DNA from: Elusimicrobiota bacterium
Lineage (GTDB): Bacteria > Elusimicrobiota > Elusimicrobia > UBA1565
Length of the DNA stretch: 64,000 nucleotides
Reading direction: 5' to 3'
NCBI GenBank assembly: GCA_016196755.1
Contig: JACPXC010000019.1
Coordinates: forward strand, 1-64,000
The notes beneath the pieces were generated by a model, which worked only from the letters and a program-made list of their open reading frames with translations, did not search any database and was not told where the DNA came from. Made by a program: the position numbers and the translations under genes. Below, piece after piece: positions 1 through 64,000 of the stretch (position 1 is its first letter; each line of letters begins with the position of its first letter).

Positions 1-1
1 C

Positions 2-130
2 GAGGGCGACGTCTTCATCGCTGATGATCCGGCCTTGGATGCGACGCGGCTTCATGCGTCGTTAATCTACAACAGAGGACGTGAGTTAGTCCAGCAGAAA
101 ATCTATGCGCACGAACCGCGAAGGACCTGA
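2..130 (+). CDS. C-terminal end of an unidentified protein (5' end outside window)
   Basis: An open frame runs in from the left edge and stops with TGA at 128-130, giving 42 residues that end IYAHEPRRT. The composition (ADDPALDATRLHASLIYNRG) is protein-like and does not have the Arg/Pro-rich look of a shadow frame. It would overlap the 3' end of the convergent small membrane-protein gene by 45 bp, which is more than the other convergent overlaps here (4-40 bp). No family is recognised. It may be spurious, so confidence is low. Confidence 0.3.
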   Translation, partial: EGDVFIADDPALDATRLHASLIYNRGRELVQQKIYAHEPRRT

Positions 131-361
131 GTAGTTACCCGGATTCTCGAAAGCCCTCAAAGCCACGCCCGACGTACGACGGTATCTCCGGCCCCAGAAC
201 AGCCGGTTCAGCTTGGCTCCCGCGCCGGTCTTCATGGAGAGGTCGAGATAGTGGGCGGGCAGCCTCTTGAGCCCGTCCGGCCGCGGCGCAAGGAGGAGCG
301 CAGCCGACAACAGGACGCCGCAGGCGAAACCGGCGAAAGCGAACCCGTGGTATCGCTCCAT
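86..361 (-). CDS. Small membrane-anchored hypothetical protein downstream of MBOAT
   Basis: A 91-residue protein. It opens with one hydrophobic segment (about residues 7-26, AFAGFACGVLLSAALLLAP), followed by a basic and aromatic soluble tail, so it is predicted to be a signal-anchored or exported protein. Its ATG shares one base with the TGA stop of the upstream MBOAT gene (TGATG), so the two are translationally coupled. MBOAT O-acyltransferases of the AlgI type usually work with a periplasmic partner that receives the acyl group. This protein is far too short to be an SGNH/AlgX-type partner, so a helper role is only inferred. It could also be a truncated remnant. No family is recognised. Confidence 0.6.
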   Translation of the reverse strand: MERYHGFAFAGFACGVLLSAALLLAPRPDGLKRLPAHYLDLSMKTGAGAKLNRLFWGRRYRRTSGVALRAFENPGNYSGPSRFVRIDFLLD

Positions 362-1794
362 CAGAATTGGAAGTAGATGAAGTTCCCGCCGCCCGCGGGC
401 GGACGCAGGAGGACGGAGACGGTGAAGACCGCCGCCAGGAGCAGCCCCGCCGCGAAGGCGACCGCCCGTCCGCGCGGCAGCCGCAAAGACCCCAAGAACT
501 CGAGGACGGGCCGCCGTCCGGTCTTCAGGTCTTGATAGGCGACCGCCTGCATCGCCAAGGCCAGCGCCACGAACGCGAGTACCGGCCGGGCATGCAGGTG
601 GGTCGTCGCCGCCCGCCCCGTCCCGGCGGCCAGCGCCTTCAAGTAGACCCCGATGGCCGCCACCGACGGAGCGCGGAACAGAAGCCAGCCGAACACCGTC
701 AGTGCGAACATCACACAGCCCCGCAGGACCTGGAAGGGCGGGGAGCTCCGCTCGGCGCCTTCACTCAGCCTGAGGCCCCGGTCTCCCACAAGCAAGGCAC
801 CATGATAGAGCCCCCAGAGCAGAAAATGCCAGCTGGCGCCGTGCCAGAGCCCGCTGACGGCGAACGTGAAGATGAGCACCGCGAACACCCGCGCCGGAGA
901 GCCTTTGCCCCCGCCCAGCGGGATGTAGAGATAGTCCCGGATCCACTCGCTCAGCGTGACATGCCACCGACGCCAGAACTCGGAGGGGGAACGCGCCAGG
1001 TACGGCGACAGGAAGTTCTCGGGGAGCCGGATGCCGAGCATCCGGGCCGCCCCGCGCCCCATGTCGGTGTAGCCGCTGAAGTCCGCCCAGATCTGCGCCG
1101 TGTAGCCCAGCAGGGCCTTGATGAGGGCGACCCGGTCGAAGTCCGCCGGGGCCGCGAACACCGCGTCGACGAAGACCGCCACGCGGTCCGCCACGACCAG
1201 CTTCTTGAAGAAACCCAGCGCGAACAGGCATAGCCCCCGCCAGACATCCTCGGACGTCGGCCGTTCCAACCGCTCCAGCTGCGGCAGGAGCTGACGCGCC
1301 CGCACGATAGGCCCGGCCACCAACTGGGCGAAGAAGCTCTTGAACAGGAGATAGGTGGGGAGGTTCATGTACTTCGCCTCGTCGGCGGCGAAGTCGGCCA
1401 GGTAGGCGATGCCTTGGAGGGTGAAGAAGCTGATCCCGATCGGCAGGTGCAGGTCGGGCCGCAGCCCCCCCAGAAAACCCGGATACAGGCGCTGGACCTG
1501 TCCGGTCGCCCAGGAGGCGTATTTCCAGAAGAACAGGTGCAGCGCCATCACGACGATGCCCGCGGCTATCCAGGCCTTTCGGCCAGCGGGAAAGCGGCGG
1601 GCCAAAGCCACGGCCAGCCAGGACGCGAAGACGACGGACAGGAAGATCGCCGTGTCCGTCAGGCCCGTCCAAGCGTAGAAGACCAGGCTGGCGCCGAGCA
1701 GGACCCAGAACCTGACCTCGCGCGCCGGCGCCAGCGCGTAGAGGGCCGAAGCGGCCATGAAGAAGAGGAGGAACTCCGGGTTGGAGTAGATCAA
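361..1794 (-). CDS. MBOAT family membrane-bound O-acyltransferase (AlgI-like)
   Basis: A 477-residue polytopic membrane protein matching the AlgI/DltB branch of the MBOAT family, which moves acyl (often acetyl) groups across the membrane onto exported polysaccharides or cell-wall polymers. Visible hallmarks are RRWHVTLSEWIRDYLY followed by IPLGG, and GLWHGASWHFLLWGLYHG, which holds the conserved active-site His. The N-terminus IYSNPEFLLFF matches the usual AlgI opening (FSSPEFLLFF). That fixes the start at a TTG codon (1792-1794), because a stop lies upstream in frame and no ATG is available. A coupled small membrane protein follows. The substrate is unknown. Length is normal for the family. 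Confidence 0.9.
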   Translation of the reverse strand: MIYSNPEFLLFFMAASALYALAPAREVRFWVLLGASLVFYAWTGLTDTAIFLSVVFASWLAVALARRFPAGRKAWIAAGIVVMALHLFFWKYASWATGQVQRLYPGFLGGLRPDLHLPIGISFFTLQGIAYLADFAADEAKYMNLPTYLLFKSFFAQLVAGPIVRARQLLPQLERLERPTSEDVWRGLCLFALGFFKKLVVADRVAVFVDAVFAAPADFDRVALIKALLGYTAQIWADFSGYTDMGRGAARMLGIRLPENFLSPYLARSPSEFWRRWHVTLSEWIRDYLYIPLGGGKGSPARVFAVLIFTFAVSGLWHGASWHFLLWGLYHGALLVGDRGLRLSEGAERSSPPFQVLRGCVMFALTVFGWLLFRAPSVAAIGVYLKALAAGTGRAATTHLHARPVLAFVALALAMQAVAYQDLKTGRRPVLEFLGSLRLPRGRAVAFAAGLLLAAVFTVSVLLRPPAGGGNFIYFQF

Positions 1795-1801
1795 GCCAGC
1801 G

Positions 1802-1807
1802 ATTCTG
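1802..1807 (-). promoter_or_regulatory. -10-like hexamer close to the MBOAT start
   Basis: CAGAAT on the minus strand ends 7 nt before the TTG start at 1794. This is the same spacing seen at many first genes in the window, so a leaderless transcript is possible. The hexamer lies inside a short inverted repeat (GCCAG/CTGGC, 1796-1810). A TTG-started leaderless mRNA would be unusual, so confidence is low. Confidence 0.3.
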
Positions 1808-1836
1808 GCAAATCCGCCGCTGGAACCGTCCCGTCA

Positions 1837-1865
1837 TTGACAGCATCGTTCCTACCCGCTACGCT
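1837..1865 (+). promoter_or_regulatory. Putative promoter of the tnaA-glc operon
   Basis: A perfect -35 hexamer TTGACA (1837-1842) is followed after 17 nt by TACGCT (1860-1865), a weak -10. The tnaA start codon is 18 nt further on at 1884. The perfect -35 and ideal spacing support it; the poor -10 suggests a weak or activated promoter. Confidence 0.45.
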
Positions 1866-1883
1866 ATCAGCGTCCCTCCATAT

Positions 1884-3263
1884 ATGCCCTGGAAGACCAT
1901 CATCGAGCCGTTCCGCATCAAGTCCGTCGAGCCCCTGGGGTTCACGACGCCCGCGGAACGCGAACGCCTGCTGAGGGAAGGCGGCTTCAACCTCTTCAAC
2001 ATCCCCGCCAACAAGGTCTTGATCGACCTCCTGACCGACTCCGGAACCTCGGCCATGTCCGCCGAGCAGTGGGCCGGGATCATGCGCGGCGACGAGTCCT
2101 ACGCCGGGGCCACCAGCTTCTACCGCTTCGAGAAGAAGGTCCGCGAGCTCACCGGCCTGCGCGAGGTCATCCCCGTCCACCAGGGCCGCGCCGCCGAGCG
2201 CATCCTGTTCCAACTCCTGGGCGGCCCCGACAAGGTCGTCATCGCCAACTCCCACTTCGACACCACCCGCGCCAACGTCGAGGTCTCCGTCGCCGAGGCC
2301 CGCGACCTCGTCATCGGCGAGGCCGCCAGGATCGGCGTGCCCCACCCCTTCAAGGGCAACATCGACACCCTCGCCCTCGAGGGCTGCCTCAAGGAGCTCG
2401 GCCACAAGGTACCGCTCGTCATCATGACCGTCACCAACAACTCGGTCGGCGGCCAGCCGGTATCGATGGCCAACCTCCGCGAGGCCAGCCGGATCTGCAA
2501 GCAGTACGGCGTCCCCCTCTTCCTCGACTGCGCGCGCTTCGCCGAGAACGCCTGGCTCATCAAGAAGCGCGAGACGGGCTTCTCCACCCTGCCGGTGCGC
2601 GACATCGTCACCGAGATGTTCTCCTACTGCCAAGGCACCTGGATGAGCTCCAAGAAGGACGCCCTCGTCAACATGGGGGGCTTTCTGGCCCTCTCCGACC
2701 CCGCCTTGGCCAAGAAGGCCCGCGAGGTGCTCATCATCGGCGAGGGCTTCACCACCTACGGCGGGCTCTCCGGCCGCGACCTCGAGGCCGTGGCCATCGG
2801 CCTCGACGAGGTACTCGACGAGGAGTACCTCGCCTACCGCATCCGCTCGATCGAGTACCTGGGCGAGGGCCTGCGCAAGGCCGGCGTTCCCATCGTCGAG
2901 CCGCCGGGCGGCCACGGCGTCTACGTCGACGCCAAGGCTTTCCTGCCCCACATCCCCTCGCGCCTCTACCCCGCCCAGGCCCTGGCCTGCGAGCTCTACC
3001 GGCTCGGCGGCATCCGGACCGTCGAGATCGGCTCGCTGATGTTCGGCAAGAAGGGCAAGGATGGGGCCTTCATCCCGGCGCGCGCCGAGCTCGTGCGCTT
3101 GGCCGTCCCGCGCCGGGTCTACACCCAGAGCCACATCGACTACGTCATCGAGGTCTTCGCCAAACTGGCCGAGGATGCGCGCGGCCTGCGAGGCCTCGAC
3201 TTGATCGAAGCATCCGAGCACCTCACCCACTTCACGGCGAAGCTCGCCCCGGCGGCGGCATGA
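1884..3263 (+). CDS. tnaA: Tryptophanase (tryptophan indole-lyase)
   Basis: A 459-residue PLP enzyme of the beta-eliminating lyase family (tryptophanase / tyrosine phenol-lyase), predicted to split L-tryptophan into indole, pyruvate and ammonia. Family blocks include IDLLTDSGTSAMSAEQWAG, MRGDESYAG, SNHFDTT-type and GGQPVSMANLREA, and the PLP lysine block SSKKDAL (Lys258, second of the pair). Two points favour tryptophanase over tyrosine phenol-lyase. GIRTVEIGS has Val where tyrosine phenol-lyases carry the phenol-binding Arg, and the C-terminus has HFTAKL with the tryptophanase His instead of FFTARF. It is the first gene of a tightly overlapping operon: its TGA overlaps the next ATG (ATGA). 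Indole can act as a signal, and two signalling proteins share the operon; any link is inference. Confidence 0.9.
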   Translation: MPWKTIIEPFRIKSVEPLGFTTPAERERLLREGGFNLFNIPANKVLIDLLTDSGTSAMSAEQWAGIMRGDESYAGATSFYRFEKKVRELTGLREVIPVHQGRAAERILFQLLGGPDKVVIANSHFDTTRANVEVSVAEARDLVIGEAARIGVPHPFKGNIDTLALEGCLKELGHKVPLVIMTVTNNSVGGQPVSMANLREASRICKQYGVPLFLDCARFAENAWLIKKRETGFSTLPVRDIVTEMFSYCQGTWMSSKKDALVNMGGFLALSDPALAKKAREVLIIGEGFTTYGGLSGRDLEAVAIGLDEVLDEEYLAYRIRSIEYLGEGLRKAGVPIVEPPGGHGVYVDAKAFLPHIPSRLYPAQALACELYRLGGIRTVEIGSLMFGKKGKDGAFIPARAELVRLAVPRRVYTQSHIDYVIEVFAKLAEDARGLRGLDLIEASEHLTHFTAKLAPAAA

Positions 3264-5329
3264 AGCAGCGCGTCATCCTCGTCACGGGCGATAAGGGCGC
3301 GGCGGGCATATTCGAGAAGTCCTGCGAGCGCCGCAAGATCGCCGCCGAGTGCACCCCGTCGCCTCACGAGGCGCGTGCCAAGTGGCTCGACGAGGAGCAC
3401 CAGCTCGTCGGCGTGGTCGGCGACGGCGCCACGCTCACCCCCCAGGACAAGTACCAGCTCATCGCCCACCACTGCGAGCCGGGCGCTCCGCGCCTGATCG
3501 TCCTCGACCCGCCGGAGATCCCCGACCCGCGCGCGCCGCTCGAGACCGTGACCCGCCTGCGCTGGCCGCTCCACGCCGGCTTCGTCGAGGCCTTAAAGGA
3601 CATCGCCGGTCTCCCGATGGTCTTCCTCGCCGACCCCACGCTCTACATCACCGGGATGCTCCACGCGCGCCTGGCGGCCGTCGGCATCCAGCCCTACTCG
3701 GTCGAGTCCTCCGTCGGCCTCATCGAGATCCTGCGCAACGGCAACGGCGCGGCCCCCTCGGCCGCCGCGGAAGGGGGGCTCCTCTCGCGCCTCGGCCTCG
3801 GCAAGAGGGACGCCGGCGACAAGACCCCGCCGCCGCGCGCGATGGGCAGCTCGACGGTCGTCGTGCTCTGGAAAGGCGACGCCTTCGACGCCCAGACCAT
3901 CCAGCAGCGCGTGGCCCAAGAGATCCCCGAGGTGCGCTTCTTCCTGGTGACCAGCGCCAGCGCGGTCCACACCGCCGAGCGCGCCCTGCGCCGCAACCGC
4001 CCCGGATTTTTGCCCCGCGACCTGGCCGAGCACAGCATCGAGATCTTCACCGGCAAGACCACGGCCAACCCCATGGGCCTGGGCCGCGTGATGCTCGTCG
4101 ACAACTTCAAGCCCGCCCTCATCGGGGTCACCGCCGCGCTCATGACCGAGGGCTACGAGGTAGCGGCCTGCATGAAGGCCGACGAGGCGCTCGACTACGT
4201 CCAAAACGACCGCTACCACATCGCCGTCATCGGCTCTCCGATCTCGACGCCGCCCACGACCGCCGCCGAGCTGGCCAAGAAGATGCGCACCTTCGACCCC
4301 GACCTGCGCATCATCCTGATGGTCGACCACTACCTCTCGGGCGGCCTGCAAGGCATGAGCCAGGCCGTCGAGGTCGGCCTCGACGACTCCCTGCTCAAGC
4401 CCATCGACCCCTCGCGCCTGCGCTTCTCGATCTCCCGCGCGCTCGAGCGCCGGCGCCTCCAGCTCGAGAACACGCGCCTCATGGAGGAGCTGCAGGGCGC
4501 CAACGAGGAGCTCGAGCAGCTCACGGGCTTTCAGTCCAAGTTCTTCGCCACCGTGGCCCACGACGTCAAGAACCCGCTGACCGCGATCCGCGGCTATGCC
4601 GAGCTCCTGTCCTGGAAGGTCAAGGAGCCCGACCTGCTCAAGTGCGTGAGCCACATCATGTCCTCGTCGAAGACCCTCGAGGGCCTCATCTCCGACTTGG
4701 TCGACTACGCCGCCATCGAGTCGGGCAAGCTGCGCGTCAGCCTCGAGGAGATGGACCTCCTGCAGGTCGTCGGCGAGGTGCAGTCGCGCATCCAGGTCGC
4801 CGCCGACAAGCGCTCGATCAAGCTAAACGTCGCCGTCCCCCCCGCCCTGCCGAAGATCTCCGGGGACCCGCTGCGCGTCGGCCAGGTCATCCAGAACCTC
4901 TCGACCAACGCCATCCAGTACACCCCCGAAGGGGGCTCGGTCTTCATCAAGGTCGACCCCAGCCCCTCCCAGATCACCATCAGCGTCCGCGACACCGGAA
5001 TCGGCATCTCCAAAGAGGACCTCCCGCGCATCTTCGAGCGCTTCTTTCAGGCCACCAACGCCCAGAAGATGCGCCGCGCCGGCTTCGGCCTCGGCCTCAA
5101 GATCGCCCAGGAGATCGTCAAAGCGCACGGCGGCGGCATGGGTGTGGACTCCGAACTCGGCAAGGGCTCGGTGTTCTATTTCACTCTCCCCTTGCCCGGG
5201 ACCGACGCCGAGTCCCCCCAGCCGCCGGCCGCGGCCCAGGCCCTGCCCGCCGCGCCCTCGGTGCCGTCGATCCACGGCCCGCACACGCCGATGCCGCGCC
5301 GCGTCACGCCCCCGCCGACGGCCCCGTGA
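3260..5329 (+). CDS. Sensor histidine kinase with degenerate internal receiver domain
   Basis: A 689-residue, apparently cytoplasmic histidine kinase; no membrane segment is visible. Residues 1-270 form an unrecognised sensory half. Residues about 276-395 fold like a receiver domain (RVMLVDNFKPALIG, then LLKPIDP). The strand that should carry the phospho-acceptor Asp reads HIAVIGSP, so that Asp is replaced by Gly: a pseudo-receiver. A coiled-coil linker leads to the HisKA domain (FFATVAHDVKNPL, His434) and a complete ATPase domain with N box NLSTNAIQYT, G1 DTGIGI and G2 GFGLGL. A Pro/Ala-rich tail ends the protein. It is coupled to tnaA (ATGA) and to the glycolate oxidase fusion (GTGA). No response regulator lies next to it. 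Confidence 0.9.
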   Translation: MKQRVILVTGDKGAAGIFEKSCERRKIAAECTPSPHEARAKWLDEEHQLVGVVGDGATLTPQDKYQLIAHHCEPGAPRLIVLDPPEIPDPRAPLETVTRLRWPLHAGFVEALKDIAGLPMVFLADPTLYITGMLHARLAAVGIQPYSVESSVGLIEILRNGNGAAPSAAAEGGLLSRLGLGKRDAGDKTPPPRAMGSSTVVVLWKGDAFDAQTIQQRVAQEIPEVRFFLVTSASAVHTAERALRRNRPGFLPRDLAEHSIEIFTGKTTANPMGLGRVMLVDNFKPALIGVTAALMTEGYEVAACMKADEALDYVQNDRYHIAVIGSPISTPPTTAAELAKKMRTFDPDLRIILMVDHYLSGGLQGMSQAVEVGLDDSLLKPIDPSRLRFSISRALERRRLQLENTRLMEELQGANEELEQLTGFQSKFFATVAHDVKNPLTAIRGYAELLSWKVKEPDLLKCVSHIMSSSKTLEGLISDLVDYAAIESGKLRVSLEEMDLLQVVGEVQSRIQVAADKRSIKLNVAVPPALPKISGDPLRVGQVIQNLSTNAIQYTPEGGSVFIKVDPSPSQITISVRDTGIGISKEDLPRIFERFFQATNAQKMRRAGFGLGLKIAQEIVKAHGGGMGVDSELGKGSVFYFTLPLPGTDAESPQPPAAAQALPAAPSVPSIHGPHTPMPRRVTPPPTAP

Positions 5330-7335
5330 GCGCGCCCCTCGGGGGCCTGGCCGCGGAGCTGGCCGGGGACGTCCTGACCGGCGAGGCCGACCTCGCCGCC
5401 TACGCCTACGACGGCTCGCTCGAGCGCCGGCGCCCCGACGGGGTCGTAATCGCCAAGACCGCCGAGGACGTCCGCAAGGCGGTGGCCTGGTGCGCGGCCC
5501 AGGGCGTCCCGTACGTGGCGCGCGGGGCCGGCACCAACCTCTGCGGCGGCTGCGTGCCGCTGCGCGGCGGACTCGTCATCTCGCTGGCGCGCCTCAACCG
5601 CATCCTCGCCATCGACACCGCCGCGCGCCGAGCCGTCGTCGAGCCGGGCGTCGTCAACCTCCACTTGCAGGACGCCGCCAAGCCCCTGGGCCTGTTCTAC
5701 GCCCCCGACCCCGCCTCCTACAAGGTCTGCACGCTGGGCGGCAACATCGCCGAGAACGCCGGCGGGCCGCGCTGCTTCAAGTACGGGACGACGACCAACC
5801 ACGTGCGCGCCGTGGAGGCCGTCATGCCCGACGGCACGCTGGCCCGGTTCGCGTTGGACGACCCCGGCCCCGAGATCATGAGCCTCTTGGTGGGCTCCGA
5901 GGGCACGCTGGGCATCGTCACCAAGGCCTGGCTGGACCTCGTCCCCATCCCGGAGCGAGTCGTGACGATCCTGGCCTCATTCCCCTCCCTCGACGCGGCC
6001 ATGGCCTGCGTGGCGGGCCTGGTGGCCGCGGGTGTCACGCCGCGCGTCCTCGAGGCCATGGACCGCATGACGGTCGACTCGATCGAGGCCTACATCCCGG
6101 CCGGCTATCCCAAGGCCGAGGCCGTCCTCCTCATCGAGGTCGAGGGCTCGCCCGCAGGGACCGAGCGCGACCTCGAGGCCGTGCGCGAACACTGCGGCCG
6201 CCACGGGGCCACCGAATTCCGCCTGGCCCGCGCCGAGCCAGAGCGCGACCGGCTCTGGGAGGGGCGCCGCTCGGCCTACGCCGCGCTGGCGCGCCTGGCC
6301 CCGAACGTGGCCGTCGAGGACGGCGTGGTGCCGCGCGACCGCCTGCCCGAGGCCGCGCGGCGCCTGCGCGCGCTGGCCGGCCACTACAAGGTCGAGCCGG
6401 CGCTCTTGTTCCATGCCGGCGACGGAAACCTCCACCCCAACATGATCTACGACGAGCGGAACGCCGAAGAGACCGGCCGGGTCATGGCCGCCGGCCGCGA
6501 CATCCTGCGCATGTGCGTGGAGCTCGGCGGCTCGATCTCGGGCGAGCACGGCATCGGGCTCGAGAAGCGCGCGGCGATGGCCTGGCTGTTCTCCCCCGAG
6601 TCGCTGGCGCTGTTTAGGCGGGTCAAGGACGCGCTCGACCCGCAGGGGCTGGCCAACCCGGACAAGCTCATCCCGCTGGCCGGGGAGGGTCCGCCGGGGC
6701 CGGCGCTCGAGCGCCGCGTGGAGCCGCTCTCCGATGCCGCGCAGTCCCTGGTCGCGCGGGTGCGCGAGAAGGCCCGCTCCGGGGAAGAGCTCTTCGTCAT
6801 AGGCTCCGGCACCAAGACCGCGGCGGCCCTGCGCCGCGACGGCCGCGAGGTCCTGACCACCCGGCCGCTCAAGTCGATCCGGCGGCTCGACCGCGCGAAC
6901 CTCATCGCCGTGGCCGAGGCCGGCATCACGCTGGCCGAGCTCAAGGCCGCGATCGAGCCCGAAGGCTTCTACGTGGGGCTCCCCCTGGTGCCCGGCACGC
7001 TGGGCGGGCTCCTGGCCGCGCGCCCCTGGCCGGGAATCCGCGACGCCGTGCTGGCGATGCGCCTGCTCCTTCCCGACGGCACCGTCTGCGAGGTGGGCAG
7101 CCCGGTGGTCAAGAGCGTGGCCGGCTACGACCTGACGCGGCTTTTGCTCGGCTCCTGGGGGACCCTGGCCGTCATCCTGGAGGTCACCCTGCGGCTCTCC
7201 GCCCGGCGCCCCGATGTCCCCAACGATGTCCGCGCGCCGCGCCGCGCGCCGATGGGACCCTGGCACCGCAAACTCAAGAAGGCCTTCGACCCGCGCGGCC
7301 TCCTCAACCGCTGGGCGGAAGGGGCCGACGCATGA
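5326..7335 (+). CDS. glcD: Glycolate oxidase GlcD-GlcE fusion (FAD-linked oxidase)
   Basis: A 669-residue protein starting at GTG 5326 inside the previous stop (GTGA). Residues 1 to about 450 are a complete GlcD-type FAD-linked oxidase: an FAD-binding PCMH domain (ARGAGTNLCGGC, GGNIAENAGGPRC, GSEGTLGIVT) and the C-terminal oxidase domain (HAGDGNLHPN, GEHGIGLEK). Residues about 465-669 form a second, shorter FAD-binding half like GlcE (GSGTKTAA, VPGTLGGLLAA, SVAGYDLTRLLLGSWGTL) and end with the GlcE-type tail KKAFDPRGLLN. With GlcF it should oxidise glycolate or a related 2-hydroxy acid to the 2-oxo acid and pass electrons to the membrane. D and E are normally separate genes; here they are one chain, with E reduced in length. 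Confidence 0.9.
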   Translation: MSAPLGGLAAELAGDVLTGEADLAAYAYDGSLERRRPDGVVIAKTAEDVRKAVAWCAAQGVPYVARGAGTNLCGGCVPLRGGLVISLARLNRILAIDTAARRAVVEPGVVNLHLQDAAKPLGLFYAPDPASYKVCTLGGNIAENAGGPRCFKYGTTTNHVRAVEAVMPDGTLARFALDDPGPEIMSLLVGSEGTLGIVTKAWLDLVPIPERVVTILASFPSLDAAMACVAGLVAAGVTPRVLEAMDRMTVDSIEAYIPAGYPKAEAVLLIEVEGSPAGTERDLEAVREHCGRHGATEFRLARAEPERDRLWEGRRSAYAALARLAPNVAVEDGVVPRDRLPEAARRLRALAGHYKVEPALLFHAGDGNLHPNMIYDERNAEETGRVMAAGRDILRMCVELGGSISGEHGIGLEKRAAMAWLFSPESLALFRRVKDALDPQGLANPDKLIPLAGEGPPGPALERRVEPLSDAAQSLVARVREKARSGEELFVIGSGTKTAAALRRDGREVLTTRPLKSIRRLDRANLIAVAEAGITLAELKAAIEPEGFYVGLPLVPGTLGGLLAARPWPGIRDAVLAMRLLLPDGTVCEVGSPVVKSVAGYDLTRLLLGSWGTLAVILEVTLRLSARRPDVPNDVRAPRRAPMGPWHRKLKKAFDPRGLLNRWAEGADA

Positions 7336-8645
7336 AGGACGGCCTCGGCAGCCTCCTGACCACTCTGGGCGAGCGCTCCGCATACGACGCCGCCAGCCAG
7401 TGCTCGCGTTGCGGCTACTGCGAGCAGTCCTGCCCGACCTACGTCGCCACCGGCCGCGAGGCCTTCTCGCCGCGCGGGCGAAACCAGCTCGTGCGCCTCA
7501 TGCTCGAAGGCAAGCTCGACGACCCGGCCTCGGCCGAGGAGGCGCTGTCGACCTGCCTGCTCTGCGGGGCCTGCCAGACGGTCTGCCCGGCGCACGTCCC
7601 CACCCCCGACCTCGTGCTCGAGGGCCGGCGCGCCCTGCGCGGGAAGGGCTCGGCCTTGCTCGACGCCGTGGCCAAGCTCATGCGCGAGCGGCCGGCTTTT
7701 TTCCGCCTCCTGCTCGGCTGGGCCTTCCGCTTCAAGCGCTGGGGCCTGGCGGGCCTGGCGGCCCGGTCGGGACTGCTCCGCCTCATGAGACTTCCCGTCC
7801 TCGAGGAGATGATCCTGACGGTGCCCGACGCTCCGGCGCGGACCGCCGACGAGGAGCTGGCCGGCCGGCCCGAGCTCGGCCCCGCGTCCGAGGCGGCCTG
7901 GGGCTACTTCGCCCCCTGCGGGCCGCGCTACCTCATGCCGCGCGTCGCCGTAGCCACGGCCAAGGCGCTGGGCGCCCTGGTCGGCAAAGGCGCCGTCTTG
8001 GGCAACCCCTGCTGCGGCCTGCTGTCCTTCAACTACGGCGACTTGGACGAGGCCCGGGCCGCGGCGCGGGCGGTCATCGAGCGCTTCGAGGGCTCGGGCC
8101 TGCCCCCCGGTGTCCCGGTGGCCGCCGACTGCTCATCCTGCGCGGCCTTCCTCAAGTCCTATCCCCAGCTCTTTCTGGCCGACCCCGCCTGGCGGGCCCG
8201 CGCCGAGGCCTTCGCCGCGCGGGTCCGCGACGCCGTCGAGCTGCTCCCCGCGGAGAAGGTGCCCAAGAACGAGGCCCTGCCGCTGCTCACCGTCCACGAC
8301 GCCTGCCGCCTGCGCAACGGCGAAGGCTCGACCGCGGTGCCGCGCGCCGCGCTCAAGAGCCTGGCCGGCGGCGGCTGCGCCGAGCTCGGGCGCGCCGAGC
8401 ATTGCTGCGGGGGCGCCGGGGCCTTCGCCTTCGTCCATCCCGAGCTCTCCGGAGAACTCCTCAAGGCCAAGTGCGCCGCCATCGCGGACACCCAGGCCCG
8501 GGTCGTGGCGGCCTCCTCCACGTCGTGCCTTATCCAGCTTGAACGCGGACTGTCCATGTATTATCCTGAGTGTAAGGCGGTCCACCCGATGGAGCTCGTC
8601 GCCGACGCCCTCCAGCGCCGCGGGATCCCGGAAAAAAATGGGTAG
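7332..8645 (+). CDS. glcF: Glycolate oxidase iron-sulfur subunit GlcF
   Basis: A 437-residue Fe-S subunit of glycolate/2-hydroxyacid oxidase. The N-terminus has two 4Fe-4S ferredoxin motifs (CSRCGYCEQSCP and CLLCGACQTVCP), and the C-terminal half has two CCG (cysteine-rich) domains, seen as NPCCGLLSF, DCSSCAAF, HDACRLRN and HCCGGAGAF. It carries electrons from the FAD subunit towards the quinone pool. The start overlaps the stop of the GlcD-GlcE fusion (ATGA), so the two subunits are coupled. Its last codons include a run of seven A (8632-8638) in which the next gene starts. Length is typical for GlcF. Confidence 0.93.
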   Translation: MKDGLGSLLTTLGERSAYDAASQCSRCGYCEQSCPTYVATGREAFSPRGRNQLVRLMLEGKLDDPASAEEALSTCLLCGACQTVCPAHVPTPDLVLEGRRALRGKGSALLDAVAKLMRERPAFFRLLLGWAFRFKRWGLAGLAARSGLLRLMRLPVLEEMILTVPDAPARTADEELAGRPELGPASEAAWGYFAPCGPRYLMPRVAVATAKALGALVGKGAVLGNPCCGLLSFNYGDLDEARAAARAVIERFEGSGLPPGVPVAADCSSCAAFLKSYPQLFLADPAWRARAEAFAARVRDAVELLPAEKVPKNEALPLLTVHDACRLRNGEGSTAVPRAALKSLAGGGCAELGRAEHCCGGAGAFAFVHPELSGELLKAKCAAIADTQARVVAASSTSCLIQLERGLSMYYPECKAVHPMELVADALQRRGIPEKNG

Positions 8646-9771
8646 ACGACAGGACCTCGAGCGGCGCCAGATGCTCCTCGCCCGGTTCGGGCGCAGGATC
8701 GCCTCCGAGACGCGCATCGACTCCCTCCTCACGATCATCGCCGAGGAGGTCCGCCACATCCTCAACGCCGACCGCTGCTCGGTGTTCCTCATCGAGGTCG
8801 AGAAAAACGAGCTCTGGACCAAGGTCGCCCTGGGCGTGGGCGAGAAGGTCCTGCGCATCCCGATCGGCCAGGGCATCGCGGGCTTCGTGGCCAAGACCGG
8901 CTCGGCCGTGAACATCCGCGACGCCTACCGCGACACGCGCTTTACCCAGGACTTCGACCGCATCACCGGCTACCAGACGAAGACTTTGCTCGCCGTCCCG
9001 CTCAAGGACCGCGAGGGACGGGCCCTGGGCGTCTTCGAGGTGCTCAATAAGTCCAAAGGCTCCTTCAACGAGGAGGACGAGGGCTTCCTGCGCATCTTGG
9101 CGACCATCGCCTCCTCGTCGATCGAGAACGCCAAGCTCTACGAGAACCTGCGCAAGTCCCACCTCGAGACCATCTACCGCATGGCCATGGTGGCCGAGTA
9201 CCGCGACCAACAGGACACCGCCTCGCACCTGCGCCGCATCTCGAAGTACACGGGCCTGGTGGCCGCCGAGCTCGGCCTGCCGCTCGACCTCGTCGAGGAC
9301 CTGCGCTACGCCGCCCCCTTGCACGACATCGGCAAGGTGGCCATCCCGGACGCCATCCTCCTTAAGCCCGGCAAGCTCACGCCCGACGAGTACGAGGAGA
9401 TGAAGAAACACCCGGTCTACGGCGGGCGCATGCTCGAGAACGCCGAGTCGCGCCTGCTCAAGCTCGGACGCAACATAGCGCTCAGCCACCACGAGCACTG
9501 GGACGGCACCGGCTACCCCTACGGCCTGCGCGGCGAAGAGATCCCGCTCGAGGCGCGCATCGTCTCGGTGGCCGACGTCTTCGACGCGCTCACCACGCGC
9601 CGGGTCTATAAGGGCGCCTGGACCGCCGAGGACACCTTCCGCTACATGGGCGAACAGTCCGGCCGGCTCTTCGACCCCAAGATCATCGACGCCTTCGTCC
9701 ACGTCCGCGCCCAGGTCGAGGAGCTCATGCTCGACGAGGCGGCCAAGGCCGGCGACGGCGCCCACGCTTAG
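8638..9771 (+). CDS. GAF and HD-GYP domain signalling protein (putative c-di-GMP phosphodiesterase)
   Basis: A 377-residue cytoplasmic protein. Residues about 20-170 form a GAF sensor domain (NADRCSVFLIE, IPIGQGIAGFVA, LLAVPLKD). Residues about 190-355 form an HD-GYP domain with the metal-binding HDIGKVAIPD and HHEHWDGTGYPYGL, as in c-di-GMP phosphodiesterases. All core HD-GYP residues I can see are present, so it is probably active. Its ATG (8638) lies within glcF, overlapping by 8 nt directly after an A7 run, so expression is coupled. It closes the tnaA-kinase-glc operon. What the GAF domain senses is not shown by the sequence. Confidence 0.92.
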   Translation: MGRRQDLERRQMLLARFGRRIASETRIDSLLTIIAEEVRHILNADRCSVFLIEVEKNELWTKVALGVGEKVLRIPIGQGIAGFVAKTGSAVNIRDAYRDTRFTQDFDRITGYQTKTLLAVPLKDREGRALGVFEVLNKSKGSFNEEDEGFLRILATIASSSIENAKLYENLRKSHLETIYRMAMVAEYRDQQDTASHLRRISKYTGLVAAELGLPLDLVEDLRYAAPLHDIGKVAIPDAILLKPGKLTPDEYEEMKKHPVYGGRMLENAESRLLKLGRNIALSHHEHWDGTGYPYGLRGEEIPLEARIVSVADVFDALTTRRVYKGAWTAEDTFRYMGEQSGRLFDPKIIDAFVHVRAQVEELMLDEAAKAGDGAHA

Positions 9772-9816
9772 TCCCAGGCGGTGGTCGATACCCCCTCCTC
9801 AATCCCTAGGGCTGTT

Positions 9817-9825
9817 TGCTACAAT
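9817..9825 (+). promoter_or_regulatory. Extended -10 promoter of tRNA-Gly
   Basis: TGCTACAAT is an extended -10 element (TGn plus TACAAT) ending 11 nt before the mature tRNA 5' end. Transcription would start a few nucleotides upstream of the tRNA. No good -35 is visible, which fits an extended -10 promoter. Confidence 0.55.
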
Positions 9826-9836
9826 CGTCGGGAACC

Positions 9837-9910
9837 GCGGGCGTGGTTCAATGGTAGAACGGTACCTTGCCAAGGTATAGACGGCGGTTCGATTCCGCTC
9901 GCCCGCTCCA
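9837..9910 (+). tRNA. tRNA-Gly (anticodon GCC)
   Basis: A 74-nt cloverleaf. The 7-bp acceptor stem GCGGGCG pairs with CGCCCGC, the D arm contains GGTTCAATGGTAGAAC, the anticodon loop is TTGCCAA with anticodon GCC, and the T arm contains GGTTCGATTCC. The 3' CCA is encoded (9908-9910). It is a single tRNA, followed 18 nt later by a strong hairpin. Confidence 0.97.
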
Positions 9911-9928
9911 CTTGAGACCGGCGTAAGA

Positions 9929-9960
9929 CAAGACGGGGATCCGAAAGGATCCCCGTCTTG
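9929..9960 (+). terminator. Intrinsic terminator hairpin after tRNA-Gly
   Basis: A perfect 14-bp stem (9929-9942 with 9947-9960) is closed by a GAAA tetraloop. The trailing sequence CATTATGG is only weakly T-rich. The hairpin could also end transcription of the convergent gene 10002-11288 from the other side. Part of it recurs at 11318-11344. Confidence 0.75.
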
Positions 9961-9964
9961 CATT
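9938..9964 (+). repeat. 27-nt imperfect direct repeat, copy A
   Basis: Matches 11318-11344 at 24 of 27 positions. It covers the right half of the tRNA-Gly terminator. The two copies bracket the single gene 10002-11288, as expected for a target duplication or attachment site, although two similar terminators would also explain it. Confidence 0.6.
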
Positions 9965-10001
9965 ATGGGTCGGAGAGAGCCGGAAGGCGGCAGCGGACTC
10001 T

Positions 10002-11288
10002 TCAGCCGTCCGCTGAAGCAAAACCGCCCAAGAGCGCCAGGGGCAGGAACAACTGGGCTTGGATGCGGGGGACCGGGACATCGACCAGGCCGATAACCAC
10101 CCAGAGGGCGACGAAGATCGCGCACACGAAGCCGGCTTCTAGCCGCCCCGCTACCCTCCTCCGAATCCTTCCGGGAGCGGCAAGCGCGGCGGCGAGGACG
10201 ACGAACCCCCATAACTGGTCGAGCTTCAGCAGGCTCCATAATGCGGGGTTGTCCGCCTCGGGAGGCAGGCGCATCCGCCCTCCATTGCGGTCTTCGGCCC
10301 AACGCATCGGCCAGAGGTATTTGAGGATGTTCGGAAAGGCCCGCCAGAGGTAGCCTAAGGGCCGGGCGAAGACGGCCTCCCGGACGATCCGCCCCAAGGC
10401 GGTCTCTGCCCTCAGGTAGGTGTACCCGCGCTCCTTCTGAAGCCGTTCGATGGTCGTCGGGCGCGGGTCCAAGCCGTTGGTGCTCCCAGCCGCCGCGACT
10501 TGCTCCCGCAAGAAGCGCTTGGCCTCCAATTCCACCCCCGAGTCATAGTCGATGAGCGGCAGGGCGGTAGTCGTCATCGTCGTGACGCTGTCCGGAGTCA
10601 ACCCGCGGTAACCGAATACTCGCTCATTCCGGATGACCCATGCTCCGATGACAAGCGCCCAGCCGGCCAAGCATAGGATCGGAAGGCCCCTCGGAAACCC
10701 AGGTTTGCCCGCAAGAGCCAGATAGGCAGCGATGATCGGACCCAAGACGATGAGCTCCCCCCTCGTAAGGGCGGCTAAGCCGCTGACAAGGCCGAGCCCA
10801 AAGCCGGCGAAGAGAGCGCCGGCTCCCGGCCGACTCTTGCCCAGACCGACGGCGCAGAGCACCGCCAGCGCCAAGAAGAATCGCGCCGAAGGCTCGCTCA
10901 ACAAGAAGCTCTCCTGAAAGGCAAACTGCCCCTGCATGACCAGCAGCAGCCCCGCCAGCACGGCGGCACGGCGCCCCCAGGCCAGGCCCGCGGTCCCCAT
11001 CGCCATCGCGATCGTGGCGAGACCCAGCGCTCTCTGCAGCAGAGGCAGCATGTGGACATCGCCGCCGAAGAGCCGCAGGCCTCCGGCAAAGATCCACGAG
11101 GTCATCGGGAGCCGGTGCAGGGTCGAATATCCCGCATAATGCCCGCTGAAGATATCCCGGGCCGTGTTAACGTAGCTGGCATTGCCCCCATCATCGGCCA
11201 ACGGGATGAAATGCGCCAAAACCATGCGCGTCAACACGGCAAAAACCAGAACCGCCCAGCCCGCCTTCTCCCAAGAGACCCTTCCCAT
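10002..11288 (-). CDS. Membrane glycosyltransferase-like protein (GT39/ArnT-type, putative)
   Basis: A 428-residue polytopic membrane protein. An acidic pair in the first external loop (FIPLADDGGNASY), a following HRLPMTSWIFAGGLRLFG segment and repeated hydrophobic helices resemble the PMT/ArnT (GT-C fold) glycosyltransferases, which use lipid-linked sugars on the outer face of the membrane. A soluble stretch at about residues 235-320 precedes the last helices. The family call rests on topology and the acidic loop only. It is a single gene between two copies of a 27-nt repeat, next to tRNA-Gly. Its codon use looks less GC-biased than the neighbouring operons by eye, which fits acquisition by transfer. 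Confidence 0.65.
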   Translation of the reverse strand: MGRVSWEKAGWAVLVFAVLTRMVLAHFIPLADDGGNASYVNTARDIFSGHYAGYSTLHRLPMTSWIFAGGLRLFGGDVHMLPLLQRALGLATIAMAMGTAGLAWGRRAAVLAGLLLVMQGQFAFQESFLLSEPSARFFLALAVLCAVGLGKSRPGAGALFAGFGLGLVSGLAALTRGELIVLGPIIAAYLALAGKPGFPRGLPILCLAGWALVIGAWVIRNERVFGYRGLTPDSVTTMTTTALPLIDYDSGVELEAKRFLREQVAAAGSTNGLDPRPTTIERLQKERGYTYLRAETALGRIVREAVFARPLGYLWRAFPNILKYLWPMRWAEDRNGGRMRLPPEADNPALWSLLKLDQLWGFVVLAAALAAPGRIRRRVAGRLEAGFVCAIFVALWVVIGLVDVPVPRIQAQLFLPLALLGGFASADG

Positions 11289-11294
11289 CTTTCA

Positions 11295-11300
11295 AAGATA
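11295..11300 (-). promoter_or_regulatory. -10 element of the leaderless type (gene 11288)
   Basis: TATCTT on the minus strand ends 6 nt before the ATG at 11288. No Shine-Dalgarno lies between them, so transcription probably starts at or next to the start codon. Confidence 0.5.
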
Positions 11301-11317
11301 GCAAACCGCACTCGAGC

Positions 11318-11344
11318 GATCCGAAAGGGTCCCCTTCTTGCTTT
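11318..11344 (+). repeat. 27-nt imperfect direct repeat, copy B
   Basis: Second copy of the element at 9938-9964, with 3 mismatches. It lies 30 nt upstream of the start of the gene between the copies. Here the left arm of the hairpin is lost, leaving only a 5-bp stem around GAAA. Confidence 0.6.
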
Positions 11345-11417
11345 TACTCTTCTCTTAAGAACCCGCAACAGGCCGGTGACCTGGCCCGAGCATCCTAGCA
11401 ACGGCAGGGGGGGTCCG

Positions 11418-12752
11418 ATGATCTACGGCAGCGATGTGGTCTTGGAAAGGCCGCTCCCGAAGGAAATCCTCTCCGTCCTCGGCGCCGCCGCGGAGGCGCC
11501 CCGAAAGCTCGCTAGCCGCTTGCGCGGCCCCATGGCGGCCGCGATGCTGTCTATGGCCTGCGTCTCGGGTTGGCTAGTCTCCAATCTCCGCCAGAGGCCG
11601 CTCCCGCAGGTCCCGGAGCCGGCCCTCCCTGAAGCAGCGCAACCCCTCGCCCAAGCGCCGCAGGAAGAGGAATACCTGGTGCCTTTGAACGTCTCCCAGC
11701 TGCGCGCCGAGCGCACCAGCCCGACGCCGGTAGCCGGAGCCCTCCCCATACAGGGGCAGCAGCGGCCCGAAGTCATCGCGCAGCCCGCCGCCCGGTCGGG
11801 CTTCCACGAGGGCGCCCCGCTTCGCGAGCACGTGCGGTCCGGAGGGACCCACCTCTGGATGGCCGCCAACCGGGCCGCCCCTCGGCGCGCCGAGACCCTG
11901 GCGGGACTCAAAAAGGCCTTCACCGGCCCCGTCCCCCAAGTCACCGACGAGCGGCAGGACTGGCTCAAGCTGTGCAGGCGCGGGGTCGCCCGCTGCTCCA
12001 CGAACTCCCTGGGCCGCGCGGTCCTCGTCGAGCTGAATGGGACGCGGTGGACGCACCTGGCCTACGACCACAGCCTGCCCGTGCCGCTGCGCAACACCAT
12101 CCTCGTCGAGTTCCCAAACGGCGAGCGAAACATCACCATCGACAGCCCGATGCTGGTCGACCCGCTGATCTTCGACCTCTCGGGTGAGGGGGTGCGGACC
12201 ACCGACCGTCTCGTCCGCTACGACATGCGCGGCAACGGGCGGCCGGTGGCCGTCCATGAGCTGGCGCCCGGGACGGCCGTGCTGGTCTTCGACGCCAACG
12301 GCGACGGCACGGCCGGCAAGGACGGCCGCGAGCTCTTCGGCTTCGACTCGCGCATCGACGGCCGGCGCGGGGAGTACTATATCGACGGCTTCGAGGCCCT
12401 GGCCGCCTTCGTCAAGCGTGCCGAGGCGCAGGGCGCGCTCGAGAGCGGCCGCACGCGCCTCGATGAGAAGGACCTGGCGCGCCTGCATAAGCGCTACGGG
12501 CTGGGCTTCCGCGTCGGCGGCTGGGTCACGAAGAACCTATCGCCGAAGGAGGCCGGGGTCCGCGAGATCGTTCTCTCCGAGGCCAAGTCCCACCGCGTCT
12601 TCAACTTCGACGGGCAGGGCAACGACGTGGTGCGGCGCTCGGGCGCGACGTTCGTCCGGACGGATGGCTCCTCGGGCTCCTACGAGGACGTCTTCTACTC
12701 CCACGACCAGCTCCGCATGGTGCTCGTGCCGAGCATCCGGAGCCGGTCCTAA
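11418..12752 (+). CDS. Membrane-anchored protein with calcium-binding-like D-x-(N/D)-G repeat domain
   Basis: A 444-residue protein. The ATG at 11418 follows a purine-rich AGGGGGGG tract. A single hydrophobic segment at about residues 36-55 anchors it, then comes a Pro/Ala/Gln-rich linker. The C-terminal half contains a block known from bacterial RTX/hemolysin-related calcium-binding proteins: PLIFDLSGEGVRTTD, then FDANGDGTAGKDGRELFG, where the Asp/Asn-rich loop could bind calcium. The rest is unrecognised. It is predicted to be periplasmic or surface-exposed with one anchor. Function is unknown. The following gene is only 17 nt away but has its own -10. Confidence 0.75.
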   Translation: MIYGSDVVLERPLPKEILSVLGAAAEAPRKLASRLRGPMAAAMLSMACVSGWLVSNLRQRPLPQVPEPALPEAAQPLAQAPQEEEYLVPLNVSQLRAERTSPTPVAGALPIQGQQRPEVIAQPAARSGFHEGAPLREHVRSGGTHLWMAANRAAPRRAETLAGLKKAFTGPVPQVTDERQDWLKLCRRGVARCSTNSLGRAVLVELNGTRWTHLAYDHSLPVPLRNTILVEFPNGERNITIDSPMLVDPLIFDLSGEGVRTTDRLVRYDMRGNGRPVAVHELAPGTAVLVFDANGDGTAGKDGRELFGFDSRIDGRRGEYYIDGFEALAAFVKRAEAQGALESGRTRLDEKDLARLHKRYGLGFRVGGWVTKNLSPKEAGVREIVLSEAKSHRVFNFDGQGNDVVRRSGATFVRTDGSSGSYEDVFYSHDQLRMVLVPSIRSRS

Positions 12753-12756
12753 ACGC

Positions 12757-12762
12757 TATACT
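12757..12762 (+). promoter_or_regulatory. -10 element of the leaderless type (gene 12770)
   Basis: TATACT ends 7 nt before the ATG at 12770. It lies just after the stop of the previous gene, and no Shine-Dalgarno is present. Confidence 0.5.
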
Positions 12763-12769
12763 GGGCCGC

Positions 12770-13417
12770 ATGGGGCCCGCGGAAATGGCGTTCTACGGCC
12801 TGGCCGCCGTCGTGACCGTCGCTGCCGTCCTCGCAAGCCTGCGCGAGGGCTCTCGTCGACCGACGACGGCGTCACGAAAGACGGCGGCGCAGGCGCTCGG
12901 GCTGCGCTATCTCGAGGAGCTTACCTCCGATCCGCCCACCCGGGACTTTATTCCCGTCCTCTGGTTCGCCGAAGACCTTCCCCGCCGATACCACTTCAGA
13001 AACGTGATGTTCGGGGAGTCGGGAGCCAGGAACACCTGGCTGTTCGATCTGGAGGTCTATGAGGCCAGGTCCCGACACGGCGACATCCTGCTGACCACCC
13101 AGACGGTCGCCCTCTTCAATATCCCGGGCGCCGCCTTGCCGATCTTCAAGGTCATCGCGGGGAAGGTGGCGGCAAAGAAGAGCGTGGACATCGTCCTCCC
13201 GTTCCTCGAGACCCACACCCTCATCGCCGAAGACAAGGCGGCCGCGGCCAGTCTGTTCCTCAACGCCGGCCCCGGCTTCCTCTCTGGAGAGACCGGCTGG
13301 TCCATCGAGGGCGGCGGCCAATGGCTGGCGCTCTGGCGGCCTGGGGCCATCCTGCCCTCAGACCAGCTCAAGGCGTTCCTGGAGCGAGCCGACGCGCTCA
13401 GGGCTCAGCTGGCCTGA
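12770..13417 (+). CDS. Hypothetical membrane-anchored protein
   Basis: A 215-residue protein with one N-terminal hydrophobic segment (about residues 6-24, MAFYGLAAVVTVAAVLASL) and a soluble remainder. The sequence resembles a loosely defined group of small bacterial anchored proteins that describe a field such as FEVYEARSRHGDILLTTQTV followed by LPIFKV, but I cannot name a family. ATG 12770 is chosen because a TATACT -10 lies 7 nt upstream; an internal ATG at 12785 is possible. It is convergent with, and 2 nt from, the next gene. Function is unknown. Confidence 0.7.
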   Translation: MGPAEMAFYGLAAVVTVAAVLASLREGSRRPTTASRKTAAQALGLRYLEELTSDPPTRDFIPVLWFAEDLPRRYHFRNVMFGESGARNTWLFDLEVYEARSRHGDILLTTQTVALFNIPGAALPIFKVIAGKVAAKKSVDIVLPFLETHTLIAEDKAAAASLFLNAGPGFLSGETGWSIEGGGQWLALWRPGAILPSDQLKAFLERADALRAQLA

Positions 13418-13419
13418 CG

Positions 13420-13659
13420 CTACCAGCCCTTCGCCCTCTCCTCGCCGAGCCGCTCATAGGCCGTCTCGCATAGCGCGGCGCGGTCGGCGTCGGAGAGCGC
13501 GGGGAAGCGCTCCACCATGGCGTCGAGGACGGTCTTGACCTCGTCTGCCGGAGCCCCCGCCTGGCGCAGGGCGCGCACGACGATGAAGCTCAACACTCCC
13601 AACCCGCCGCGGAACTGGCGGGAATCGGCGGCCAATCTCTCTCGGTTTATAGGTTCCAT
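13420..13659 (-). CDS. Small hypothetical protein downstream of the DUF2079-like gene
   Basis: A 79-residue soluble protein (starts MEPINRERLAADSRQ, ends GEERAKGW) with no signal peptide or membrane segment. A good Shine-Dalgarno (AGAGGT) lies about 9 nt before its ATG at 13659, which sets the start. It is the second gene of a two-gene operon, 25 nt after the DUF2079-like membrane protein. The helical, charged composition suggests a small regulatory or adaptor protein. No family is recognised. Confidence 0.65.
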   Translation of the reverse strand: MEPINRERLAADSRQFRGGLGVLSFIVVRALRQAGAPADEVKTVLDAMVERFPALSDADRAALCETAYERLGEERAKGW

Positions 13660-13684
13660 GCCCGAGTCTACCTCTATCAGGCGG

Positions 13685-15208
13685 TCAAGGGCGCGAGAGC
13701 AGGACGAGGTCGCCCGCCCGGGCCTCGACGACGAAGCCCTCTCCGCGGAGAGTCTCGAAGATGCCCGCGACGGTGGCGGCCTGGGCGCGGCGGACCCAGT
13801 ACTCCGAGTACAGCACCTTCTCGGGCTTGAAGGCGCCGCGCTCGAAGACGGCCTCGGGGCCGAACGGCAGCGCCTTGATGTAGCGCCGCGCGGCGAAATG
13901 CGGCGAGAGGTACTCGTCGCACCAGAGCGGGGCGTCGGAGGGGATGCGTGAGGCCAGCGCCGGAACCGCCTCATGCCATGCCGCGGGGAAGGAGCGCTCC
14001 GGCGGCAGGAAGACGGCGCTCGTGACGAAGTTCGCGCCGCAGGCGCCGAGCGCCAGCGCGAACCCGGCCTTCCGGGCCGACGCGCCGAGCCTATCCACCG
14101 CCACGAGGCCCGCGACGGACGCCCATACGAGCGGCCCGAACAGCAGGGCCGCGTAATGCTCCTGCAGGCCGTGGAACGCCGTGCCCGAGGCGGCCAGTTG
14201 ATGCGGGAGCCACGTGGCCAGCGCGGGGATGAGCGCCGGCCCCGCCAAGAGCGGGAACAGGGCGAACGAGCCCAGCGTCTTCACCGCCAGCCAGAGCTTC
14301 GACCAAGGCCAGACGAGCGCCGCGGCGAAGAGCCAGGGACGCAGCAGGGCGTTGCGCGCTATGTCCCCGGGAGAATCTCCCAGATGGACGAACAAGCCCC
14401 AGGTGTCGAAATAGTCCGTCCAAGCTCCCTTCGAGGACCGGATGACCCACAGCTCGAAGAGCCACAGGCCGGTCGCGCCGGCGAGGAGGCCGAGCATGCG
14501 CCCCCGGCCTCCGCGCGGGCCGGCCAGACCCGCCAGCGCCAGCCCCGCGAGCAGGAACGGGACCTGCTCGCGGGTCGTGACGAGCAGCGCCCCCAGCGCC
14601 AACGCCGCGCCGCGGCGGCCGGTCCTCCAGCAATGGACCGCCCACAGGAAGAGGGCCGGGGCGAGGATGACGTTGTCGATGAAGGAGACCGCCACGCTGC
14701 GGAACATCGGGTTGGAGACCGTCATGAGGGCGGCCAGCCAGCCCAAGAGGCTGCTCTTCCCGGCGCCCCGCCCGAGTTCGAACGCCGCCAGCCCGATGAT
14801 CCCCGTGGCGGCGCCATGGAGCACCGCAAACGGCGTCATGGACTGGACCAGCCACAGTACAGGGGCGAGCAGCAGGAACGTGAACGCGAAATGCCCCCCC
14901 AGATATGACTGCCCCCCGTAGATCGCGGAGACGAGCCCGTGGCCGTGCGCGGCGTTCCAGAACGCGTTGGCCACGCCGGCGGATTCCTTCATCAGGTGGA
15001 AATCGGCGTACTGGGCGAGCTTGAAAAGGACGAACGCGGCCGGCAGGGCGATTCCGAGCAGGAGGCGCGCGGCGCGGTCGCGGGCCGCCAGCCAGGCCTC
15101 CAGCCTTGCCAGACGCGAGCCGTCGAGGACGGCGCAGGCGGCCGCCAAGCAGGCCAGCCCCAGGCCCAGCCAGAGCCACTCGAGGAATAGGTACAGCGCG
15201 CGGGTCAT
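13685..15208 (-). CDS. DUF2079-like polytopic membrane protein
   Basis: A 507-residue protein with about a dozen hydrophobic segments. The layout fits the DUF2079 family: an N-terminal half with NAFWNAAHGHGL, GGHFAFTFLLLAPVLWL and TREQVPFLLAGLA, and a C-terminal soluble segment (DAPLWCDEYLSPHFAARR and following). DUF2079 proteins are thought to belong to the GT-C-like membrane glycosyltransferases; the substrate is unknown. A TANNNT hexamer (TAGTCT, 15217-15222) lies 8 nt before the ATG. It is divergent from the micropeptide gene at 15341. Confidence 0.75.
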   Translation of the reverse strand: MTRALYLFLEWLWLGLGLACLAAACAVLDGSRLARLEAWLAARDRAARLLLGIALPAAFVLFKLAQYADFHLMKESAGVANAFWNAAHGHGLVSAIYGGQSYLGGHFAFTFLLLAPVLWLVQSMTPFAVLHGAATGIIGLAAFELGRGAGKSSLLGWLAALMTVSNPMFRSVAVSFIDNVILAPALFLWAVHCWRTGRRGAALALGALLVTTREQVPFLLAGLALAGLAGPRGGRGRMLGLLAGATGLWLFELWVIRSSKGAWTDYFDTWGLFVHLGDSPGDIARNALLRPWLFAAALVWPWSKLWLAVKTLGSFALFPLLAGPALIPALATWLPHQLAASGTAFHGLQEHYAALLFGPLVWASVAGLVAVDRLGASARKAGFALALGACGANFVTSAVFLPPERSFPAAWHEAVPALASRIPSDAPLWCDEYLSPHFAARRYIKALPFGPEAVFERGAFKPEKVLYSEYWVRRAQAATVAGIFETLRGEGFVVEARAGDLVLLSRP

Positions 15209-15324
15209 GAGGCGAAAGACTAAACAATATCGGTCCCAGACTGGAGATGGGCCCTAGGACCCACATATGCCTGGTGCCGTCAGCCCTGCCCCACGGCGCG
15301 CGTTTCCGGCATCCTTTGAGCAGG

Positions 15325-15333
15325 AAGGAGGTG
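15325..15333 (+). promoter_or_regulatory. Unusually strong Shine-Dalgarno before the 30-aa peptide gene
   Basis: AAGGAGGTG matches the anti-Shine-Dalgarno of 16S rRNA at nine positions, 7 nt before the ATG at 15341. It is the strongest ribosome binding site I see in the window, where many first genes have none. This marks the tiny ORF as really translated. Confidence 0.85.
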
Positions 15334-15340
15334 GATCAAA

Positions 15341-15433
15341 ATGGAAAACAAAATCGACGACAAGGCGAAGGCGGCCCACATCGCGGAAGCGAAGGCCAAG
15401 GGCGAGCAGTTCCCGGATTTCGTACCCTGGTAA
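15341..15433 (+). CDS. 30-residue micropeptide (RiPP precursor or leader peptide candidate)
   Basis: Encodes 30 residues: a charged, helical N-terminal part rich in Lys, Asp and Ala (MENKIDDKAKAAHIAEAKAK), then a distinct aromatic/Pro tail GEQFPDFVPW ending in Trp. The strong Shine-Dalgarno 7 nt upstream sets the start. A terminator-like hairpin follows 14 nt after the stop, and its T-tract runs into the start of a 2OG-Fe(II) oxygenase gene. A two-part leader/core look, high predicted translation and a downstream oxygenase fit a modified-peptide precursor. An attenuation leader peptide is the alternative. No homologue is recognised. Confidence 0.65.
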   Translation: MENKIDDKAKAAHIAEAKAKGEQFPDFVPW

Positions 15434-15447
15434 CGACCGGGACCCAG

Positions 15448-15488
15448 GAGGGCGCGCCGGTCAGGTGACGGCGCGCCCTCTCCTTTTT
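15448..15488 (+). terminator. Terminator/attenuator hairpin between micropeptide and 2OG oxygenase
   Basis: A perfect 11-bp GC-rich stem (15448-15458 with 15470-15480, GAGGGCGCGCC) is followed by TCCTTTTT. The ATG of the next gene (15489) comes immediately after the last T. Termination here would give a short peptide-only mRNA with read-through into the oxygenase, or an attenuator. Confidence 0.8.
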
Positions 15489-16241
15489 ATGAAGCCCATC
15501 GCCTCCACCGAGAGCTACGCCGTCTTCGATGACGTCCTGTCGCCGGAGGACTTCACCCTGTTCTGGAACTACATGCAGGACGAGGACTACGCCTACGTCC
15601 GCTCCGGAAAATGGATCAAAGCCTTCCGCACCGGCGACGGCGACTGCCTTCAGGGCCCGGTCTACCTCTCCGAGCGCGTCACCGAGGACCAGCCCTACAA
15701 GCCCTACCCGACCGGGCTTGGCATCGACCTCCTGTTCAAGAAGGTCCGCGCCGAGGCCGAGGCCTTCAAGCCCTGGATCGGGACCCAGGGCAAGGACTGG
15801 GACTACTTCTCGGCCCGCCCCTACCTCTATCCCGCCGGCACCGGCCTGTCTTGGCACGACGACTCGCTCTCCTACATCGGGGCTTTCGCCTACTACGGCC
15901 ACCCGGAGTGGAACATCCAGTGGGGCGGCGAGCTGCTGATCGCCGCGGAGAAGCCGCGCATCGGCGCCTACCCCAAGCGTCCCGTCGTCGGCGCCCCCGA
16001 GGGCAAGATGATCGGCTTCCACTTAGACAACGCGGGGCAGAACGAGCGCCTGCTCGGGCCCGGCCTGGGGACCTACGTCCAGCCCAAGCCCAACCGCCTC
16101 GTGCTCATCGGCCGGGGGATCTCCCACACCATCAAGAAGACCGAGGCCGACGCCGGCGACCGCGCGCGCGCCTCGGTGACCGGCTTCTTCGTCAAGCGCC
16201 AGAAGCAAGGCAAGGACGCCCTGCCCAAGGGCTACGACTAG
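15489..16241 (+). CDS. 2-oxoglutarate/Fe(II)-dependent oxygenase
   Basis: A 250-residue cytoplasmic protein of the 2OG-Fe(II) dioxygenase (prolyl-4-hydroxylase-like) type. The facial triad is visible: HxD in GLSWHDDS (His123, Asp125) and the distal His in GRGISHTIKKT (His213), with Arg225 or Arg227 in the following strand for 2-oxoglutarate. WGGELLIA between them is the usual core strand. The ATG at 15489 follows directly on a terminator T-tract and has no Shine-Dalgarno, so translation may be low or depend on read-through from the micropeptide gene. Likely role: hydroxylating a peptide, protein or small molecule. The neighbouring 30-aa peptide is the obvious candidate substrate (inference). 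Confidence 0.85.
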   Translation: MKPIASTESYAVFDDVLSPEDFTLFWNYMQDEDYAYVRSGKWIKAFRTGDGDCLQGPVYLSERVTEDQPYKPYPTGLGIDLLFKKVRAEAEAFKPWIGTQGKDWDYFSARPYLYPAGTGLSWHDDSLSYIGAFAYYGHPEWNIQWGGELLIAAEKPRIGAYPKRPVVGAPEGKMIGFHLDNAGQNERLLGPGLGTYVQPKPNRLVLIGRGISHTIKKTEADAGDRARASVTGFFVKRQKQGKDALPKGYD

Positions 16242-16268
16242 CGGCGAAAGTTCGCTGATGCCCGCGCT

Positions 16269-16553
16269 TTAAGGCTGGGCGGAGCCCGGCAGCGGCGGGT
16301 GGCCCGGGGGAAGCTGGCTGGCCCGCGCCCCGCCGGCCCCGTGCATCGCGCAGGAGGAGCACGCCTTCACGCCGCGCAGGCCGTGGGAGATGCTGGCGCA
16401 GAGAAAGCCCCCCAGGCCGACGGCCAAGAGCAGCCAGCCGAGCACGCGGCCGGACCAGAACAGCTCCTTGTCGGTCTCCTTAAGAGCCTTGGAGAGCAGC
16501 CACCAGCCCAGGGCCGCAACCACGCCCATGAGCGCTCCCGTCAATAGCAGCAT
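16269..16553 (-). CDS. Small two-helix membrane protein
   Basis: A 94-residue protein with two hydrophobic segments (about residues 3-20 and 36-55), then a short Cys-containing loop (CSSCAMHG) and a Pro-rich tail. The start at 16553 is set by a perfect GAGGAGG Shine-Dalgarno a few bases upstream; an in-frame upstream ATG (16598) has none. No family is recognised. The CSSC pair could bind a metal or form a disulfide. It is convergent with the 2OG oxygenase, with 27 nt between the stops. Confidence 0.65.
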   Translation of the reverse strand: MLLLTGALMGVVAALGWWLLSKALKETDKELFWSGRVLGWLLLAVGLGGFLCASISHGLRGVKACSSCAMHGAGGARASQLPPGHPPLPGSAQP

Positions 16554-16614
16554 AGAGCCTCCTCGATGCGGACTTAAGAATAGCAACGTTCCGGCCAACC
16601 CGGGAGGACGGCGG

Positions 16615-17916
16615 TCAGTCTTTCTTCGGCGGGACGCCTATGCCGTAGAGGCCGGGCCGCCGCTGGCCTACGAACTGGTAGGCGGCGTAAGGCATGAGGG
16701 CGAACCGCCCCTCGCGCACCAAGGACGACGACGCGTCGAAGCTCATGACCGGCTGGAAGTGCACGGTCAGCGTAGTCGGCACGGTATCCTCCATGCCGGC
16801 CCGGGCGGTGAAGACCACCTCGACCTTGTGCCGTTCCGGCTCGTGCCCGGCGTCCGGCCGGGCCAGGCGCTTCTCGATCTTCGGCAGGGTGTCGTCGTTG
16901 CCGTTTCTGTCCGTCAGGCGGTAGTGGTCGCCGCCGACGAGGTAGAAGGCCCGGATGCGCTGCTTTTTGTTGAGGCTCAGCAGGCGGAAGATGTTGGTCT
17001 CCCCGTCGAAGGTGGTCCCCGCGGCGATCGACGAGAACTCGAAGAACGGGGCGAACTGCTCGAGCACGGCCCGGCCCATCGGATGGCGGAAGGAGGCCGG
17101 GGTCAGATTGGGCTTGCGGGGATCGTCGCCGGCCAGCACGAACACGACCTTGTCGAGCTTCTGCTCCGCCATCGCGCGCAGGCCGATGAGGATGTGCGCC
17201 CACTGGAACGGGTCGGCCGCCACCGGGTAGACCCCGACGCGCAGCTCGCGCGGCGTTACCGTGCCCGTCTGGTCGCCCGGCGAGGTCCGGATGTCGGCCC
17301 GCGGGTCGAGCTCGCCGCGGGCCATGAGCCCGTCTATGCGGCCGAGCAGCTCGAGGCCCTCCGACCGCACTTGGTCGAGCAGGGGCTTGTCGGCGGGAGC
17401 GATCTTGGCCATCGCGTCGAGCTGGGCCGTGAAGCGCGCCCGCACCGTCCCGGCGATGACGCGGCGGCGCGTCTCGGGGACGACGGTGTTGGCCGCGCCG
17501 CCGGGGGCGCGCATGCCGTCGAAGAGCCGCCCGAGGGAGGCGGGCGAGGCGGCGGCGCCGGGGCCCTGGCGCGCCGAGCGGCCGACGGTCTCGGCCAATC
17601 CGGCGGCCGAGGTCGGAACGGCATTGGCGACCATGCCGACAGCGACGAGAGCGGGAGACGGCGTGACGGTCACGGAGGGGATCGCGGCCGCGGGAAGCGC
17701 CGCGGCGCGTACGGTCGGGACCGCCGGGGACGCCGAGAGCGTCAGCGACGGCAGGGCGGGGGCGGCGCTCACCGTCAAATTCGGCAGGCTCAGCGGAGCG
17801 CCGACGGCGGGAAGGACGGTGAGCGGCCGGAGCGACGGCGCGGCCGTCCGCAGCTGCGCGGCGGCCGGGGATATCAGCAGTTGGGCGACCAGGGAGAGGA
17901 GCAGTACAGGCTTCAT
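16615..17916 (-). CDS. Exported protein with NadD-like nucleotidyltransferase domain
   Basis: A 433-residue protein. Residues 1-20 are a clear Sec signal peptide (LLLSLVAQLLISPAAAQ), followed by an Ala/Pro/Val-rich low-complexity region to about residue 130. Residues about 220-400 look like a nucleotidylyltransferase of the NadD fold: VGVYPVAADPFQWAHILIGL aligns with GTFDPVHxGH, LDKVVFVLAGDDPRKPN with the next NadD block, and IRAFYLVGGDHY with the later GADSL block. The first His of the HxxH signature is replaced (PFQWAH keeps one His). NadD uses cytoplasmic ATP, so an exported copy is odd: it may be catalytically changed or have moved to another substrate. A -10 (TAGGAT) lies 7 nt from the ATG. 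Confidence 0.75.
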   Translation of the reverse strand: MKPVLLLSLVAQLLISPAAAQLRTAAPSLRPLTVLPAVGAPLSLPNLTVSAAPALPSLTLSASPAVPTVRAAALPAAAIPSVTVTPSPALVAVGMVANAVPTSAAGLAETVGRSARQGPGAAASPASLGRLFDGMRAPGGAANTVVPETRRRVIAGTVRARFTAQLDAMAKIAPADKPLLDQVRSEGLELLGRIDGLMARGELDPRADIRTSPGDQTGTVTPRELRVGVYPVAADPFQWAHILIGLRAMAEQKLDKVVFVLAGDDPRKPNLTPASFRHPMGRAVLEQFAPFFEFSSIAAGTTFDGETNIFRLLSLNKKQRIRAFYLVGGDHYRLTDRNGNDDTLPKIEKRLARPDAGHEPERHKVEVVFTARAGMEDTVPTTLTVHFQPVMSFDASSSLVREGRFALMPYAAYQFVGQRRPGLYGIGVPPKKD

Positions 17917-17923
17917 AGATTAA

Positions 17924-17929
17924 ATCCTA
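17924..17929 (-). promoter_or_regulatory. -10 element of the leaderless type (gene 17916)
   Basis: TAGGAT on the minus strand ends 7 nt before the ATG at 17916, with an AT-rich spacer and no Shine-Dalgarno. Confidence 0.5.
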
Positions 17930-18031
17930 CTCAGGCGGCCGTCCGATTGCATTGACGGCGATCAGCCCCGATTCCGTAGGCCTCGACGGCCCTTGTCAGC
18001 CGGGTCCTTTCTCCCAGGCTAGATCCCAGGG

Positions 18032-18346
18032 TCAGCGTTCCAACACGATGACGGCGAACGGCCGGATGTCCGCGGCGGCGTCCGGAGTCAGCGGCAGGGC
18101 CTGGATGTCCTGGCTTATAAGGGAAGCCGGCATGTCGGGGTCGGCGGCCTCGAGGAAGGCGTTGGCGGCCTTCATGACCTCCGACCCATCAGCCACGAAG
18201 CCGAACGCGCTGGCCGGGTCCGAGCCCTCGACCGTCATGGTGAACAGATAGACGCCCTTGAGGGCCTCCTGGGCCGCGGCCAGTGCGGTCAGGCGAGCCA
18301 GCAGGGGCCCGGGCAGGGAGGCGTGAGGGCCGTAGCGAGCATGCAT
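18032..18346 (-). CDS. Small SseB C-terminal-like protein
   Basis: A 104-residue soluble protein. The order of elements (LARLTALAAAQEALKGVYLF, then a strand TMTVEGSDPASAFGFV, then a C-terminal ADIRPFAVIVLE strand) resembles the C-terminal domain of SseB (enhanced serine sensitivity) proteins. The similarity is weak and the N-terminal SseB domain is missing. The start at ATG 18346 is chosen because further upstream the frame becomes Arg/Pro-rich, and TATATT lies 11 nt upstream. It is divergent from 18426. Confidence 0.55.
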   Translation of the reverse strand: MHARYGPHASLPGPLLARLTALAAAQEALKGVYLFTMTVEGSDPASAFGFVADGSEVMKAANAFLEAADPDMPASLISQDIQALPLTPDAAADIRPFAVIVLER

Positions 18347-18413
18347 GGTGCGTCTGGAATATAACGGGGAACGTCGCCGCCCGCCAGGGCTCTCCGCAGG
18401 GCTCTCCGCGGGG

Positions 18414-18419
18414 TAGAAT
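18414..18419 (+). promoter_or_regulatory. -10 element of the leaderless type (gene 18426)
   Basis: TAGAAT ends 6 nt before the GTG start at 18426; no Shine-Dalgarno is present. Confidence 0.5.
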
Positions 18420-18425
18420 AGGGGC

Positions 18426-18941
18426 GTGAGCGTCGTCCTCTTGACAGCCGCCCTGCTGGCCCAATCCCCGCCGGATTTCGACGGCGACGGCGCCCGGCCC
18501 GAGACTGCCTTGGAAGCGGGCCGCCTCCCGGAGAAAGCCGGCACGGCGCCGCAACCCGGCCCGGCGTTGAACACTCTTCCGGTCCTGCCGCCGCGCGGTT
18601 CGAACCCCCGCGCCGAGGGCTCCATCGAACGCCGCGAGCGCGCGGCCCCGGACCCCCGCGCGGGACGCGAGTTCCGCCGCGTCACCGGGCCCTCCAACCG
18701 GCCGCTGGGGCCGCGCTGCGCCGACGGCACCGAGCCGCCCTGCGTCGTCTCGGACCCGCCGCGGCCCGACGGCAGCCCCGCGCTGGGCGGCTACTACTAC
18801 GGCTGGGTCCCTGATGCGGAAGGAAAACCGCGCTACGTGAAGGTCTACATCCCGCACTACGGGCCGCTCCAGGAGCCGCCGCACAACGACCCGCCGGACC
18901 CTACCCTCAGACCGCTACGCCCCCGGCCGAAAAGCCTCTAA
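18426..18941 (+). CDS. Small secreted Pro/Arg-rich protein
   Basis: A 171-residue protein starting with GTG. It has a short hydrophobic leader (MSVVLLTAALLAQS), then a Pro/Gly/Arg-rich, probably disordered chain and a more ordered C-terminal segment (ALGGYYYGWVPDAEGKPRYV and following). The -10 hexamer placed 6 nt upstream supports the start. The last 27 bp overlap the end of the convergent gene 18915-19286. No family is recognised. It is probably periplasmic or surface-exposed. Confidence 0.6.
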   Translation: MSVVLLTAALLAQSPPDFDGDGARPETALEAGRLPEKAGTAPQPGPALNTLPVLPPRGSNPRAEGSIERRERAAPDPRAGREFRRVTGPSNRPLGPRCADGTEPPCVVSDPPRPDGSPALGGYYYGWVPDAEGKPRYVKVYIPHYGPLQEPPHNDPPDPTLRPLRPRPKSL

Positions 18942-19286
18942 GACGGCGACGACACGGGCGACGAGCCCGGCGTCGAGCCCGACGGCACGGCGCCGGAAGT
19001 CAGCCACCACGGCCGCCAGCGGCGGGCGTCCGTCGGGGAGCAGGACCGGCGAGCGGTTGTCGGTGGGGAGGTCCTCGCCCTGGTCCACCGCGGCATGGGT
19101 CGGAGGGGCTCCGTCTTTCCAGCTGAAGGCGCGCTCGAAGCCGGTCTTGTCGTAGCAGAGCTGGAAGCTCAAGAGCGCCCCGGACTCCGACTGCCAGATG
19201 ATGAGGTCCATCTCCTCGTCGGCGAACCAGCGCCGGCGCCCGGGCTGTCCGCCCGGCTGGGAGACCCCTTGCAGCTCGGCGAGCAC
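18915..19286 (-). CDS. Hypothetical protein coupled to an exported partner
   Basis: A 123-residue soluble protein. The GTG start at 19286 shares a base with the TAG stop of the upstream gene (TAGTG), so it is translationally coupled; upstream the frame becomes Arg/Gly-rich shadow. Readable features are a beta-rich stretch (EEMDLIIWQSESGALLSFQ) and a helical tail (ARVVAVLEAFRPGA). It has no signal peptide of its own, although its partner has one. No family is recognised. Confidence 0.6.
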   Translation of the reverse strand: MLAELQGVSQPGGQPGRRRWFADEEMDLIIWQSESGALLSFQLCYDKTGFERAFSWKDGAPPTHAAVDQGEDLPTDNRSPVLLPDGRPPLAAVVADFRRRAVGLDAGLVARVVAVLEAFRPGA

Positions 19287-19930
19287 TAGCGGACGAGCGG
19301 GAGCAGGAGCTCGACCTTGGGCAGGGCGTAGGCCGAATAGGCCTCCTGCCGGCCCGCCGAATCCGCCAGCCCTTCCGAGAGCCAGACCGAACGCTCGCCG
19401 GCGGCCGGGGCGGCCTTCACGGCCGCCGCCAAGGCGTCGACGTCGGCGCGCAGGGCCTTGGTCGCCGCGTCGGCGGCCTGGAAGCGCTCGACGAGCGCGA
19501 TGACGGCCTCGCGCAGCTCCGGCGCCACGGGGGCGGCGATCTCGTACTTGAGCCAAAGGGCCTTGTCCATGACGTAGGAGGCCCCGTCGCCCTGGACGGG
19601 GTAGGCGTCGAGCAGGAACTTGAGCAGGAACTCCAGCCGCTCGCGGCGCGCGGGGTCGGTCGCGACCTCGGCCAGGACGGTCGAAGCCTCGGCGGCCGTG
19701 CGCCGCATCATCTGGAGGTCCATGCCCAGGCGGTAGGCCCGGTCCGAGCCGAGCCGAGCGTAGCGCAGGGCGCGCGCCGGATCCTGGTCGCCGAGCTCTT
19801 TGGGAAGGACCGCCGACGCGGCCGAGAAGCGCGCCCCGAGGGCCTTAAGCGACTCCATGGAACGAGCTTGGGCGGGGACGGCCGCGAAAGAAACGGCCAG
19901 CGACAGAACGAGGGGGGCGACTCCGTTCAT
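19286..19930 (-). CDS. Exported helical hypothetical protein
   Basis: A 214-residue protein with a Sec signal peptide (MNGVAPLVLSLAVSFAAVPAQA), then an all-helical Ala/Leu-rich chain with regularly spaced charges. The start at 19930 is set by a GGAGGTG Shine-Dalgarno just upstream. TAGACT (19954-19959 on the minus strand) is a likely -10. The gene is divergent from the M13 peptidase, so the two promoters sit back to back. No family is recognised. Confidence 0.7.
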   Translation of the reverse strand: MNGVAPLVLSLAVSFAAVPAQARSMESLKALGARFSAASAVLPKELGDQDPARALRYARLGSDRAYRLGMDLQMMRRTAAEASTVLAEVATDPARRERLEFLLKFLLDAYPVQGDGASYVMDKALWLKYEIAAPVAPELREAVIALVERFQAADAATKALRADVDALAAAVKAAPAAGERSVWLSEGLADSAGRQEAYSAYALPKVELLLPLVR

Positions 19931-19979
19931 ACCACCTCCGGGACGGCCCGGCCAGTCTATCAAAAGGTCCGCGAATTTC

Positions 19980-19985
19980 TATACT
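19980..19985 (+). promoter_or_regulatory. -10 element of the M13 peptidase gene
   Basis: TATACT, 24 nt before the ATG at 20010. Unlike the leaderless set, a short leader with GAGGT (20001-20005) lies in between. Confidence 0.45.
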
Positions 19986-20009
19986 GACCCACGTTCGATA
20001 GAGGTCTCC

Positions 20010-21992
20010 ATGAAAGCCATCGCCCTGTCGCTGCTGCTCGCCGTCCCCGCCGCCGCCGTGCCGCGCGGCGTCGAGCCCGCCGTCATGGACCTGACCATAA
20101 AACCCTGCGACGACTTCTACCGCTACGCCTGTGGGGGCTGGATGAAGGCCAACCCCATCCCGGGCGACCAGTCGCGCTGGGGCCGCTTCAACGAGCTTGC
20201 CGAGCGCAACAAGGCCATCCTAAAGGGCCTGCTCGAGGCCGCCGCCGCCAAGCCCAAGGACGACGCCGACCGGCGCGCGGGCGGCCTCTACGCGTCCTGC
20301 GTCGACGAGGCCGCGGCCGAGACCGCCGGGGTGAAGCCCATCGCCGCCCTCCTGGCCGAGGTCGACGCCCTGGCGTCCGCCGCCGACCTGCCCCCCCTGC
20401 TCGCCCGCATGCACCGGCGCGGCGTCAACGCCGGCTTCGGCTACGGCTCCGAGCAGGACTTCAAGAACTCGGCCAAGGTCATCGCCGGCCTCGACCAAGC
20501 CGGCCTCGGCCTGCCCGACCGCGACTATTACCTAAAAGGCGACGCCAAGTCGGCCGACATCCGCAAAGCCTACGAATGGCACGCCGCGCGCTCCTTTGGC
20601 CTGGCCGGCGACTCGCCCGCCGCGGCCGCCGCGCGCGCCGCAGCGGTCATGCGCGTCGAGACCGCGCTGGCCAAGGCCTCGATGGACCGCGTGCTGCGCC
20701 GCGACCCCGCCAACGTCTACCACAAGAAGCCGCGCGCCGGGCTGGCCAAGCTGGCGCCGGACTTCGGCTGGGAGGCCTACTTCGCCGCGGCCGGCGGCCC
20801 GGCCTGGAAGGAGGTCAACGTGGCCTCCCCGGACTTCATGGCCGCTTTCTCACGCCTCCTCACCGAGGCGCCGCTCTCCGACGTCAAAGACTACCTGCGC
20901 TGGCGCGCGCTCTCCTCGGCCGCGCCGCTGCTCGACCGCGCTCTCGTCGAGGAGAGCTTCGACTTCTTCGGGCGCCGCCTGACCGGCGCCAAGGAGCTCA
21001 AGCCTCGCTGGAAGCGCTGCGTCGAGCTCGTCGACGGCACCCTCGGCCACGACCTCGGCCGCCGCTACGTCGAGGTCGCCTACCCCGCCGAGGCGAAGGC
21101 CGCCATGGACGCCCTGGTCGTCGCGGTCGAAGGGGCCCTGGCGCGCGACATCGACGCGCTCGACTGGATGACCCCCAAGACCAAGGCCCGCGCCCGGGGC
21201 AAGCTCAAGACCATGCGCAACAAGGTCGGCTATCCCAAGAAGTGGCGCGACTACGCGGGGGTCAAGGTCGACCGCGCCGACCTCGTCGCCTCGGTCGGCT
21301 CGGCGCGCGACTACGAGTTCCGGCGCCAGCTCGCCAAGATCGGCCGCCGGGTCGACCGCGAAGACTGGTACATGACCCCGCCGACGGTCAACGCCTACTA
21401 CAACCCGCAGATGAACGACATCAACTTCCCGGCCGGCATACTCCAGCCGCCGTTCTTCGACGCCCAGCGCGACCAGGCGCTCAACCTCGGCGGCATCGGT
21501 GCCGTCATCGGCCACGAGCTGACCCACGGCTTCGACGACCAAGGGCGCAAGTTCGACGCCAAGGGCAACATGGAGGACTGGTGGACCGCGGAGGACGCCA
21601 AGGCCTTCGAGGAGCGCGCGGCCTGCTTCGTCGACCAATACGGGAGCTACGAGTCGCTGCCCGGCGTGACGCTCAACGGCAAGCTGACCCTCGGCGAGAA
21701 CACCGCCGATAACGGCGGCCTGCGCGTGGCACAGATGGCGCTCGACGCCGCCCCGCCTACCGACCCGGGCGACGGGTTCACGGCCCGCCAGCGTCTTTTC
21801 CTGGGCTTCTCCCAGGTCTGGTGCCAGAACCGCACCGAGGCCGTGGCCCGGATGCTGGCCGTGGTCGACCCGCACTCCGCCGCCGAGTGGCGCGTGAACG
21901 GCCCGCTCTCGAACATGCCCGAGTTCGCGGCCTCCTTCGCCTGCAAGGCCGGCGACCGGATGGTCCGCCCAAAGCCCTGCCGGGTCTGGTAA
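20010..21992 (+). CDS. M13 family (neprilysin-like) zinc metallopeptidase
   Basis: A 660-residue exported endopeptidase. A signal peptide (IALSLLLAVPAAAVP) is followed by the M13 N-terminal domain (CDDFYRYACGGWMKANPIPG) and the C-terminal catalytic domain. Zinc ligands and catalytic Glu are seen in GHELTHGFDD (His502, Glu503, His506), with the third ligand in GENTADNGG (Glu563). NAYYNPQMNDINFPAGILQPP is the conserved substrate-strand block, and the typical C-terminal ending CRVW is complete. It probably degrades peptides in the periplasm or outside. ATG 20010 is chosen because the signal peptide starts there and GAGGT precedes it. Its stop codon lies inside the -10 of pal. Confidence 0.95.
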   Translation: MKAIALSLLLAVPAAAVPRGVEPAVMDLTIKPCDDFYRYACGGWMKANPIPGDQSRWGRFNELAERNKAILKGLLEAAAAKPKDDADRRAGGLYASCVDEAAAETAGVKPIAALLAEVDALASAADLPPLLARMHRRGVNAGFGYGSEQDFKNSAKVIAGLDQAGLGLPDRDYYLKGDAKSADIRKAYEWHAARSFGLAGDSPAAAAARAAAVMRVETALAKASMDRVLRRDPANVYHKKPRAGLAKLAPDFGWEAYFAAAGGPAWKEVNVASPDFMAAFSRLLTEAPLSDVKDYLRWRALSSAAPLLDRALVEESFDFFGRRLTGAKELKPRWKRCVELVDGTLGHDLGRRYVEVAYPAEAKAAMDALVVAVEGALARDIDALDWMTPKTKARARGKLKTMRNKVGYPKKWRDYAGVKVDRADLVASVGSARDYEFRRQLAKIGRRVDREDWYMTPPTVNAYYNPQMNDINFPAGILQPPFFDAQRDQALNLGGIGAVIGHELTHGFDDQGRKFDAKGNMEDWWTAEDAKAFEERAACFVDQYGSYESLPGVTLNGKLTLGENTADNGGLRVAQMALDAAPPTDPGDGFTARQRLFLGFSQVWCQNRTEAVARMLAVVDPHSAAEWRVNGPLSNMPEFAASFACKAGDRMVRPKPCRVW

Positions 21993-21995
21993 AAT
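21987..21995 (+). promoter_or_regulatory. Extended -10 promoter of pal, overlapping the upstream stop codon
   Basis: TGGTAAAAT is an extended -10 (TGn plus TAAAAT) whose TAA is the M13 gene stop. It ends 7 nt before the pal ATG, so pal probably has its own leaderless transcript. Confidence 0.55.
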
Positions 21996-22002
21996 CAAGG
22001 CT

Positions 22003-22542
22003 ATGAAAAACGCTCTAGCCATCTTCGCCGCCGTCCTGCTTCTGTCTTCCTGCGCCGCGACGTCCAAGTCCGCGAAGAAGGGGGCCGCCGGCAAGAAGGG
22101 CGCCGCCGGGTCCTCCTCCGACGTCGACGGCCCGCGGCTCGACTACGCCAAGGGCGAGGACATGGGAGAGACCGACATCCGCGTCGGCAACTACGCCGCG
22201 GCGCCGGAGCTCGGGAACATCTACTTCGAGTACGACCAGTACGGCCTCTCGCCGACGGCCACCGACATCCTGCGAGACAACCTCGCCTATCTCAAGCAGC
22301 ACCCCGAGTTCACGGTCCTCGTCGAGGGCCACGCCGACGAGAAGGGCACCGGCGAGTACAACCTGGCCCTGGGCCAGAAGCGCGCCAAGACCGTGCGCGA
22401 GTACTACACCCGCGCGGGCCTGCCGGCGGCCCAGGTCGGCACGATCTCCTACGGAAAGGAGAAGCCGGACTGCACGGGCGACTACGACGCCTGCGGCCCG
22501 AAGAACCGCCGGGCCGTCACTTTGGTCGCGGCCAAGAAGTAG
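22003..22542 (+). CDS. pal: Peptidoglycan-associated lipoprotein (Pal/OmpA family)
   Basis: A 179-residue lipoprotein. The signal peptide ends in the lipobox LLSSC (Cys17 is lipidated), then a Lys/Ala/Gly-rich linker, then an OmpA domain (about residues 70-179) with NIYFEYDQ, VLVEGHADEKGTGEYNLALG and NRRAVTLV. The conserved Asp and Arg that hold diaminopimelate in peptidoglycan are in these blocks. Pal links the outer membrane to the cell wall with the Tol system. No tol genes lie nearby. Its presence is good evidence for an outer membrane. Confidence 0.93.
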   Translation: MKNALAIFAAVLLLSSCAATSKSAKKGAAGKKGAAGSSSDVDGPRLDYAKGEDMGETDIRVGNYAAAPELGNIYFEYDQYGLSPTATDILRDNLAYLKQHPEFTVLVEGHADEKGTGEYNLALGQKRAKTVREYYTRAGLPAAQVGTISYGKEKPDCTGDYDACGPKNRRAVTLVAAKK

Positions 22543-22635
22543 CGGCCCCCCTAGGCCCTCTGGTCCGGTCGGGATTGGGCACAACGCCTGGGTTGCCCTG
22601 TCCGTTCCATCCAATAGAAAAAAGACGGCGCCGGG

Positions 22636-22641
22636 TAATCT
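22636..22641 (+). promoter_or_regulatory. -10 element of the leaderless type (gene 22648)
   Basis: TAATCT ends 6 nt before the ATG at 22648. The spacer TAAGGG is purine-rich but too close to the ATG to work as a Shine-Dalgarno. Confidence 0.45.
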
Positions 22642-22647
22642 TAAGGG

Positions 22648-23763
22648 ATGACAACCGCCACCCGTAAGACTTTCTTAACCACCTTAGCCGCCTCCATATT
22701 GGTCGTCAGCCCCGGCCCGCTAGCCCTGCGCGCCGCCGCCCAGGCCTTTGCCCGGGCTGCTTCGGTCCCCGTGGCCCCTGTAGCCGCCGGCCTAGGCGCC
22801 GCCGGCGCCGCCGGCCCCGGCGTCTCCCCGCTGAGCGCTCCCCGGCCGAGCTCCCTGCCTTCCCTGTCGGTGCCGCTGTCTAACGCCGCGCCGCACGCCA
22901 ACGCCGCCGTCGCAGCACCCAGCGCTTTCGCCTCCGCGCCCCCTGCCGCCGCCGCAGTCCTCGCGGCCGCCGTCGCGCCGTCATTGCAAACGGGCCCGAT
23001 CTCCGCCCAGGTTGACGGCGCCCGGCCTGTCGCCGCCCCTGAGGCGGCCGTGCCCGTCGCCGCGCGGGGCCTAACCCAGGCCGTCCAGACCCTTGCCAGC
23101 CCCGGAGCCTCCGCCTCCGAGAGCGAACTCGCGCTCGACACGCTTTTCACGGGACGTGTCTTTAGCCCTGATAACATCGACGCCGAGCTCCCCGGGCCTC
23201 CGACCCGCCGATCTGGACTCAATGGACCGGACGAGCTTGCCCGAACGACACCCGCGACCCTGCGCGGCGCGGTCCCAATAGAATCTGTGAGTGTTTTGGC
23301 GAAGGTGTTGTCGCTTCCAAGCATCCTGGACAACATCCCATTAGGCGCCTACAAGAGCGCCAGCGGCTTCCGGGTGGCGGTCGAACCCCATTTCAACAAC
23401 GAGGTCGAGATTCAGGCAGTCGGCACCAAGGATGAACAGCCGCAATTCGCCTCGCTCTTTTTCAATCGGGCCACCGGCAAGGTTACCGAAGGCCCCTTCA
23501 AGCCCGGCAGCAAGGAATACAAGCTCATCGGGTCGGCACAGCGTGACGGCATCCTCACCCTCGCTCTCCGAGCCAGCGGACGCTGGGAATCCGTCGACAA
23601 GACGGTCAGCCTAGGCATCGACACCGCCACTGGACGTCTCGTGTTCATGGCGGCGACGACGAAGGTGGCTTGGGGCCTGCCGATAGGCTGGCACTCAGGT
23701 CCCTTCAAGATGCCGATGGACGACTTTACCACCGGGCGGCTTGAAATGGATTCGATTCCCTAG
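22648..23763 (+). CDS. Exported Ala/Pro-rich hypothetical protein
   Basis: A 371-residue protein. A signal peptide (residues about 8-31, to LALRAAAQA) leads into roughly 170 residues of Ala/Pro/Val low complexity, then a globular C-terminal domain (about residues 205-371, ESVSVLAKVLSLPSILDN to the end) that is beta-rich and unrecognised. The same exported low-complexity-then-domain layout is shared with the NadD-like and kinase-like proteins nearby, which suggests a common N-terminal tether. Less GC-biased codons appear in the C-terminal part. It ends 3 nt before the convergent tandem kinase-like gene. Confidence 0.7.
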   Translation: MTTATRKTFLTTLAASILVVSPGPLALRAAAQAFARAASVPVAPVAAGLGAAGAAGPGVSPLSAPRPSSLPSLSVPLSNAAPHANAAVAAPSAFASAPPAAAAVLAAAVAPSLQTGPISAQVDGARPVAAPEAAVPVAARGLTQAVQTLASPGASASESELALDTLFTGRVFSPDNIDAELPGPPTRRSGLNGPDELARTTPATLRGAVPIESVSVLAKVLSLPSILDNIPLGAYKSASGFRVAVEPHFNNEVEIQAVGTKDEQPQFASLFFNRATGKVTEGPFKPGSKEYKLIGSAQRDGILTLALRASGRWESVDKTVSLGIDTATGRLVFMAATTKVAWGLPIGWHSGPFKMPMDDFTTGRLEMDSIP

Positions 23764-23766
23764 CGT

Positions 23767-25560
23767 CTACCCTGGGCCGCCCTTGTCGGCCTTCCCGATC
23801 AGGCGCAGGCCGACCGCCGCGTAGCCCTGCAGCAGCCAGTAGTTGGCGTCGAAGAAGATGTTCTTGCGCGCCCAGGCGAACGCGCGGACCAGCCGGCCCA
23901 GCCCAAACGAGCCGAAGTCGAAGAGCAGGTCCATGTCGATGACGACCGGTCGGCGGCCGCCCTCCGCGTCCTTCAGGTAGCCGATGTTGGAGGGCCGCGC
24001 GTCCATCCAGATGATGCCTTGGGCGTTGAGCTCGTCGCGCACGGCCCGTGTGTCGGCGTGGTCGGCCCCCTTCGTGTCGGCCGTCATGGTCAGTTGGGTC
24101 GAGCTGCCGAGGAACTTGTAGGGGGCGATCGGCCCGGGCCGCCCCGGCGCGCCGCCGATGGCCGTCATCTCGACGCCGTCGACGATGACCGGCGCCGAGC
24201 CCAGCCGGCGCGCGATGAGCCGGAGCCCCAGCCGGCGCAGCGCCCAGGCCGGGGCCATCCACCACTGCGCGTGCTTGACAAAGACGCCGGGGTGCTCGCG
24301 CAGTTGATAGACGCTCGAGGTGCTGAGTCCCGCCTGGCGCATCACCGCCAAGCCGGTCTCGCCGGCGCGCACCCGGACGATGGCCTCGAGGACCTTGCGC
24401 TCCGCGGCGCTCGGCTCTGGAGCCGGCTTCTTCTCGCGCTTGCCGATGAGGAAGAGGCTGACCTCGGACTGGGCCTGCTGGAACCAGTACGCGGCGTCTA
24501 ATAGGACGTTGTCGCGCGTCCAGACGTACGCCCGGAGCAGCCCGCCCAGCCCGCGGGACCGGAGGTCGAAGAGCAGGTCCATGTCGATGACGGCCGGCCG
24601 CTTGTTGCCGTCCGCGTCGAGCAGGTAGCCGACGTTGGCGGGCCGTGCGTCCATCCATAGGATGCCCAGCGCGTTGAGCTCGCTGCGCAGCCGGCGTGTC
24701 TCGGCGTGGGTGACGCCCTTGGTGTCGGCCGTCATCGTGAGCTGGGTCGAGCCGTCGACGAACTTGTAGGGGACGATCGGCCCGGGCTTGCCCGGCGTGC
24801 CGGCGATCTCGATCATTTCGACGCCGTCTACCACTACGGTCCGCGAGCCTAGGCGGCTGGCGATCCTAGCGAGGGTGTACCGGCGCAGCGCCCAGGCCCA
24901 CTTGAGCCACCCCTGGGCGTGCTTGACGAAGACCCGCGGATGGTCGCGCAGCTGATAGACGCTCGAGGTGGTCAGGCCGGCCTGGCGGGCCACGCCCAGG
25001 TCCTTCTCGCCGGCCCGGAACCGCGCGATGGCCTCGAAGACGCTTTCGCCGCGGGTCGGCGCGGCGGCGGACACCGGGGCATCCGCCTCCTTGGCCGCGT
25101 TCCGGGGTCCGGAGCCGTCGAAGAAGAGTCCCAGACGCGGGGCCGACGCCTTCGGGCCGCCGGCCGCCAACGCTCGCAAGGGCGCCGAGGCTCGCGCCGC
25201 GCCGCGGACGGTCTTTCCCGGCGCCGGGGGCGCCTCCGCCGTAGGAGTCGGGAAAGCACCGGCGGCGACGAAAGGGATCGCCGGCGCGGCCGACGCCTGA
25301 GCCTGCGCGGAGAGCACCGTGAGCGCCGACGCAGCGGGGGCCGCGGGCGTCGGGAGGACCGGCGAAGTCAGGCCGGCGCCCGGCAAGACCGGGGCCAAGG
25401 TCGGGGCGGTCGCTCCGGACGCGGCCGCCGCGCCGCCCACGGGAGCCGTCGGCACGACGACGACGCCGACCGTCCGCCCAGCCACCGTCTGGGCGAACGC
25501 CGGGACGGCGCCCTCCGCGGCCAAGGCCGCGGAAAAGACGATGCTCAGTCCCCGTCTCAC
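23767..25560 (-). CDS. Exported protein with two tandem kinase-like domains
   Basis: A 597-residue protein if started at GTG 25560, which gives a clean signal peptide (LSIVFSAALAAEGAVPAFAQ) and places TATAAC 6 nt upstream; an ATG at 25587 would add nine residues. After an Ala/Pro-rich linker come two homologous domains of about 210 residues (about 171-385 and 387-595), each resembling a small protein/LPS-type kinase fold. In each, HP(R/G)VFVKHAQ supplies a beta3-like Lys, LWMDARPANVGYL or IWMDARPSNIGYL is the catalytic loop (DxxxxN), and VIDMDLLFD is the metal-binding strand. Catalytic residues are kept in both copies. The substrate is unknown. An exported, duplicated kinase-like protein is unusual. 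Confidence 0.75.
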   Translation of the reverse strand: MRRGLSIVFSAALAAEGAVPAFAQTVAGRTVGVVVVPTAPVGGAAAASGATAPTLAPVLPGAGLTSPVLPTPAAPAASALTVLSAQAQASAAPAIPFVAAGAFPTPTAEAPPAPGKTVRGAARASAPLRALAAGGPKASAPRLGLFFDGSGPRNAAKEADAPVSAAAPTRGESVFEAIARFRAGEKDLGVARQAGLTTSSVYQLRDHPRVFVKHAQGWLKWAWALRRYTLARIASRLGSRTVVVDGVEMIEIAGTPGKPGPIVPYKFVDGSTQLTMTADTKGVTHAETRRLRSELNALGILWMDARPANVGYLLDADGNKRPAVIDMDLLFDLRSRGLGGLLRAYVWTRDNVLLDAAYWFQQAQSEVSLFLIGKREKKPAPEPSAAERKVLEAIVRVRAGETGLAVMRQAGLSTSSVYQLREHPGVFVKHAQWWMAPAWALRRLGLRLIARRLGSAPVIVDGVEMTAIGGAPGRPGPIAPYKFLGSSTQLTMTADTKGADHADTRAVRDELNAQGIIWMDARPSNIGYLKDAEGGRRPVVIDMDLLFDFGSFGLGRLVRAFAWARKNIFFDANYWLLQGYAAVGLRLIGKADKGGPG

Positions 25561-25566
25561 CCCTAT

Positions 25567-25572
25567 GTTATA
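25567..25572 (-). promoter_or_regulatory. -10 element of the leaderless type (gene 25560)
   Basis: TATAAC on the minus strand ends 6 nt before the GTG at 25560, supporting that start over the upstream ATG at 25587. Confidence 0.45.
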
Positions 25573-25670
25573 CCCGAGGCGTCCCATCGTTACGAGGACC
25601 TTTCGGCCTATCCCATTCGACCCGCAGCAGAGTAGGCATTATGGGCCGGGCAATTTCCTCCGGCCTTTGA

Positions 25671-25676
25671 CATACT
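25671..25676 (+). promoter_or_regulatory. -10 element of the leaderless type (gene 25684)
   Basis: CATACT ends 7 nt before the ATG at 25684. The identical hexamer is used before 44606. TTGACA overlaps it (25667-25672) but is too close to act as its -35. Confidence 0.45.
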
Positions 25677-25683
25677 CTGGGCG

Positions 25684-26520
25684 ATGCTCGAGCTTCGTCC
25701 CTTCGTACGCTTGGCTCTTCTGGGCCTCCTTCTCCCCGCCGCATCGGCATACGCACAGACTGTCAGGGCGGCGGTCCGGACCGCAAGCGCCGTCCCGGCC
25801 GTGACTATGACGCTTTCCGCCAAACCAGCCGAGCTCCTCTCCCTGGTCCGGACCCGCTACGGGATCAACCCGGACCCCAACGTCATCGCCGACTTAGGGG
25901 AAGGCGACCATGCCGAGGTCCGCCGCGGAGCCTTTCCGAAGACCTCCCCTATCTCGCGCGCCCTGTTTTCGCCTGGGGAACCGGTGGCGGTGAAGATCCC
26001 CTATCTCGACCCGGGCGGGATGATGGCCCACGAGGCCGATGTCAGCCGGCGCCTAGCGGCGGCGGGCGGCAGCGAGATCTTCGTACGGGCCGCGCATGAC
26101 GCGGAGCTCGGCGTCCTCGTCATGGAGAGTTTGGAGCGCTACAAGACGCTCGACGAGTGGGCCGAAGGACGGCGCGCCATCGCACCGCGCACCCTCGAGC
26201 GGATCGCGTCCCAGCTTAAGAGGGGTCTGGCGGTACTAGAGGCCGCCGGTTTAGTGCACTCGGACCTCAAGCCTGAGAACATCCTGATCGGACCTCGAGG
26301 GCGGATCAAGATCGTCGATTTTGGGATCAGCGCGGACCGGAGCGGTTACCCTCCCTACCCCGAGTATCACGGTTGGCGGGGAGGGCATCACGATTTCGTT
26401 TCGGCCAATCAGCTGAGCAACGGCCCGGCCGCGTACGAGGACGACCGCCACGCGGTCCGAGCCGTGCTCCGCCGGCTACGCTACCGCGCCGCCACCGCCG
26501 CTTCCCGCGCTAGGAAATAG
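25684..26520 (+). CDS. Exported Hanks-type protein kinase-like protein
   Basis: A 278-residue protein with a Sec signal peptide ([22 protein letters not shown]), then a eukaryotic-like kinase domain. Visible elements are a Gly-rich loop ([12 protein letters not shown], near residue 76), the beta3 Lys in VAVKIPY (Lys104), an alphaC Glu in HEADV, the catalytic loop [10 protein letters not shown] (Asp194, Asn199) and the DFG motif VDFGIS (Asp212). All catalytic residues are present, yet the signal peptide would put the domain outside the cytoplasm. Only about 65 residues follow DFG, so the C-lobe is short. The gene runs 40 bp into the convergent glgP gene. It is divergent from the tandem kinase-like gene. 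Confidence 0.85.
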
Positions 26521-28613
26521 AGCTTCTCCGAGTAATCCTTGAGCATCCGGTCCGAACAGTACTGCGGGGCCGTGGTCTTGATCGACTGCTTCATGACCCG
26601 CACCCAGCCCGCCGGGATGCCCTTCTGGTTGCGCTCGAAGAACAGCGGCACGATCTGCTCCTCGAGGACCGAGTAGATGGCCGCCGCGTCGGCGGCGTCG
26701 CGCTCCTCGTCGGGCAGGCCCTCCGAGCCCTTGGGCGCCCAGCCGTTCTCGCGCGTATAGCCTTCCTCCCACCAGCCGTCGAGGATGGAGAGGTTCGGCA
26801 CGCCGTTGGCGGCGGCCTTCTGGCCGCTCGTGCCGCAGGCCTCCAGCGGGAACAGCGGATTGTTGAGCCACAGGTCCACGCCCTGCACGAGGTAGCGCGC
26901 CTTGTGCATGTCGTAGTCCTCGACGAAGGCGATGCGGCCGCCGATGGCCGGGTCCTTGGCCAGCTTGTAGACCTGCTGGATGAGCTGCTTGCCGCCGTCG
27001 TCGGCCGGGTGGGCCTTGCCGGCGAACACGAGCTGGACCGGCCGCCACGGGTCGAGCAGGAGCTTCTTGAGGCGCTCGAGGTCATGGAGGATGAGCGTCG
27101 CGCGCTTATAACGCGCGAAGCGCCGCGCGAAGCCGATCGTCAGCGCGTCGGGGTCGAGCAGCGCCCCGCCGGCCAGAACCTGGGTCGGGTCGACCCGGTC
27201 GGCCTTCCAGCGGTTGCGCACCTGCCCGCGCAGGAAGTTGAGCAGGTCGCGCTTGCAGCGCAGGTGGGTGGCCCAGAGCGTCTCGTCGGGCACCTCGTCG
27301 ATCTTGGCCCACATCGCCGGGTCGTCCTGGCGCTTGCGCCAGTCCGCGGCCAGATGGGTGGCGTAAAGCTCGGACATGCGCTGGCTCAGCCAAGTCGGCA
27401 GGTGGACGCCGTTGGTGACATGGCTGATCGGGATCTCATCGACCGGCTTCCCGGGCCAGAGGTCCTTCCACATCTCGCGGGCCACGACACCGTTGCGGCG
27501 GCTCACGCCGTTGGCGCGGCCGGCCAGGCGCAGGGCCAGGGCCGACATGTTCCAGCCCGGCTTGCCGCCGGTGCGGGCCAGGGCCATGAACTGCTCCTTG
27601 TCGAGACCCAGCGAGGGCCAGTAGTTCTTGAAGTACTGCTCGATGAGCTCCTCGGGGAAGACGTCGTGGCCGGCCGCCACCGGGGTGTGCGTCGTGAACA
27701 GGGTCGAGCGCGACACCTCCTCGCGCGCGGCCTCGAAGGAGAGGCCCGCCTCGACGCGCTCGCGGATGCGCTCGAGGAGCAGGAAGGCCGCGTGGCCCTC
27801 GTTGGCATGCCACACCTCGGGGTCCACGCCCAGGGCGCGCAGGACGCGCACCCCGCCGATGCCGAGCACGATCTCCTGGCGCAGGCGCATGGTCTGGTCG
27901 CCGCCGTAGAGCCGGCCCGAGATCTCGCGGTCGCCGGGGTCGTTGCCCTCGACGTTGGTGTCCATGAGGAGGAGCGGCACGCGGCCCACGTCGATTCGGA
28001 AGACCGCCACCTGCAGCGGCCAGCCGCCGAGGTTCAGGCGCAGGAAGCAGGGCTGTCCGTCGGGCGTCAGCGCCGGGCGCACGGGCGAGCTCGACCAGTC
28101 GATCATCTCGTAGATGTTCTGCTGCCAGCCCTCGACGCCGACGCGCTGCTGGACGTAGCCCTGCGGGTACATGAAGCCCACGCCGTTGAGCGGGATACCG
28201 AGGTCCGAGGCGGTCTTGCAGTGGTCGCCGGCGAGGATGCCCAGGCCGCCGGAGTAGATCGGCAGGGAGTTGTGGACGCCGAACTCAGCCGAGAAGTACG
28301 CCACCGAGCCGCGCGCCTCGGGATGCTTGGCCTTGAACCAGGGCTTGGGGTCCTTCATGTACTCGTCGAACTGGGCCACGACCGAGTCGTACCACTGCAG
28401 GAAGGCCGGGTCCTTGGCCTTCGCGTCGAGGACCTCGCGGCGGCACTTGACCAGGACGGCCACCGGGTTGTGGTGGGTCTCCTGCCACAGGGTGCGGTCG
28501 ATGGTCTTGAACAAGCCGCGCGCCGAGAGGTTCCAGCTCCACCACAGGTTGTAGGCGACTTCCTCGAGGCGGGCGATGCGCTCGGGCAGGTGGATCTTGG
28601 GGTTATGTCTCAT
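26481..28613 (-). CDS. glgP: Alpha-glucan (glycogen) phosphorylase, GT35
   Basis: A 710-residue cytoplasmic enzyme of the shorter alpha-glucan phosphorylase group. It removes glucose-1-phosphate from glycogen-type glucans using PLP. Seen: [43 protein letters not shown] and [20 protein letters not shown], in which Lys599 should bind PLP, followed by [12 protein letters not shown]. The ATG at 28613 overlaps the stop of the upstream CNNM gene (ATGA), placing it last in an operon with the c-di-AMP genes. The link between carbon storage and the second messenger is only genomic. Confidence 0.93.
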
Positions 28614-29905
28614 GGCATTGGCTCCGTGAGGGCGGCGGGCTCGGTGAGGCCCCGCAGCGCCCGTTGAACGTCGTCCTTCTTTCCGATCAAAGTGACCTTG
28701 TCGCCGGGCAGCAGGCGCGTCTCGCCGTGCGGGACGATGACGGTGCCGCCGCGCACGATCGTGCCGATGACCACCTCGCGCGGCAGGCCGGCCTCGCGCA
28801 GCAGGCGCCCGGCCAGCCCGGCGCCGGCCGCCACGACGGCGCGCTCGATGACGCCGCCGCCCTCCTTGATCTCGGCGCTCAAGGAGTGGGCTCGCTCGGC
28901 CTCGCGGGCGGCGTGCTGCATGTCCTCGAACATGTCCTGTTCGCCGACGATCTCCTGACCGAGCAGAGCCTCGAGCACGTCCTCGAGCGAAACGATCCCG
29001 GACCAGCGGCCGTCGGCCTTGCGCACGCAGAAGAGGTGGGTCCGGCTCTTGATGAACATGTCGAGCAGGGCATGGGCGCGCAACTCCTCGTCGACGAAGA
29101 CCGGCGGGCTCATGAGCTCGCGGATCGTCCTCTCCCCGCCGCCGGTGACGAGCTCCTGGAACACCCGGCGGCGCTCCACGACCCCCACGATATGGACGTC
29201 GTCGGAGCCGGCGTAGACCGGAATCCGGGAGAAGCGCCATACCTCGGCCTCGGGCGCCGCCATGCTCAGCGGCATCTCGGCCGAGACCCGCCAGACGACC
29301 AGGGCCGGGGTCATGATGTCGCGCGCGGTGAGCTTGTCTAAGTGGAGGGCGTTGACCACCCACTTGGCCTCCTGCGTGCGGATGCCGCCGCCCTGCATGC
29401 TCATCGTGGCCAAACTGATGATGTCGTCCTCGGGCACCGGGGCCAGGCGCGCGCGCGAGCCAAACAGCGCCGTGAACGCGGCGCTGACCTTGACCAGCGG
29501 CCAGAGCACCCAGACCAGGACGCGGATCGGCCAGGCCACCAGCGGCGCCGCCTGGTTGGCGTACTTGTAGCCGAGGTTCTTGGGTATGAGCTCGCCGAAG
29601 ATGAGGATCGACAGGGCGAAGAACCCCGTGAACCAGGCCAACCCCCCCTCGCCGAAGCGCTCCAGGGCCAGGACGCCGACCCAAGCCGCCGCGCCGGTGT
29701 TGACGGAGGTGTTGAGGATGAGGATCGCCGCGATCGGGGCGTCGATGTTGTCGCGCAGGGCCGCGAGGATGGCGCCCGAGCCGTGCCCCTGACGGCGCAG
29801 GGTCTCGATCCGGGCCCGGCCGATCGAGTAGAGGGCGGCCTCGGCCAGCGACGCGAAGAAGGAGGCGGCCAGACAGACCAAGACCAGGGCTCCGAGGAAA
29901 CCCAT
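28610..29905 (-). CDS. CNNM/CorC-type membrane protein with CBS pair and C-terminal TrkA-C domain
   Basis: A 431-residue protein. An N-terminal CNNM/DUF21 membrane domain (LAEAALYSIGRARIE, FGELIPKNLGYKYANQ) is followed by a CBS pair (RDIMTPALVVWRV, FSRIPVYAG, HLFCVRKADGRWSGIVSLED). The last 80 residues are not the usual CorC_HlyC domain. They look like a TrkA-C/RCK-C domain (LREAGLPREVVIGTIVRGG, ETRLLPGDKVTLIG), a domain that binds c-di-AMP in some potassium transporters. The family is linked to Mg2+ or other cation export. Coupled start TGATG with the DHH gene upstream and ATGA with glgP downstream. A c-di-AMP-responsive role is inferred from domain and neighbours. Confidence 0.88.
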   Translation of the reverse strand: MGFLGALVLVCLAASFFASLAEAALYSIGRARIETLRRQGHGSGAILAALRDNIDAPIAAILILNTSVNTGAAAWVGVLALERFGEGGLAWFTGFFALSILIFGELIPKNLGYKYANQAAPLVAWPIRVLVWVLWPLVKVSAAFTALFGSRARLAPVPEDDIISLATMSMQGGGIRTQEAKWVVNALHLDKLTARDIMTPALVVWRVSAEMPLSMAAPEAEVWRFSRIPVYAGSDDVHIVGVVERRRVFQELVTGGGERTIRELMSPPVFVDEELRAHALLDMFIKSRTHLFCVRKADGRWSGIVSLEDVLEALLGQEIVGEQDMFEDMQHAAREAERAHSLSAEIKEGGGVIERAVVAAGAGLAGRLLREAGLPREVVIGTIVRGGTVIVPHGETRLLPGDKVTLIGKKDDVQRALRGLTEPAALTEPMP

Positions 29906-30954
29906 CAGGCCTCGCGGAACGGATGCTCGGGCCGGGCGCCGGCCGCGGCTCCGCGGGTGCGCAGGAAGGCCCGCGCCACGCCGTCCTCGGCGCGGCGCCA
30001 GACCCGCTCCGGGACCCCGTGGCCGACCTCGAGCGAGCCCCCCGCGATCATGCGATGGCCGCCGGCGCGGTGCCCCCCGCCGAGCAGCGCCTTGAGGGTC
30101 CGGCCGGCGTGGGTGGTCTCGCTGGACGTGCGCAGGGAGACGTGCAGGCGCCCATCGTAGCGCCCGGTCACCACCGACCAGCGCATCCTCTCGTGGGTGA
30201 GCAGGAAGTCGGCCATCTGGGCCACGCGGTCGGGCGTGGGCAGCTCGCGCAGGTGGACGCCGATGACGTCGCGCCAGACGAAGGCGCCGCGGATGCCGCG
30301 CGCCAGATGGGAGAAAAAGGATGCCGGGCGGCGCGGATTGGAGATCCGCCACAGGACGTTGAGGTCGGCCTTCGGCAGGAAGGTCGTGTAGGCCGCCGCG
30401 TCGCGCGGGCTGGTCTCCCGCCCGAGGTTCTGGGTCTCAGAGCCGATCCCGTAGACGATGGCGGTGGCCAGGCGGCGCGGGACCTTGACGCCGGCGGCCA
30501 GCAGGGCCTCGGCCAGGAGCGTCGTGGTAGCCCCCACCGTCGTGTCGATTATCGTCAGGCGCGCGACGGTGTCGGGACTCTTCGGGTGGTGGTCGACGAC
30601 GATGTCGGGGCGGCGGCGCTTGGGGAACGGGAAGCGGTTGTTGCGGAACGGGGGCTGGGTGTCGACTAAGGCCACCGCGCCGTCGTCGAGGTCGCCCGGG
30701 CGCAGAGGATAGGCCGGCACCTCGAGGCTTTCCAGCATGGTGCGGTTCTCGCGGCGGCCCACGATGCCGCCGTAGGCGATCCGGACCCGGGTCCGGGCCA
30801 CCTTCTGGGCCACCAGCGACAGCGCCCAAGCGCTAGCCAGGGCGTCCGGGTCGGGATGGTCGTGGGTCAGGATGAGCAGACGCTTTGGGGCCGTTTCGGC
30901 CAGCCAGGCGACGAGCCGGCGCGCCGCGGAAGAGGGGCGGAGCAGAGGGGTCAC
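29905..30954 (-). CDS. DHH/DHHA1 family phosphoesterase
   Basis: A 349-residue enzyme starting at GTG 30954 within the stop of the upstream cdaA-like gene (GTGA). DHH motifs: ILTHDHPDPDALASAW (metal-binding Asp/His), LVDTQP, VVDHHPKSPD, and the DHHA1 Gly-rich motif GGGHRAGGHRM near the C-terminus. Related enzymes (NrnA, GdpP/DhhP) cleave nanoRNA, pAp, pApA or c-di-AMP. Coupling with a diadenylate cyclase makes c-di-AMP or pApA the most likely substrate, but stand-alone DHH proteins may also be oligoribonucleases. No membrane or sensor domain is attached. Confidence 0.88.
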   Translation of the reverse strand: MTPLLRPSSAARRLVAWLAETAPKRLLILTHDHPDPDALASAWALSLVAQKVARTRVRIAYGGIVGRRENRTMLESLEVPAYPLRPGDLDDGAVALVDTQPPFRNNRFPFPKRRRPDIVVDHHPKSPDTVARLTIIDTTVGATTTLLAEALLAAGVKVPRRLATAIVYGIGSETQNLGRETSPRDAAAYTTFLPKADLNVLWRISNPRRPASFFSHLARGIRGAFVWRDVIGVHLRELPTPDRVAQMADFLLTHERMRWSVVTGRYDGRLHVSLRTSSETTHAGRTLKALLGGGHRAGGHRMIAGGSLEVGHGVPERVWRRAEDGVARAFLRTRGAAAGARPEHPFREA

Positions 30955-32105
30955 TTGGAGATCTCGACCTCGACGACGTCGGGGAAGATGTCCTCGACGG
31001 CCAGGCGCGGCGGGCGCACGACCTGTTCCGCCGAGAGCGGGACCGCGCGCGCGCCGGCCCTGAGCTGGGAGGCGTCGACGCGCACCGCGAGCCGGCGCGG
31101 CTCGAGCCACAAGAAGTCGCGCAACTCGCCGGACAAGGTCAGGCTCACCGTCTGAGGGGCTACGCGAGCCGAGACGACGCGGGCGGGCACGTTGCGCAGG
31201 TGCACCGCGGCCTGCGTGGTGTGGCGCCATTCCTTAGCACCCAGGACCAAGACCGCCCACAAGACGGCGGAGGTGCCGGCGGCGATGAGCTTCTCGCGCC
31301 CGTTCCTGCGGAAGAACTCGGCCAGGACGTCGCGCGTCGGGTCGGGCTCGCGCTCGGCGCGGAAGCGCTCGAGGCGCGCGCGTAGGGCGGCGACGTCGGG
31401 CACCGGCTCCAGGCGGCCATCCTCGGCCACCGAGATGACCCCGCGCTCCTCGCTGACCACGACGCAGGCCGCGTCGGTGAGCTCTGCCAGGCCCAGCGCC
31501 GCGGCGTGACGAGTGCCGAGGCCGGCGAGCTTGGCGGCATTGCGTGAGAGCGGCAGGCGCACCCCGAAGCGGCTGGCGCGCTCGCCCTCGATGATGACGG
31601 CGCCGTCGTGGCCCTCGGAGTGGAAGTCGAAGATGGATTTAAGGAGAGGCTCGGAGAGCGCTCCACCCAGGCTCCAGCCGCCCTCGAGGTGGCGGTCCAG
31701 GGGGTCGCGGCCGCGCAGGACCACCAGGGCCCCGATGCGTCCCTCGGCCATGTCGCCCAGCGACTTGACCAGCATGTCGACCTGGCGCTGGGTCGGCTGG
31801 GGGGCGGCCCCGCCCGAGAGGCTATAGACGGCGATGCGCTCGAAGGCACTGCGCAGCTCCTCCTGGAAGATGACGAGCAGGGCGACCAGGGCGATGGCGA
31901 AGAAGGCGTGGAACAAGCCGGTGGTCAGCACCATCCCGGTCGTGCGGGCGAACAGGTAAACGCCGGCTACGACCAACATGCCCTTGGCCACGACGGCGGC
32001 CCGGGCGCGCTTGAACCAGACCAGCAGAGCGTAGATGAGCACCGCCACCAAGGCGATATCCAGGACATCCGCGGGGCCGACGACTCTTAGAAGGGAGAGG
32101 ACCAT
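30951..32105 (-). CDS. cdaA: Diadenylate cyclase CdaA fused to a YbbR (CdaR-like) domain
   Basis: A 384-residue protein. Three N-terminal membrane helices and the DAC catalytic domain follow the CdaA pattern (VIFQEELRSAFERIA, SEGHDGAVIIEGERA, FGVRLPLS). After the DAC domain a fourth helix (LIAAGTSAVLWAVLVLGAKEW) leads to about 95 residues of YbbR type (NVPARVVSARVAPQTVSLTLSG in two stretches, then RRLAVRVDASQL, and FPDVVEVEI at the end). YbbR repeats form CdaR, the separate extracytoplasmic regulator of CdaA in Firmicutes, so this is a natural CdaA-CdaR fusion. The RHR motif reads GTRHAAALG, losing its last Arg, which may lower or change activity; DGA is intact. Confidence 0.88.
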   Translation of the reverse strand: MVLSLLRVVGPADVLDIALVAVLIYALLVWFKRARAAVVAKGMLVVAGVYLFARTTGMVLTTGLFHAFFAIALVALLVIFQEELRSAFERIAVYSLSGGAAPQPTQRQVDMLVKSLGDMAEGRIGALVVLRGRDPLDRHLEGGWSLGGALSEPLLKSIFDFHSEGHDGAVIIEGERASRFGVRLPLSRNAAKLAGLGTRHAAALGLAELTDAACVVVSEERGVISVAEDGRLEPVPDVAALRARLERFRAEREPDPTRDVLAEFFRRNGREKLIAAGTSAVLWAVLVLGAKEWRHTTQAAVHLRNVPARVVSARVAPQTVSLTLSGELRDFLWLEPRRLAVRVDASQLRAGARAVPLSAEQVVRPPRLAVEDIFPDVVEVEISK

Positions 32106-32121
32106 CCGGAGGAGCGTTTAC

Positions 32122-32127
32122 TATACT
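32122..32127 (+). promoter_or_regulatory. Putative -10 of acnA
   Basis: TATACT lies in the short divergent spacer between cdaA and acnA, 51 nt before the GTG start. On the other strand the same AT-rich patch offers TATAGT for cdaA. Both genes may be driven from this patch. Confidence 0.4.
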
Positions 32128-32178
32128 AAAATGGTCCGGTCGGCTGCTCACCCACTTAGACGGCGCGGAGGATCCCAC

Positions 32179-34883
<2,705 letters not shown>

Positions 34884-34887
<4 letters not shown>

Positions 34888-35501
34888 GCGGCGGTCAGCC
34901 GGTCCCAGAGAAGGCCGATCGCGTCTAGACCGTAGACGGCGATCAGGCCGAAGATCACGGCGTTCAGGGCGACGGCAAGCCAGCCCAAGGCGACGAAGAG
35001 CAGATCGTCCTCGAGGATTCCCGCCGAGAGCAGGAAGCCCGCGATGGCCGGCGGGAAATTTGTCGGCGGCGGCAGCGGCACCAGGATCAGGAAGCCCACG
35101 AACATGAGGCCCGCCCCGTTGGCGCGGCGCAGGGCGGGGTGGGCGGCCAGGAACCTGGCCCGCGGGCGCAGGACGCTCTCGAGCTTTCCCAAGAGCCGCG
35201 CGAAGACGCCGAACACCGCGCGCAGGAACCGGGCCGGCAAGGGCTTGTCGATCCAGCGCGCCGGGATCCACGGGCCCTTCCCCCGCGACATCCGCCAGCC
35301 GCAGAGCGCGATGACGGCGCCGAACAGCGTCGAGATGCCCGGCATCGGCACCGGATGCAGGAAGGCGGCCGAGAGCATCAGCGTGAGCAGGGCCTGGTCG
35401 CGCGGCGTCATATCGCCGAGCAGGCGGCGGAAGGTGACCGTCTCGCCGGCGCAGTCGGCCGCCAGGCGGGCGAAATCCTCCGACGGCCGGGGGCTGGCCA
35501 C
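34884..35501 (-). CDS. ExoD family membrane protein
   Basis: A 205-residue membrane protein of the exopolysaccharide synthesis ExoD family. Typical features are TFRRLLGDMTPRDQALLTLM followed by HPVPMPGISTLFG, a basic central loop (WIDKPLPARFL), LILVPLPPPTNFPPAIAGFLL, then a last pair of hydrophobic segments. ExoD was described as affecting exopolysaccharide production; its biochemical role is unclear. The GTG start overlaps the stop of the upstream SnoaL-like gene (TAGTG). Confidence 0.87.
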
Positions 35502-36322
35502 TACCGGGGCGACGTCCAGAATGGGCCGCAGCCGTCGTTGGCCGCCGTGAACCCCTCGTACACGCGCGACAGGAGCTCGCCGCGCCAGCGCATCGTCATG
35601 ATGAACGGGAAGGCGAACGGGCTCCCCGACGCGCGGCAGCGTCCGTCGAGGACGCCCTCGACGACCAGTTCGCCGTCCGGGCTGGCGCCATGGTCGCGCG
35701 TGACCGTGAACGTGGGCGGGATGTAGCGCTCGGCCTGCTTGCGGAAGAAGGTCCCCACCTCGGGACCGACGAAAGGCCCGATGACCGAGACGAACTCGGC
35801 GTCCGGCGTCCAGCGCGAGAGCCACTCCTCGACGCGCCCGGCCGTGAAGGTGGCGTTGAAGTCCGCGGCGACCGCGGAAGCCGTCATCACCGGCGACCGA
35901 GCGCTATCGCGAGGAAGTGCCGCATCCGAGGCCTTGGGGGCGCCCCACGGCCTCGCCGCTGCGTACACGCGCGCCCCCTGCCAGAAGCCAGGCCCGCCGG
36001 CTAGGTCGGCGGCCAACAAGACCCATTGTCCCGCGGAATCCCTCAGGCCGGTGAGGAGCCAGGTCCCGGTGGAGAGCCGCGTCCAGGCCAGCGCGCCCTC
36101 CGGCTTGGCCCGGCGCCTGGCCAGCCGCTCGAAGCCCGCGCGCACGCCCTCCGGCCCCTGAGCGGCGCCGCCGGCGTCGAGCCATTGTGCGTCGGGAGCA
36201 AAGCAAGCCTGCGCCGCGGCCGGGTCGCCGCCCTGGGCCGCGGCCTGCAGGGACGAAAGGCAGTCCGCCGCGCGCGCCGGCGGGGCTAGGAGGGAAATCA
36301 GCACGGAGACCGCGAAAAACAT
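35501..36322 (-). CDS. Exported protein with two SnoaL/NTF2-like domains
   Basis: A 273-residue protein. A signal peptide (MFFAVSVLISLLAPPARAA) is followed by two NTF2-like (SnoaL-type) halves: residues about 22-125 (AQACFAPDAQWLDAGG, GVRAGFERLA) and about 145-270 (DFNATFTAGRVEEWLSRWTP, TFTVTRDHGA). Such cone-shaped folds bind small ligands or act as isomerase-like enzymes; no catalytic residue can be assigned here. Two Cys near the ends of the mature chain might form disulfides. It is coupled to the ExoD-like gene and divergent from 36355. Confidence 0.72.
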   Translation of the reverse strand: MFFAVSVLISLLAPPARAADCLSSLQAAAQGGDPAAAQACFAPDAQWLDAGGAAQGPEGVRAGFERLARRRAKPEGALAWTRLSTGTWLLTGLRDSAGQWVLLAADLAGGPGFWQGARVYAAARPWGAPKASDAALPRDSARSPVMTASAVAADFNATFTAGRVEEWLSRWTPDAEFVSVIGPFVGPEVGTFFRKQAERYIPPTFTVTRDHGASPDGELVVEGVLDGRCRASGSPFAFPFIMTMRWRGELLSRVYEGFTAANDGCGPFWTSPR

Positions 36323-36341
36323 GGCCGTTTCGAGGTAATGC

Positions 36342-36347
36342 TAACAT
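36342..36347 (+). promoter_or_regulatory. -10 element of the leaderless type (gene 36355)
   Basis: TAACAT ends 7 nt before the ATG at 36355, with a C-rich spacer and no Shine-Dalgarno. Confidence 0.5.
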
Positions 36348-36354
36348 AAACCCC

Positions 36355-38193
36355 ATGGAAGCCCCGGGCCGCGCCCGCCGCTACAACGGGCTGGTCGCGG
36401 CCGTCGTGGTCCTGGCCGGCGGCGTCCTCGTCTACCGCCGAGCCCAGCCGCCCCCACCCTCCCTTCCCGCGGAGCCGGCGCGCCCGACCTCCCCCGCCCC
36501 CGTCTCGACCGCGCCCAAGCCCGCGCCGCCCAAAGCCCCCGCGAAATCCGAGGGCCTGGCCTTCGACCTCGTCGAGGCTTCGCGTGAGACCGGGGTCGTC
36601 TTCACCCACGAGAAATTCGTCCCCGGCCCTCTGGTGACGAACGTGGAGCCCTGGCTGGCCTCGGCCGGGGTCGGCGTGGCGGTGGCCGACGTGGACGGAG
36701 ACGACCGGCCGGACATCTACGTCACGACCAACCGCCAAGGCGCGGCCAACGCGCTGTTCCTCAACAAAGGCGACGGCACCTTCCGCGAAGCCGCGGCCGC
36801 GGCCGGCCTGGCCGACGTCAACGGGCGCCTGGGCTCGATGCGCCCGCTGTTTTTCGACATAGACAACGACGGCGACAAGGACCTGGTCCTGACCACGCAC
36901 TATTGCGTCCAGGTCTTCAAGAACGACGGCAAGGGCGTCTTCGCCCACGTCCCGGGCGACGCGGGGATCGACCATTGCGGCATCACCTTCGCCTCCAACG
37001 CCGTCGACCTCGACGCCGACGGCGACCTGGACTTCATCGCCGCCGGCTACTATCCCCCGTTCGACCTGCACGAGCTCAAGTCCAGCGTCGTCATGCAGAA
37101 CAGCTTCACCGACGCCGACAACGGCGGAGAGACCCGCGTCTACCGCAACGACGGCGCCGGGAACTTCTCACGCTGGCCCGGGAACCTCGGGATCGCCGGC
37201 CGCGTCTGGACCCTGGCCGTGGCCGGCTACGACTTCCAAGACGACGGCAACCCGGACCTCTACTTCGCCACCGACTTCAACGCCGACCGGCTTCTCCTCA
37301 ACCGCGGGCAGGGCCGCTTCGAGGACGCCTCGGACGCGGTGACGGTCAAGTACAGCCGCAACGGCATGAACGCCGACGTCGCCGAGGTGACCGACGGCCG
37401 CCCCGCGGTCTTCGTCACCCACATCTTCGAGCCGCCCCACAAGCTGGGGCCCAACACCCTGTGGACCTGGATCGGCGGCGAGCGCCGCTTCGAGGACCGC
37501 GGCAAAGCCAGCGGCGCCGGCGCCTGCGGCTGGGCCTGGGGCGGGCGCTTCGTCGACCTCGACCTCGACGGCTGGCAGGACCTGGTGGTCACCAACGGCT
37601 ACATCTCTGCCAACCCCGACAAGAGCTACTGGTACAGTCTGAGCGTCCTGGCCGGCTCGACCCGGGACGTCATGGCCGACGCCAAGAACTGGCCGCCGAT
37701 GGGGGACTATTCGATGTCGGGCTATCAGCGCAAATGCGTGTTCCGCAACGAGAAAGGGACCTTCCGGCAGGTCGTCCACGAGACCGGCATGAAAGATGAC
37801 CTCTCCGACGGCCGCGCCGTGGCCGTCATCGACGCGCGCGGCGACGGGGCCCAGGACCTCGTCATGGCCAACCAGGGCCAGCCCCTGCGCTACTACCGCA
37901 ACGTGGCCAAGCGCAAGAGCGCCTGGATCGGCTTCAAGCTGGTCGGCACGCGCTCCAACCGCGACGCCTGGGGCGCCCGCGTGCGCCTGCGCGCCGGCGG
38001 CCGCGTGCTGACCCGCCAACTGGCGCCCGCCAACAGCTTCATGAGCCAGGCCGACGACCGACTGGTCTTCGGCCTGGGTGCTACGGCTGGAGAGCCCGAG
38101 GTCGAGGTGCGCTGGCCCTCGGGGACGGTCCAGAAGCTCGGGAAGATGGCGCCCGGCAAATATCACCGGCTCGTCGAGCCGGCGACGCCCTAG
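36355..38193 (+). CDS. CRTAC1-like protein: FG-GAP/VCBS beta-propeller with ASPIC/UnbV domain
   Basis: A 612-residue exported protein. An N-terminal anchor (residues 12-25, LVAAVVVLAGGVLVY) and a Pro-rich linker precede about six FG-GAP/VCBS repeats with calcium-binding loops of the form DxDGDxxxD (VADVDGDDRPDIYVTT, FFDIDNDGDKDLVLT, DLDADGDLDFIAAG). The C-terminus is an ASPIC/UnbV domain (SNRDAWGARVRLRAGGRVL, VEVRWPSGTVQKL). This architecture is found in CRTAC1-type proteins, which are surface or extracellular and of unclear function. The start is supported by the -10 placed 7 nt upstream. Its TAG shares CTAG with the convergent stop. Confidence 0.88.
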   Translation: MEAPGRARRYNGLVAAVVVLAGGVLVYRRAQPPPPSLPAEPARPTSPAPVSTAPKPAPPKAPAKSEGLAFDLVEASRETGVVFTHEKFVPGPLVTNVEPWLASAGVGVAVADVDGDDRPDIYVTTNRQGAANALFLNKGDGTFREAAAAAGLADVNGRLGSMRPLFFDIDNDGDKDLVLTTHYCVQVFKNDGKGVFAHVPGDAGIDHCGITFASNAVDLDADGDLDFIAAGYYPPFDLHELKSSVVMQNSFTDADNGGETRVYRNDGAGNFSRWPGNLGIAGRVWTLAVAGYDFQDDGNPDLYFATDFNADRLLLNRGQGRFEDASDAVTVKYSRNGMNADVAEVTDGRPAVFVTHIFEPPHKLGPNTLWTWIGGERRFEDRGKASGAGACGWAWGGRFVDLDLDGWQDLVVTNGYISANPDKSYWYSLSVLAGSTRDVMADAKNWPPMGDYSMSGYQRKCVFRNEKGTFRQVVHETGMKDDLSDGRAVAVIDARGDGAQDLVMANQGQPLRYYRNVAKRKSAWIGFKLVGTRSNRDAWGARVRLRAGGRVLTRQLAPANSFMSQADDRLVFGLGATAGEPEVEVRWPSGTVQKLGKMAPGKYHRLVEPATP

Positions 38194-38621
38194 ACCTGCC
38201 CGCGCCTAGGCGGCAACCCCTTGACCTTGTCTTCCCGCTTGGCCGCCGCCTCCCGCTCGAAGCGCGCCCGCTCGGCCACCAGCAGGTCGTAGGCGCGGCG
38301 CTGGCGCGGCGCCAGGCCCGCGCGGATGGCGCGCCGGGCCGCCGCCACCGCGGCGGCCTGGCCGGCCAGCAGCTTGTCGAGCTTCCTATTGAGGCGCTCG
38401 ATCTCGCGGTGAAGCGCCAGCGTCTTGTCGCGATGGACTCGCCTCTCCCCGGCTTGCCGCTTGAGCAGGCGGTCCAAGGCCTCGAGCCCGCGGCGGACAG
38501 CGGGCTCCTGCCCGGCGCTCAGGCCCACGTTGCGCGCCAGGTGCACGAGCTCCAGGCGCACGTCGATGCCCTGGCGGTCGCGCAGAACGAGCGGGCCCAG
38601 GTCCTTCGGGGGGCGCCTCAC
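38190..38621 (-). CDS. Coiled-coil hypothetical protein, last gene of the TPR/A24/HExxH cassette
   Basis: A 143-residue protein, helical and strongly charged (RHRDK-rich, RLNRKLDKLLAG, ERARFEREAAAKRED), probably a coiled coil. It has no signal peptide, unlike the previous gene. The GTG start at 38621 overlaps that gene's stop (GTGA). It has RQRRAYDLLVAE near its C-terminus, which echoes the KQRKDYDMMLEQ of its neighbour, so the two may be distant paralogues or parts of a split periplasmic protein. No family is recognised. Confidence 0.6.
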   Translation of the reverse strand: MRRPPKDLGPLVLRDRQGIDVRLELVHLARNVGLSAGQEPAVRRGLEALDRLLKRQAGERRVHRDKTLALHREIERLNRKLDKLLAGQAAAVAAARRAIRAGLAPRQRRAYDLLVAERARFEREAAAKREDKVKGLPPRRGQV

Positions 38622-39160
38622 CTCTTCCTGGGCTTCTCGGACTTCTTGGGCCGATGCCCCATCCCCTGGATGCCGTCGCCGCCCAGGCGCCGCACGTCCT
38701 CCTCCTCCTTGCGCTGGCGGAACTCGCGCTCCTGGCGGTCGCTCTGCTCGAGCATCATGTCGTAGTCCTTGCGCTGCTTGGCGCTCAGCATCTGGCGGAA
38801 CCGCTTGCGCACGTCGGCGCGCTGCTCCTCGAGCTTTCGGCCCTCGGCCTCGAAGCCCTTGTTGAGCTCCTTGATGCGCAGGTGCATGGCCTCGACCTCG
38901 CGCTGGAACTTCATGCGCGCGCCGTAGTGCTCCTTGAAGAGCTCGCGCTGGTCCTCGAAGATGGTCATGGCCTTCTTCTTCTGCTCCGGAGTGAGCTTGA
39001 GTTGGCGGTGGTAGTGCTCGGTCTCGAGCTTGGGGTCGGGCCCCTGCTCCTCGGCGTTCTTCTGGTACTCCAGGTACTCCGGCGTCGGCTGGCCGTCCTC
39101 GGCCGCCGACCAGGACGGCGCGGCCAGCGCGGCCGCCAACAGCAGGATCGTCGCTCTCAT
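38618..39160 (-). CDS. Periplasmic Spy/CpxP-like helical protein
   Basis: A 180-residue protein with a signal peptide (MRATILLLAAALAAPSWSAA), then a long helical chain. LKLTPEQKKKAMTIFEDQ resembles the LTxxQ signature of Spy/CpxP/ZraP periplasmic chaperones, and a second similar segment (FRQMLSAKQRKDYDMMLEQ) fits the family. The protein is highly charged, and its tail is basic (HRPKKSEKPRKR). The start at 39160 is set by an AGGGGG Shine-Dalgarno about 6 nt upstream. Spy-like proteins protect exported proteins from aggregation. It sits between two hypothetical genes of the same operon. Confidence 0.7.
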   Translation of the reverse strand: MRATILLLAAALAAPSWSAAEDGQPTPEYLEYQKNAEEQGPDPKLETEHYHRQLKLTPEQKKKAMTIFEDQRELFKEHYGARMKFQREVEAMHLRIKELNKGFEAEGRKLEEQRADVRKRFRQMLSAKQRKDYDMMLEQSDRQEREFRQRKEEEDVRRLGGDGIQGMGHRPKKSEKPRKR

Positions 39161-39171
39161 GTGTCCCCCTC

Positions 39172-39759
39172 TCATTGCACGAAGATCTCCATGCGTCCAC
39201 GTCCCAGAGCGAAGCCCGACACCGCGCGCGCGCCGAGACGGCGGGCCCAGGCCGCTCCCTGAGCGGCGAAGGGCTTGGCCGCGTCGCAGCGCGCGAACAG
39301 CGGCCAAGGCGCGGGCTCCGTCAGCCGCGCCTCGAGCCGATCGAGGCACAGGCTGAGTGCCGAGAGCGGATGCAGGCCGGCGAAATCCGCGAGCAGGGCG
39401 TCGAGCGCCGGCTCGCGCGTGCCGCCGACACGGCGGTCGGACACGCGACCGCGCTCGGGCTTGGCGCCGGGCGACAGGCGCAGGAGCTCCCCGCCGGATC
39501 CCAGAGACCAAGCCTCGCGAGCGCGGCCGCCGTCGAGGAAGACCCAGGCGCGCACCGCGGGCGCGCGCGGGGCGGCGAGCCCCTCGGCCGCCAGCGCCGC
39601 GGACCAGAGCCGCCAGCGTCGGGCGTCGCCCCCCGTCAGCCCGAGGCCGGCGCGCCCCGCGTCGTCGAACACCGCCTCGAGTCCATCGCCGAGCCCCTCG
39701 GCCAGGCGCCGCCAGCGCGGCGCCGCCGCGCTCAGCCCGGACCACTCGAGCGCGTTCAC
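39172..39759 (-). CDS. Hypothetical protein of the HExxH cassette
   Basis: A 195-residue soluble protein, Ala/Arg/Leu-rich, without signal peptide or membrane segment. The GTG start at 39759 overlaps the stop of the HExxH gene (GTGA); above it the frame is shadow. A C-terminal block (ARRLGARAVSGFALGRGRME) may be a beta-rich end. No family is recognised. Tight coupling with the HExxH protein suggests a partner subunit or substrate-recognition role (inference). Confidence 0.6.
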   Translation of the reverse strand: MNALEWSGLSAAAPRWRRLAEGLGDGLEAVFDDAGRAGLGLTGGDARRWRLWSAALAAEGLAAPRAPAVRAWVFLDGGRAREAWSLGSGGELLRLSPGAKPERGRVSDRRVGGTREPALDALLADFAGLHPLSALSLCLDRLEARLTEPAPWPLFARCDAAKPFAAQGAAWARRLGARAVSGFALGRGRMEIFVQ

Positions 39760-41057
39760 GACGCGCCCCCGACGAATACGCCGGTCTCGCCCAGCGCGTG
39801 CTTGGCCCTGTGCTCGCGCCAGCGCCGCCGGCCCTCCTCCATGAGCGCCGCCGGGATGTCGAGGGCGTCGTGCAGGGTCAGGGCGTGCTCGCGCCACATC
39901 CGGGCCTGGAAACGCTCGCCGACCGGGGTGAGGTCCGCGTAGAGCGACACCGTCCTGAGCATGTCGTCGACGTGGAACAGCCGCCGCGCCACGTTGGTCT
40001 GGACCGAGGCGCGGGCGCGGGCCGTGAAGGCCTCGCGGCGCAGGACGCGCAGGATGTAGCGGTTCACGTTGATGAATGCGTGGGCTCCGAGCAGAAGCCC
40101 GCCCAAGCGCCGGGCGTCCGAGCGCAGCGGCGAGTAGAGGAGCTGGCCGCCCTGGCCCGGCTTGAGCAGGGGGTCGGCCGCGAAGAGCAGATTGACCTTG
40201 AGGTGACAGAACTCATGGATCAGGGTCTCCTCCTGGAGGAGCCCGTCGTCGGAGTGCGAGAGACAAAGCGCGCCGCGCAGGTTCCGGTAGGAGGACGACA
40301 CGCTGCCGTAGCTCTTGGGGTTGTCGAGCGGGACGATGAGGCGCAGGAAGTCCGAGAGCTCATCAAAGAGCGGGCGGTCCACCGCGCGCAGACGGGCCAG
40401 GGCCTTAGCGAGAACGGCGCAGAAGCGCGCCTCGGCCGAAGCCCCCCAGCGGGCCAGGCCGTGCATCGTCACGGGCTGGAGCACCAGCGGGTCGCGGCGC
40501 TCGACCCAGAGCTCAGGGGTAAGGGCGGGCAGGAGGCGACGGTGCCCCGCCGCGCGGCCCCAGCGCACCTCGAGACGTCCCCCGGCCGTCCGGCACTCGG
40601 CCTCGGCGCCGGCCGCGGCCCGCGGCAGCTCGGCGTACTCGCGCGTGCCAGTGGCATGGAAGCGGCCCTCGGCGCTCAGACGCACGCGCAGGCTCCGACG
40701 CCGGCGGGTCAGGAGCGCCGCGGCGGCAGCAAAGCTCTGAAAGTAGGAGAAGTGGACGGCCGCCTCCTCGGGCGGCCGCGCGCCGGCGACGAAACCCGCA
40801 GTCAGAGAGAGCCAGCAGTCGAAGGCGGGGAAGAGCAGAAGGGGGTCGCGGACCGCGGCCGGCGCCGCGAGGAGCTCGGCCATCGAGCGCTCGAGCTCCC
40901 AACCGCCGAGACCCGCGGGCCGTTTCCGCCGCAGCCAAGCCAGCGCGGCGCGCAGCTCGCCGGCCGCGGCCGCGGCGCGCAGCGCGGTCAGCGTGCGCCA
41001 CGGCCCCTCGACGCCGCGACCGACCACCCAGTCGGCGCCGTCGAGCGCCGCGCTCAC
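39756..41057 (-). CDS. HExxH motif-containing protein (putative peptide-modification or protease type)
   Basis: A 433-residue protein. The central motif LIHEFCHLKVNLL (His281, Glu282, His285) is a zinc HExxH site, followed by LLYSPLRSDARRLGGLLLGAHAF. This combination is the signature of the HEXXH putative peptide modification protein group (mod_HExxH), often found beside RiPP maturation genes. The N-terminal 250 residues carry no known domain. The GTG start at 41057 overlaps the A24 gene stop (GTGA). The zinc site is intact. Substrate is unknown; no precursor peptide is obvious in this operon. Confidence 0.8.
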   Translation of the reverse strand: MSAALDGADWVVGRGVEGPWRTLTALRAAAAAGELRAALAWLRRKRPAGLGGWELERSMAELLAAPAAVRDPLLLFPAFDCWLSLTAGFVAGARPPEEAAVHFSYFQSFAAAAALLTRRRRSLRVRLSAEGRFHATGTREYAELPRAAAGAEAECRTAGGRLEVRWGRAAGHRRLLPALTPELWVERRDPLVLQPVTMHGLARWGASAEARFCAVLAKALARLRAVDRPLFDELSDFLRLIVPLDNPKSYGSVSSSYRNLRGALCLSHSDDGLLQEETLIHEFCHLKVNLLFAADPLLKPGQGGQLLYSPLRSDARRLGGLLLGAHAFINVNRYILRVLRREAFTARARASVQTNVARRLFHVDDMLRTVSLYADLTPVGERFQARMWREHALTLHDALDIPAALMEEGRRRWREHRAKHALGETGVFVGGAS

Positions 41058-42391
41058 GACGCCCTCCGGGCCATGAGGCTGACCACGTCGGCCTGCAGCC
41101 AAGCCGTCAGCGCGTAGCCGGCGAAGATCCAGACCGCAAACGAGAGCGTCCGCTGCATGGTCAAGGACGGCACCTTGTTGACCGAGCACCAAGCCTTGAG
41201 CAGCTTGGCCTGGTCGCGGGTCAGCCCGTCGGCGTAGCGGGTGTCGAAGTAGCGCTCCGCGAAATCCGGGTCGCGGCCGATGACCTCGAGCGAGTGCGCG
41301 GTCAGCACCAGATAGGGCTCGATGGCGTCGGCCTTCCAGTCCAGCGTGTCCTCGCGGACCTGGACCGCCACCGCGGCCGCGCCCGCGCCCAAGAGCGCCG
41401 CCAGCAGCAGGAAGCCGGGCGAGGCGCCCAGCCACGGCGTCGCGACGCCGAGGAGCAGCGGGGCGGCCGCCCAGGCCCACCACAGCCCGGCGCCGCCGCG
41501 CATCCAGGCGAAGAGCGCCTGCACCCCGGCGCCGATCGCCCCGCCGAAGACGGCGAGATGGAAGGCCCGCGCGGCGACCGCGCGGCCGTCGAGGCCCGGC
41601 ACGCTGGCCAGCGCCCAGGCGAAGCCCCCCCAGGCCACCGCGGGGCGGACCGGCCCGAGCAGGGCCCCCAGCGCGCTCCAGACGAAGAACGAGAAGCCGC
41701 ACAGCGCCAGCCCCGTCCATTGGCTCTGCCCGTAGCGCGCGGTGATGAGGGCCAGGAGGACGGCCGCCGCGGCGAAGAAGCCCGCCCAATCGGCCGCGCG
41801 CCAGAGCGTCTTAAACGGCGTCGCGGCGGCGGCGCGCGCGGCGGCGCGCGAGCGGGCCGCCGCCTCGGCCAGCGCCGCGCGCAGGCGCAGGCCGCCCAGC
41901 GCCCCCCAGGCCGGCGCGCCGGCGACGCGCGCCGCCTCGATGCGGCGCGCCACGCGGGTGCGCCAGAGCCAGACGAAGGCCGAGACGACGATGCCCAGCG
42001 CCGCCGGGATGAAGCAGTTCATGAGCGTCGACAGCGTGGCCCGCCACGGCGCCAGCGGGGTCTGCGGGACGAGCAGCGGGAACAGGGTGCCGAGCATCAT
42101 GAAGAGCTTGGCGTCGCCGGCCGGCCACAGGCGCAGCTGCCACAGGGCCAGGCCGGCGGCCCAGGCCGCCGCCGCGTGGGCGAGCGCCGCGCCGTAGAAC
42201 GGCCAGACCAGGTACATCCCTTCGGCGCGCCAGGTCCAGAACGCCAGCGCGGCGTAGCCGGTCAGCGCCGACGCCAGGCCCCAGGCCAGGGCGCCGTTGC
42301 GGATCTTCTTGACCCGCAGGTCGGTCCAGGCGAACACGCCGAAGAGGACCATGAAGGCCGCCCAGGCCGCCAGCCGCACCCCCTCGATCAC
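41054..42391 (-). CDS. Type IV prepilin peptidase-like (A24) membrane protein
   Basis: A 445-residue polytopic membrane protein. The N-terminal 150 residues match A24 prepilin peptidases of the CpaA/TadV kind, which lack the methylase domain: Asp24 in FAWTDLRVKKIRN and the GxGD-like site AGDAKLF (Gly92, Asp93) supply the two catalytic Asp. Unlike a normal TadV-type enzyme (about 150-180 residues), it has a long extra membrane region (residues 200-350) and a soluble loop before a final helix. The start is a GTG (42391) 7 nt after the TPR gene stop. No pilin, secretin or ATPase genes are nearby, so its substrate is open. Confidence 0.78.
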   Translation of the reverse strand: MIEGVRLAAWAAFMVLFGVFAWTDLRVKKIRNGALAWGLASALTGYAALAFWTWRAEGMYLVWPFYGAALAHAAAAWAAGLALWQLRLWPAGDAKLFMMLGTLFPLLVPQTPLAPWRATLSTLMNCFIPAALGIVVSAFVWLWRTRVARRIEAARVAGAPAWGALGGLRLRAALAEAAARSRAAARAAAATPFKTLWRAADWAGFFAAAAVLLALITARYGQSQWTGLALCGFSFFVWSALGALLGPVRPAVAWGGFAWALASVPGLDGRAVAARAFHLAVFGGAIGAGVQALFAWMRGGAGLWWAWAAAPLLLGVATPWLGASPGFLLLAALLGAGAAAVAVQVREDTLDWKADAIEPYLVLTAHSLEVIGRDPDFAERYFDTRYADGLTRDQAKLLKAWCSVNKVPSLTMQRTLSFAVWIFAGYALTAWLQADVVSLMARRAS

Positions 42392-42398
42392 ATGGACC

Positions 42399-44606
42399 TC
42401 AGGACGGGATGTCCCCGGCGGAGGCCATCGCCTTGAGGCCCCCCGGCGGCGGCTCGGGGTCCGGCGTCATGAGCGCGCGGACCAGCTCCTCCATCCCTTC
42501 CCCGCCGTCGGCCCCGGCCAGCGCCTCGACGGTCTTGCGGAACAGATCGGGCGCCAGCTGGGCGACGCGGCGAAAATCGTCGACCTGGCCCTGCAGGTCG
42601 CCCAGCTCGCCGCGCACGAGCCCGCGCCCGATGCAGGCGTAGCGCTGACGCGGGTCGAGGAACAGGGCGCGGTCGTAGGCGGCGCGGGCCTCGGCCGGAC
42701 GGCGCAGGACCCGCAAAGCCTCGCCGCGCGCCACCCAGGCGTCGGCCGCCTCGGGCGAGAGCGCCAGCGCGGTCGCGGCGTCGGCCAGCGCCTCGCCCCC
42801 GCGTCCCTGACCGGCGCGCAGCTCGGCGCGCCAGGTCCAGAGCCAGGTAGTCCGCGTGTCGAGGCGCAGGGCCTCCTCGAGGTCGGCCTCGGCCTCCTTC
42901 GGCCGTCCGGTCTGCCAGCGCAGGCGGCCGCGCCAGCCCCAGGCCCAGGCGAAGTCCGGAGCGATGCGGGTCGCCAGGCTCAGGTCCGACTCGCCCTCCG
43001 CGGGCTTGTCGAGCGAGAGCTTGACCGCCCCGCGCCAGCCGTAGAGCCGCCCGTCGTTGGAGTTCTGGGCCAGGGCCTCGTTGAAGGTCTCGAGGACGGC
43101 CCAGGAGCGTGGGTCGAGGGCCGGCGCGCCGTACTCGAGCGGGAACCAGCATTTCTTCAAGTCGCGGCGCGCCGCGCGCGAGAGGTCGTCGAGCGCTCCC
43201 GCCCAGTCGCCCAAGGACCACAGGGCCTTGGCGCGCTGGCCGCGGATCCATTCCTCGGAGGCCACGCGCTTGAGGTTGAGGGCGCGGTCGAAATCCTCGA
43301 TGGCCGGCCGCGCGCGCCCCAAGGCCAGGAGCGACTCGCCGCGCTTGGCGTAGGCGTAGCCGTAGGCGGGGTCGAGCGCCAGCGCCCTGCCGAAGCAGAC
43401 GATGGCCCCCTCGTGGCGCTTGCGCGAGGCCAGCTCGCGGCCCAGCCAGAGCTGGGCCTGGGCCAGGCCGGGCGAGAGGCGCACGGCGGCGCGGAAGTCG
43501 CGCTCGGCGGCCGCCGGCTTCTTGGCCCGGCGGTGGGCCTCCCCCCGCCACATCCGGAGCCAGCCGCACCGCGGGTCGAGCTTGAGCGCGGCCTCGATGT
43601 CCTTGAGCCCCTTGGCGACGTAATAGTATTGGACGCGCGAGCGCCCCAGGCAGGCGCGGATCCACGCCGTGCGCGGCTCGAGGCGCGCGGCGCGCTCCAG
43701 GTCCTTGATGCCCTCCTCGACGCGCCCGAACGACGGCGTGCGCAACAGGTCCCCGCGCAGGGCCCAGGCCCAGGCCGCCTTGGGGCGCTTGGCGACGACC
43801 TCGTCGAGCAGGGCCAGGGTCTTGGCGTCGTTCTCCAAGAGCCCCGTGCTCGAGATCAGCATCGCGTAGAAGGCCTTGGCGTCCGGGTCGAGCCGCGCGG
43901 CGGCCGCGAAGGCGCGCGCGGCACCCCGCTCGTCCTTGGCCGCGGCCAGCGCCCGGCCGAGCAGGATCCACGCCGCGACGCAGGTCGGCTCGACGCGGGT
44001 CGCGCGCGCGAAGTCGGCGCGCGCCTCGGCCGGCTTCTTGTCCTCGAGACGCGCGCGGCCGCGCAGGAGCAGGGCCGGCACCGAGTCCGGGTCGACGCCA
44101 AGGGCGCGCTCGAGCGAGGCCAGGGCCGCCTCGCTCTCGTTGCGGGCCAGTTGGGCCGCCGCCATCCACAGCCAGGGCAGGCCCCAAGCCGGGCGCTGGC
44201 TGGCGGCGTTCTCGAGGTCGCCCAAGCCCAAGTCGTATTTTCCGAGCCGGAGGTTGAGCTCGCCGCGCCAGGCCAGCGCCTCGGCGTCGCGCGGGTCGGC
44301 GTCCACGGCCCGGTCGAGGTCGGCCAGGCCTTCCTCTTTGCGGCCCAGGAGCCGCCGGACCCGGCCGCGCAGGGCTAGAATCCGAGGTGTGGCGGCGGGA
44401 CGGGCGGCCAGGGCGTCCAAGCCATCGAGGACCTCCTGATGCCGGCCCGGGTCGTAGCGCTGTCCGATCGGCAGGGCGTGGGGGACGAGGAATTTCTGCT
44501 CGACATTGAGGAGAGCGGGAAGGCCGGCCGTCCCACCCAGGCCGCCCAGGCGCTTTAGACGGCGCTCCAGTTCGCCCAGGCTCTCGGTCTTGGCCGATTT
44601 CGCCAT
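42399..44606 (-). CDS. Tetratricopeptide repeat (TPR) scaffold protein
   Basis: A 735-residue, apparently cytoplasmic protein made of many degenerate TPR units of about 34 residues with the pattern W-x-x-x-G plus A-x-x-D-x-x-x-A-x-x-L (AWGWRGRLRWQTGRPKEAEA is one example). No signal peptide or enzymatic domain. Several units have extra Trp and Pro in place of the consensus. TPR arrays bind other proteins. It is the first gene of the operon with the A24, HExxH and Spy-like proteins, so it may organise their complex. A CATACT hexamer lies 6 nt before its ATG. Confidence 0.85.
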   Translation of the reverse strand: MAKSAKTESLGELERRLKRLGGLGGTAGLPALLNVEQKFLVPHALPIGQRYDPGRHQEVLDGLDALAARPAATPRILALRGRVRRLLGRKEEGLADLDRAVDADPRDAEALAWRGELNLRLGKYDLGLGDLENAASQRPAWGLPWLWMAAAQLARNESEAALASLERALGVDPDSVPALLLRGRARLEDKKPAEARADFARATRVEPTCVAAWILLGRALAAAKDERGAARAFAAAARLDPDAKAFYAMLISSTGLLENDAKTLALLDEVVAKRPKAAWAWALRGDLLRTPSFGRVEEGIKDLERAARLEPRTAWIRACLGRSRVQYYYVAKGLKDIEAALKLDPRCGWLRMWRGEAHRRAKKPAAAERDFRAAVRLSPGLAQAQLWLGRELASRKRHEGAIVCFGRALALDPAYGYAYAKRGESLLALGRARPAIEDFDRALNLKRVASEEWIRGQRAKALWSLGDWAGALDDLSRAARRDLKKCWFPLEYGAPALDPRSWAVLETFNEALAQNSNDGRLYGWRGAVKLSLDKPAEGESDLSLATRIAPDFAWAWGWRGRLRWQTGRPKEAEADLEEALRLDTRTTWLWTWRAELRAGQGRGGEALADAATALALSPEAADAWVARGEALRVLRRPAEARAAYDRALFLDPRQRYACIGRGLVRGELGDLQGQVDDFRRVAQLAPDLFRKTVEALAGADGGEGMEELVRALMTPDPEPPPGGLKAMASAGDIPS

Positions 44607-44612
44607 AGGCTA

Positions 44613-44618
44613 AGTATG
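44613..44618 (-). promoter_or_regulatory. -10 element of the leaderless type (gene 44606)
   Basis: CATACT on the minus strand ends 6 nt before the ATG at 44606, with the same hexamer as gene 25684. Confidence 0.45.
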
Positions 44619-44649
44619 ACTGTCCGGTAGGCCGCCGTCCAGCCCCCGG

Positions 44650-44710
44650 GCACTTTAATTTCGCAATAATTTCTACTCAATTCCTTGACTTGGTTATTAT
44701 GCTATAGGGT
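44650..44710 (+). promoter_or_regulatory. AT-rich promoter region of the secreted-repeat operon
   Basis: The most AT-rich patch of the window, in the divergent spacer before the 18.8-kb operon. It holds TTGACT (44685-44690) and TATAGG (44703-44708), but their 12-nt spacing is too short for one promoter; TATGCT (44698-44703) is an alternative -10. The exact promoter is not resolved. Confidence 0.45.
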
Positions 44711-44711
44711 A

Positions 44712-44725
44712 CGCGCGCGCGCGCG
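44712..44725 (+). repeat. (CG)7 alternating dinucleotide tract in the 5' leader
   Basis: Seven CG units lie between the AT-rich promoter patch and the ATG at 44736. Alternating CG can adopt Z-DNA and is prone to slippage; a change in length would alter the leader, not the frame. Confidence 0.8.
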
Positions 44726-44735
44726 TGAAAACGAG

Positions 44736-46223
44736 ATGCCTAGCGCGATATTACTCGCCCTCCTGACCCTGGCCGTCCCCTGCGCCGCCGGCGTCAGCCC
44801 GACGATCACGGTCCAAGGCCGCCTGCTCGACGCAGAATCCGGCACCCCGCGCGACGACCCCTCCGCCGACCTGAGCTTCCGCGTCTACGACGCCGCCTCG
44901 GCGGGGACCCTGCTTTGGGCCGAAGGGCCGACGTCTCTGCCGCTCAAGAACGGCCTCTTCGAGGGGCTCATCGGGTTGAGCGTGCCGCTGTCGTCGGCGG
45001 TGTTCGCCGGACCCGAACGCTGGCTGGAGATCCAGGTCGAGGCGACGACGCTCTCGCCGCGCCAACGCCTGGCCGCCGCGCCCTGGGCCCAGCGCGCCGC
45101 CGCGGCCGAGTCGCTCGAGCCGGGGAGCACGGAGTACGTCCAAGTCCGCGACAGCCTGCAAGCCGGAGCGACCTTTTACCTCTCCAGCGCCAGCGTGGCC
45201 GGACAGCTGACGGCCTACGGCGAGGTTCGGGCGGCGGCCGATCTCCGGGTTGACGGCCTGCTCCGCGGCGTCAACGGGGTCCCGCTGACGTCCGCCTCGG
45301 GCAAGCTTGACGCCTCCGCCTTGGACCCGGCCACGTTGGTCCCCAACCTCTCGGTGGATGCCTCCAGCGTCACCAAGCTCGGCAACGCCGTCGACGGTCC
45401 CAATGGGCTCCTGCGTCTGGACGGCGACGGTCTGGTTCCCGACGCCCGGCTCGACCCCTCCGCCGTCACCAAGCAGGGCAACTCGTTCAACTCCCCCCTC
45501 AAGCTATTGCGGCTCGACGGCTCCGGCCTCGTCCCCAACGCCCTCCTCGACGTCTCGAGCGTGGCCAAGCTCTCCGCCGCGGGCCTCATCCCCAACACCC
45601 TGCTCGACGCCTCCAGCGTCACCCTGCGCGGCAACGATTTCAATACCGCCGACCGCCTCCTGAGGCTGAGCATCGCGAGCCTCGTCCCCAACGCCCAGGT
45701 CGACGGCTCGAGCGTCGTGAAGCTCGGGCCCTCCGGCCTTATCTCCAACGACCTCCTCGACGCCTCCAGCGTCACCCTGCAGGGCAATGAGTTCAACGCC
45801 GCCGACCGGCTAGCCCGCTTCGACGCGGCGGGGACGCTCAACCTCCCCGGGGCCGGCGACGCCGTCTACAGCCTGACGGCCAGCACGTCGATCAACGTCA
45901 CCGGGACCGGCGCCAAGGTCCGCGAAGGCGCGGCCGACCTGCTCCCCAAGGACGCCATCCTCCTGCGCATCGGCCCCTGCCCGCCGGGCTATGCCGAGTA
46001 CACGGACCTGCAAGGGCGCCTGCCGGTGGGCAACTGCTCCGGCTGCGCGGTGGGGAGCACGGCGGGGACGGCTTTCACCGTGGACGGCGCGTCCATCACC
46101 CATTCCCACGGCGCCGGGGCTGCGACCGGCGGCGCCTTAAACACCGGCGGGAACAACGCCCGCACCGACGTGAGGGACGCGACGAACCCCTATCTTCAGT
46201 TGAGGTTCTGCCAAAAGAGCTGA
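44736..46223 (+). CDS. Secreted fibre-like protein 1 with tail-collar-like C-terminus
   Basis: A 495-residue protein. A signal peptide (SAILLALLTLAVPCAAG) is followed by an N-terminal block found in many secreted bacterial proteins (SFRVYDAASAGTLLWAEGP then PLSSAV and LSPRQRLAAAPWAQRAAAA). The middle is a run of about 30-residue units (GLVPNALLDVSSVAKL, GLIPNTLLDASSVTLRGNDF), a probable trimeric beta-helix shaft. The C-terminal domain (LQGRLPVGNCSGC, THSH, PYLQLRFCQKS) resembles phage tail-collar domains, with an HxH and conserved Cys. ATG 44736 is chosen because the signal peptide begins there. One nucleotide separates it from its paralogue. Confidence 0.8.
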   Translation: MPSAILLALLTLAVPCAAGVSPTITVQGRLLDAESGTPRDDPSADLSFRVYDAASAGTLLWAEGPTSLPLKNGLFEGLIGLSVPLSSAVFAGPERWLEIQVEATTLSPRQRLAAAPWAQRAAAAESLEPGSTEYVQVRDSLQAGATFYLSSASVAGQLTAYGEVRAAADLRVDGLLRGVNGVPLTSASGKLDASALDPATLVPNLSVDASSVTKLGNAVDGPNGLLRLDGDGLVPDARLDPSAVTKQGNSFNSPLKLLRLDGSGLVPNALLDVSSVAKLSAAGLIPNTLLDASSVTLRGNDFNTADRLLRLSIASLVPNAQVDGSSVVKLGPSGLISNDLLDASSVTLQGNEFNAADRLARFDAAGTLNLPGAGDAVYSLTASTSINVTGTGAKVREGAADLLPKDAILLRIGPCPPGYAEYTDLQGRLPVGNCSGCAVGSTAGTAFTVDGASITHSHGAGAATGGALNTGGNNARTDVRDATNPYLQLRFCQKS

Positions 46224-46224
46224 C

Positions 46225-47712
46225 ATGGGAACGCTCCTCGCGCTCTTGAGATTGACGCTGACCGCCGCGGCCTTCGCGGGGCCGACGGCGGTCAACTGGC
46301 AAGGACGCTTGGCCGACCCGGGCACCGGCAATCCCGTCGCCGGCCCAACGGCCCAGGTCACCTTCCGCATCTATGACGCCGCCAGCAATGGGACCTTGCT
46401 GTGGTCGGAAGGTCCGCGTTCGCTGGCCGTCGACAACGGCCAACTGGAGGCCCGCATGGGCGAGGTCACGGCCTTGAGCTCGGCCGTCTTCTCCGCCCCC
46501 GGACGCTGGCTCGAGGTGTCGGTCGACGGCTCCGTCCTGTCCCCACGCGAAGCCTTCGCGGCGGCGCCGTGGTCCCTGCGCGCCCAGACCGCCGAGACGC
46601 TGGCGACCGGGAGCACCAACTACGTCCAGAACCGCGCCACCCTCCAGAGCGGGGCCGTGGCCCATCCTTCCAGCGGCTCGGTAAGCGGGACCTTGAGCGT
46701 CTACGGCCTGGTCCACGCCGCCGGAGACCTCCGCGTCTGGGGCACCCTGCGCGCCGGCTCGGGAAACCACGCGCTGACGACCGCCGGCGGCCTCTGGGAC
46801 GCGGCCAAGCTCGACCCGGCGACCACCCTGCCGAACGCCTCTCTCGCCTCGTCGAGCGTCACCAAGCTGGGCAGCGCCGTCAACGCCCCAGGCGGCCTGG
46901 TCCGCCTCGACGCCTCGGGCTTCGTCCCCGCCGCCCTGCTCGACCCCGCCGTCGTCACCCAGCTCGGAAACTCGCTCAACGGTCCGAGCCAGCCCGCGCA
47001 GGTGGGCGCCGGGGGCCTGGTCCCCGACGCCTTAGTCGACGCCTCGAGCGTCGTCAAACGCTCCGCCGCGGGTCTCATCCACAACTATCAGCTCGACGCC
47101 GCGTCGATCACGCTCCAGGGCAACGGGTTCAACGCCGCCGACCGGCTCCTCCTCCTCGACGGCGCGGGCCTGGTGCCCAACGCCCTCCTCGACGCCTCGA
47201 GCGTGGCCAAGCGCGCGGCGACCGGCCTCGTCCACGACTACCAACTCGACGCCGCCAGCGTGACCCTGCAGGGGAACTCCTTCAACGCCGCGCTCAAGCT
47301 CGTCAAGCTGGCCGGCGACGCCGCGCTCAACGCCCCCGCCTCGGGCGACGCGGTCTACGCCGTGACGACCAGCTCCAGCATCGACGTGGGCGGGATCGGA
47401 GGGAAGGTCCGCGAGAGCGGCTTCGACCTGATGCCTAAGGGCGCCATCGTCATCTGGGCCACGGCGGACTGTCCGCCCGGCTGGTCCGAGGCGACTGAGT
47501 TCCGCGGCCGCGTCCCGGTGGGGGTCTGCGCGGGCTGCGTGGTCGGCCTTACGGCCGCCACGGCCTTCACCGCGAACTCCCAGGAGCTCTCGCACGACCA
47601 CTCGGCGGGCTCATCCGGCGGCAGCTTCCGCGACAACGACCTCCAGCGGACGGACACCGCCGTCACCACGATGCCGTACCGGCAGGTCTTCTTCTGCAGG
47701 AAAAGCCAATGA
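46225..47712 (+). CDS. Secreted fibre-like protein 2 (paralogue)
   Basis: A 495-residue paralogue of the preceding protein, with the same length and order: signal peptide (LALLRLTLTAAAFAGP), the VYDAASNGTLLWSEGP block, beta-helix-like units with DASSV repeats (GLVPNALLDASSVAKRAATG and GLIHNYQLDAASITLQGNGF), and the collar-like end (FRGRVPVGVCAGCVVG, LSHDHSAG, PYRQVFFCRKSQ). The four Cys and HxH are kept. Compared with copy 1, the units diverge while the ends are conserved. The next gene overlaps by ATGA. Confidence 0.8.
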   Translation: MGTLLALLRLTLTAAAFAGPTAVNWQGRLADPGTGNPVAGPTAQVTFRIYDAASNGTLLWSEGPRSLAVDNGQLEARMGEVTALSSAVFSAPGRWLEVSVDGSVLSPREAFAAAPWSLRAQTAETLATGSTNYVQNRATLQSGAVAHPSSGSVSGTLSVYGLVHAAGDLRVWGTLRAGSGNHALTTAGGLWDAAKLDPATTLPNASLASSSVTKLGSAVNAPGGLVRLDASGFVPAALLDPAVVTQLGNSLNGPSQPAQVGAGGLVPDALVDASSVVKRSAAGLIHNYQLDAASITLQGNGFNAADRLLLLDGAGLVPNALLDASSVAKRAATGLVHDYQLDAASVTLQGNSFNAALKLVKLAGDAALNAPASGDAVYAVTTSSSIDVGGIGGKVRESGFDLMPKGAIVIWATADCPPGWSEATEFRGRVPVGVCAGCVVGLTAATAFTANSQELSHDHSAGSSGGSFRDNDLQRTDTAVTTMPYRQVFFCRKSQ

Positions 47713-49196
47713 AGTCGCTCCTCCTGCTCTGCGCGCTGCTCCAGGCGGGAACCGCCGACGCGGCCGTACCCGGGACCCTGCGCTTCCAAGGCCGTCTGCT
47801 GAACTCTTCGACGTCCGACCCCCGCGCCGAGGCCTCGGTCAGCGCCGTCTTCCGCGTCTACGACGCCGGCTCCGGCGGGAACCTCCTTTGGTCGGAAGGC
47901 CCGGTGACGGTCTCGCTCGCCGAGGGCGCATTCGACGCCCTGCTGGGCCAGAGCGTCCCCCTTTCCTCCGCCGTCTTCTCGGCCGCCGGCCGGTGGCTGG
48001 AAGTCTCGGTGGATGGACAGACCCTCTCTCCCCGACAGCCGCTGGCCGCGGTGCCCTGGGCCCTGCGCGCCGCCGCGGCCGATTATCTCGAGCCCGGCGA
48101 CCCCAACTACCTCCAGATCACGGCCGCGCCGCAGGCAAACGCCCGTTTCTTCGTCTCCAGCGCCTCCGTGGCGGGGACCCTGACGGTCTATGGCGAGTTC
48201 AGGGCGCAGACCGACGCGCGCGCCACGGGGATCCTGAGGGCCGGCGCGGGGGTCGTCGCCCTGACCGGCGCCGCGGGCCTGCTCGACGCGGCTCAGGCCG
48301 ACCCGGCGACCACGGTCCCCAACGCCGCCCTCGACTCCTCCAGCGTGACGAAGCTCGGCAACGCCGTGGCCGGCCCCGACGGCCTCGCCCTCCTCAGCGG
48401 CTCGGCGCACATCCCGGACGCCGCGCTCGACGCGGCCGTGGTGACCAAGGAGGGCAACTCGGTCAACGGCGCGGACGCCCTCGCCCTCTTGAGCGCGGGC
48501 GGCCTGCTGGAGAGCTACACCCTCGACGGCTCCAGCGTCGCCAAGTTCACGGCGGCCGGAATGGTCCCGAGCTCCCTCGTGGACGGCTCGAGCGCCACCA
48601 AGCTCGGCAACGGATTTAACTCAGCGAACAAGGCGCTGCTCCTCGATGGAGGCGGCCTGGTCCCCAACGCCCTCGTCGACGCCTCGAGCGCGGCGAAATA
48701 CGCGGCCAACGGCCACTTCCAGAACTACCAACTCGACGCCGGCAGCGTCACCAAGGCCGCCAACGCCTTCAACGCCGCGGGACATCTGGCCCAGCTCGAC
48801 GCCTCCGCCGCCCTGACGGCGGCCGGCGCGGGGAGCGCGGTCTACTCCATCGTCACGAGCTCGGGCATCAACGTCACGGGAACGGGCGCCAAGGTGCGCG
48901 AGGCGGGCGCCGACCTCGTGCCCAAGGACATGCTCATCCTCTGGCTGGGCGACGCCTGTCCCGGAGGCTGGACCGAGGAGACCACCCTGCGAGGGCGCAT
49001 GCCGCTGGGCAGCTGCGCGGGCTGCACCGACGGCACGACCGCGGCCACGGCGCTGATCACCGACGGCCAGTTGGTCACCCACGCCCATGGCGGCGCGGCC
49101 GACGTCGGCATGCGCACCGGCGGGGTCAACGCCTTGACCGACGTGGCGGACACGACCATGCCCTACATCCAAGTCCTCTTCTGCAGGAAGCTCTAA
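47709..49196 (+). CDS. Secreted fibre-like protein 3 (paralogue)
   Basis: The third paralogue, again 495 residues and 1488 bp. Signal peptide SLLLLCALLQAGTADAA, then VYDAGSGGNLLWSEGP, then the repeat shaft (GLVPNALVDASSAAKYAANG and neighbours), and the collar-like end (LRGRMPLGSCAGCTDG, THAHGG, PYIQVLFCRKL). Divergence from copies 1 and 2 is mainly in the shaft. The stop is separated from the GTG of the giant gene by one nucleotide (TAAGGTG), so all four form a single transcription unit. Confidence 0.8.
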   Translation: MKSLLLLCALLQAGTADAAVPGTLRFQGRLLNSSTSDPRAEASVSAVFRVYDAGSGGNLLWSEGPVTVSLAEGAFDALLGQSVPLSSAVFSAAGRWLEVSVDGQTLSPRQPLAAVPWALRAAAADYLEPGDPNYLQITAAPQANARFFVSSASVAGTLTVYGEFRAQTDARATGILRAGAGVVALTGAAGLLDAAQADPATTVPNAALDSSSVTKLGNAVAGPDGLALLSGSAHIPDAALDAAVVTKEGNSVNGADALALLSAGGLLESYTLDGSSVAKFTAAGMVPSSLVDGSSATKLGNGFNSANKALLLDGGGLVPNALVDASSAAKYAANGHFQNYQLDAGSVTKAANAFNAAGHLAQLDASAALTAAGAGSAVYSIVTSSGINVTGTGAKVREAGADLVPKDMLILWLGDACPGGWTEETTLRGRMPLGSCAGCTDGTTAATALITDGQLVTHAHGGAADVGMRTGGVNALTDVADTTMPYIQVLFCRKL

Positions 49197-49197
49197 G

Positions 49198-52100
49198 GTG
49201 GGAGTCTCCCTGCCCTCCGCGCGCCGGCTGGCGGGGACGGGAACCCTGGCCGTCCTGCTGGGCGCCGCCGCGGCGGCAGGCGTGTTCGACGGCGCGACCC
49301 GGGAGGTCCGCCCGGGCACGGTGGATTCCGGCGGCGCCCACGGTGCCGCGGGCGGCTCCTACGAGACGACCCCCTCTATAGGCGAAGCGGCCGGCGCGCG
49401 GATGACCGGCGGCGCCTACGACATGCGCACCGGGCACGCCGACCGGGCCGCCCGGCCGCGCGCGCTCACCGACCTCGCCGCTTCGGACGCGTTCCTCTCC
49501 TCGATGACCCTGTCCTGGTCGGCCCCGGGCGCCGACGGGAACCGCGGAGCCCTACCACCTGGTTCCTCGTATTACATCCAGACCGGCGAGAACGCCGTCC
49601 CCGCCTGGGACTTCGCATCCTCCGGCGTGAAGGTCTCCACCTCGGACCTTCCGCCCGGCTTCCGGGCCTCGCGCAGGATGACCGGCCTCCTGGCAAACGC
49701 CACCTATTACTTCCGCGCCTGGCACCGCGACGCCGACGGGCGCCTCAGCCGGCTCTCCAACGCGGCCACGGCCCACACCTTGGCCCAGCCCGTAACCGGC
49801 GCACAACCCTTCGCCGTCTTCGGCACCAGCGTCACCATCAACTGGCTGCCCCGGCCGGAGGCGCCGCTCGAGGAGAGCGCCGAAGGCTATCGGCTCGAAG
49901 CCTCGACGACACCGACCTTCACCGGCCTGATCCTGTCCTCCGCCACCGGCGGCGTGTCGCTGAGCACCTTGACGATCGTCGAGCTGGCCCCCCAGGCCAC
50001 CTATTACATGCGCGTCGGCGCCCTCAACCACGCCGGGGTGGGGAACTTCCTGGCGCTCTCCACCGTCACGACCTCCGCCTACGGCATACCGCCCTCCTCG
50101 ACCCAAGTCGACTGGATCGGGGTCTCGAGCGCAGCGCTGCGCTGGAACCCGGTCAATCCCAACGGCTATGTCCTTCAGGCCTCGACGGCGCCCGACTTCA
50201 CGGGGACGGGAGACCGGGAGGCCTCCAACGCCATCCCGCTATCGGGAGGGCTTACGGTCACCGGCCTGGACGCCAACACGACCTACTACCTGCGCGCCGG
50301 AGCGCTATGGGACCAGACCACCTACTACGCCCTGGCCTCGACCCGCTCCAGCCTGGCCCCGCCGCTCACTCAGGCGGCCTTCCTCTCCGTCGACGAGTCC
50401 TCGGCCGTCGTCGGCTGGGCCGCGCTCCCCTCGGCCGAGGGCTACCGCCTCGACGCGTCGACAGCCGCGGATTTCTCAGGGACGGTCGTCTCGTCTTTGA
50501 CCTACGCGCTGGGGGCCTCGACCCTCACCGCCCTGGCCCCGGCCCTGGCGCCCAACGCCACCTACTACTTCAGGGTGGGTTCCCTCAATCACGCCTCGGT
50601 CCCCAACTACACGCTGATCGGAGCCACCCCCACCCTGACCGCGCCGCTGACCGCCTCGGTCGCCGGGGTCCTGGCCGCCTCCCTGTCGGCCTCTTGGACC
50701 CCGGTCTCCGCCCAGGGCTACCGCCTCGAAGCCTGCCTCAGCCCGGCCTGCGACGGCGCCGTGGAGTTCTCCTCGACCACCAACGGCTCGGCTGCCGGCC
50801 TGTCGGTGCCCGGTCTCGCCGCCGACACGACCTACTACCTGCGCGCGGGGGGCGTGAACCACGCCGGCCGCTACCGCCCGGGCGGCGTCTTCGCCTCGAC
50901 CTCGACGTTGGCCGCCGCGCTGACCCCGGCGTTCGCCTTCGTCCACACCGCCAGCATCACGGCGAACTGGACCCCGACGGCGGCCCAGGGCTACCAACTG
51001 CATGCCAGCACGAGCGCCGACTTCTCGGGGACCCTGCACAGCTCGACGACCAAGGCGGCCTCCGCCGACGCGCTGAGCGTGTTCAGCCCGGCCCTGGACG
51101 CGAACACCACCTACTATGTCCGCGTCGGAGCGGAGAACCACAACGGCGTGCCGAACTTCGGGGTCTCGGCCGCCACGCCCACCGCCGCGCTGACGCCGCA
51201 GGCGCTCTCGCCCGCCGCGCTCATGGTGGCCGAGACCTCGGCGACCTGGAACTGGGCCGCCCGTCCCGCCGCCCCCCTCGCCCAATCGGCGGAGGGTTAC
51301 CGCCTCGAGGCCAGCATGGCGCCGGATTTCACCGGCGCCGTGCGCTCCTCATCGACGGCCGACATCCTCAACAGCACCTTGACCGTCCTGGCCCCGGCCC
51401 TCGACCGCAACACGACCTACTATTTCCGGGTGTCCGCCTTAAACCACGCCGGCGTGCCGGGGCCGCCGCTGGTCCTGGGCTCGACAGCCACGCTGGCCCG
51501 CGTCCCGCTGGCGCTGCCCCAACCCTTCCCGGGGGTGTCTCCGACCTCGATGACCGTGGCCTGGGCCGCCTTCCCGGCCGCCCCCCTAGCGGACTCCTCG
51601 GAGGGCTACCTGCTCGAGGCCTCCCTCAGCGCCGGCTTCGCCGTAATCGCCGCCTCCTCGCGCACGACGGATTTCCGGGTCTCGACGCTGACCGTCTTCT
51701 CGCCGGCCCTGGCGGTCAACGACACCTATTACTTCCGCGTGGCGGCGCTCAACCATAACGGCGTACCCGGCCCGTACCTGGCCTACGGGTCGACCGCCAC
51801 CGCGGCCGCGGCCCCGGAGCCCGGAGCCCCGCCCGTCACGGCCGTCAGCTCCCACGCCATCGCCGCGCAGTGGACGGCGGGAACCCCGGCCAACCCGGCC
51901 GGAACGGTCTATCACCTGCGCGGCTCGCCCAACGCGGACTTCTCGGGGACCGTCGTCAGCTCGGTGACCAAGGGATTTAGCGCGGAGCTTCGCTCCCTGC
52001 AGCCCGACACCACCTACTACCTCCAAGTCATGGCGCTCAACCGCAAGGGACATCCAACGTACGCCCCGCTGGGTTCGACGATCACGCTGACCGGCGCTCT

Positions 52101-55100
52101 CACTCTCCTGCCCCGCACCTTCCTCGGCGTGTTCCAGACCTCGGTGACCGCGGCCTGGGCCGCGGGCGGCGGCTCCGGCGGCTACCGGCTCGAGGCCAGC
52201 ACCGCTCCCGACTTCAGCGGGACCCTGAGCTCCTCGCAGACCGCGTCCGTGACGCTCAGCACGCTGACGGCCCTCTCGCCAGCCCTCGACGCGAACACCA
52301 CGTATTACTTCCGGGCGGCGGCGCGCAACTCCGGCGGGGCGGTGGGGCCGTTCACCGTCCTCGGCGCCACCTCGACCTTGGCGGCGGCGCCGTCCGCGCT
52401 GGCGGCCGCCTATCTCGCCGTCAACCGCTCCTCGGTCACGGCGGCCTGGGCCGCCCGTCCAGTCAGCCCGCTCTCGGCCTCCAACGAAGGCTATCGCCTG
52501 GAAGCCTCGACCGCGGCGAATTTCTCGGGCGTCGTCCACTCCTCCAATACGGCCTTCGTCCTCGTCAGCACGCTGAGCGTGCTGTCCCCGCCGCTGAGCT
52601 CCCACGCCACCTATTACTTCCGGGTGGCCTCGCTCAACCACAACAGCGCGCCCGGCCCGTTCCTGGCCCTGGGCTCCACCCCGACGTTGACCCTGCTCCT
52701 CGACGACGCGCGCACCGCGCAGGTCTTCCTGACGAGCATCACGGCGTCCTGGAGCGTGGTCCCGTCGAGCGGCTACGTCCTGGAGGCCTCCAGCATGGCC
52801 TGGGTCAGCGGCGTGACGGTGTCCACGCGCACGGACAATCCGAACCTGGGAGCCCTGACGGCCCTGAGCCCGGCCCTGTGGTCCAACACCACGTACTACC
52901 TGAGCGCGGGCGGCCTCAGCCACGGCGGCGTCCCCAACTTCAAGGTGTTCGCGGCCAGCTCGACCTTGGCCGCGATGACCTCGGGGATGGAGTTCCAGCA
53001 GGTCAGCCGCACCAGCGCCACCGTGAGCTGGGTGCCGCTGCCCACCGCGGCGGCGGCGGGCTCCTCGAACACCAGCGAGGGCTACGTCCTCGAGGCCTCG
53101 ACGGCCGCGGACTTCGGCGGGAACCTCCTCTCGACGGCCACCCCAAACGTCTCGCTGAGCACCCTGACAATAGCGGGCCTGCTGGCCTCGACCACCTATT
53201 ACTACCGGGTCGGCTCGCTCAACTGGGACGGCACGCCCCACTACCAGGCCGCCCAGAGCACAGGGAACTTCTCGACCGCGTCGGACGTGGCCTGGAGGGT
53301 CCAAGGCTTCAGCGGCCAGCTGACGGGCGTGGCGACCCTCGACGTCAACATCGCGGCGGTCTCCCAGGACCGGGCCTTCATCCTGGTCCCCTCCGCCCAT
53401 TCATCGGCCGGCGCGGGCAGCGTCAGCGGCGTTCAGGACTCCATCCAGATGCTAGCGCGCGCCAAGTTCCTGACCGATTCCAAGGTCCGCCTGACCCGCA
53501 ACAGCGCCAACAACGGCTCGAACTACTCCTTCTACGTGATCGACAACCCTTCCGGCAGCGAGATCTTCACGGTCGGGGGCTCGACCTCGTTTGCCACCGC
53601 GGCCAGCCAGCTCGACATCCCGGTGTCGGGAGTCTCCGACTTCACGAAGACCGTCGTGTTCCTATCCGTCGCCCACGACCAGGCGAACACCGACTTCTTC
53701 CACCAGTCCTTGGTCCGCGGGGCGCTGACCTCGAACACCAACCTGCGCCTCAACCGCACCGGCGGAAACTCCCAGGTCGACGTCGATTATGTCGTCGTCG
53801 AGTTCCGCGGCGCGCAATGGACGGTCCAGACCGGCGAGACGACCGTCAACACCGGCACCGAGGCCGGCCCCCAGTCCCAGGCGATCGCGGCCGTGAGCTC
53901 CTTGGCGCGGACCTGGGTGTTCACCACTTGGTCCTGCGACACCGAGGGCAACGACCAGATGTCGCCGAAGGTGGAGCTCTTCGACGCCACGACCCTGCGC
54001 CTCTCGCGCTCCGCGACGACGACGGGCTCCTGCGTCGTGCGCTGGAGCGTCCTCGAGAACCCGACCATGAGCGTCCAGCGCGGCTCGGCGCAGACCTCGG
54101 CCACCAGCAACCTCACGGTGGCCCAGGACTTCGCCGGCGTCGACACCGCGCTGTCGTTTCCCGTCACGACCAACGACGACACGCGGACGGACCAGACCCA
54201 GACCCGGGCCTGGTGGCGCGCGGACTTTACGTCAAGCTCTCAGCTCACCTGGACGCGCGCTCGCAGCGGCTCCACCGCGCGCTTTCGCTGGCAGGTGGTC
54301 TCGCTTGTGACCGAGATCGCACCCGCCGCCGTCACTAACCTCTCGGCCCTGGCCGGGGCGCCCCCGGGGGAGGTCGAGCTGAGCTGGACTTCCCCGGGCG
54401 ACGACGCGAACTCCGGGGTCCTGGGCGCCGGAAGCCAGTACCGCGTCCACCACACCACCGACGCCGCCCTGGCCGGCTCGGCCAACTTCTTCTCGAGCGC
54501 CGCGGCTCAGGTCCTCATCGCCACCTCCAGCGTCTTCCCCGGCTCGAACCGATACTACACGCTCGGCGGCCTCTTCAAGAACACCACCTATTTCATGCGC
54601 CTATGGACGCGCGACGAGGGCGCCATCTATTCCGAACTATCCAACGGCGCCACCGTGGCTACCCGCGCCCTGCCGCTGGTCGATCCGCTGCTCCTGAGCG
54701 TCCATCCCTCGTCTATCACCGCGGGTTGGGCGGCCTTCCCGGACCCCGCCGCCTACGGCTCCTCCAACTCGGCTGTGGGCTACCTGCTCGAGGCCTCGTC
54801 GACGAACTTCGGGGTTCTTTTCCCCGGGCCGGCGGTCTCGAGTTCCCGGACCTACGTCTTTTCGCTGAGCACGCTGACGGTCCAAGGCGCCGGCGGGCTC
54901 GATCCGAACACCACCTACTACTTGCGCGCCTCCGCGCTCAACCACGGCGAGGCCATGACCACGGCCGTGCTTAGCGCCACCGCCACCCTGCCGGTGGCCC
55001 CAGCCGCGCTGGCGCGGACCTATCTGTCGGTGGGCTTGAGCTCGGTGACGGCGGCCTGGGCCGCCCGCCCGCTCTCCCCCTCGAGCCACTCCGCGCAGGG

Positions 55101-58100
55101 CTACCTCCTGCAGGCCTCGACCGCAGCGAATTTCTCCGGGGTCTTGGTCTCTTCGGAGACTGTCGACATGCGCGTGAGCACCTTGACCGCCCTGTCTCCA
55201 CCCTTGGCCAACAATACGACCTACTATTTCAGGGTCGGCACGCTGGCCCACAACCGCGCGGCGAACTTCATCGTCTTGGGCTCCACGGCGACGCTAGCCC
55301 GCGCCCCCGGCTCCTTGGGGGCTGGGAACACGTTCCTCGGGGTGTTCCCCTCCTCGCTGAGCGTCGCGTGGACGGGCTTCCCGCTGGCCGCCACCCACGG
55401 CTCCTCGAACTCGGCTCAAGGCTTCCGCCTCGAGGCTTCGTCGACCAACTTCGGCGCCCTGAGCCCCGGCGGCGTGGTCCATTCCTCGTTCACGCCCACG
55501 GTCCTGGCCAGCACGTTGAGCGTCCAGTCCCCCGCCCTACTCCCCAATACGACCTACTTCGTCCGCGTCTCGGCCTTGAACCACAACGGCGTGCCCACCA
55601 CCCTGGTGTTGGGCGCGGTCGCCACGCTGGCCCTGCCTCCCCCGGCCAACGGGGACCCCCATCTCCAGGTCATGCGCACCTCGGTGACGGTCGCTTGGGC
55701 GGCCCTGCCGGTTTCGCCTTCGAGCGCCTCGGCCCTGGGCTTCCGGCTGGAAGCCTCCACCGCCGCCGACTTCAGCGGCACGGTGGTCTCCTCGTCGACG
55801 CCGAACGTCCAGCTCAGCACCTTGACCGTCTTCAGCCCCGCGCTCGACGCGAACACCACCTATTACTTCCGGGTCGCCTCGCTCAACCAAGCCTTGGCGC
55901 CGCACTATACGCTCTTCAGCGCCACGCCCACCCTGGCGCCGACGCCCGCCGCCCTGCCCGAAGGTCTGCTGGCGGTCTTTCAGAGTTCCGTGACCGCGGC
56001 TTGGGCCGCCCTCCCGCAAGCCCCGCTGGCCGACACCGCCGAGGGCTACGTCCTCCAGGCCTCCTCGACCGACTTCGGCGCCCTGGCGCCGGGCGGCGGC
56101 GTCGTCTCGGCCAGCGCCACCGCCAACGTCCTTCTGAGCACGCTCGCCGTCGCCCTGCCGGCCCTCGAGCTCAACACGACCTACTACCTGCGGGTCTACA
56201 GCCTCAACCACGCCGGGGCCTTCTCCACCCCGCTGGCCCTAGGCGCCACGACGACCTTGGCCGCCGCGCCCCAACCCTTGGCCCAGGCCTTCCCGGGCGT
56301 CTTTCAGACCTCGGTAACGGCCGCCTGGGCGGCGATGCCCGCCGCGCCGCAGAGCGCCAGCGCGTCGGGCTACCGGCTGGAGGCTTCCTCGACCGGCTTC
56401 GGGGCCATCCTGCCCGGAGGACTCATCGTCAGCTCCTCCACTTTCGACCGCTTGATCAGCACGCTGACTGTGCGCCTGCCGGCGCTGGACCGCGGCACCA
56501 CCTATTACTTCCGGGTGGCCGCGCTCAACCCCGCGGGCGACGCCGGGCCCTTCACGGCCCTCGGAGCCACCGCCACGCTGACCAGGACCCCCGAAGCCCC
56601 TGCGCCCTTGGCGCTCTTTGAGAGTTCGGCGACCTGGGGCTGGCCGGCGTTCGCCTCCCCCCCGGGCGACCTCTCGTCGCGAGGGTACCGCCTCGAGGCG
56701 GCGAAGACCGCAGCCTTCACCGGAACGGTCAGTTCGAGCGAAACCGCCGTCGCGGCGCTCAGCACGCTGACGGTCTCCGCCCCGGCGCTCGAGCCCAACA
56801 CCACCTATTATTTCAGGCTGGCGGCGCTCAACCCCAACTCGGTCCCCGTCTACTCGCTGACGGTCTCGACCTCCCAAAAGGCCGTGGCGCCCAACGCCTT
56901 GGCGGCCGACTCGACCTTCCTCGCCGTCTTCGAGACCTCGGTGAGCGCGCGCTGGCAGGCGCTTCCCGGAGCCCCGCTCAAGGATTCCTCGCAGGGCTAT
57001 CAGTTGGAGGCCTCGAGCACGGCCTTCGACGGCGCGGGGGAGCTGCCCTCCGCCGTCTCGAGCCTCTTCTCGCAGAACACCCTGACGGTCGCCGCCCCCG
57101 CGCTGGAGCGCAACACCACCTATTACTTCCGGGTGGCCGGGCGAAACCACAACGGCCTGGCCGGAGCCTTCACGCTCTTGTACGCCACCTCCACCCTGCC
57201 CGCGGCGCCCGCCGCCGGAGCCGCGCCCATCCGTGCCGTCCATTCGAGCTCCATCACCGCGGCCTGGGTCGCTCCGCCGGCCCTGCCGCTTTCAGCCAGC
57301 GCCGAGGGCTACCGGCTCGAGGCCTCGAGCGCGGCGGACTTCTCCGGGACCATCGTCTCCTCGAGCACGTTCGAGCGCACCGCCTCGACCCTGACGGTCC
57401 ACGCGCCGGCGTTGTCGCCCAATACGACCTACTATCTGCGCGTGGCCGCGCTCAACCACAACGGGGTCCCAGGACCCTTCACCGCGCTCGGCTCCACGAT
57501 CACCCTGGCCGGGGCTCCCACGCTCATCGCGCCCTCCTTCCTCGCCATCTTCGAGACCTCGGCGACGGCGCGCTGGGCGGCCCAAGCCGGCGGCGGCTAC
57601 AGGCTGGAAGCCTCCTCCACGGACTTCGGAGCCCTGGGAGCGGGAGGCCTGACGCGCGCCTCGGAGACCTTCGCCGCGGCCTTGAGCACGCTGACCGTAC
57701 CCGGCCTCGACGCCGACACGACTTGGTATTTCCGCGTCGCCGCCCTCAACGGCGCCCACGTCCCGGGACCGTACTCCGTGCTGGGTGCTACGGCCACCTT
57801 GGCCGTCGCCCCCGGCGCCTTCGCACCCGCCTTCCTCTCCGTGGTTGAGAGCTCCATCACCGCCCAATGGGCCGCCGCCCCAGCCTCCCCCCAACCGCTC
57901 TCGGCCCAGGGCTACCGCCTGCAGGCGTCGACGGCCGCCGATTTCACGGGCATCGTCATCGCCTCCCAGACCCTGGTCCGTACCGCCGCCGCCCTGACCG
58001 TGCTAAGCCCCGCCCTTTCGGCCGACACCACCTACCACCTGCGCGTGGCCGCCCTCAACCATAACGGCGTCCCCGGAGCCCCGCTGGCCCTGGGCTCGAC

Positions 58101-61100
58101 GAGCACGCTGACCATCGAGGTCCCCGGCGGCGCGGCCTTCCGCGCCTGGCCCTCCAGCCTGACCGTGACCTGGATCGACGTGACGGCCCAGGGCTACCGC
58201 CTCGAGGCCTCGGCCGCGGCGGATTTCTCCGGGACGGTGCATTCGAGCGCCTCGGCCAGCGGCGACATCACCTTGCTCACCGTCCAGTCGCCTCCCCTGT
58301 CCGTCAACACCACCTACTTCCTGCGCGTGGCCGCGCTCAACCACAACGGCGTCCCGCGCTACGCGGCCCTGTCCTCGAGCGTCACCTTGGCCGACCGCCC
58401 CGACGCGCCGTCGGTGACGGCCGCGTATTTCAGCTCGGTGACGGTGCAATGGACCCCGCAGGCGGCCAGCGGATTTTCCGTCGACGCCTCGACGGCCGCG
58501 GATTTCTCCGGGACCCTGCGCTCGTCGGTCTCCTGGTCCGGGGGTACGGCGTCGCTCACCGTCGCCAATCTGCTTTCAGGAACGACCTACTATCTGCGCG
58601 TGGCGGGACTCAACCACGCCGGCGCGCCCCACTACGCGGCCGCCGTCGCCACCGCCACGCCGCAGTCGCCCAAAGCCTGGACCGGGGACGGAGGCGACGG
58701 GAACTGGTACACCGACGCCAACTGGAGCCCCCCGGGAGTCCCCGGGCCCAGCGACTCCGTCACGATCGGGATAGCCGCCGCCGTCACGGTGGATGCCAGC
58801 TCCCCGGCCGTGGTCTTCTCGAGCATGACCCTGGGCCGGCCGGGCGGCGGGGCCGCCGTCAGCCTCCGCCTCTCCACCGCCGTCGGGGGCGGCCAGCACA
58901 TCCTCATCAACCGGGACGCCGGCCTCACCGTCGACACCACACAGACCTTGACCTTGAGCGGGGACCTGATCCTGCGCGCGGGCTCCAGCATGACCCATAC
59001 CGCCAACCCCTCGGTCAGCACGTCCGCCTACGCGTCCTGGAGCGTCGCCGCCACCTTCACCCTGGAGGCCGGGGCCACCGTGACGGTAGCGGGACGCGGG
59101 ATGCCGGGCGGGGCCCCCGGGGTCCGCGGCGGCGGCGCGGGCGGCGGCGCGGGGACGGGCGTCTCCAACCAAGCCGGCGGCGGCGGCGGCTACGGCGGCG
59201 GCGGCGGGGCCGGCGAAGGCCCGGGCGGGGCGGGCGGGGCCGCGTACGGCTCCGCGGCCGACCCGCAGGACGTCGGCTCGGCCGGCGGCGGCGGGGCCGG
59301 AGCAGCCGGCGGGGCGGGCGGCGGGCTCCTGCGCGTCGCCGCGGGGACGATCGTCCTCGACGGCACGATCGACGCGCGCGGGACCGCCGGTGTAGAGGCG
59401 GCGGCCGGCGGTGGCGGCGGCGGCTCGGGCGGCGGCATCCGTCTGACGGCGACGACTATCTCCGGCGCCGGCCAACTGCGCGCCGACGGCGGCGACGCCC
59501 CGGGCGGCGGAGGCTCGGAGCAGGGCGGCGGCGGCGGCGGCGGACGTATCCGCGTGGCGGCGGCCGGCGCCTGCACCCTGGCTCCCTCGACCGTGACCTT
59601 CGACGGCGGCGCGTCGGGAGGCGGGGGCCTTCCCGGGGGAGCCGGGACCACCTCCAGCCCGAACCTGACCGCGCCGACGGCGTTCTCGGGGAGCGTGCTC
59701 TCCTCGACGTCGGTGTCGTGGGCCTGGAGCGGCGGCGCCGGGGCGGTCTCCTACACCGTCCTGGCCTCGACCGGAGGCCGGCTCTCCGGGACCCTGGGCG
59801 GCGGGGTGAGTTCCTTCCTCAGCGCCGCCCTCGACCCCAACACCGCCTACGGCGCGCTGGTCCGGGCGGCCGGCTGCGCGCACGCCGCGGACTCGCCCTC
59901 GGACACCGCGACGACCCTGACCGAGCCGTTGGCCGGCCGAGAGCTCCAGGCCGTCCATCAGACCTCGGCGACCTTCTCCTGGCTCGAGTTCTCTCCCGCG
60001 CAAGCCGGCGGCTACCGCTTGGAAGCCTCGACCGCCGCGGATTTCTCCGGCACGGTGCGCTCGTCTGCGACGCCCACCGTGACCCTGAGCACCCTGACCG
60101 TCGAGAACCTCGATCCCGGGACGACCTATCACTTCCGCGCCGGAGCCCTCAACCTGGTCCTAGCACCCAACTACGGCCCGTCCGTCTCCACCGTCACGCG
60201 GCTCACGGGCCCCGCTCCCGCGGCCCCCGCGCTGACGGCGGTCTCCTCCCTCACCCTGACGGCCCAGTGGACGCAGGGCGCGCCGGCCAACCCCGCCGGC
60301 ACCGTCTACACCCTGCGCGCCTCTACCGCGGCCGACCTCACCGGGACGGTGACCTCCTCGGCGACGAGCGCTTCGAGCGCCGTCCTCTCGAGCCTCATCC
60401 CGGACACGACCTACTACCTCGAGGTGCGCGCCGCCAACCACGCCGGCGTCTTTTTGCTGCTGGCCCTGGGCTCCACGCCGACCTGGACGGCCGACGTCGG
60501 CGCCCCCGCCCCGTCCGCGGCGTACCCCTCGAGCGTCACCGTGTCATGGACGCCGGTCACCGCGCAAGGCTACGAAGCCCAGGCCTCCACCGCCTCCGAT
60601 TTCACGGGGACCCTGCACAGCTCGGTCACGCCGGCGGGCGGGGCTTCGGCCCTGTCGCTCTTGAGCCCGGCCCTCGACCTCAACACCACGTATTACATAC
60701 GGGTGGGCGGGATAAACCACGCAGGGGTGAGGAACTTCGTCGCCGTCCCCTCGACGCCGACCCTCTCCAACCCGCCCTCGGCGCCCGCCCTCGCCGCGGT
60801 CTACTTCACGTCGGTCACGGTGAGTTGGACGCCCGCGGCCCCTCCGTCCTCCGGCTACCGTCTTGAGGCGTCGACGGCCTCCGACTTCTCGGGGGTCACC
60901 CGCTCCTCCGTCGGCGCCTCGGGAGGACTGAGCGCGCTCACCGTCGCGAACCTCGACTCCGACACCACCTACTATCTGCGCGTCGGGGCCCTCAACCTCG
61001 CCTCGGTCGGGAACCTGACGGGATCGGTCTCGACCCGGACGCTCAACGCCCCGAAGGTCTGGGTCGGGACGGCCGGCGACCACGACTGGAACAACGCGGC

Positions 61101-63063
61101 CAACTGGAGCCCGAGCGGGGTCCCCACGCGCTCGAACTCGGTGACGATCAACGTCGCCGACGCGGTGGCCTCGAACCTCTCGGTCTCCTTCTCCAGCCTG
61201 ACCCTCGGCAGCCCGGGCGGCGCGGCCGTCAGCCTGACGCTGACAAACGGCGCCGGCGTGCAGGACGGCGGCAGCCTGCACATCTACGGGAACGCCGGCC
61301 TGACCGTCGACACCGCCCAGACCGTCGCGCTGACCGGCGGCGTGAGCATGCTCTCCGGCTCGACGCTCGCGCACCGGCCCGACGGGGCTACCGAGACCGC
61401 CGCGCTCGACCTGAGCGTCGCCGGCCTCTTCGACCTCCAAGCCGGCGCCCAGGTGCTCGCCCAGGGCAAGGGCCTGGCGGGCGGCGCGGCCAACGGCGGC
61501 GCGGGCAGCGGCACGGGTGGCGGCGCGGGCACCGCGGTAAACGGGCGCGGCGGCGGCGGCGGCGGCTACGGCGGCGCCGGCGGCCGCGGCGAGAACAACG
61601 GGGCCTTGGGCGGCGCGGCCTATGACTCGGCCTCCGCCCCGGCCTCGCCGGGCTCCGGCGGCGGAGGCGGAGGCGATTCGGCGGGCTCGGCGGGTGCGGC
61701 CGGAGGCGGACGCGTCCGTCTCGTCGCCGGCAGCATCGTCCTCGACGGCACGATCGACGTTTCCGGCGCCGACGGCGGCGCGGCAGGCGACGGCGGCGGA
61801 GGCGGAGGCGCCGGCGGCAGCATCCGCCTCGAGGCGGGGAGCATCGCCGGCGCGGGCACGCTGCGCGCCGACGGCGGCGACGGGCAGGGCGGCGCCGGCT
61901 CCGAGTTCGGCGGCGGGGGCGGCGGCGGCCGCATCTATACCAGCGCCTCGGGGGCCTGCACCCTCGCCGTCGCCACCGCCAGCGTGGCCGGCGGCTTCTC
62001 GGGCGACTCGGGAACCGGCCTGCCCGGCGTGGCCGGCGGGGCCGGCACGACCTATTCGGCCAACCTCGGCCCCGCGGGGACCTTCGCCGGCGCGGTGCTC
62101 TCCTCGACGAGCATCTCCTGGACCTGGACGGCAGGGGCCGGCGCGCTCGAATACCGGGTGCTCGCCTCCACCGGCGGCGCCCGCTCCGGCGCGCTGCCCG
62201 CCGGGACTCTGGCGTTTCTGTCCTCCGAGCTCCTGCCCAACTCGACCCACGGCGCCCTGGTCGCCGACAGCGGCTGCGGCCACCGCTTCGACAGCGCCGT
62301 CTTCGTGACCACGACCCTGGCCCGGCCCGCCGGGGTCCTCGCCCAGCACTACCTCGGCGTGTTCGAGAGCTCGGCCACGGTGGCCTGGGGGGCCCTGCCG
62401 GCCTCCCCGCCGGCCGCCGCCTCGGAGTCGGCCGCCAGCTACCTGCTGGAGGCGTCGACCGCGGCCGATTTCTCGGGGACCATACGCTCGTCGGCGACCA
62501 CGGCCATGAGCCTGAGCACGCTGAGCGTCACCGGCCTCGGCATCGACGCCACCTATTACTTCCGCGTGGGGACGCTCAACATCGGCGGGGTCCCGAACTT
62601 CCTGGCGCTGGGCTCGACGCGGACGTCCTTCACGGAGATCGGCGTCATCATCTCCACCGACGTCCTCGACGTCGGGGAGGTCAGCCTCAACACCGAGCTG
62701 TTCATCTCGACCTCGCTGCTCGTGGAAAGCGTCGGCAACATCGCGCAGACCTACCGCATCACCGCGGCGACGATCACGGCCGGCAGCCCTTGGAGCGTGA
62801 CGCTGAGCTCCGGCACCGACACCTTGACGGTCCAGGTGCTCTTCGACGACTTCCAGCCCGCGGCGGCGGCCTTCGGCGACGACGACAAGGCCACCGACGA
62901 GGGGACGTCCTGCACCGGCGCGACGTTCAGCTCCGGCCAGACCTGCCACTCCGTGCCGCCCGGCGCCCAGCGGCTGATGTGGCTTAAGGTCGGCATGCCG
63001 AAGATAACGTCGACCGAGGACCCCCAGGAGATAGGAATCACCGTGACCGCGACACTCCCATGA
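49198..63063 (+). CDS. Giant secreted FN3-like repeat protein (4621 residues)
   Basis: Starts at GTG 49198 with a signal-like segment (LAGTGTLAVLLGAAAAAG). About 32 units of roughly 90-110 residues follow, each with YRLEASTAADFSGTV and TTYYFRVAALNHNG hallmarks, resembling fibronectin type III domains; two more are variant (AYGALVRAAGCAHA type). They are interrupted by a unique region at residues about 1362-1706 and by two related Trp/Gly-rich beta domains starting at residues 3159 and 3953 (WTGDGGDGNWYTDANWSPPG and WVGTAGDHDWNNAANWSPSG), each followed by a long poly-Gly stretch. The last 145 residues are distinct. No LPXTG, autotransporter or sorting domain is seen. A surface adhesin or filament role is inferred. 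Confidence 0.85.
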   Translation: MGVSLPSARRLAGTGTLAVLLGAAAAAGVFDGATREVRPGTVDSGGAHGAAGGSYETTPSIGEAAGARMTGGAYDMRTGHADRAARPRALTDLAASDAFLSSMTLSWSAPGADGNRGALPPGSSYYIQTGENAVPAWDFASSGVKVSTSDLPPGFRASRRMTGLLANATYYFRAWHRDADGRLSRLSNAATAHTLAQPVTGAQPFAVFGTSVTINWLPRPEAPLEESAEGYRLEASTTPTFTGLILSSATGGVSLSTLTIVELAPQATYYMRVGALNHAGVGNFLALSTVTTSAYGIPPSSTQVDWIGVSSAALRWNPVNPNGYVLQASTAPDFTGTGDREASNAIPLSGGLTVTGLDANTTYYLRAGALWDQTTYYALASTRSSLAPPLTQAAFLSVDESSAVVGWAALPSAEGYRLDASTAADFSGTVVSSLTYALGASTLTALAPALAPNATYYFRVGSLNHASVPNYTLIGATPTLTAPLTASVAGVLAASLSASWTPVSAQGYRLEACLSPACDGAVEFSSTTNGSAAGLSVPGLAADTTYYLRAGGVNHAGRYRPGGVFASTSTLAAALTPAFAFVHTASITANWTPTAAQGYQLHASTSADFSGTLHSSTTKAASADALSVFSPALDANTTYYVRVGAENHNGVPNFGVSAATPTAALTPQALSPAALMVAETSATWNWAARPAAPLAQSAEGYRLEASMAPDFTGAVRSSSTADILNSTLTVLAPALDRNTTYYFRVSALNHAGVPGPPLVLGSTATLARVPLALPQPFPGVSPTSMTVAWAAFPAAPLADSSEGYLLEASLSAGFAVIAASSRTTDFRVSTLTVFSPALAVNDTYYFRVAALNHNGVPGPYLAYGSTATAAAAPEPGAPPVTAVSSHAIAAQWTAGTPANPAGTVYHLRGSPNADFSGTVVSSVTKGFSAELRSLQPDTTYYLQVMALNRKGHPTYAPLGSTITLTGALTLLPRTFLGVFQTSVTAAWAAGGGSGGYRLEASTAPDFSGTLSSSQTASVTLSTLTALSPALDANTTYYFRAAARNSGGAVGPFTVLGATSTLAAAPSALAAAYLAVNRSSVTAAWAARPVSPLSASNEGYRLEASTAANFSGVVHSSNTAFVLVSTLSVLSPPLSSHATYYFRVASLNHNSAPGPFLALGSTPTLTLLLDDARTAQVFLTSITASWSVVPSSGYVLEASSMAWVSGVTVSTRTDNPNLGALTALSPALWSNTTYYLSAGGLSHGGVPNFKVFAASSTLAAMTSGMEFQQVSRTSATVSWVPLPTAAAAGSSNTSEGYVLEASTAADFGGNLLSTATPNVSLSTLTIAGLLASTTYYYRVGSLNWDGTPHYQAAQSTGNFSTASDVAWRVQGFSGQLTGVATLDVNIAAVSQDRAFILVPSAHSSAGAGSVSGVQDSIQMLARAKFLTDSKVRLTRNSANNGSNYSFYVIDNPSGSEIFTVGGSTSFATAASQLDIPVSGVSDFTKTVVFLSVAHDQANTDFFHQSLVRGALTSNTNLRLNRTGGNSQVDVDYVVVEFRGAQWTVQTGETTVNTGTEAGPQSQAIAAVSSLARTWVFTTWSCDTEGNDQMSPKVELFDATTLRLSRSATTTGSCVVRWSVLENPTMSVQRGSAQTSATSNLTVAQDFAGVDTALSFPVTTNDDTRTDQTQTRAWWRADFTSSSQLTWTRARSGSTARFRWQVVSLVTEIAPAAVTNLSALAGAPPGEVELSWTSPGDDANSGVLGAGSQYRVHHTTDAALAGSANFFSSAAAQVLIATSSVFPGSNRYYTLGGLFKNTTYFMRLWTRDEGAIYSELSNGATVATRALPLVDPLLLSVHPSSITAGWAAFPDPAAYGSSNSAVGYLLEASSTNFGVLFPGPAVSSSRTYVFSLSTLTVQGAGGLDPNTTYYLRASALNHGEAMTTAVLSATATLPVAPAALARTYLSVGLSSVTAAWAARPLSPSSHSAQGYLLQASTAANFSGVLVSSETVDMRVSTLTALSPPLANNTTYYFRVGTLAHNRAANFIVLGSTATLARAPGSLGAGNTFLGVFPSSLSVAWTGFPLAATHGSSNSAQGFRLEASSTNFGALSPGGVVHSSFTPTVLASTLSVQSPALLPNTTYFVRVSALNHNGVPTTLVLGAVATLALPPPANGDPHLQVMRTSVTVAWAALPVSPSSASALGFRLEASTAADFSGTVVSSSTPNVQLSTLTVFSPALDANTTYYFRVASLNQALAPHYTLFSATPTLAPTPAALPEGLLAVFQSSVTAAWAALPQAPLADTAEGYVLQASSTDFGALAPGGGVVSASATANVLLSTLAVALPALELNTTYYLRVYSLNHAGAFSTPLALGATTTLAAAPQPLAQAFPGVFQTSVTAAWAAMPAAPQSASASGYRLEASSTGFGAILPGGLIVSSSTFDRLISTLTVRLPALDRGTTYYFRVAALNPAGDAGPFTALGATATLTRTPEAPAPLALFESSATWGWPAFASPPGDLSSRGYRLEAAKTAAFTGTVSSSETAVAALSTLTVSAPALEPNTTYYFRLAALNPNSVPVYSLTVSTSQKAVAPNALAADSTFLAVFETSVSARWQALPGAPLKDSSQGYQLEASSTAFDGAGELPSAVSSLFSQNTLTVAAPALERNTTYYFRVAGRNHNGLAGAFTLLYATSTLPAAPAAGAAPIRAVHSSSITAAWVAPPALPLSASAEGYRLEASSAADFSGTIVSSSTFERTASTLTVHAPALSPNTTYYLRVAALNHNGVPGPFTALGSTITLAGAPTLIAPSFLAIFETSATARWAAQAGGGYRLEASSTDFGALGAGGLTRASETFAAALSTLTVPGLDADTTWYFRVAALNGAHVPGPYSVLGATATLAVAPGAFAPAFLSVVESSITAQWAAAPASPQPLSAQGYRLQASTAADFTGIVIASQTLVRTAAALTVLSPALSADTTYHLRVAALNHNGVPGAPLALGSTSTLTIEVPGGAAFRAWPSSLTVTWIDVTAQGYRLEASAAADFSGTVHSSASASGDITLLTVQSPPLSVNTTYFLRVAALNHNGVPRYAALSSSVTLADRPDAPSVTAAYFSSVTVQWTPQAASGFSVDASTAADFSGTLRSSVSWSGGTASLTVANLLSGTTYYLRVAGLNHAGAPHYAAAVATATPQSPKAWTGDGGDGNWYTDANWSPPGVPGPSDSVTIGIAAAVTVDASSPAVVFSSMTLGRPGGGAAVSLRLSTAVGGGQHILINRDAGLTVDTTQTLTLSGDLILRAGSSMTHTANPSVSTSAYASWSVAATFTLEAGATVTVAGRGMPGGAPGVRGGGAGGGAGTGVSNQAGGGGGYGGGGGAGEGPGGAGGAAYGSAADPQDVGSAGGGGAGAAGGAGGGLLRVAAGTIVLDGTIDARGTAGVEAAAGGGGGGSGGGIRLTATTISGAGQLRADGGDAPGGGGSEQGGGGGGGRIRVAAAGACTLAPSTVTFDGGASGGGGLPGGAGTTSSPNLTAPTAFSGSVLSSTSVSWAWSGGAGAVSYTVLASTGGRLSGTLGGGVSSFLSAALDPNTAYGALVRAAGCAHAADSPSDTATTLTEPLAGRELQAVHQTSATFSWLEFSPAQAGGYRLEASTAADFSGTVRSSATPTVTLSTLTVENLDPGTTYHFRAGALNLVLAPNYGPSVSTVTRLTGPAPAAPALTAVSSLTLTAQWTQGAPANPAGTVYTLRASTAADLTGTVTSSATSASSAVLSSLIPDTTYYLEVRAANHAGVFLLLALGSTPTWTADVGAPAPSAAYPSSVTVSWTPVTAQGYEAQASTASDFTGTLHSSVTPAGGASALSLLSPALDLNTTYYIRVGGINHAGVRNFVAVPSTPTLSNPPSAPALAAVYFTSVTVSWTPAAPPSSGYRLEASTASDFSGVTRSSVGASGGLSALTVANLDSDTTYYLRVGALNLASVGNLTGSVSTRTLNAPKVWVGTAGDHDWNNAANWSPSGVPTRSNSVTINVADAVASNLSVSFSSLTLGSPGGAAVSLTLTNGAGVQDGGSLHIYGNAGLTVDTAQTVALTGGVSMLSGSTLAHRPDGATETAALDLSVAGLFDLQAGAQVLAQGKGLAGGAANGGAGSGTGGGAGTAVNGRGGGGGGYGGAGGRGENNGALGGAAYDSASAPASPGSGGGGGGDSAGSAGAAGGGRVRLVAGSIVLDGTIDVSGADGGAAGDGGGGGGAGGSIRLEAGSIAGAGTLRADGGDGQGGAGSEFGGGGGGGRIYTSASGACTLAVATASVAGGFSGDSGTGLPGVAGGAGTTYSANLGPAGTFAGAVLSSTSISWTWTAGAGALEYRVLASTGGARSGALPAGTLAFLSSELLPNSTHGALVADSGCGHRFDSAVFVTTTLARPAGVLAQHYLGVFESSATVAWGALPASPPAAASESAASYLLEASTAADFSGTIRSSATTAMSLSTLSVTGLGIDATYYFRVGTLNIGGVPNFLALGSTRTSFTEIGVIISTDVLDVGEVSLNTELFISTSLLVESVGNIAQTYRITAATITAGSPWSVTLSSGTDTLTVQVLFDDFQPAAAAFGDDDKATDEGTSCTGATFSSGQTCHSVPPGAQRLMWLKVGMPKITSTEDPQEIGITVTATLP
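58672..59670 (+). repeat. Duplicated Trp/Gly-rich beta-domain module, copy A (in giant gene)
   Basis: Encodes residues about 3159-3490: a GNWYTDANWSPPGVPGP start, an SVTIG strand, a hydrophobic beta stretch, then a Gly-rich region with GGGGGGYGGGGGAG. It shares order and many residues with 61054-62055, so the module was probably duplicated together with the FN3-like units between. Confidence 0.7.
61054..62055 (+). repeat. Duplicated Trp/Gly-rich beta-domain module, copy B (in giant gene)
   Basis: Encodes residues about 3953-4286, starting DHDWNNAANWSPSGVPT, then SVTINV and a Gly-rich region with GGGGGGYGGAGG. Each copy is followed by a variant unit containing a Cys (GALVADSGCGH here, GALVRAAGCAHA in copy A). 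Confidence 0.7.
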
Positions 63064-63518
63064 GAAAACTCCTGCCGCTCCTCCTCGCCGCCGCCGTGAC
63101 GGCGCCGGCCGCCGCCATCAGCATCCGCCTGCACAAAGGCGTCGCGGTGCGTTTCTCCGAGCGCCCTTCGGAATGGACTGCCCGGACCGACGCGCCTCCC
63201 GGCGCCGAATCCACCCTCGTGAGGGTCAATCCGGAGAACGGGTCGATCCACGAGCTCTGGCGCGCGCGCCGCGGCTGGGTCTGGCCGGAGCAGGTCCTGG
63301 AGCGAGACAGCGTCGTCATCGTCCTCAGCGGCAAGCTCTACGTGCGCACGGGGACGATACGGCGCGAGCTCAAGCCGGGCGGGTCGGCGGTCCTTCCGGC
63401 CGGCACGCCGTTCGAGCTGGGGTCTCTAGCCTGGTTTCGCCGGACGGTCTTCGTCTACGCCACCAACGCCCCGCTGCCGCAGACGCCGCAGCAGGACTCA
63501 TCCTCCCATCCGCACTGA
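63060..63518 (+). CDS. Exported cupin-like protein
   Basis: A 152-residue protein with a signal peptide (LLPLLLAAAVTAPAAA). The rest fits a small cupin barrel: VVIVLSGKLYVRTGTI followed by LKPGGSAVLPAGTPFEL is the typical cupin strand-turn pattern, though the metal-binding His pair is not obvious. Its ATG overlaps the stop of the giant gene (ATGA), so it is the last member of the secreted operon. The role is unknown. It overlaps the end of the convergent methyltransferase by 21 bp. Confidence 0.75.
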   Translation: MRKLLPLLLAAAVTAPAAAISIRLHKGVAVRFSERPSEWTARTDAPPGAESTLVRVNPENGSIHELWRARRGWVWPEQVLERDSVVIVLSGKLYVRTGTIRRELKPGGSAVLPAGTPFELGSLAWFRRTVFVYATNAPLPQTPQQDSSSHPH

Positions 63519-64000
63519 GAAGGGCAGCATTCGCCCGAGAACGTCGGGGTCCGTGACTCTCTTGTAGACGCTCAGATGTTGCGCCATCCACATAAACGGA
63601 GGCCGAACATCCCTCACGGCCTCGAAGACCCGGCCCGTGCACGGGCGGTCGTAGGCGAACCCCTTTTTTGCGAGACGGTCCACCCAGTACCGCTTCGGCC
63701 GCTCGTTGACGTGGTGATGGCCGCCCTGGTTAGGCGGCGCGGCGGACATGACGATCACGTCGCTGAAGCGGGCTAGGTTGTCCAGAAAGGCGTCCGAGAG
63801 CTCCTCGGGAATATGCTCGGCGACCTCCAGACAGAGCGCGAAGTCGAAGCGGCCCCACTCATTGGCGAATGGGACGGTCAAATCCTGGACGTGGACCGTG
63901 ACGGGGAAGGAGTGCGCGGGCGGAGGAGCCACCCCGTCGAGCGCGAACGTCTCGACCCCGTGCCGGGCGAACTCGTGCGCATAGACGCCGCAGCCGCAGC
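63498..64000 (-). CDS. Class I SAM-dependent methyltransferase (5' end outside window)
   Basis: The open frame enters from the right edge, so the protein is partial; 167 residues are visible. The first visible residues (CGCGVYAHEFARHGVE) are the SAM-binding Gly-rich motif I, and VAPPPAHSFPVTVHVQDL, FDFALCLEVAEHIPEEL and VIVMSAAP are motifs II-IV of class I methyltransferases (Methyltransf_11/23 type). The C-terminal part (YWVDRLAKKGFAYD and following) resembles methyltransferases of polysaccharide or glycan clusters. The substrate is unknown. Codon use is less GC-biased than the neighbouring secreted operon. Confidence 0.85.
   Translation of the reverse strand, partial: CGCGVYAHEFARHGVETFALDGVAPPPAHSFPVTVHVQDLTVPFANEWGRFDFALCLEVAEHIPEELSDAFLDNLARFSDVIVMSAAPPNQGGHHHVNERPKRYWVDRLAKKGFAYDRPCTGRVFEAVRDVRPPFMWMAQHLSVYKRVTDPDVLGRMLPFSVRMGG

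Follow-up and report, generated by a model that had tools for sequence, protein, structure and literature searches.

A very short gene with a strong Shine-Dalgarno (SD) sequence stands directly ahead of a gene for a 2OG-Fe(II) oxygenase in the 64,000 nucleotides of Elusimicrobiota DNA analysed here (the window), and a family of gammaproteobacteria has this pair as well, with a peptide tail of the same type. With a probability of roughly 0.64, the peptide is a precursor whose tail is modified by the prolyl-hydroxylase-like oxygenase, a hairpin between the two genes lowers the amount of enzyme, and a third protein takes part in the pathway. Behind this reading stand the conservation of the pair and of the tail, the co-occurrence of the third gene, the catalytic motif of the oxygenase, and its kinship to oxygenases of RiPP-type loci.

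The features of the window, all on the plus strand, are these:

15325 to 15333, plus strand: Shine-Dalgarno sequence AAGGAGGTG, 9 nt, placed from the sequence 7 nt ahead of the peptide ATG at 15341.
15341 to 15433, plus strand: micropeptide ORF, 30 aa, MENKIDDKAKAAHIAEAKAKGEQFPDFVPW and stop, the proposed precursor.
15416 to 15430, plus strand: codons for D-F-V-P-W, the conserved tail (acidic, aromatic, x, Pro, Trp), which matches the gammaproteobacterial D/E-Y-M-P-W.
15448 to 15480, plus strand: perfect 12-bp hairpin with a 9-nt loop, between the peptide and enzyme genes.
15484 to 15488, plus strand: T-tract (T5) abutting the oxygenase ATG at 15489; terminator-like (intrinsic type), probably partial.
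15489 to 16241, plus strand: 2OG-Fe(II) oxygenase, 250 aa (P0001), with a predicted PHD/P4H-like fold.

A sequence-only reading of this DNA had described most of this architecture. The SD sequence that it placed 7 nt before a 30-codon ORF, and the C-terminal end GEQFPDFVPW of the 30-residue peptide, are both there. Its perfect hairpin and T-tract are real as well, with a stem of 12 bp rather than 11, and the oxygenase ATG does touch the last T, with T5 ending at 15488.

Those reading a short ORF as a gene must, of course, ask whether it stands there by accident. Here, the accidental view would be that a 2OG oxygenase of no special kind happens to be preceded by a short ORF unrelated to it, and that what separates them is a usual terminator. 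No second example of the pair was found in the phylum of the window, and conservation therefore cannot be seen from the window by itself. However, a PW ending is rare, being found in 2 of the 353 ATG ORFs with 15-60 codons that the 64-kb window contains, and the same arrangement, with the same tail type, stands ahead of the enzyme's closest known relatives in another phylum. We regard chance as highly improbable. The peptide ORF is also the sole ATG ORF on its own strand of the window to have a 9-nt match to AAGGAGGTGAT, and the exact 13-mer AAGGAGGTGGATC is present once in the 64 kb. On the minus strand, at window position 33470, one other ATG ORF (83 codons) has a 9-nt match to the SD consensus.

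Searches close to home gave little. The peptide has no paralogues in its own genome and was not found in relatives from the order of the window genome; a candidate homologue (L013) was rejected as a weak match (E 0.3) sitting within a long frame. The oxygenase subfamily together with the peptide is, within the phylum, confined to the window genome. The sole other relative of the oxygenase in the phylum, a distant one in G189 (L003), has no PW peptide ahead of it. Scanning genome contigs for the oxygenase gave no match with the single protein and, with an alignment (A2), only RiPP-type relatives. An Rfam search gave no match, nor did a viral scan with alignment A3. A viral scan for the pattern of SD, ATG, and PW before a stop gave three matches, all out of frame and therefore attributable to chance.

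The conserved pair was found in another phylum. Sampling the class of G341, a Paludibacterium genome, gave two genomes (G383 and G524) with closer relatives of the oxygenase, 42-43% identical to that of the window and nearly gapless in alignment. Directly upstream of the oxygenase in both is a 21-codon ORF with the SD sequence AAGGAG, encoding MKEFYINRIDAEEDKDEYMPW and MKEFHFNKIEADEDKDEYMPW. The closest relatives of the oxygenase, with identities of up to 44%, are in 28 of the 143 genomes of one gammaproteobacterial family, which we would guess from gene content to be the Legionellaceae. In every copy examined, second and decaying copies included, an SD-led short ORF with EDKDEYMPW lies immediately upstream. 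Second oxygenase copies within one genome (L070, L071, L084-L086) likewise have the peptide.

Comparison of 17 distinct coding sequences from this family gives 0 non-synonymous versus 244 synonymous pairwise differences in the tail (codons 13-21), and a dN/dS ratio of about 0.57 in codons 2-12. Because the changes in the tail are synonymous only, the ORF must be translated, and its end must be under strong selection. The tail across the two phyla has the form [D/E]-[F/Y]-x-P-W, where PDFVPW of the window corresponds to DEYMPW (acidic, aromatic, hydrophobic, Pro, Trp). The rest of the window peptide differs in length and sequence, and only some five residues are common to both phyla, which counts against the precursor reading. 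The gammaproteobacterial peptides have exactly one proline, penultimate in the tail. Three of them (L049, L058, L059) have a five-residue extension past PW, and a free C-terminal Trp is thus not obligatory, a further point against that reading.

The sequence-only reading had named tails of the FPxFVPW kind, conserved together with the enzyme, as its support, and had held that orthologues without an upstream short ORF, or an ORF without amino-acid conservation, would count against it. Such tails are seen across phyla as [D/E]-[F/Y]-x-P-W, the orthologues do have the ORF, and the ORF is conserved as amino acids.

The enzyme itself has the residues expected of an active member of its superfamily. 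The metal triad HxD...H and the 2OG-binding Arg (H123, D125, H213, and R227) are invariant in an alignment of eight sequences (A1). Matches to Pfam 2OG-FeII_Oxy_3 (E 1.6e-4) and 2OG-FeII_Oxy_4 both fall under the gathering score. A profile search of PDB sequences placed 6t8m, a prolyl hydroxylase, first, and also matched OGFOD1. In Foldseek, an AF2 model (mean pLDDT 65, pTM 0.71) was best matched by PHD2, Dictyostelium PHD 6t8m, and P. putida P4H (E ~1e-7, TM ~0.5), with PolD and PasI matched as well. This gives moderate support to a double-stranded beta-helix fold as in prolyl hydroxylases, only moderate because the pLDDT of the model is 65, which counts against the precursor reading. Further, since PolD and PasI are among the matched structures, the fold alone does not fix the residue that is the target.

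The residue hydroxylated by PHD2, Dictyostelium PHD, and P. putida P4H is proline, within proteins or peptides. The likeness of the window enzyme to these three (P. putida P4H with EF-Tu) consists of the predicted fold and the HxD...H...R site, and the one conserved proline of the peptide is a plausible target. To our knowledge, the substrates of known PHD/P4H enzymes are large proteins or chains of the collagen type, and none is a dedicated micropeptide from a neighbouring gene. Trees neither supported nor refuted the window enzyme as sister of the gammaproteobacterial clade, which counts against the precursor reading.

More distant relatives offer a different kind of evidence. Those obtained with tblastn on plasmids and by a genome scan, at ~35-40% identity, are near a borosin-like TP-methylase and a precursor with tandem HPRLQAAAPMNLAKVIGGFDSTK repeats in Serratia and Paludibacterium, near an MNIO/DUF692 (MbnB/TglH/ChrH) enzyme in Streptomyces, and directly upstream of a 1060-aa LanM-type lanthionine synthetase in G458 (L041:6187-10024). 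That relatives lie in or beside loci of RiPP type gives separate grounds for thinking that the family acts on ribosomal peptides. The split-borosin-like and MNIO loci share with the window an oxygenase of this family (~35-40% identical), but they have unrelated precursors and other modification enzymes.

The Serratia and Paludibacterium loci (L014:2071-4732, L015:1921-4729, L005:996-3732) hold a precursor, the TP-methylase, a 308-319-aa protein, the oxygenase relative, and an MFS transporter; these are split-borosin-like clusters with a 2OG oxygenase, one of them on a conjugative plasmid. A Corynebacterium plasmid (L010:900-4016) has a 23-codon SD-led ORF, a CAAX-type protease, a 260-aa protein, a lasso-type PqqD, and an oxygenase relative. 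On a viral contig (L016:2571-5730), a relative lies between two proteins that look, from their CxxxCxxC motifs, like radical-SAM proteins. A relative in cyanophage S-CAM4 (L012:3001-3600) is named “DNA endonuclease V” in RefSeq and in PHROG 19810, which looks like a misannotation, the sequence being that of a 2OG oxygenase relative. One candidate pair (L090, in G856) was rejected, as the relative there is fused behind a glycosyltransferase-like domain in a single 606-aa frame.

These relatives bear on a second view of the peptide, in which it serves the oxygenase, or the third protein, as a small subunit (structural or activating) and not as a substrate, with the tail docking into the enzyme. 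The strict one-to-one pairing, the conservation of the tail, and the co-duplication fit a subunit as well as they fit a substrate. However, the relatives in Serratia and Paludibacterium adjoin repeat-type precursors and have no such peptide, and PHD/P4H-fold enzymes, as far as we know, generally work without micropeptide subunits. We consider a subunit improbable.

The region between the two genes invites a third view. The arms of the hairpin (15448-15459 and 15469-15480, AGGAGGGCGCGCCG...CGGCGCGCCCTCTCCT) are 100% complementary, and positions 15434-15491 have a folding energy of -31.9 kcal/mol (z = -3.56), equalled in none of 200 shuffles. In the gammaproteobacterial loci, a hairpin (AAAGGAGAT...ATCTCCTTT) precedes the enzyme in most copies. 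Covariation among relatives gave no signal exceeding shuffles.

Here, the peptide would be a regulatory leader. Its nascent x-P-W-stop end would make the ribosome stall, or set its timing, at the stop codon, and in this way control the hairpin (a terminator or a block to translation) and oxygenase expression. The hairpin of the window, like that of most relatives, begins some 4-14 nt past the peptide stop, within the footprint of a ribosome; at the peptidyl-transferase centre would be the conserved end of the peptide; and the oxygenase ATG has no SD sequence beside it, in the window or in most gammaproteobacterial relatives. Nascent-chain regulators, too, show a conserved C-terminus behind an N-terminus that varies more, and this counts against the precursor reading.

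With an attenuator, every member would be expected to have a terminator-like or sequestering hairpin behind the leader ORF, and a stop at a fixed position relative to that hairpin. However, the L042 group, L062, and L068 have no recognisable hairpin, and their peptides keep the same tail. In L049, L058, and L059, the frame of the peptide continues for five codons beyond PW to a stop inside the hairpin, with the oxygenase and third gene intact. There, the stop TAA has become TTA, adding five residues after PW. Nor does regulation explain why relatives of the enzyme are in loci of RiPP type. The attenuator, offered as an alternative in the sequence-only reading, is thus weakened by a hairpin that is common but not universal and by a tail that is invariant in the other family. 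We regard it as unlikely, though less so than a subunit; it is a minority view, or a secondary role. We would rather see the hairpin as a dosage device, giving much peptide and little enzyme, than as an obligatory switch.

The third gene completes the comparison. In 29 of the 30 gammaproteobacterial loci, the enzyme is followed by a protein of 355-373 aa, for which Pfam and PDB searches gave no kin naming a function. The window genome has a homologue (~39-42% identity) on another contig (G000:C6:77786-78778), the only one among the 341 genomes of the phylum. This homologue and the gammaproteobacterial form share segments that are missing from the homologues in Streptomyces and haloarchaea. Within the 143-genome family, the third gene and the oxygenase are together in 27 of the 28 oxygenase genomes; the exception, G821, has a truncated oxygenase and no third gene. 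The only trace among the other 115 genomes is a fragment of the third gene in G789. This co-occurrence is the strongest sign of a system with three parts, with genomes of the same family not being independent of each other.

A viral scan with an alignment of the third gene gave no match. Members of its family are on Streptomyces and haloarchaeal plasmids (L072:3911-5008, L073:3914-5008, L074:3935-5029), where the neighbours are an asparagine synthetase and aldolase or a VOC protein and dehydrogenase, and no oxygenase is in the stretches read. Because the family occurs there without the oxygenase, what it does may extend beyond this system.

Loci of RiPP type are recognized by several marks. 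A short precursor gene adjoining a (putatively) modifying enzyme is in the window and in all gammaproteobacterial copies examined. The precursor and the enzyme are conserved together, the former in its amino acids, and the enzyme family occurs in RiPP-type loci (with TP-methylase, MNIO, LanM, and lasso PqqD neighbours). A dedicated leader peptidase, an exporter, or another RiPP enzyme adjoining the pair was not found among the scanned neighbours, which counts against the precursor reading. These neighbours comprise a DUF2079 membrane protein, a PMT-like glycosyltransferase, and unannotated proteins. An M13 peptidase lies 3.5 kb from the pair, with minus-strand genes between. In relatives from the genus, the downstream neighbour gene is present and the surroundings differ, so that no empty site can be demonstrated.

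Since orthologues have the ORF and tails are conserved together across phyla, the pairing of precursor and enzyme is the leading reading. Of the “minimal RiPP pair” that the sequence-only reading proposed, the pair stands and the word “minimal” probably does not, because a third protein co-occurs. In the mechanism that we propose, the strong SD sequence would cause a 30-residue ribosomal precursor to be made in excess, and the hairpin would lower enzyme relative to peptide. The adjacent oxygenase would modify the conserved C-terminal tail, [D/E]-[F/Y]-x-P-W, most likely by oxidising (hydroxylating) its one conserved Pro or the Trp at its end. The third protein, whose gene follows the enzyme in the gammaproteobacterial loci and lies on another contig in the window genome, may be a partner, a maturation protein, or an effector, and would assist the reaction or make use of its product.

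Mycofactocin and PQQ are cofactors derived from peptides, with short precursors that have a conserved end, in distant phyla; these are made with radical-SAM enzymes. The window differs in having a 2OG oxygenase, with no radical-SAM enzyme among the scanned neighbours. Tailoring of RiPPs by 2OG oxygenases is itself already known, in one case with a helper protein. CorC of corallotide, a graspetide, is a 2OG-Fe(II) oxygenase with a partner or helper protein (CorD), and hydroxylates Lys, after the graspetide synthetase, on a large repeated precursor (PMC13097080). What the two have in common is that the genes of a ribosomal precursor and a 2OG-Fe(II) oxygenase go together, and corallotide has a helper for the oxygenase as well; the pair described here differs in that no other RiPP enzyme was seen with it and in that the precursor has 21-30 aa. 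A plant RiPP decarboxylase uses 2OG-oxygenase chemistry (PMC12871766). In the open-access literature, we found no account of a precursor of 21-30 aa that stands alone with a prolyl-hydroxylase-like enzyme and this third protein, and the three-part system has apparently not been described before.

A further step is tentative, and we think it rather less probable than its alternatives taken together: that this is a new class of ribosomal peptide product, where a tail oxidised by a dedicated hydroxylase-like enzyme, with the third family, gives one fixed small molecule. If that is true, a tail that is invariant within a family, and of a type shared between phyla, would mean one fixed molecule rather than a diversified toxin.

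If the precursor reading is correct, this would be a very small system for peptide modification, consisting of one precursor of 21-30 residues, one hydroxylase-like enzyme, and one further protein. It would be conserved between phyla, and its precursor is so short that gene finders could miss it. It would also give an orphan prolyl-hydroxylase-like enzyme a candidate substrate and place the third-gene family in a pathway. In one bacterial family, at least 28 genomes have the system. That the tail does not vary from species to species suggests a role in physiology and not in warfare, and the fixed product, if there is one, could be a cofactor, a metallophore, or a signal.
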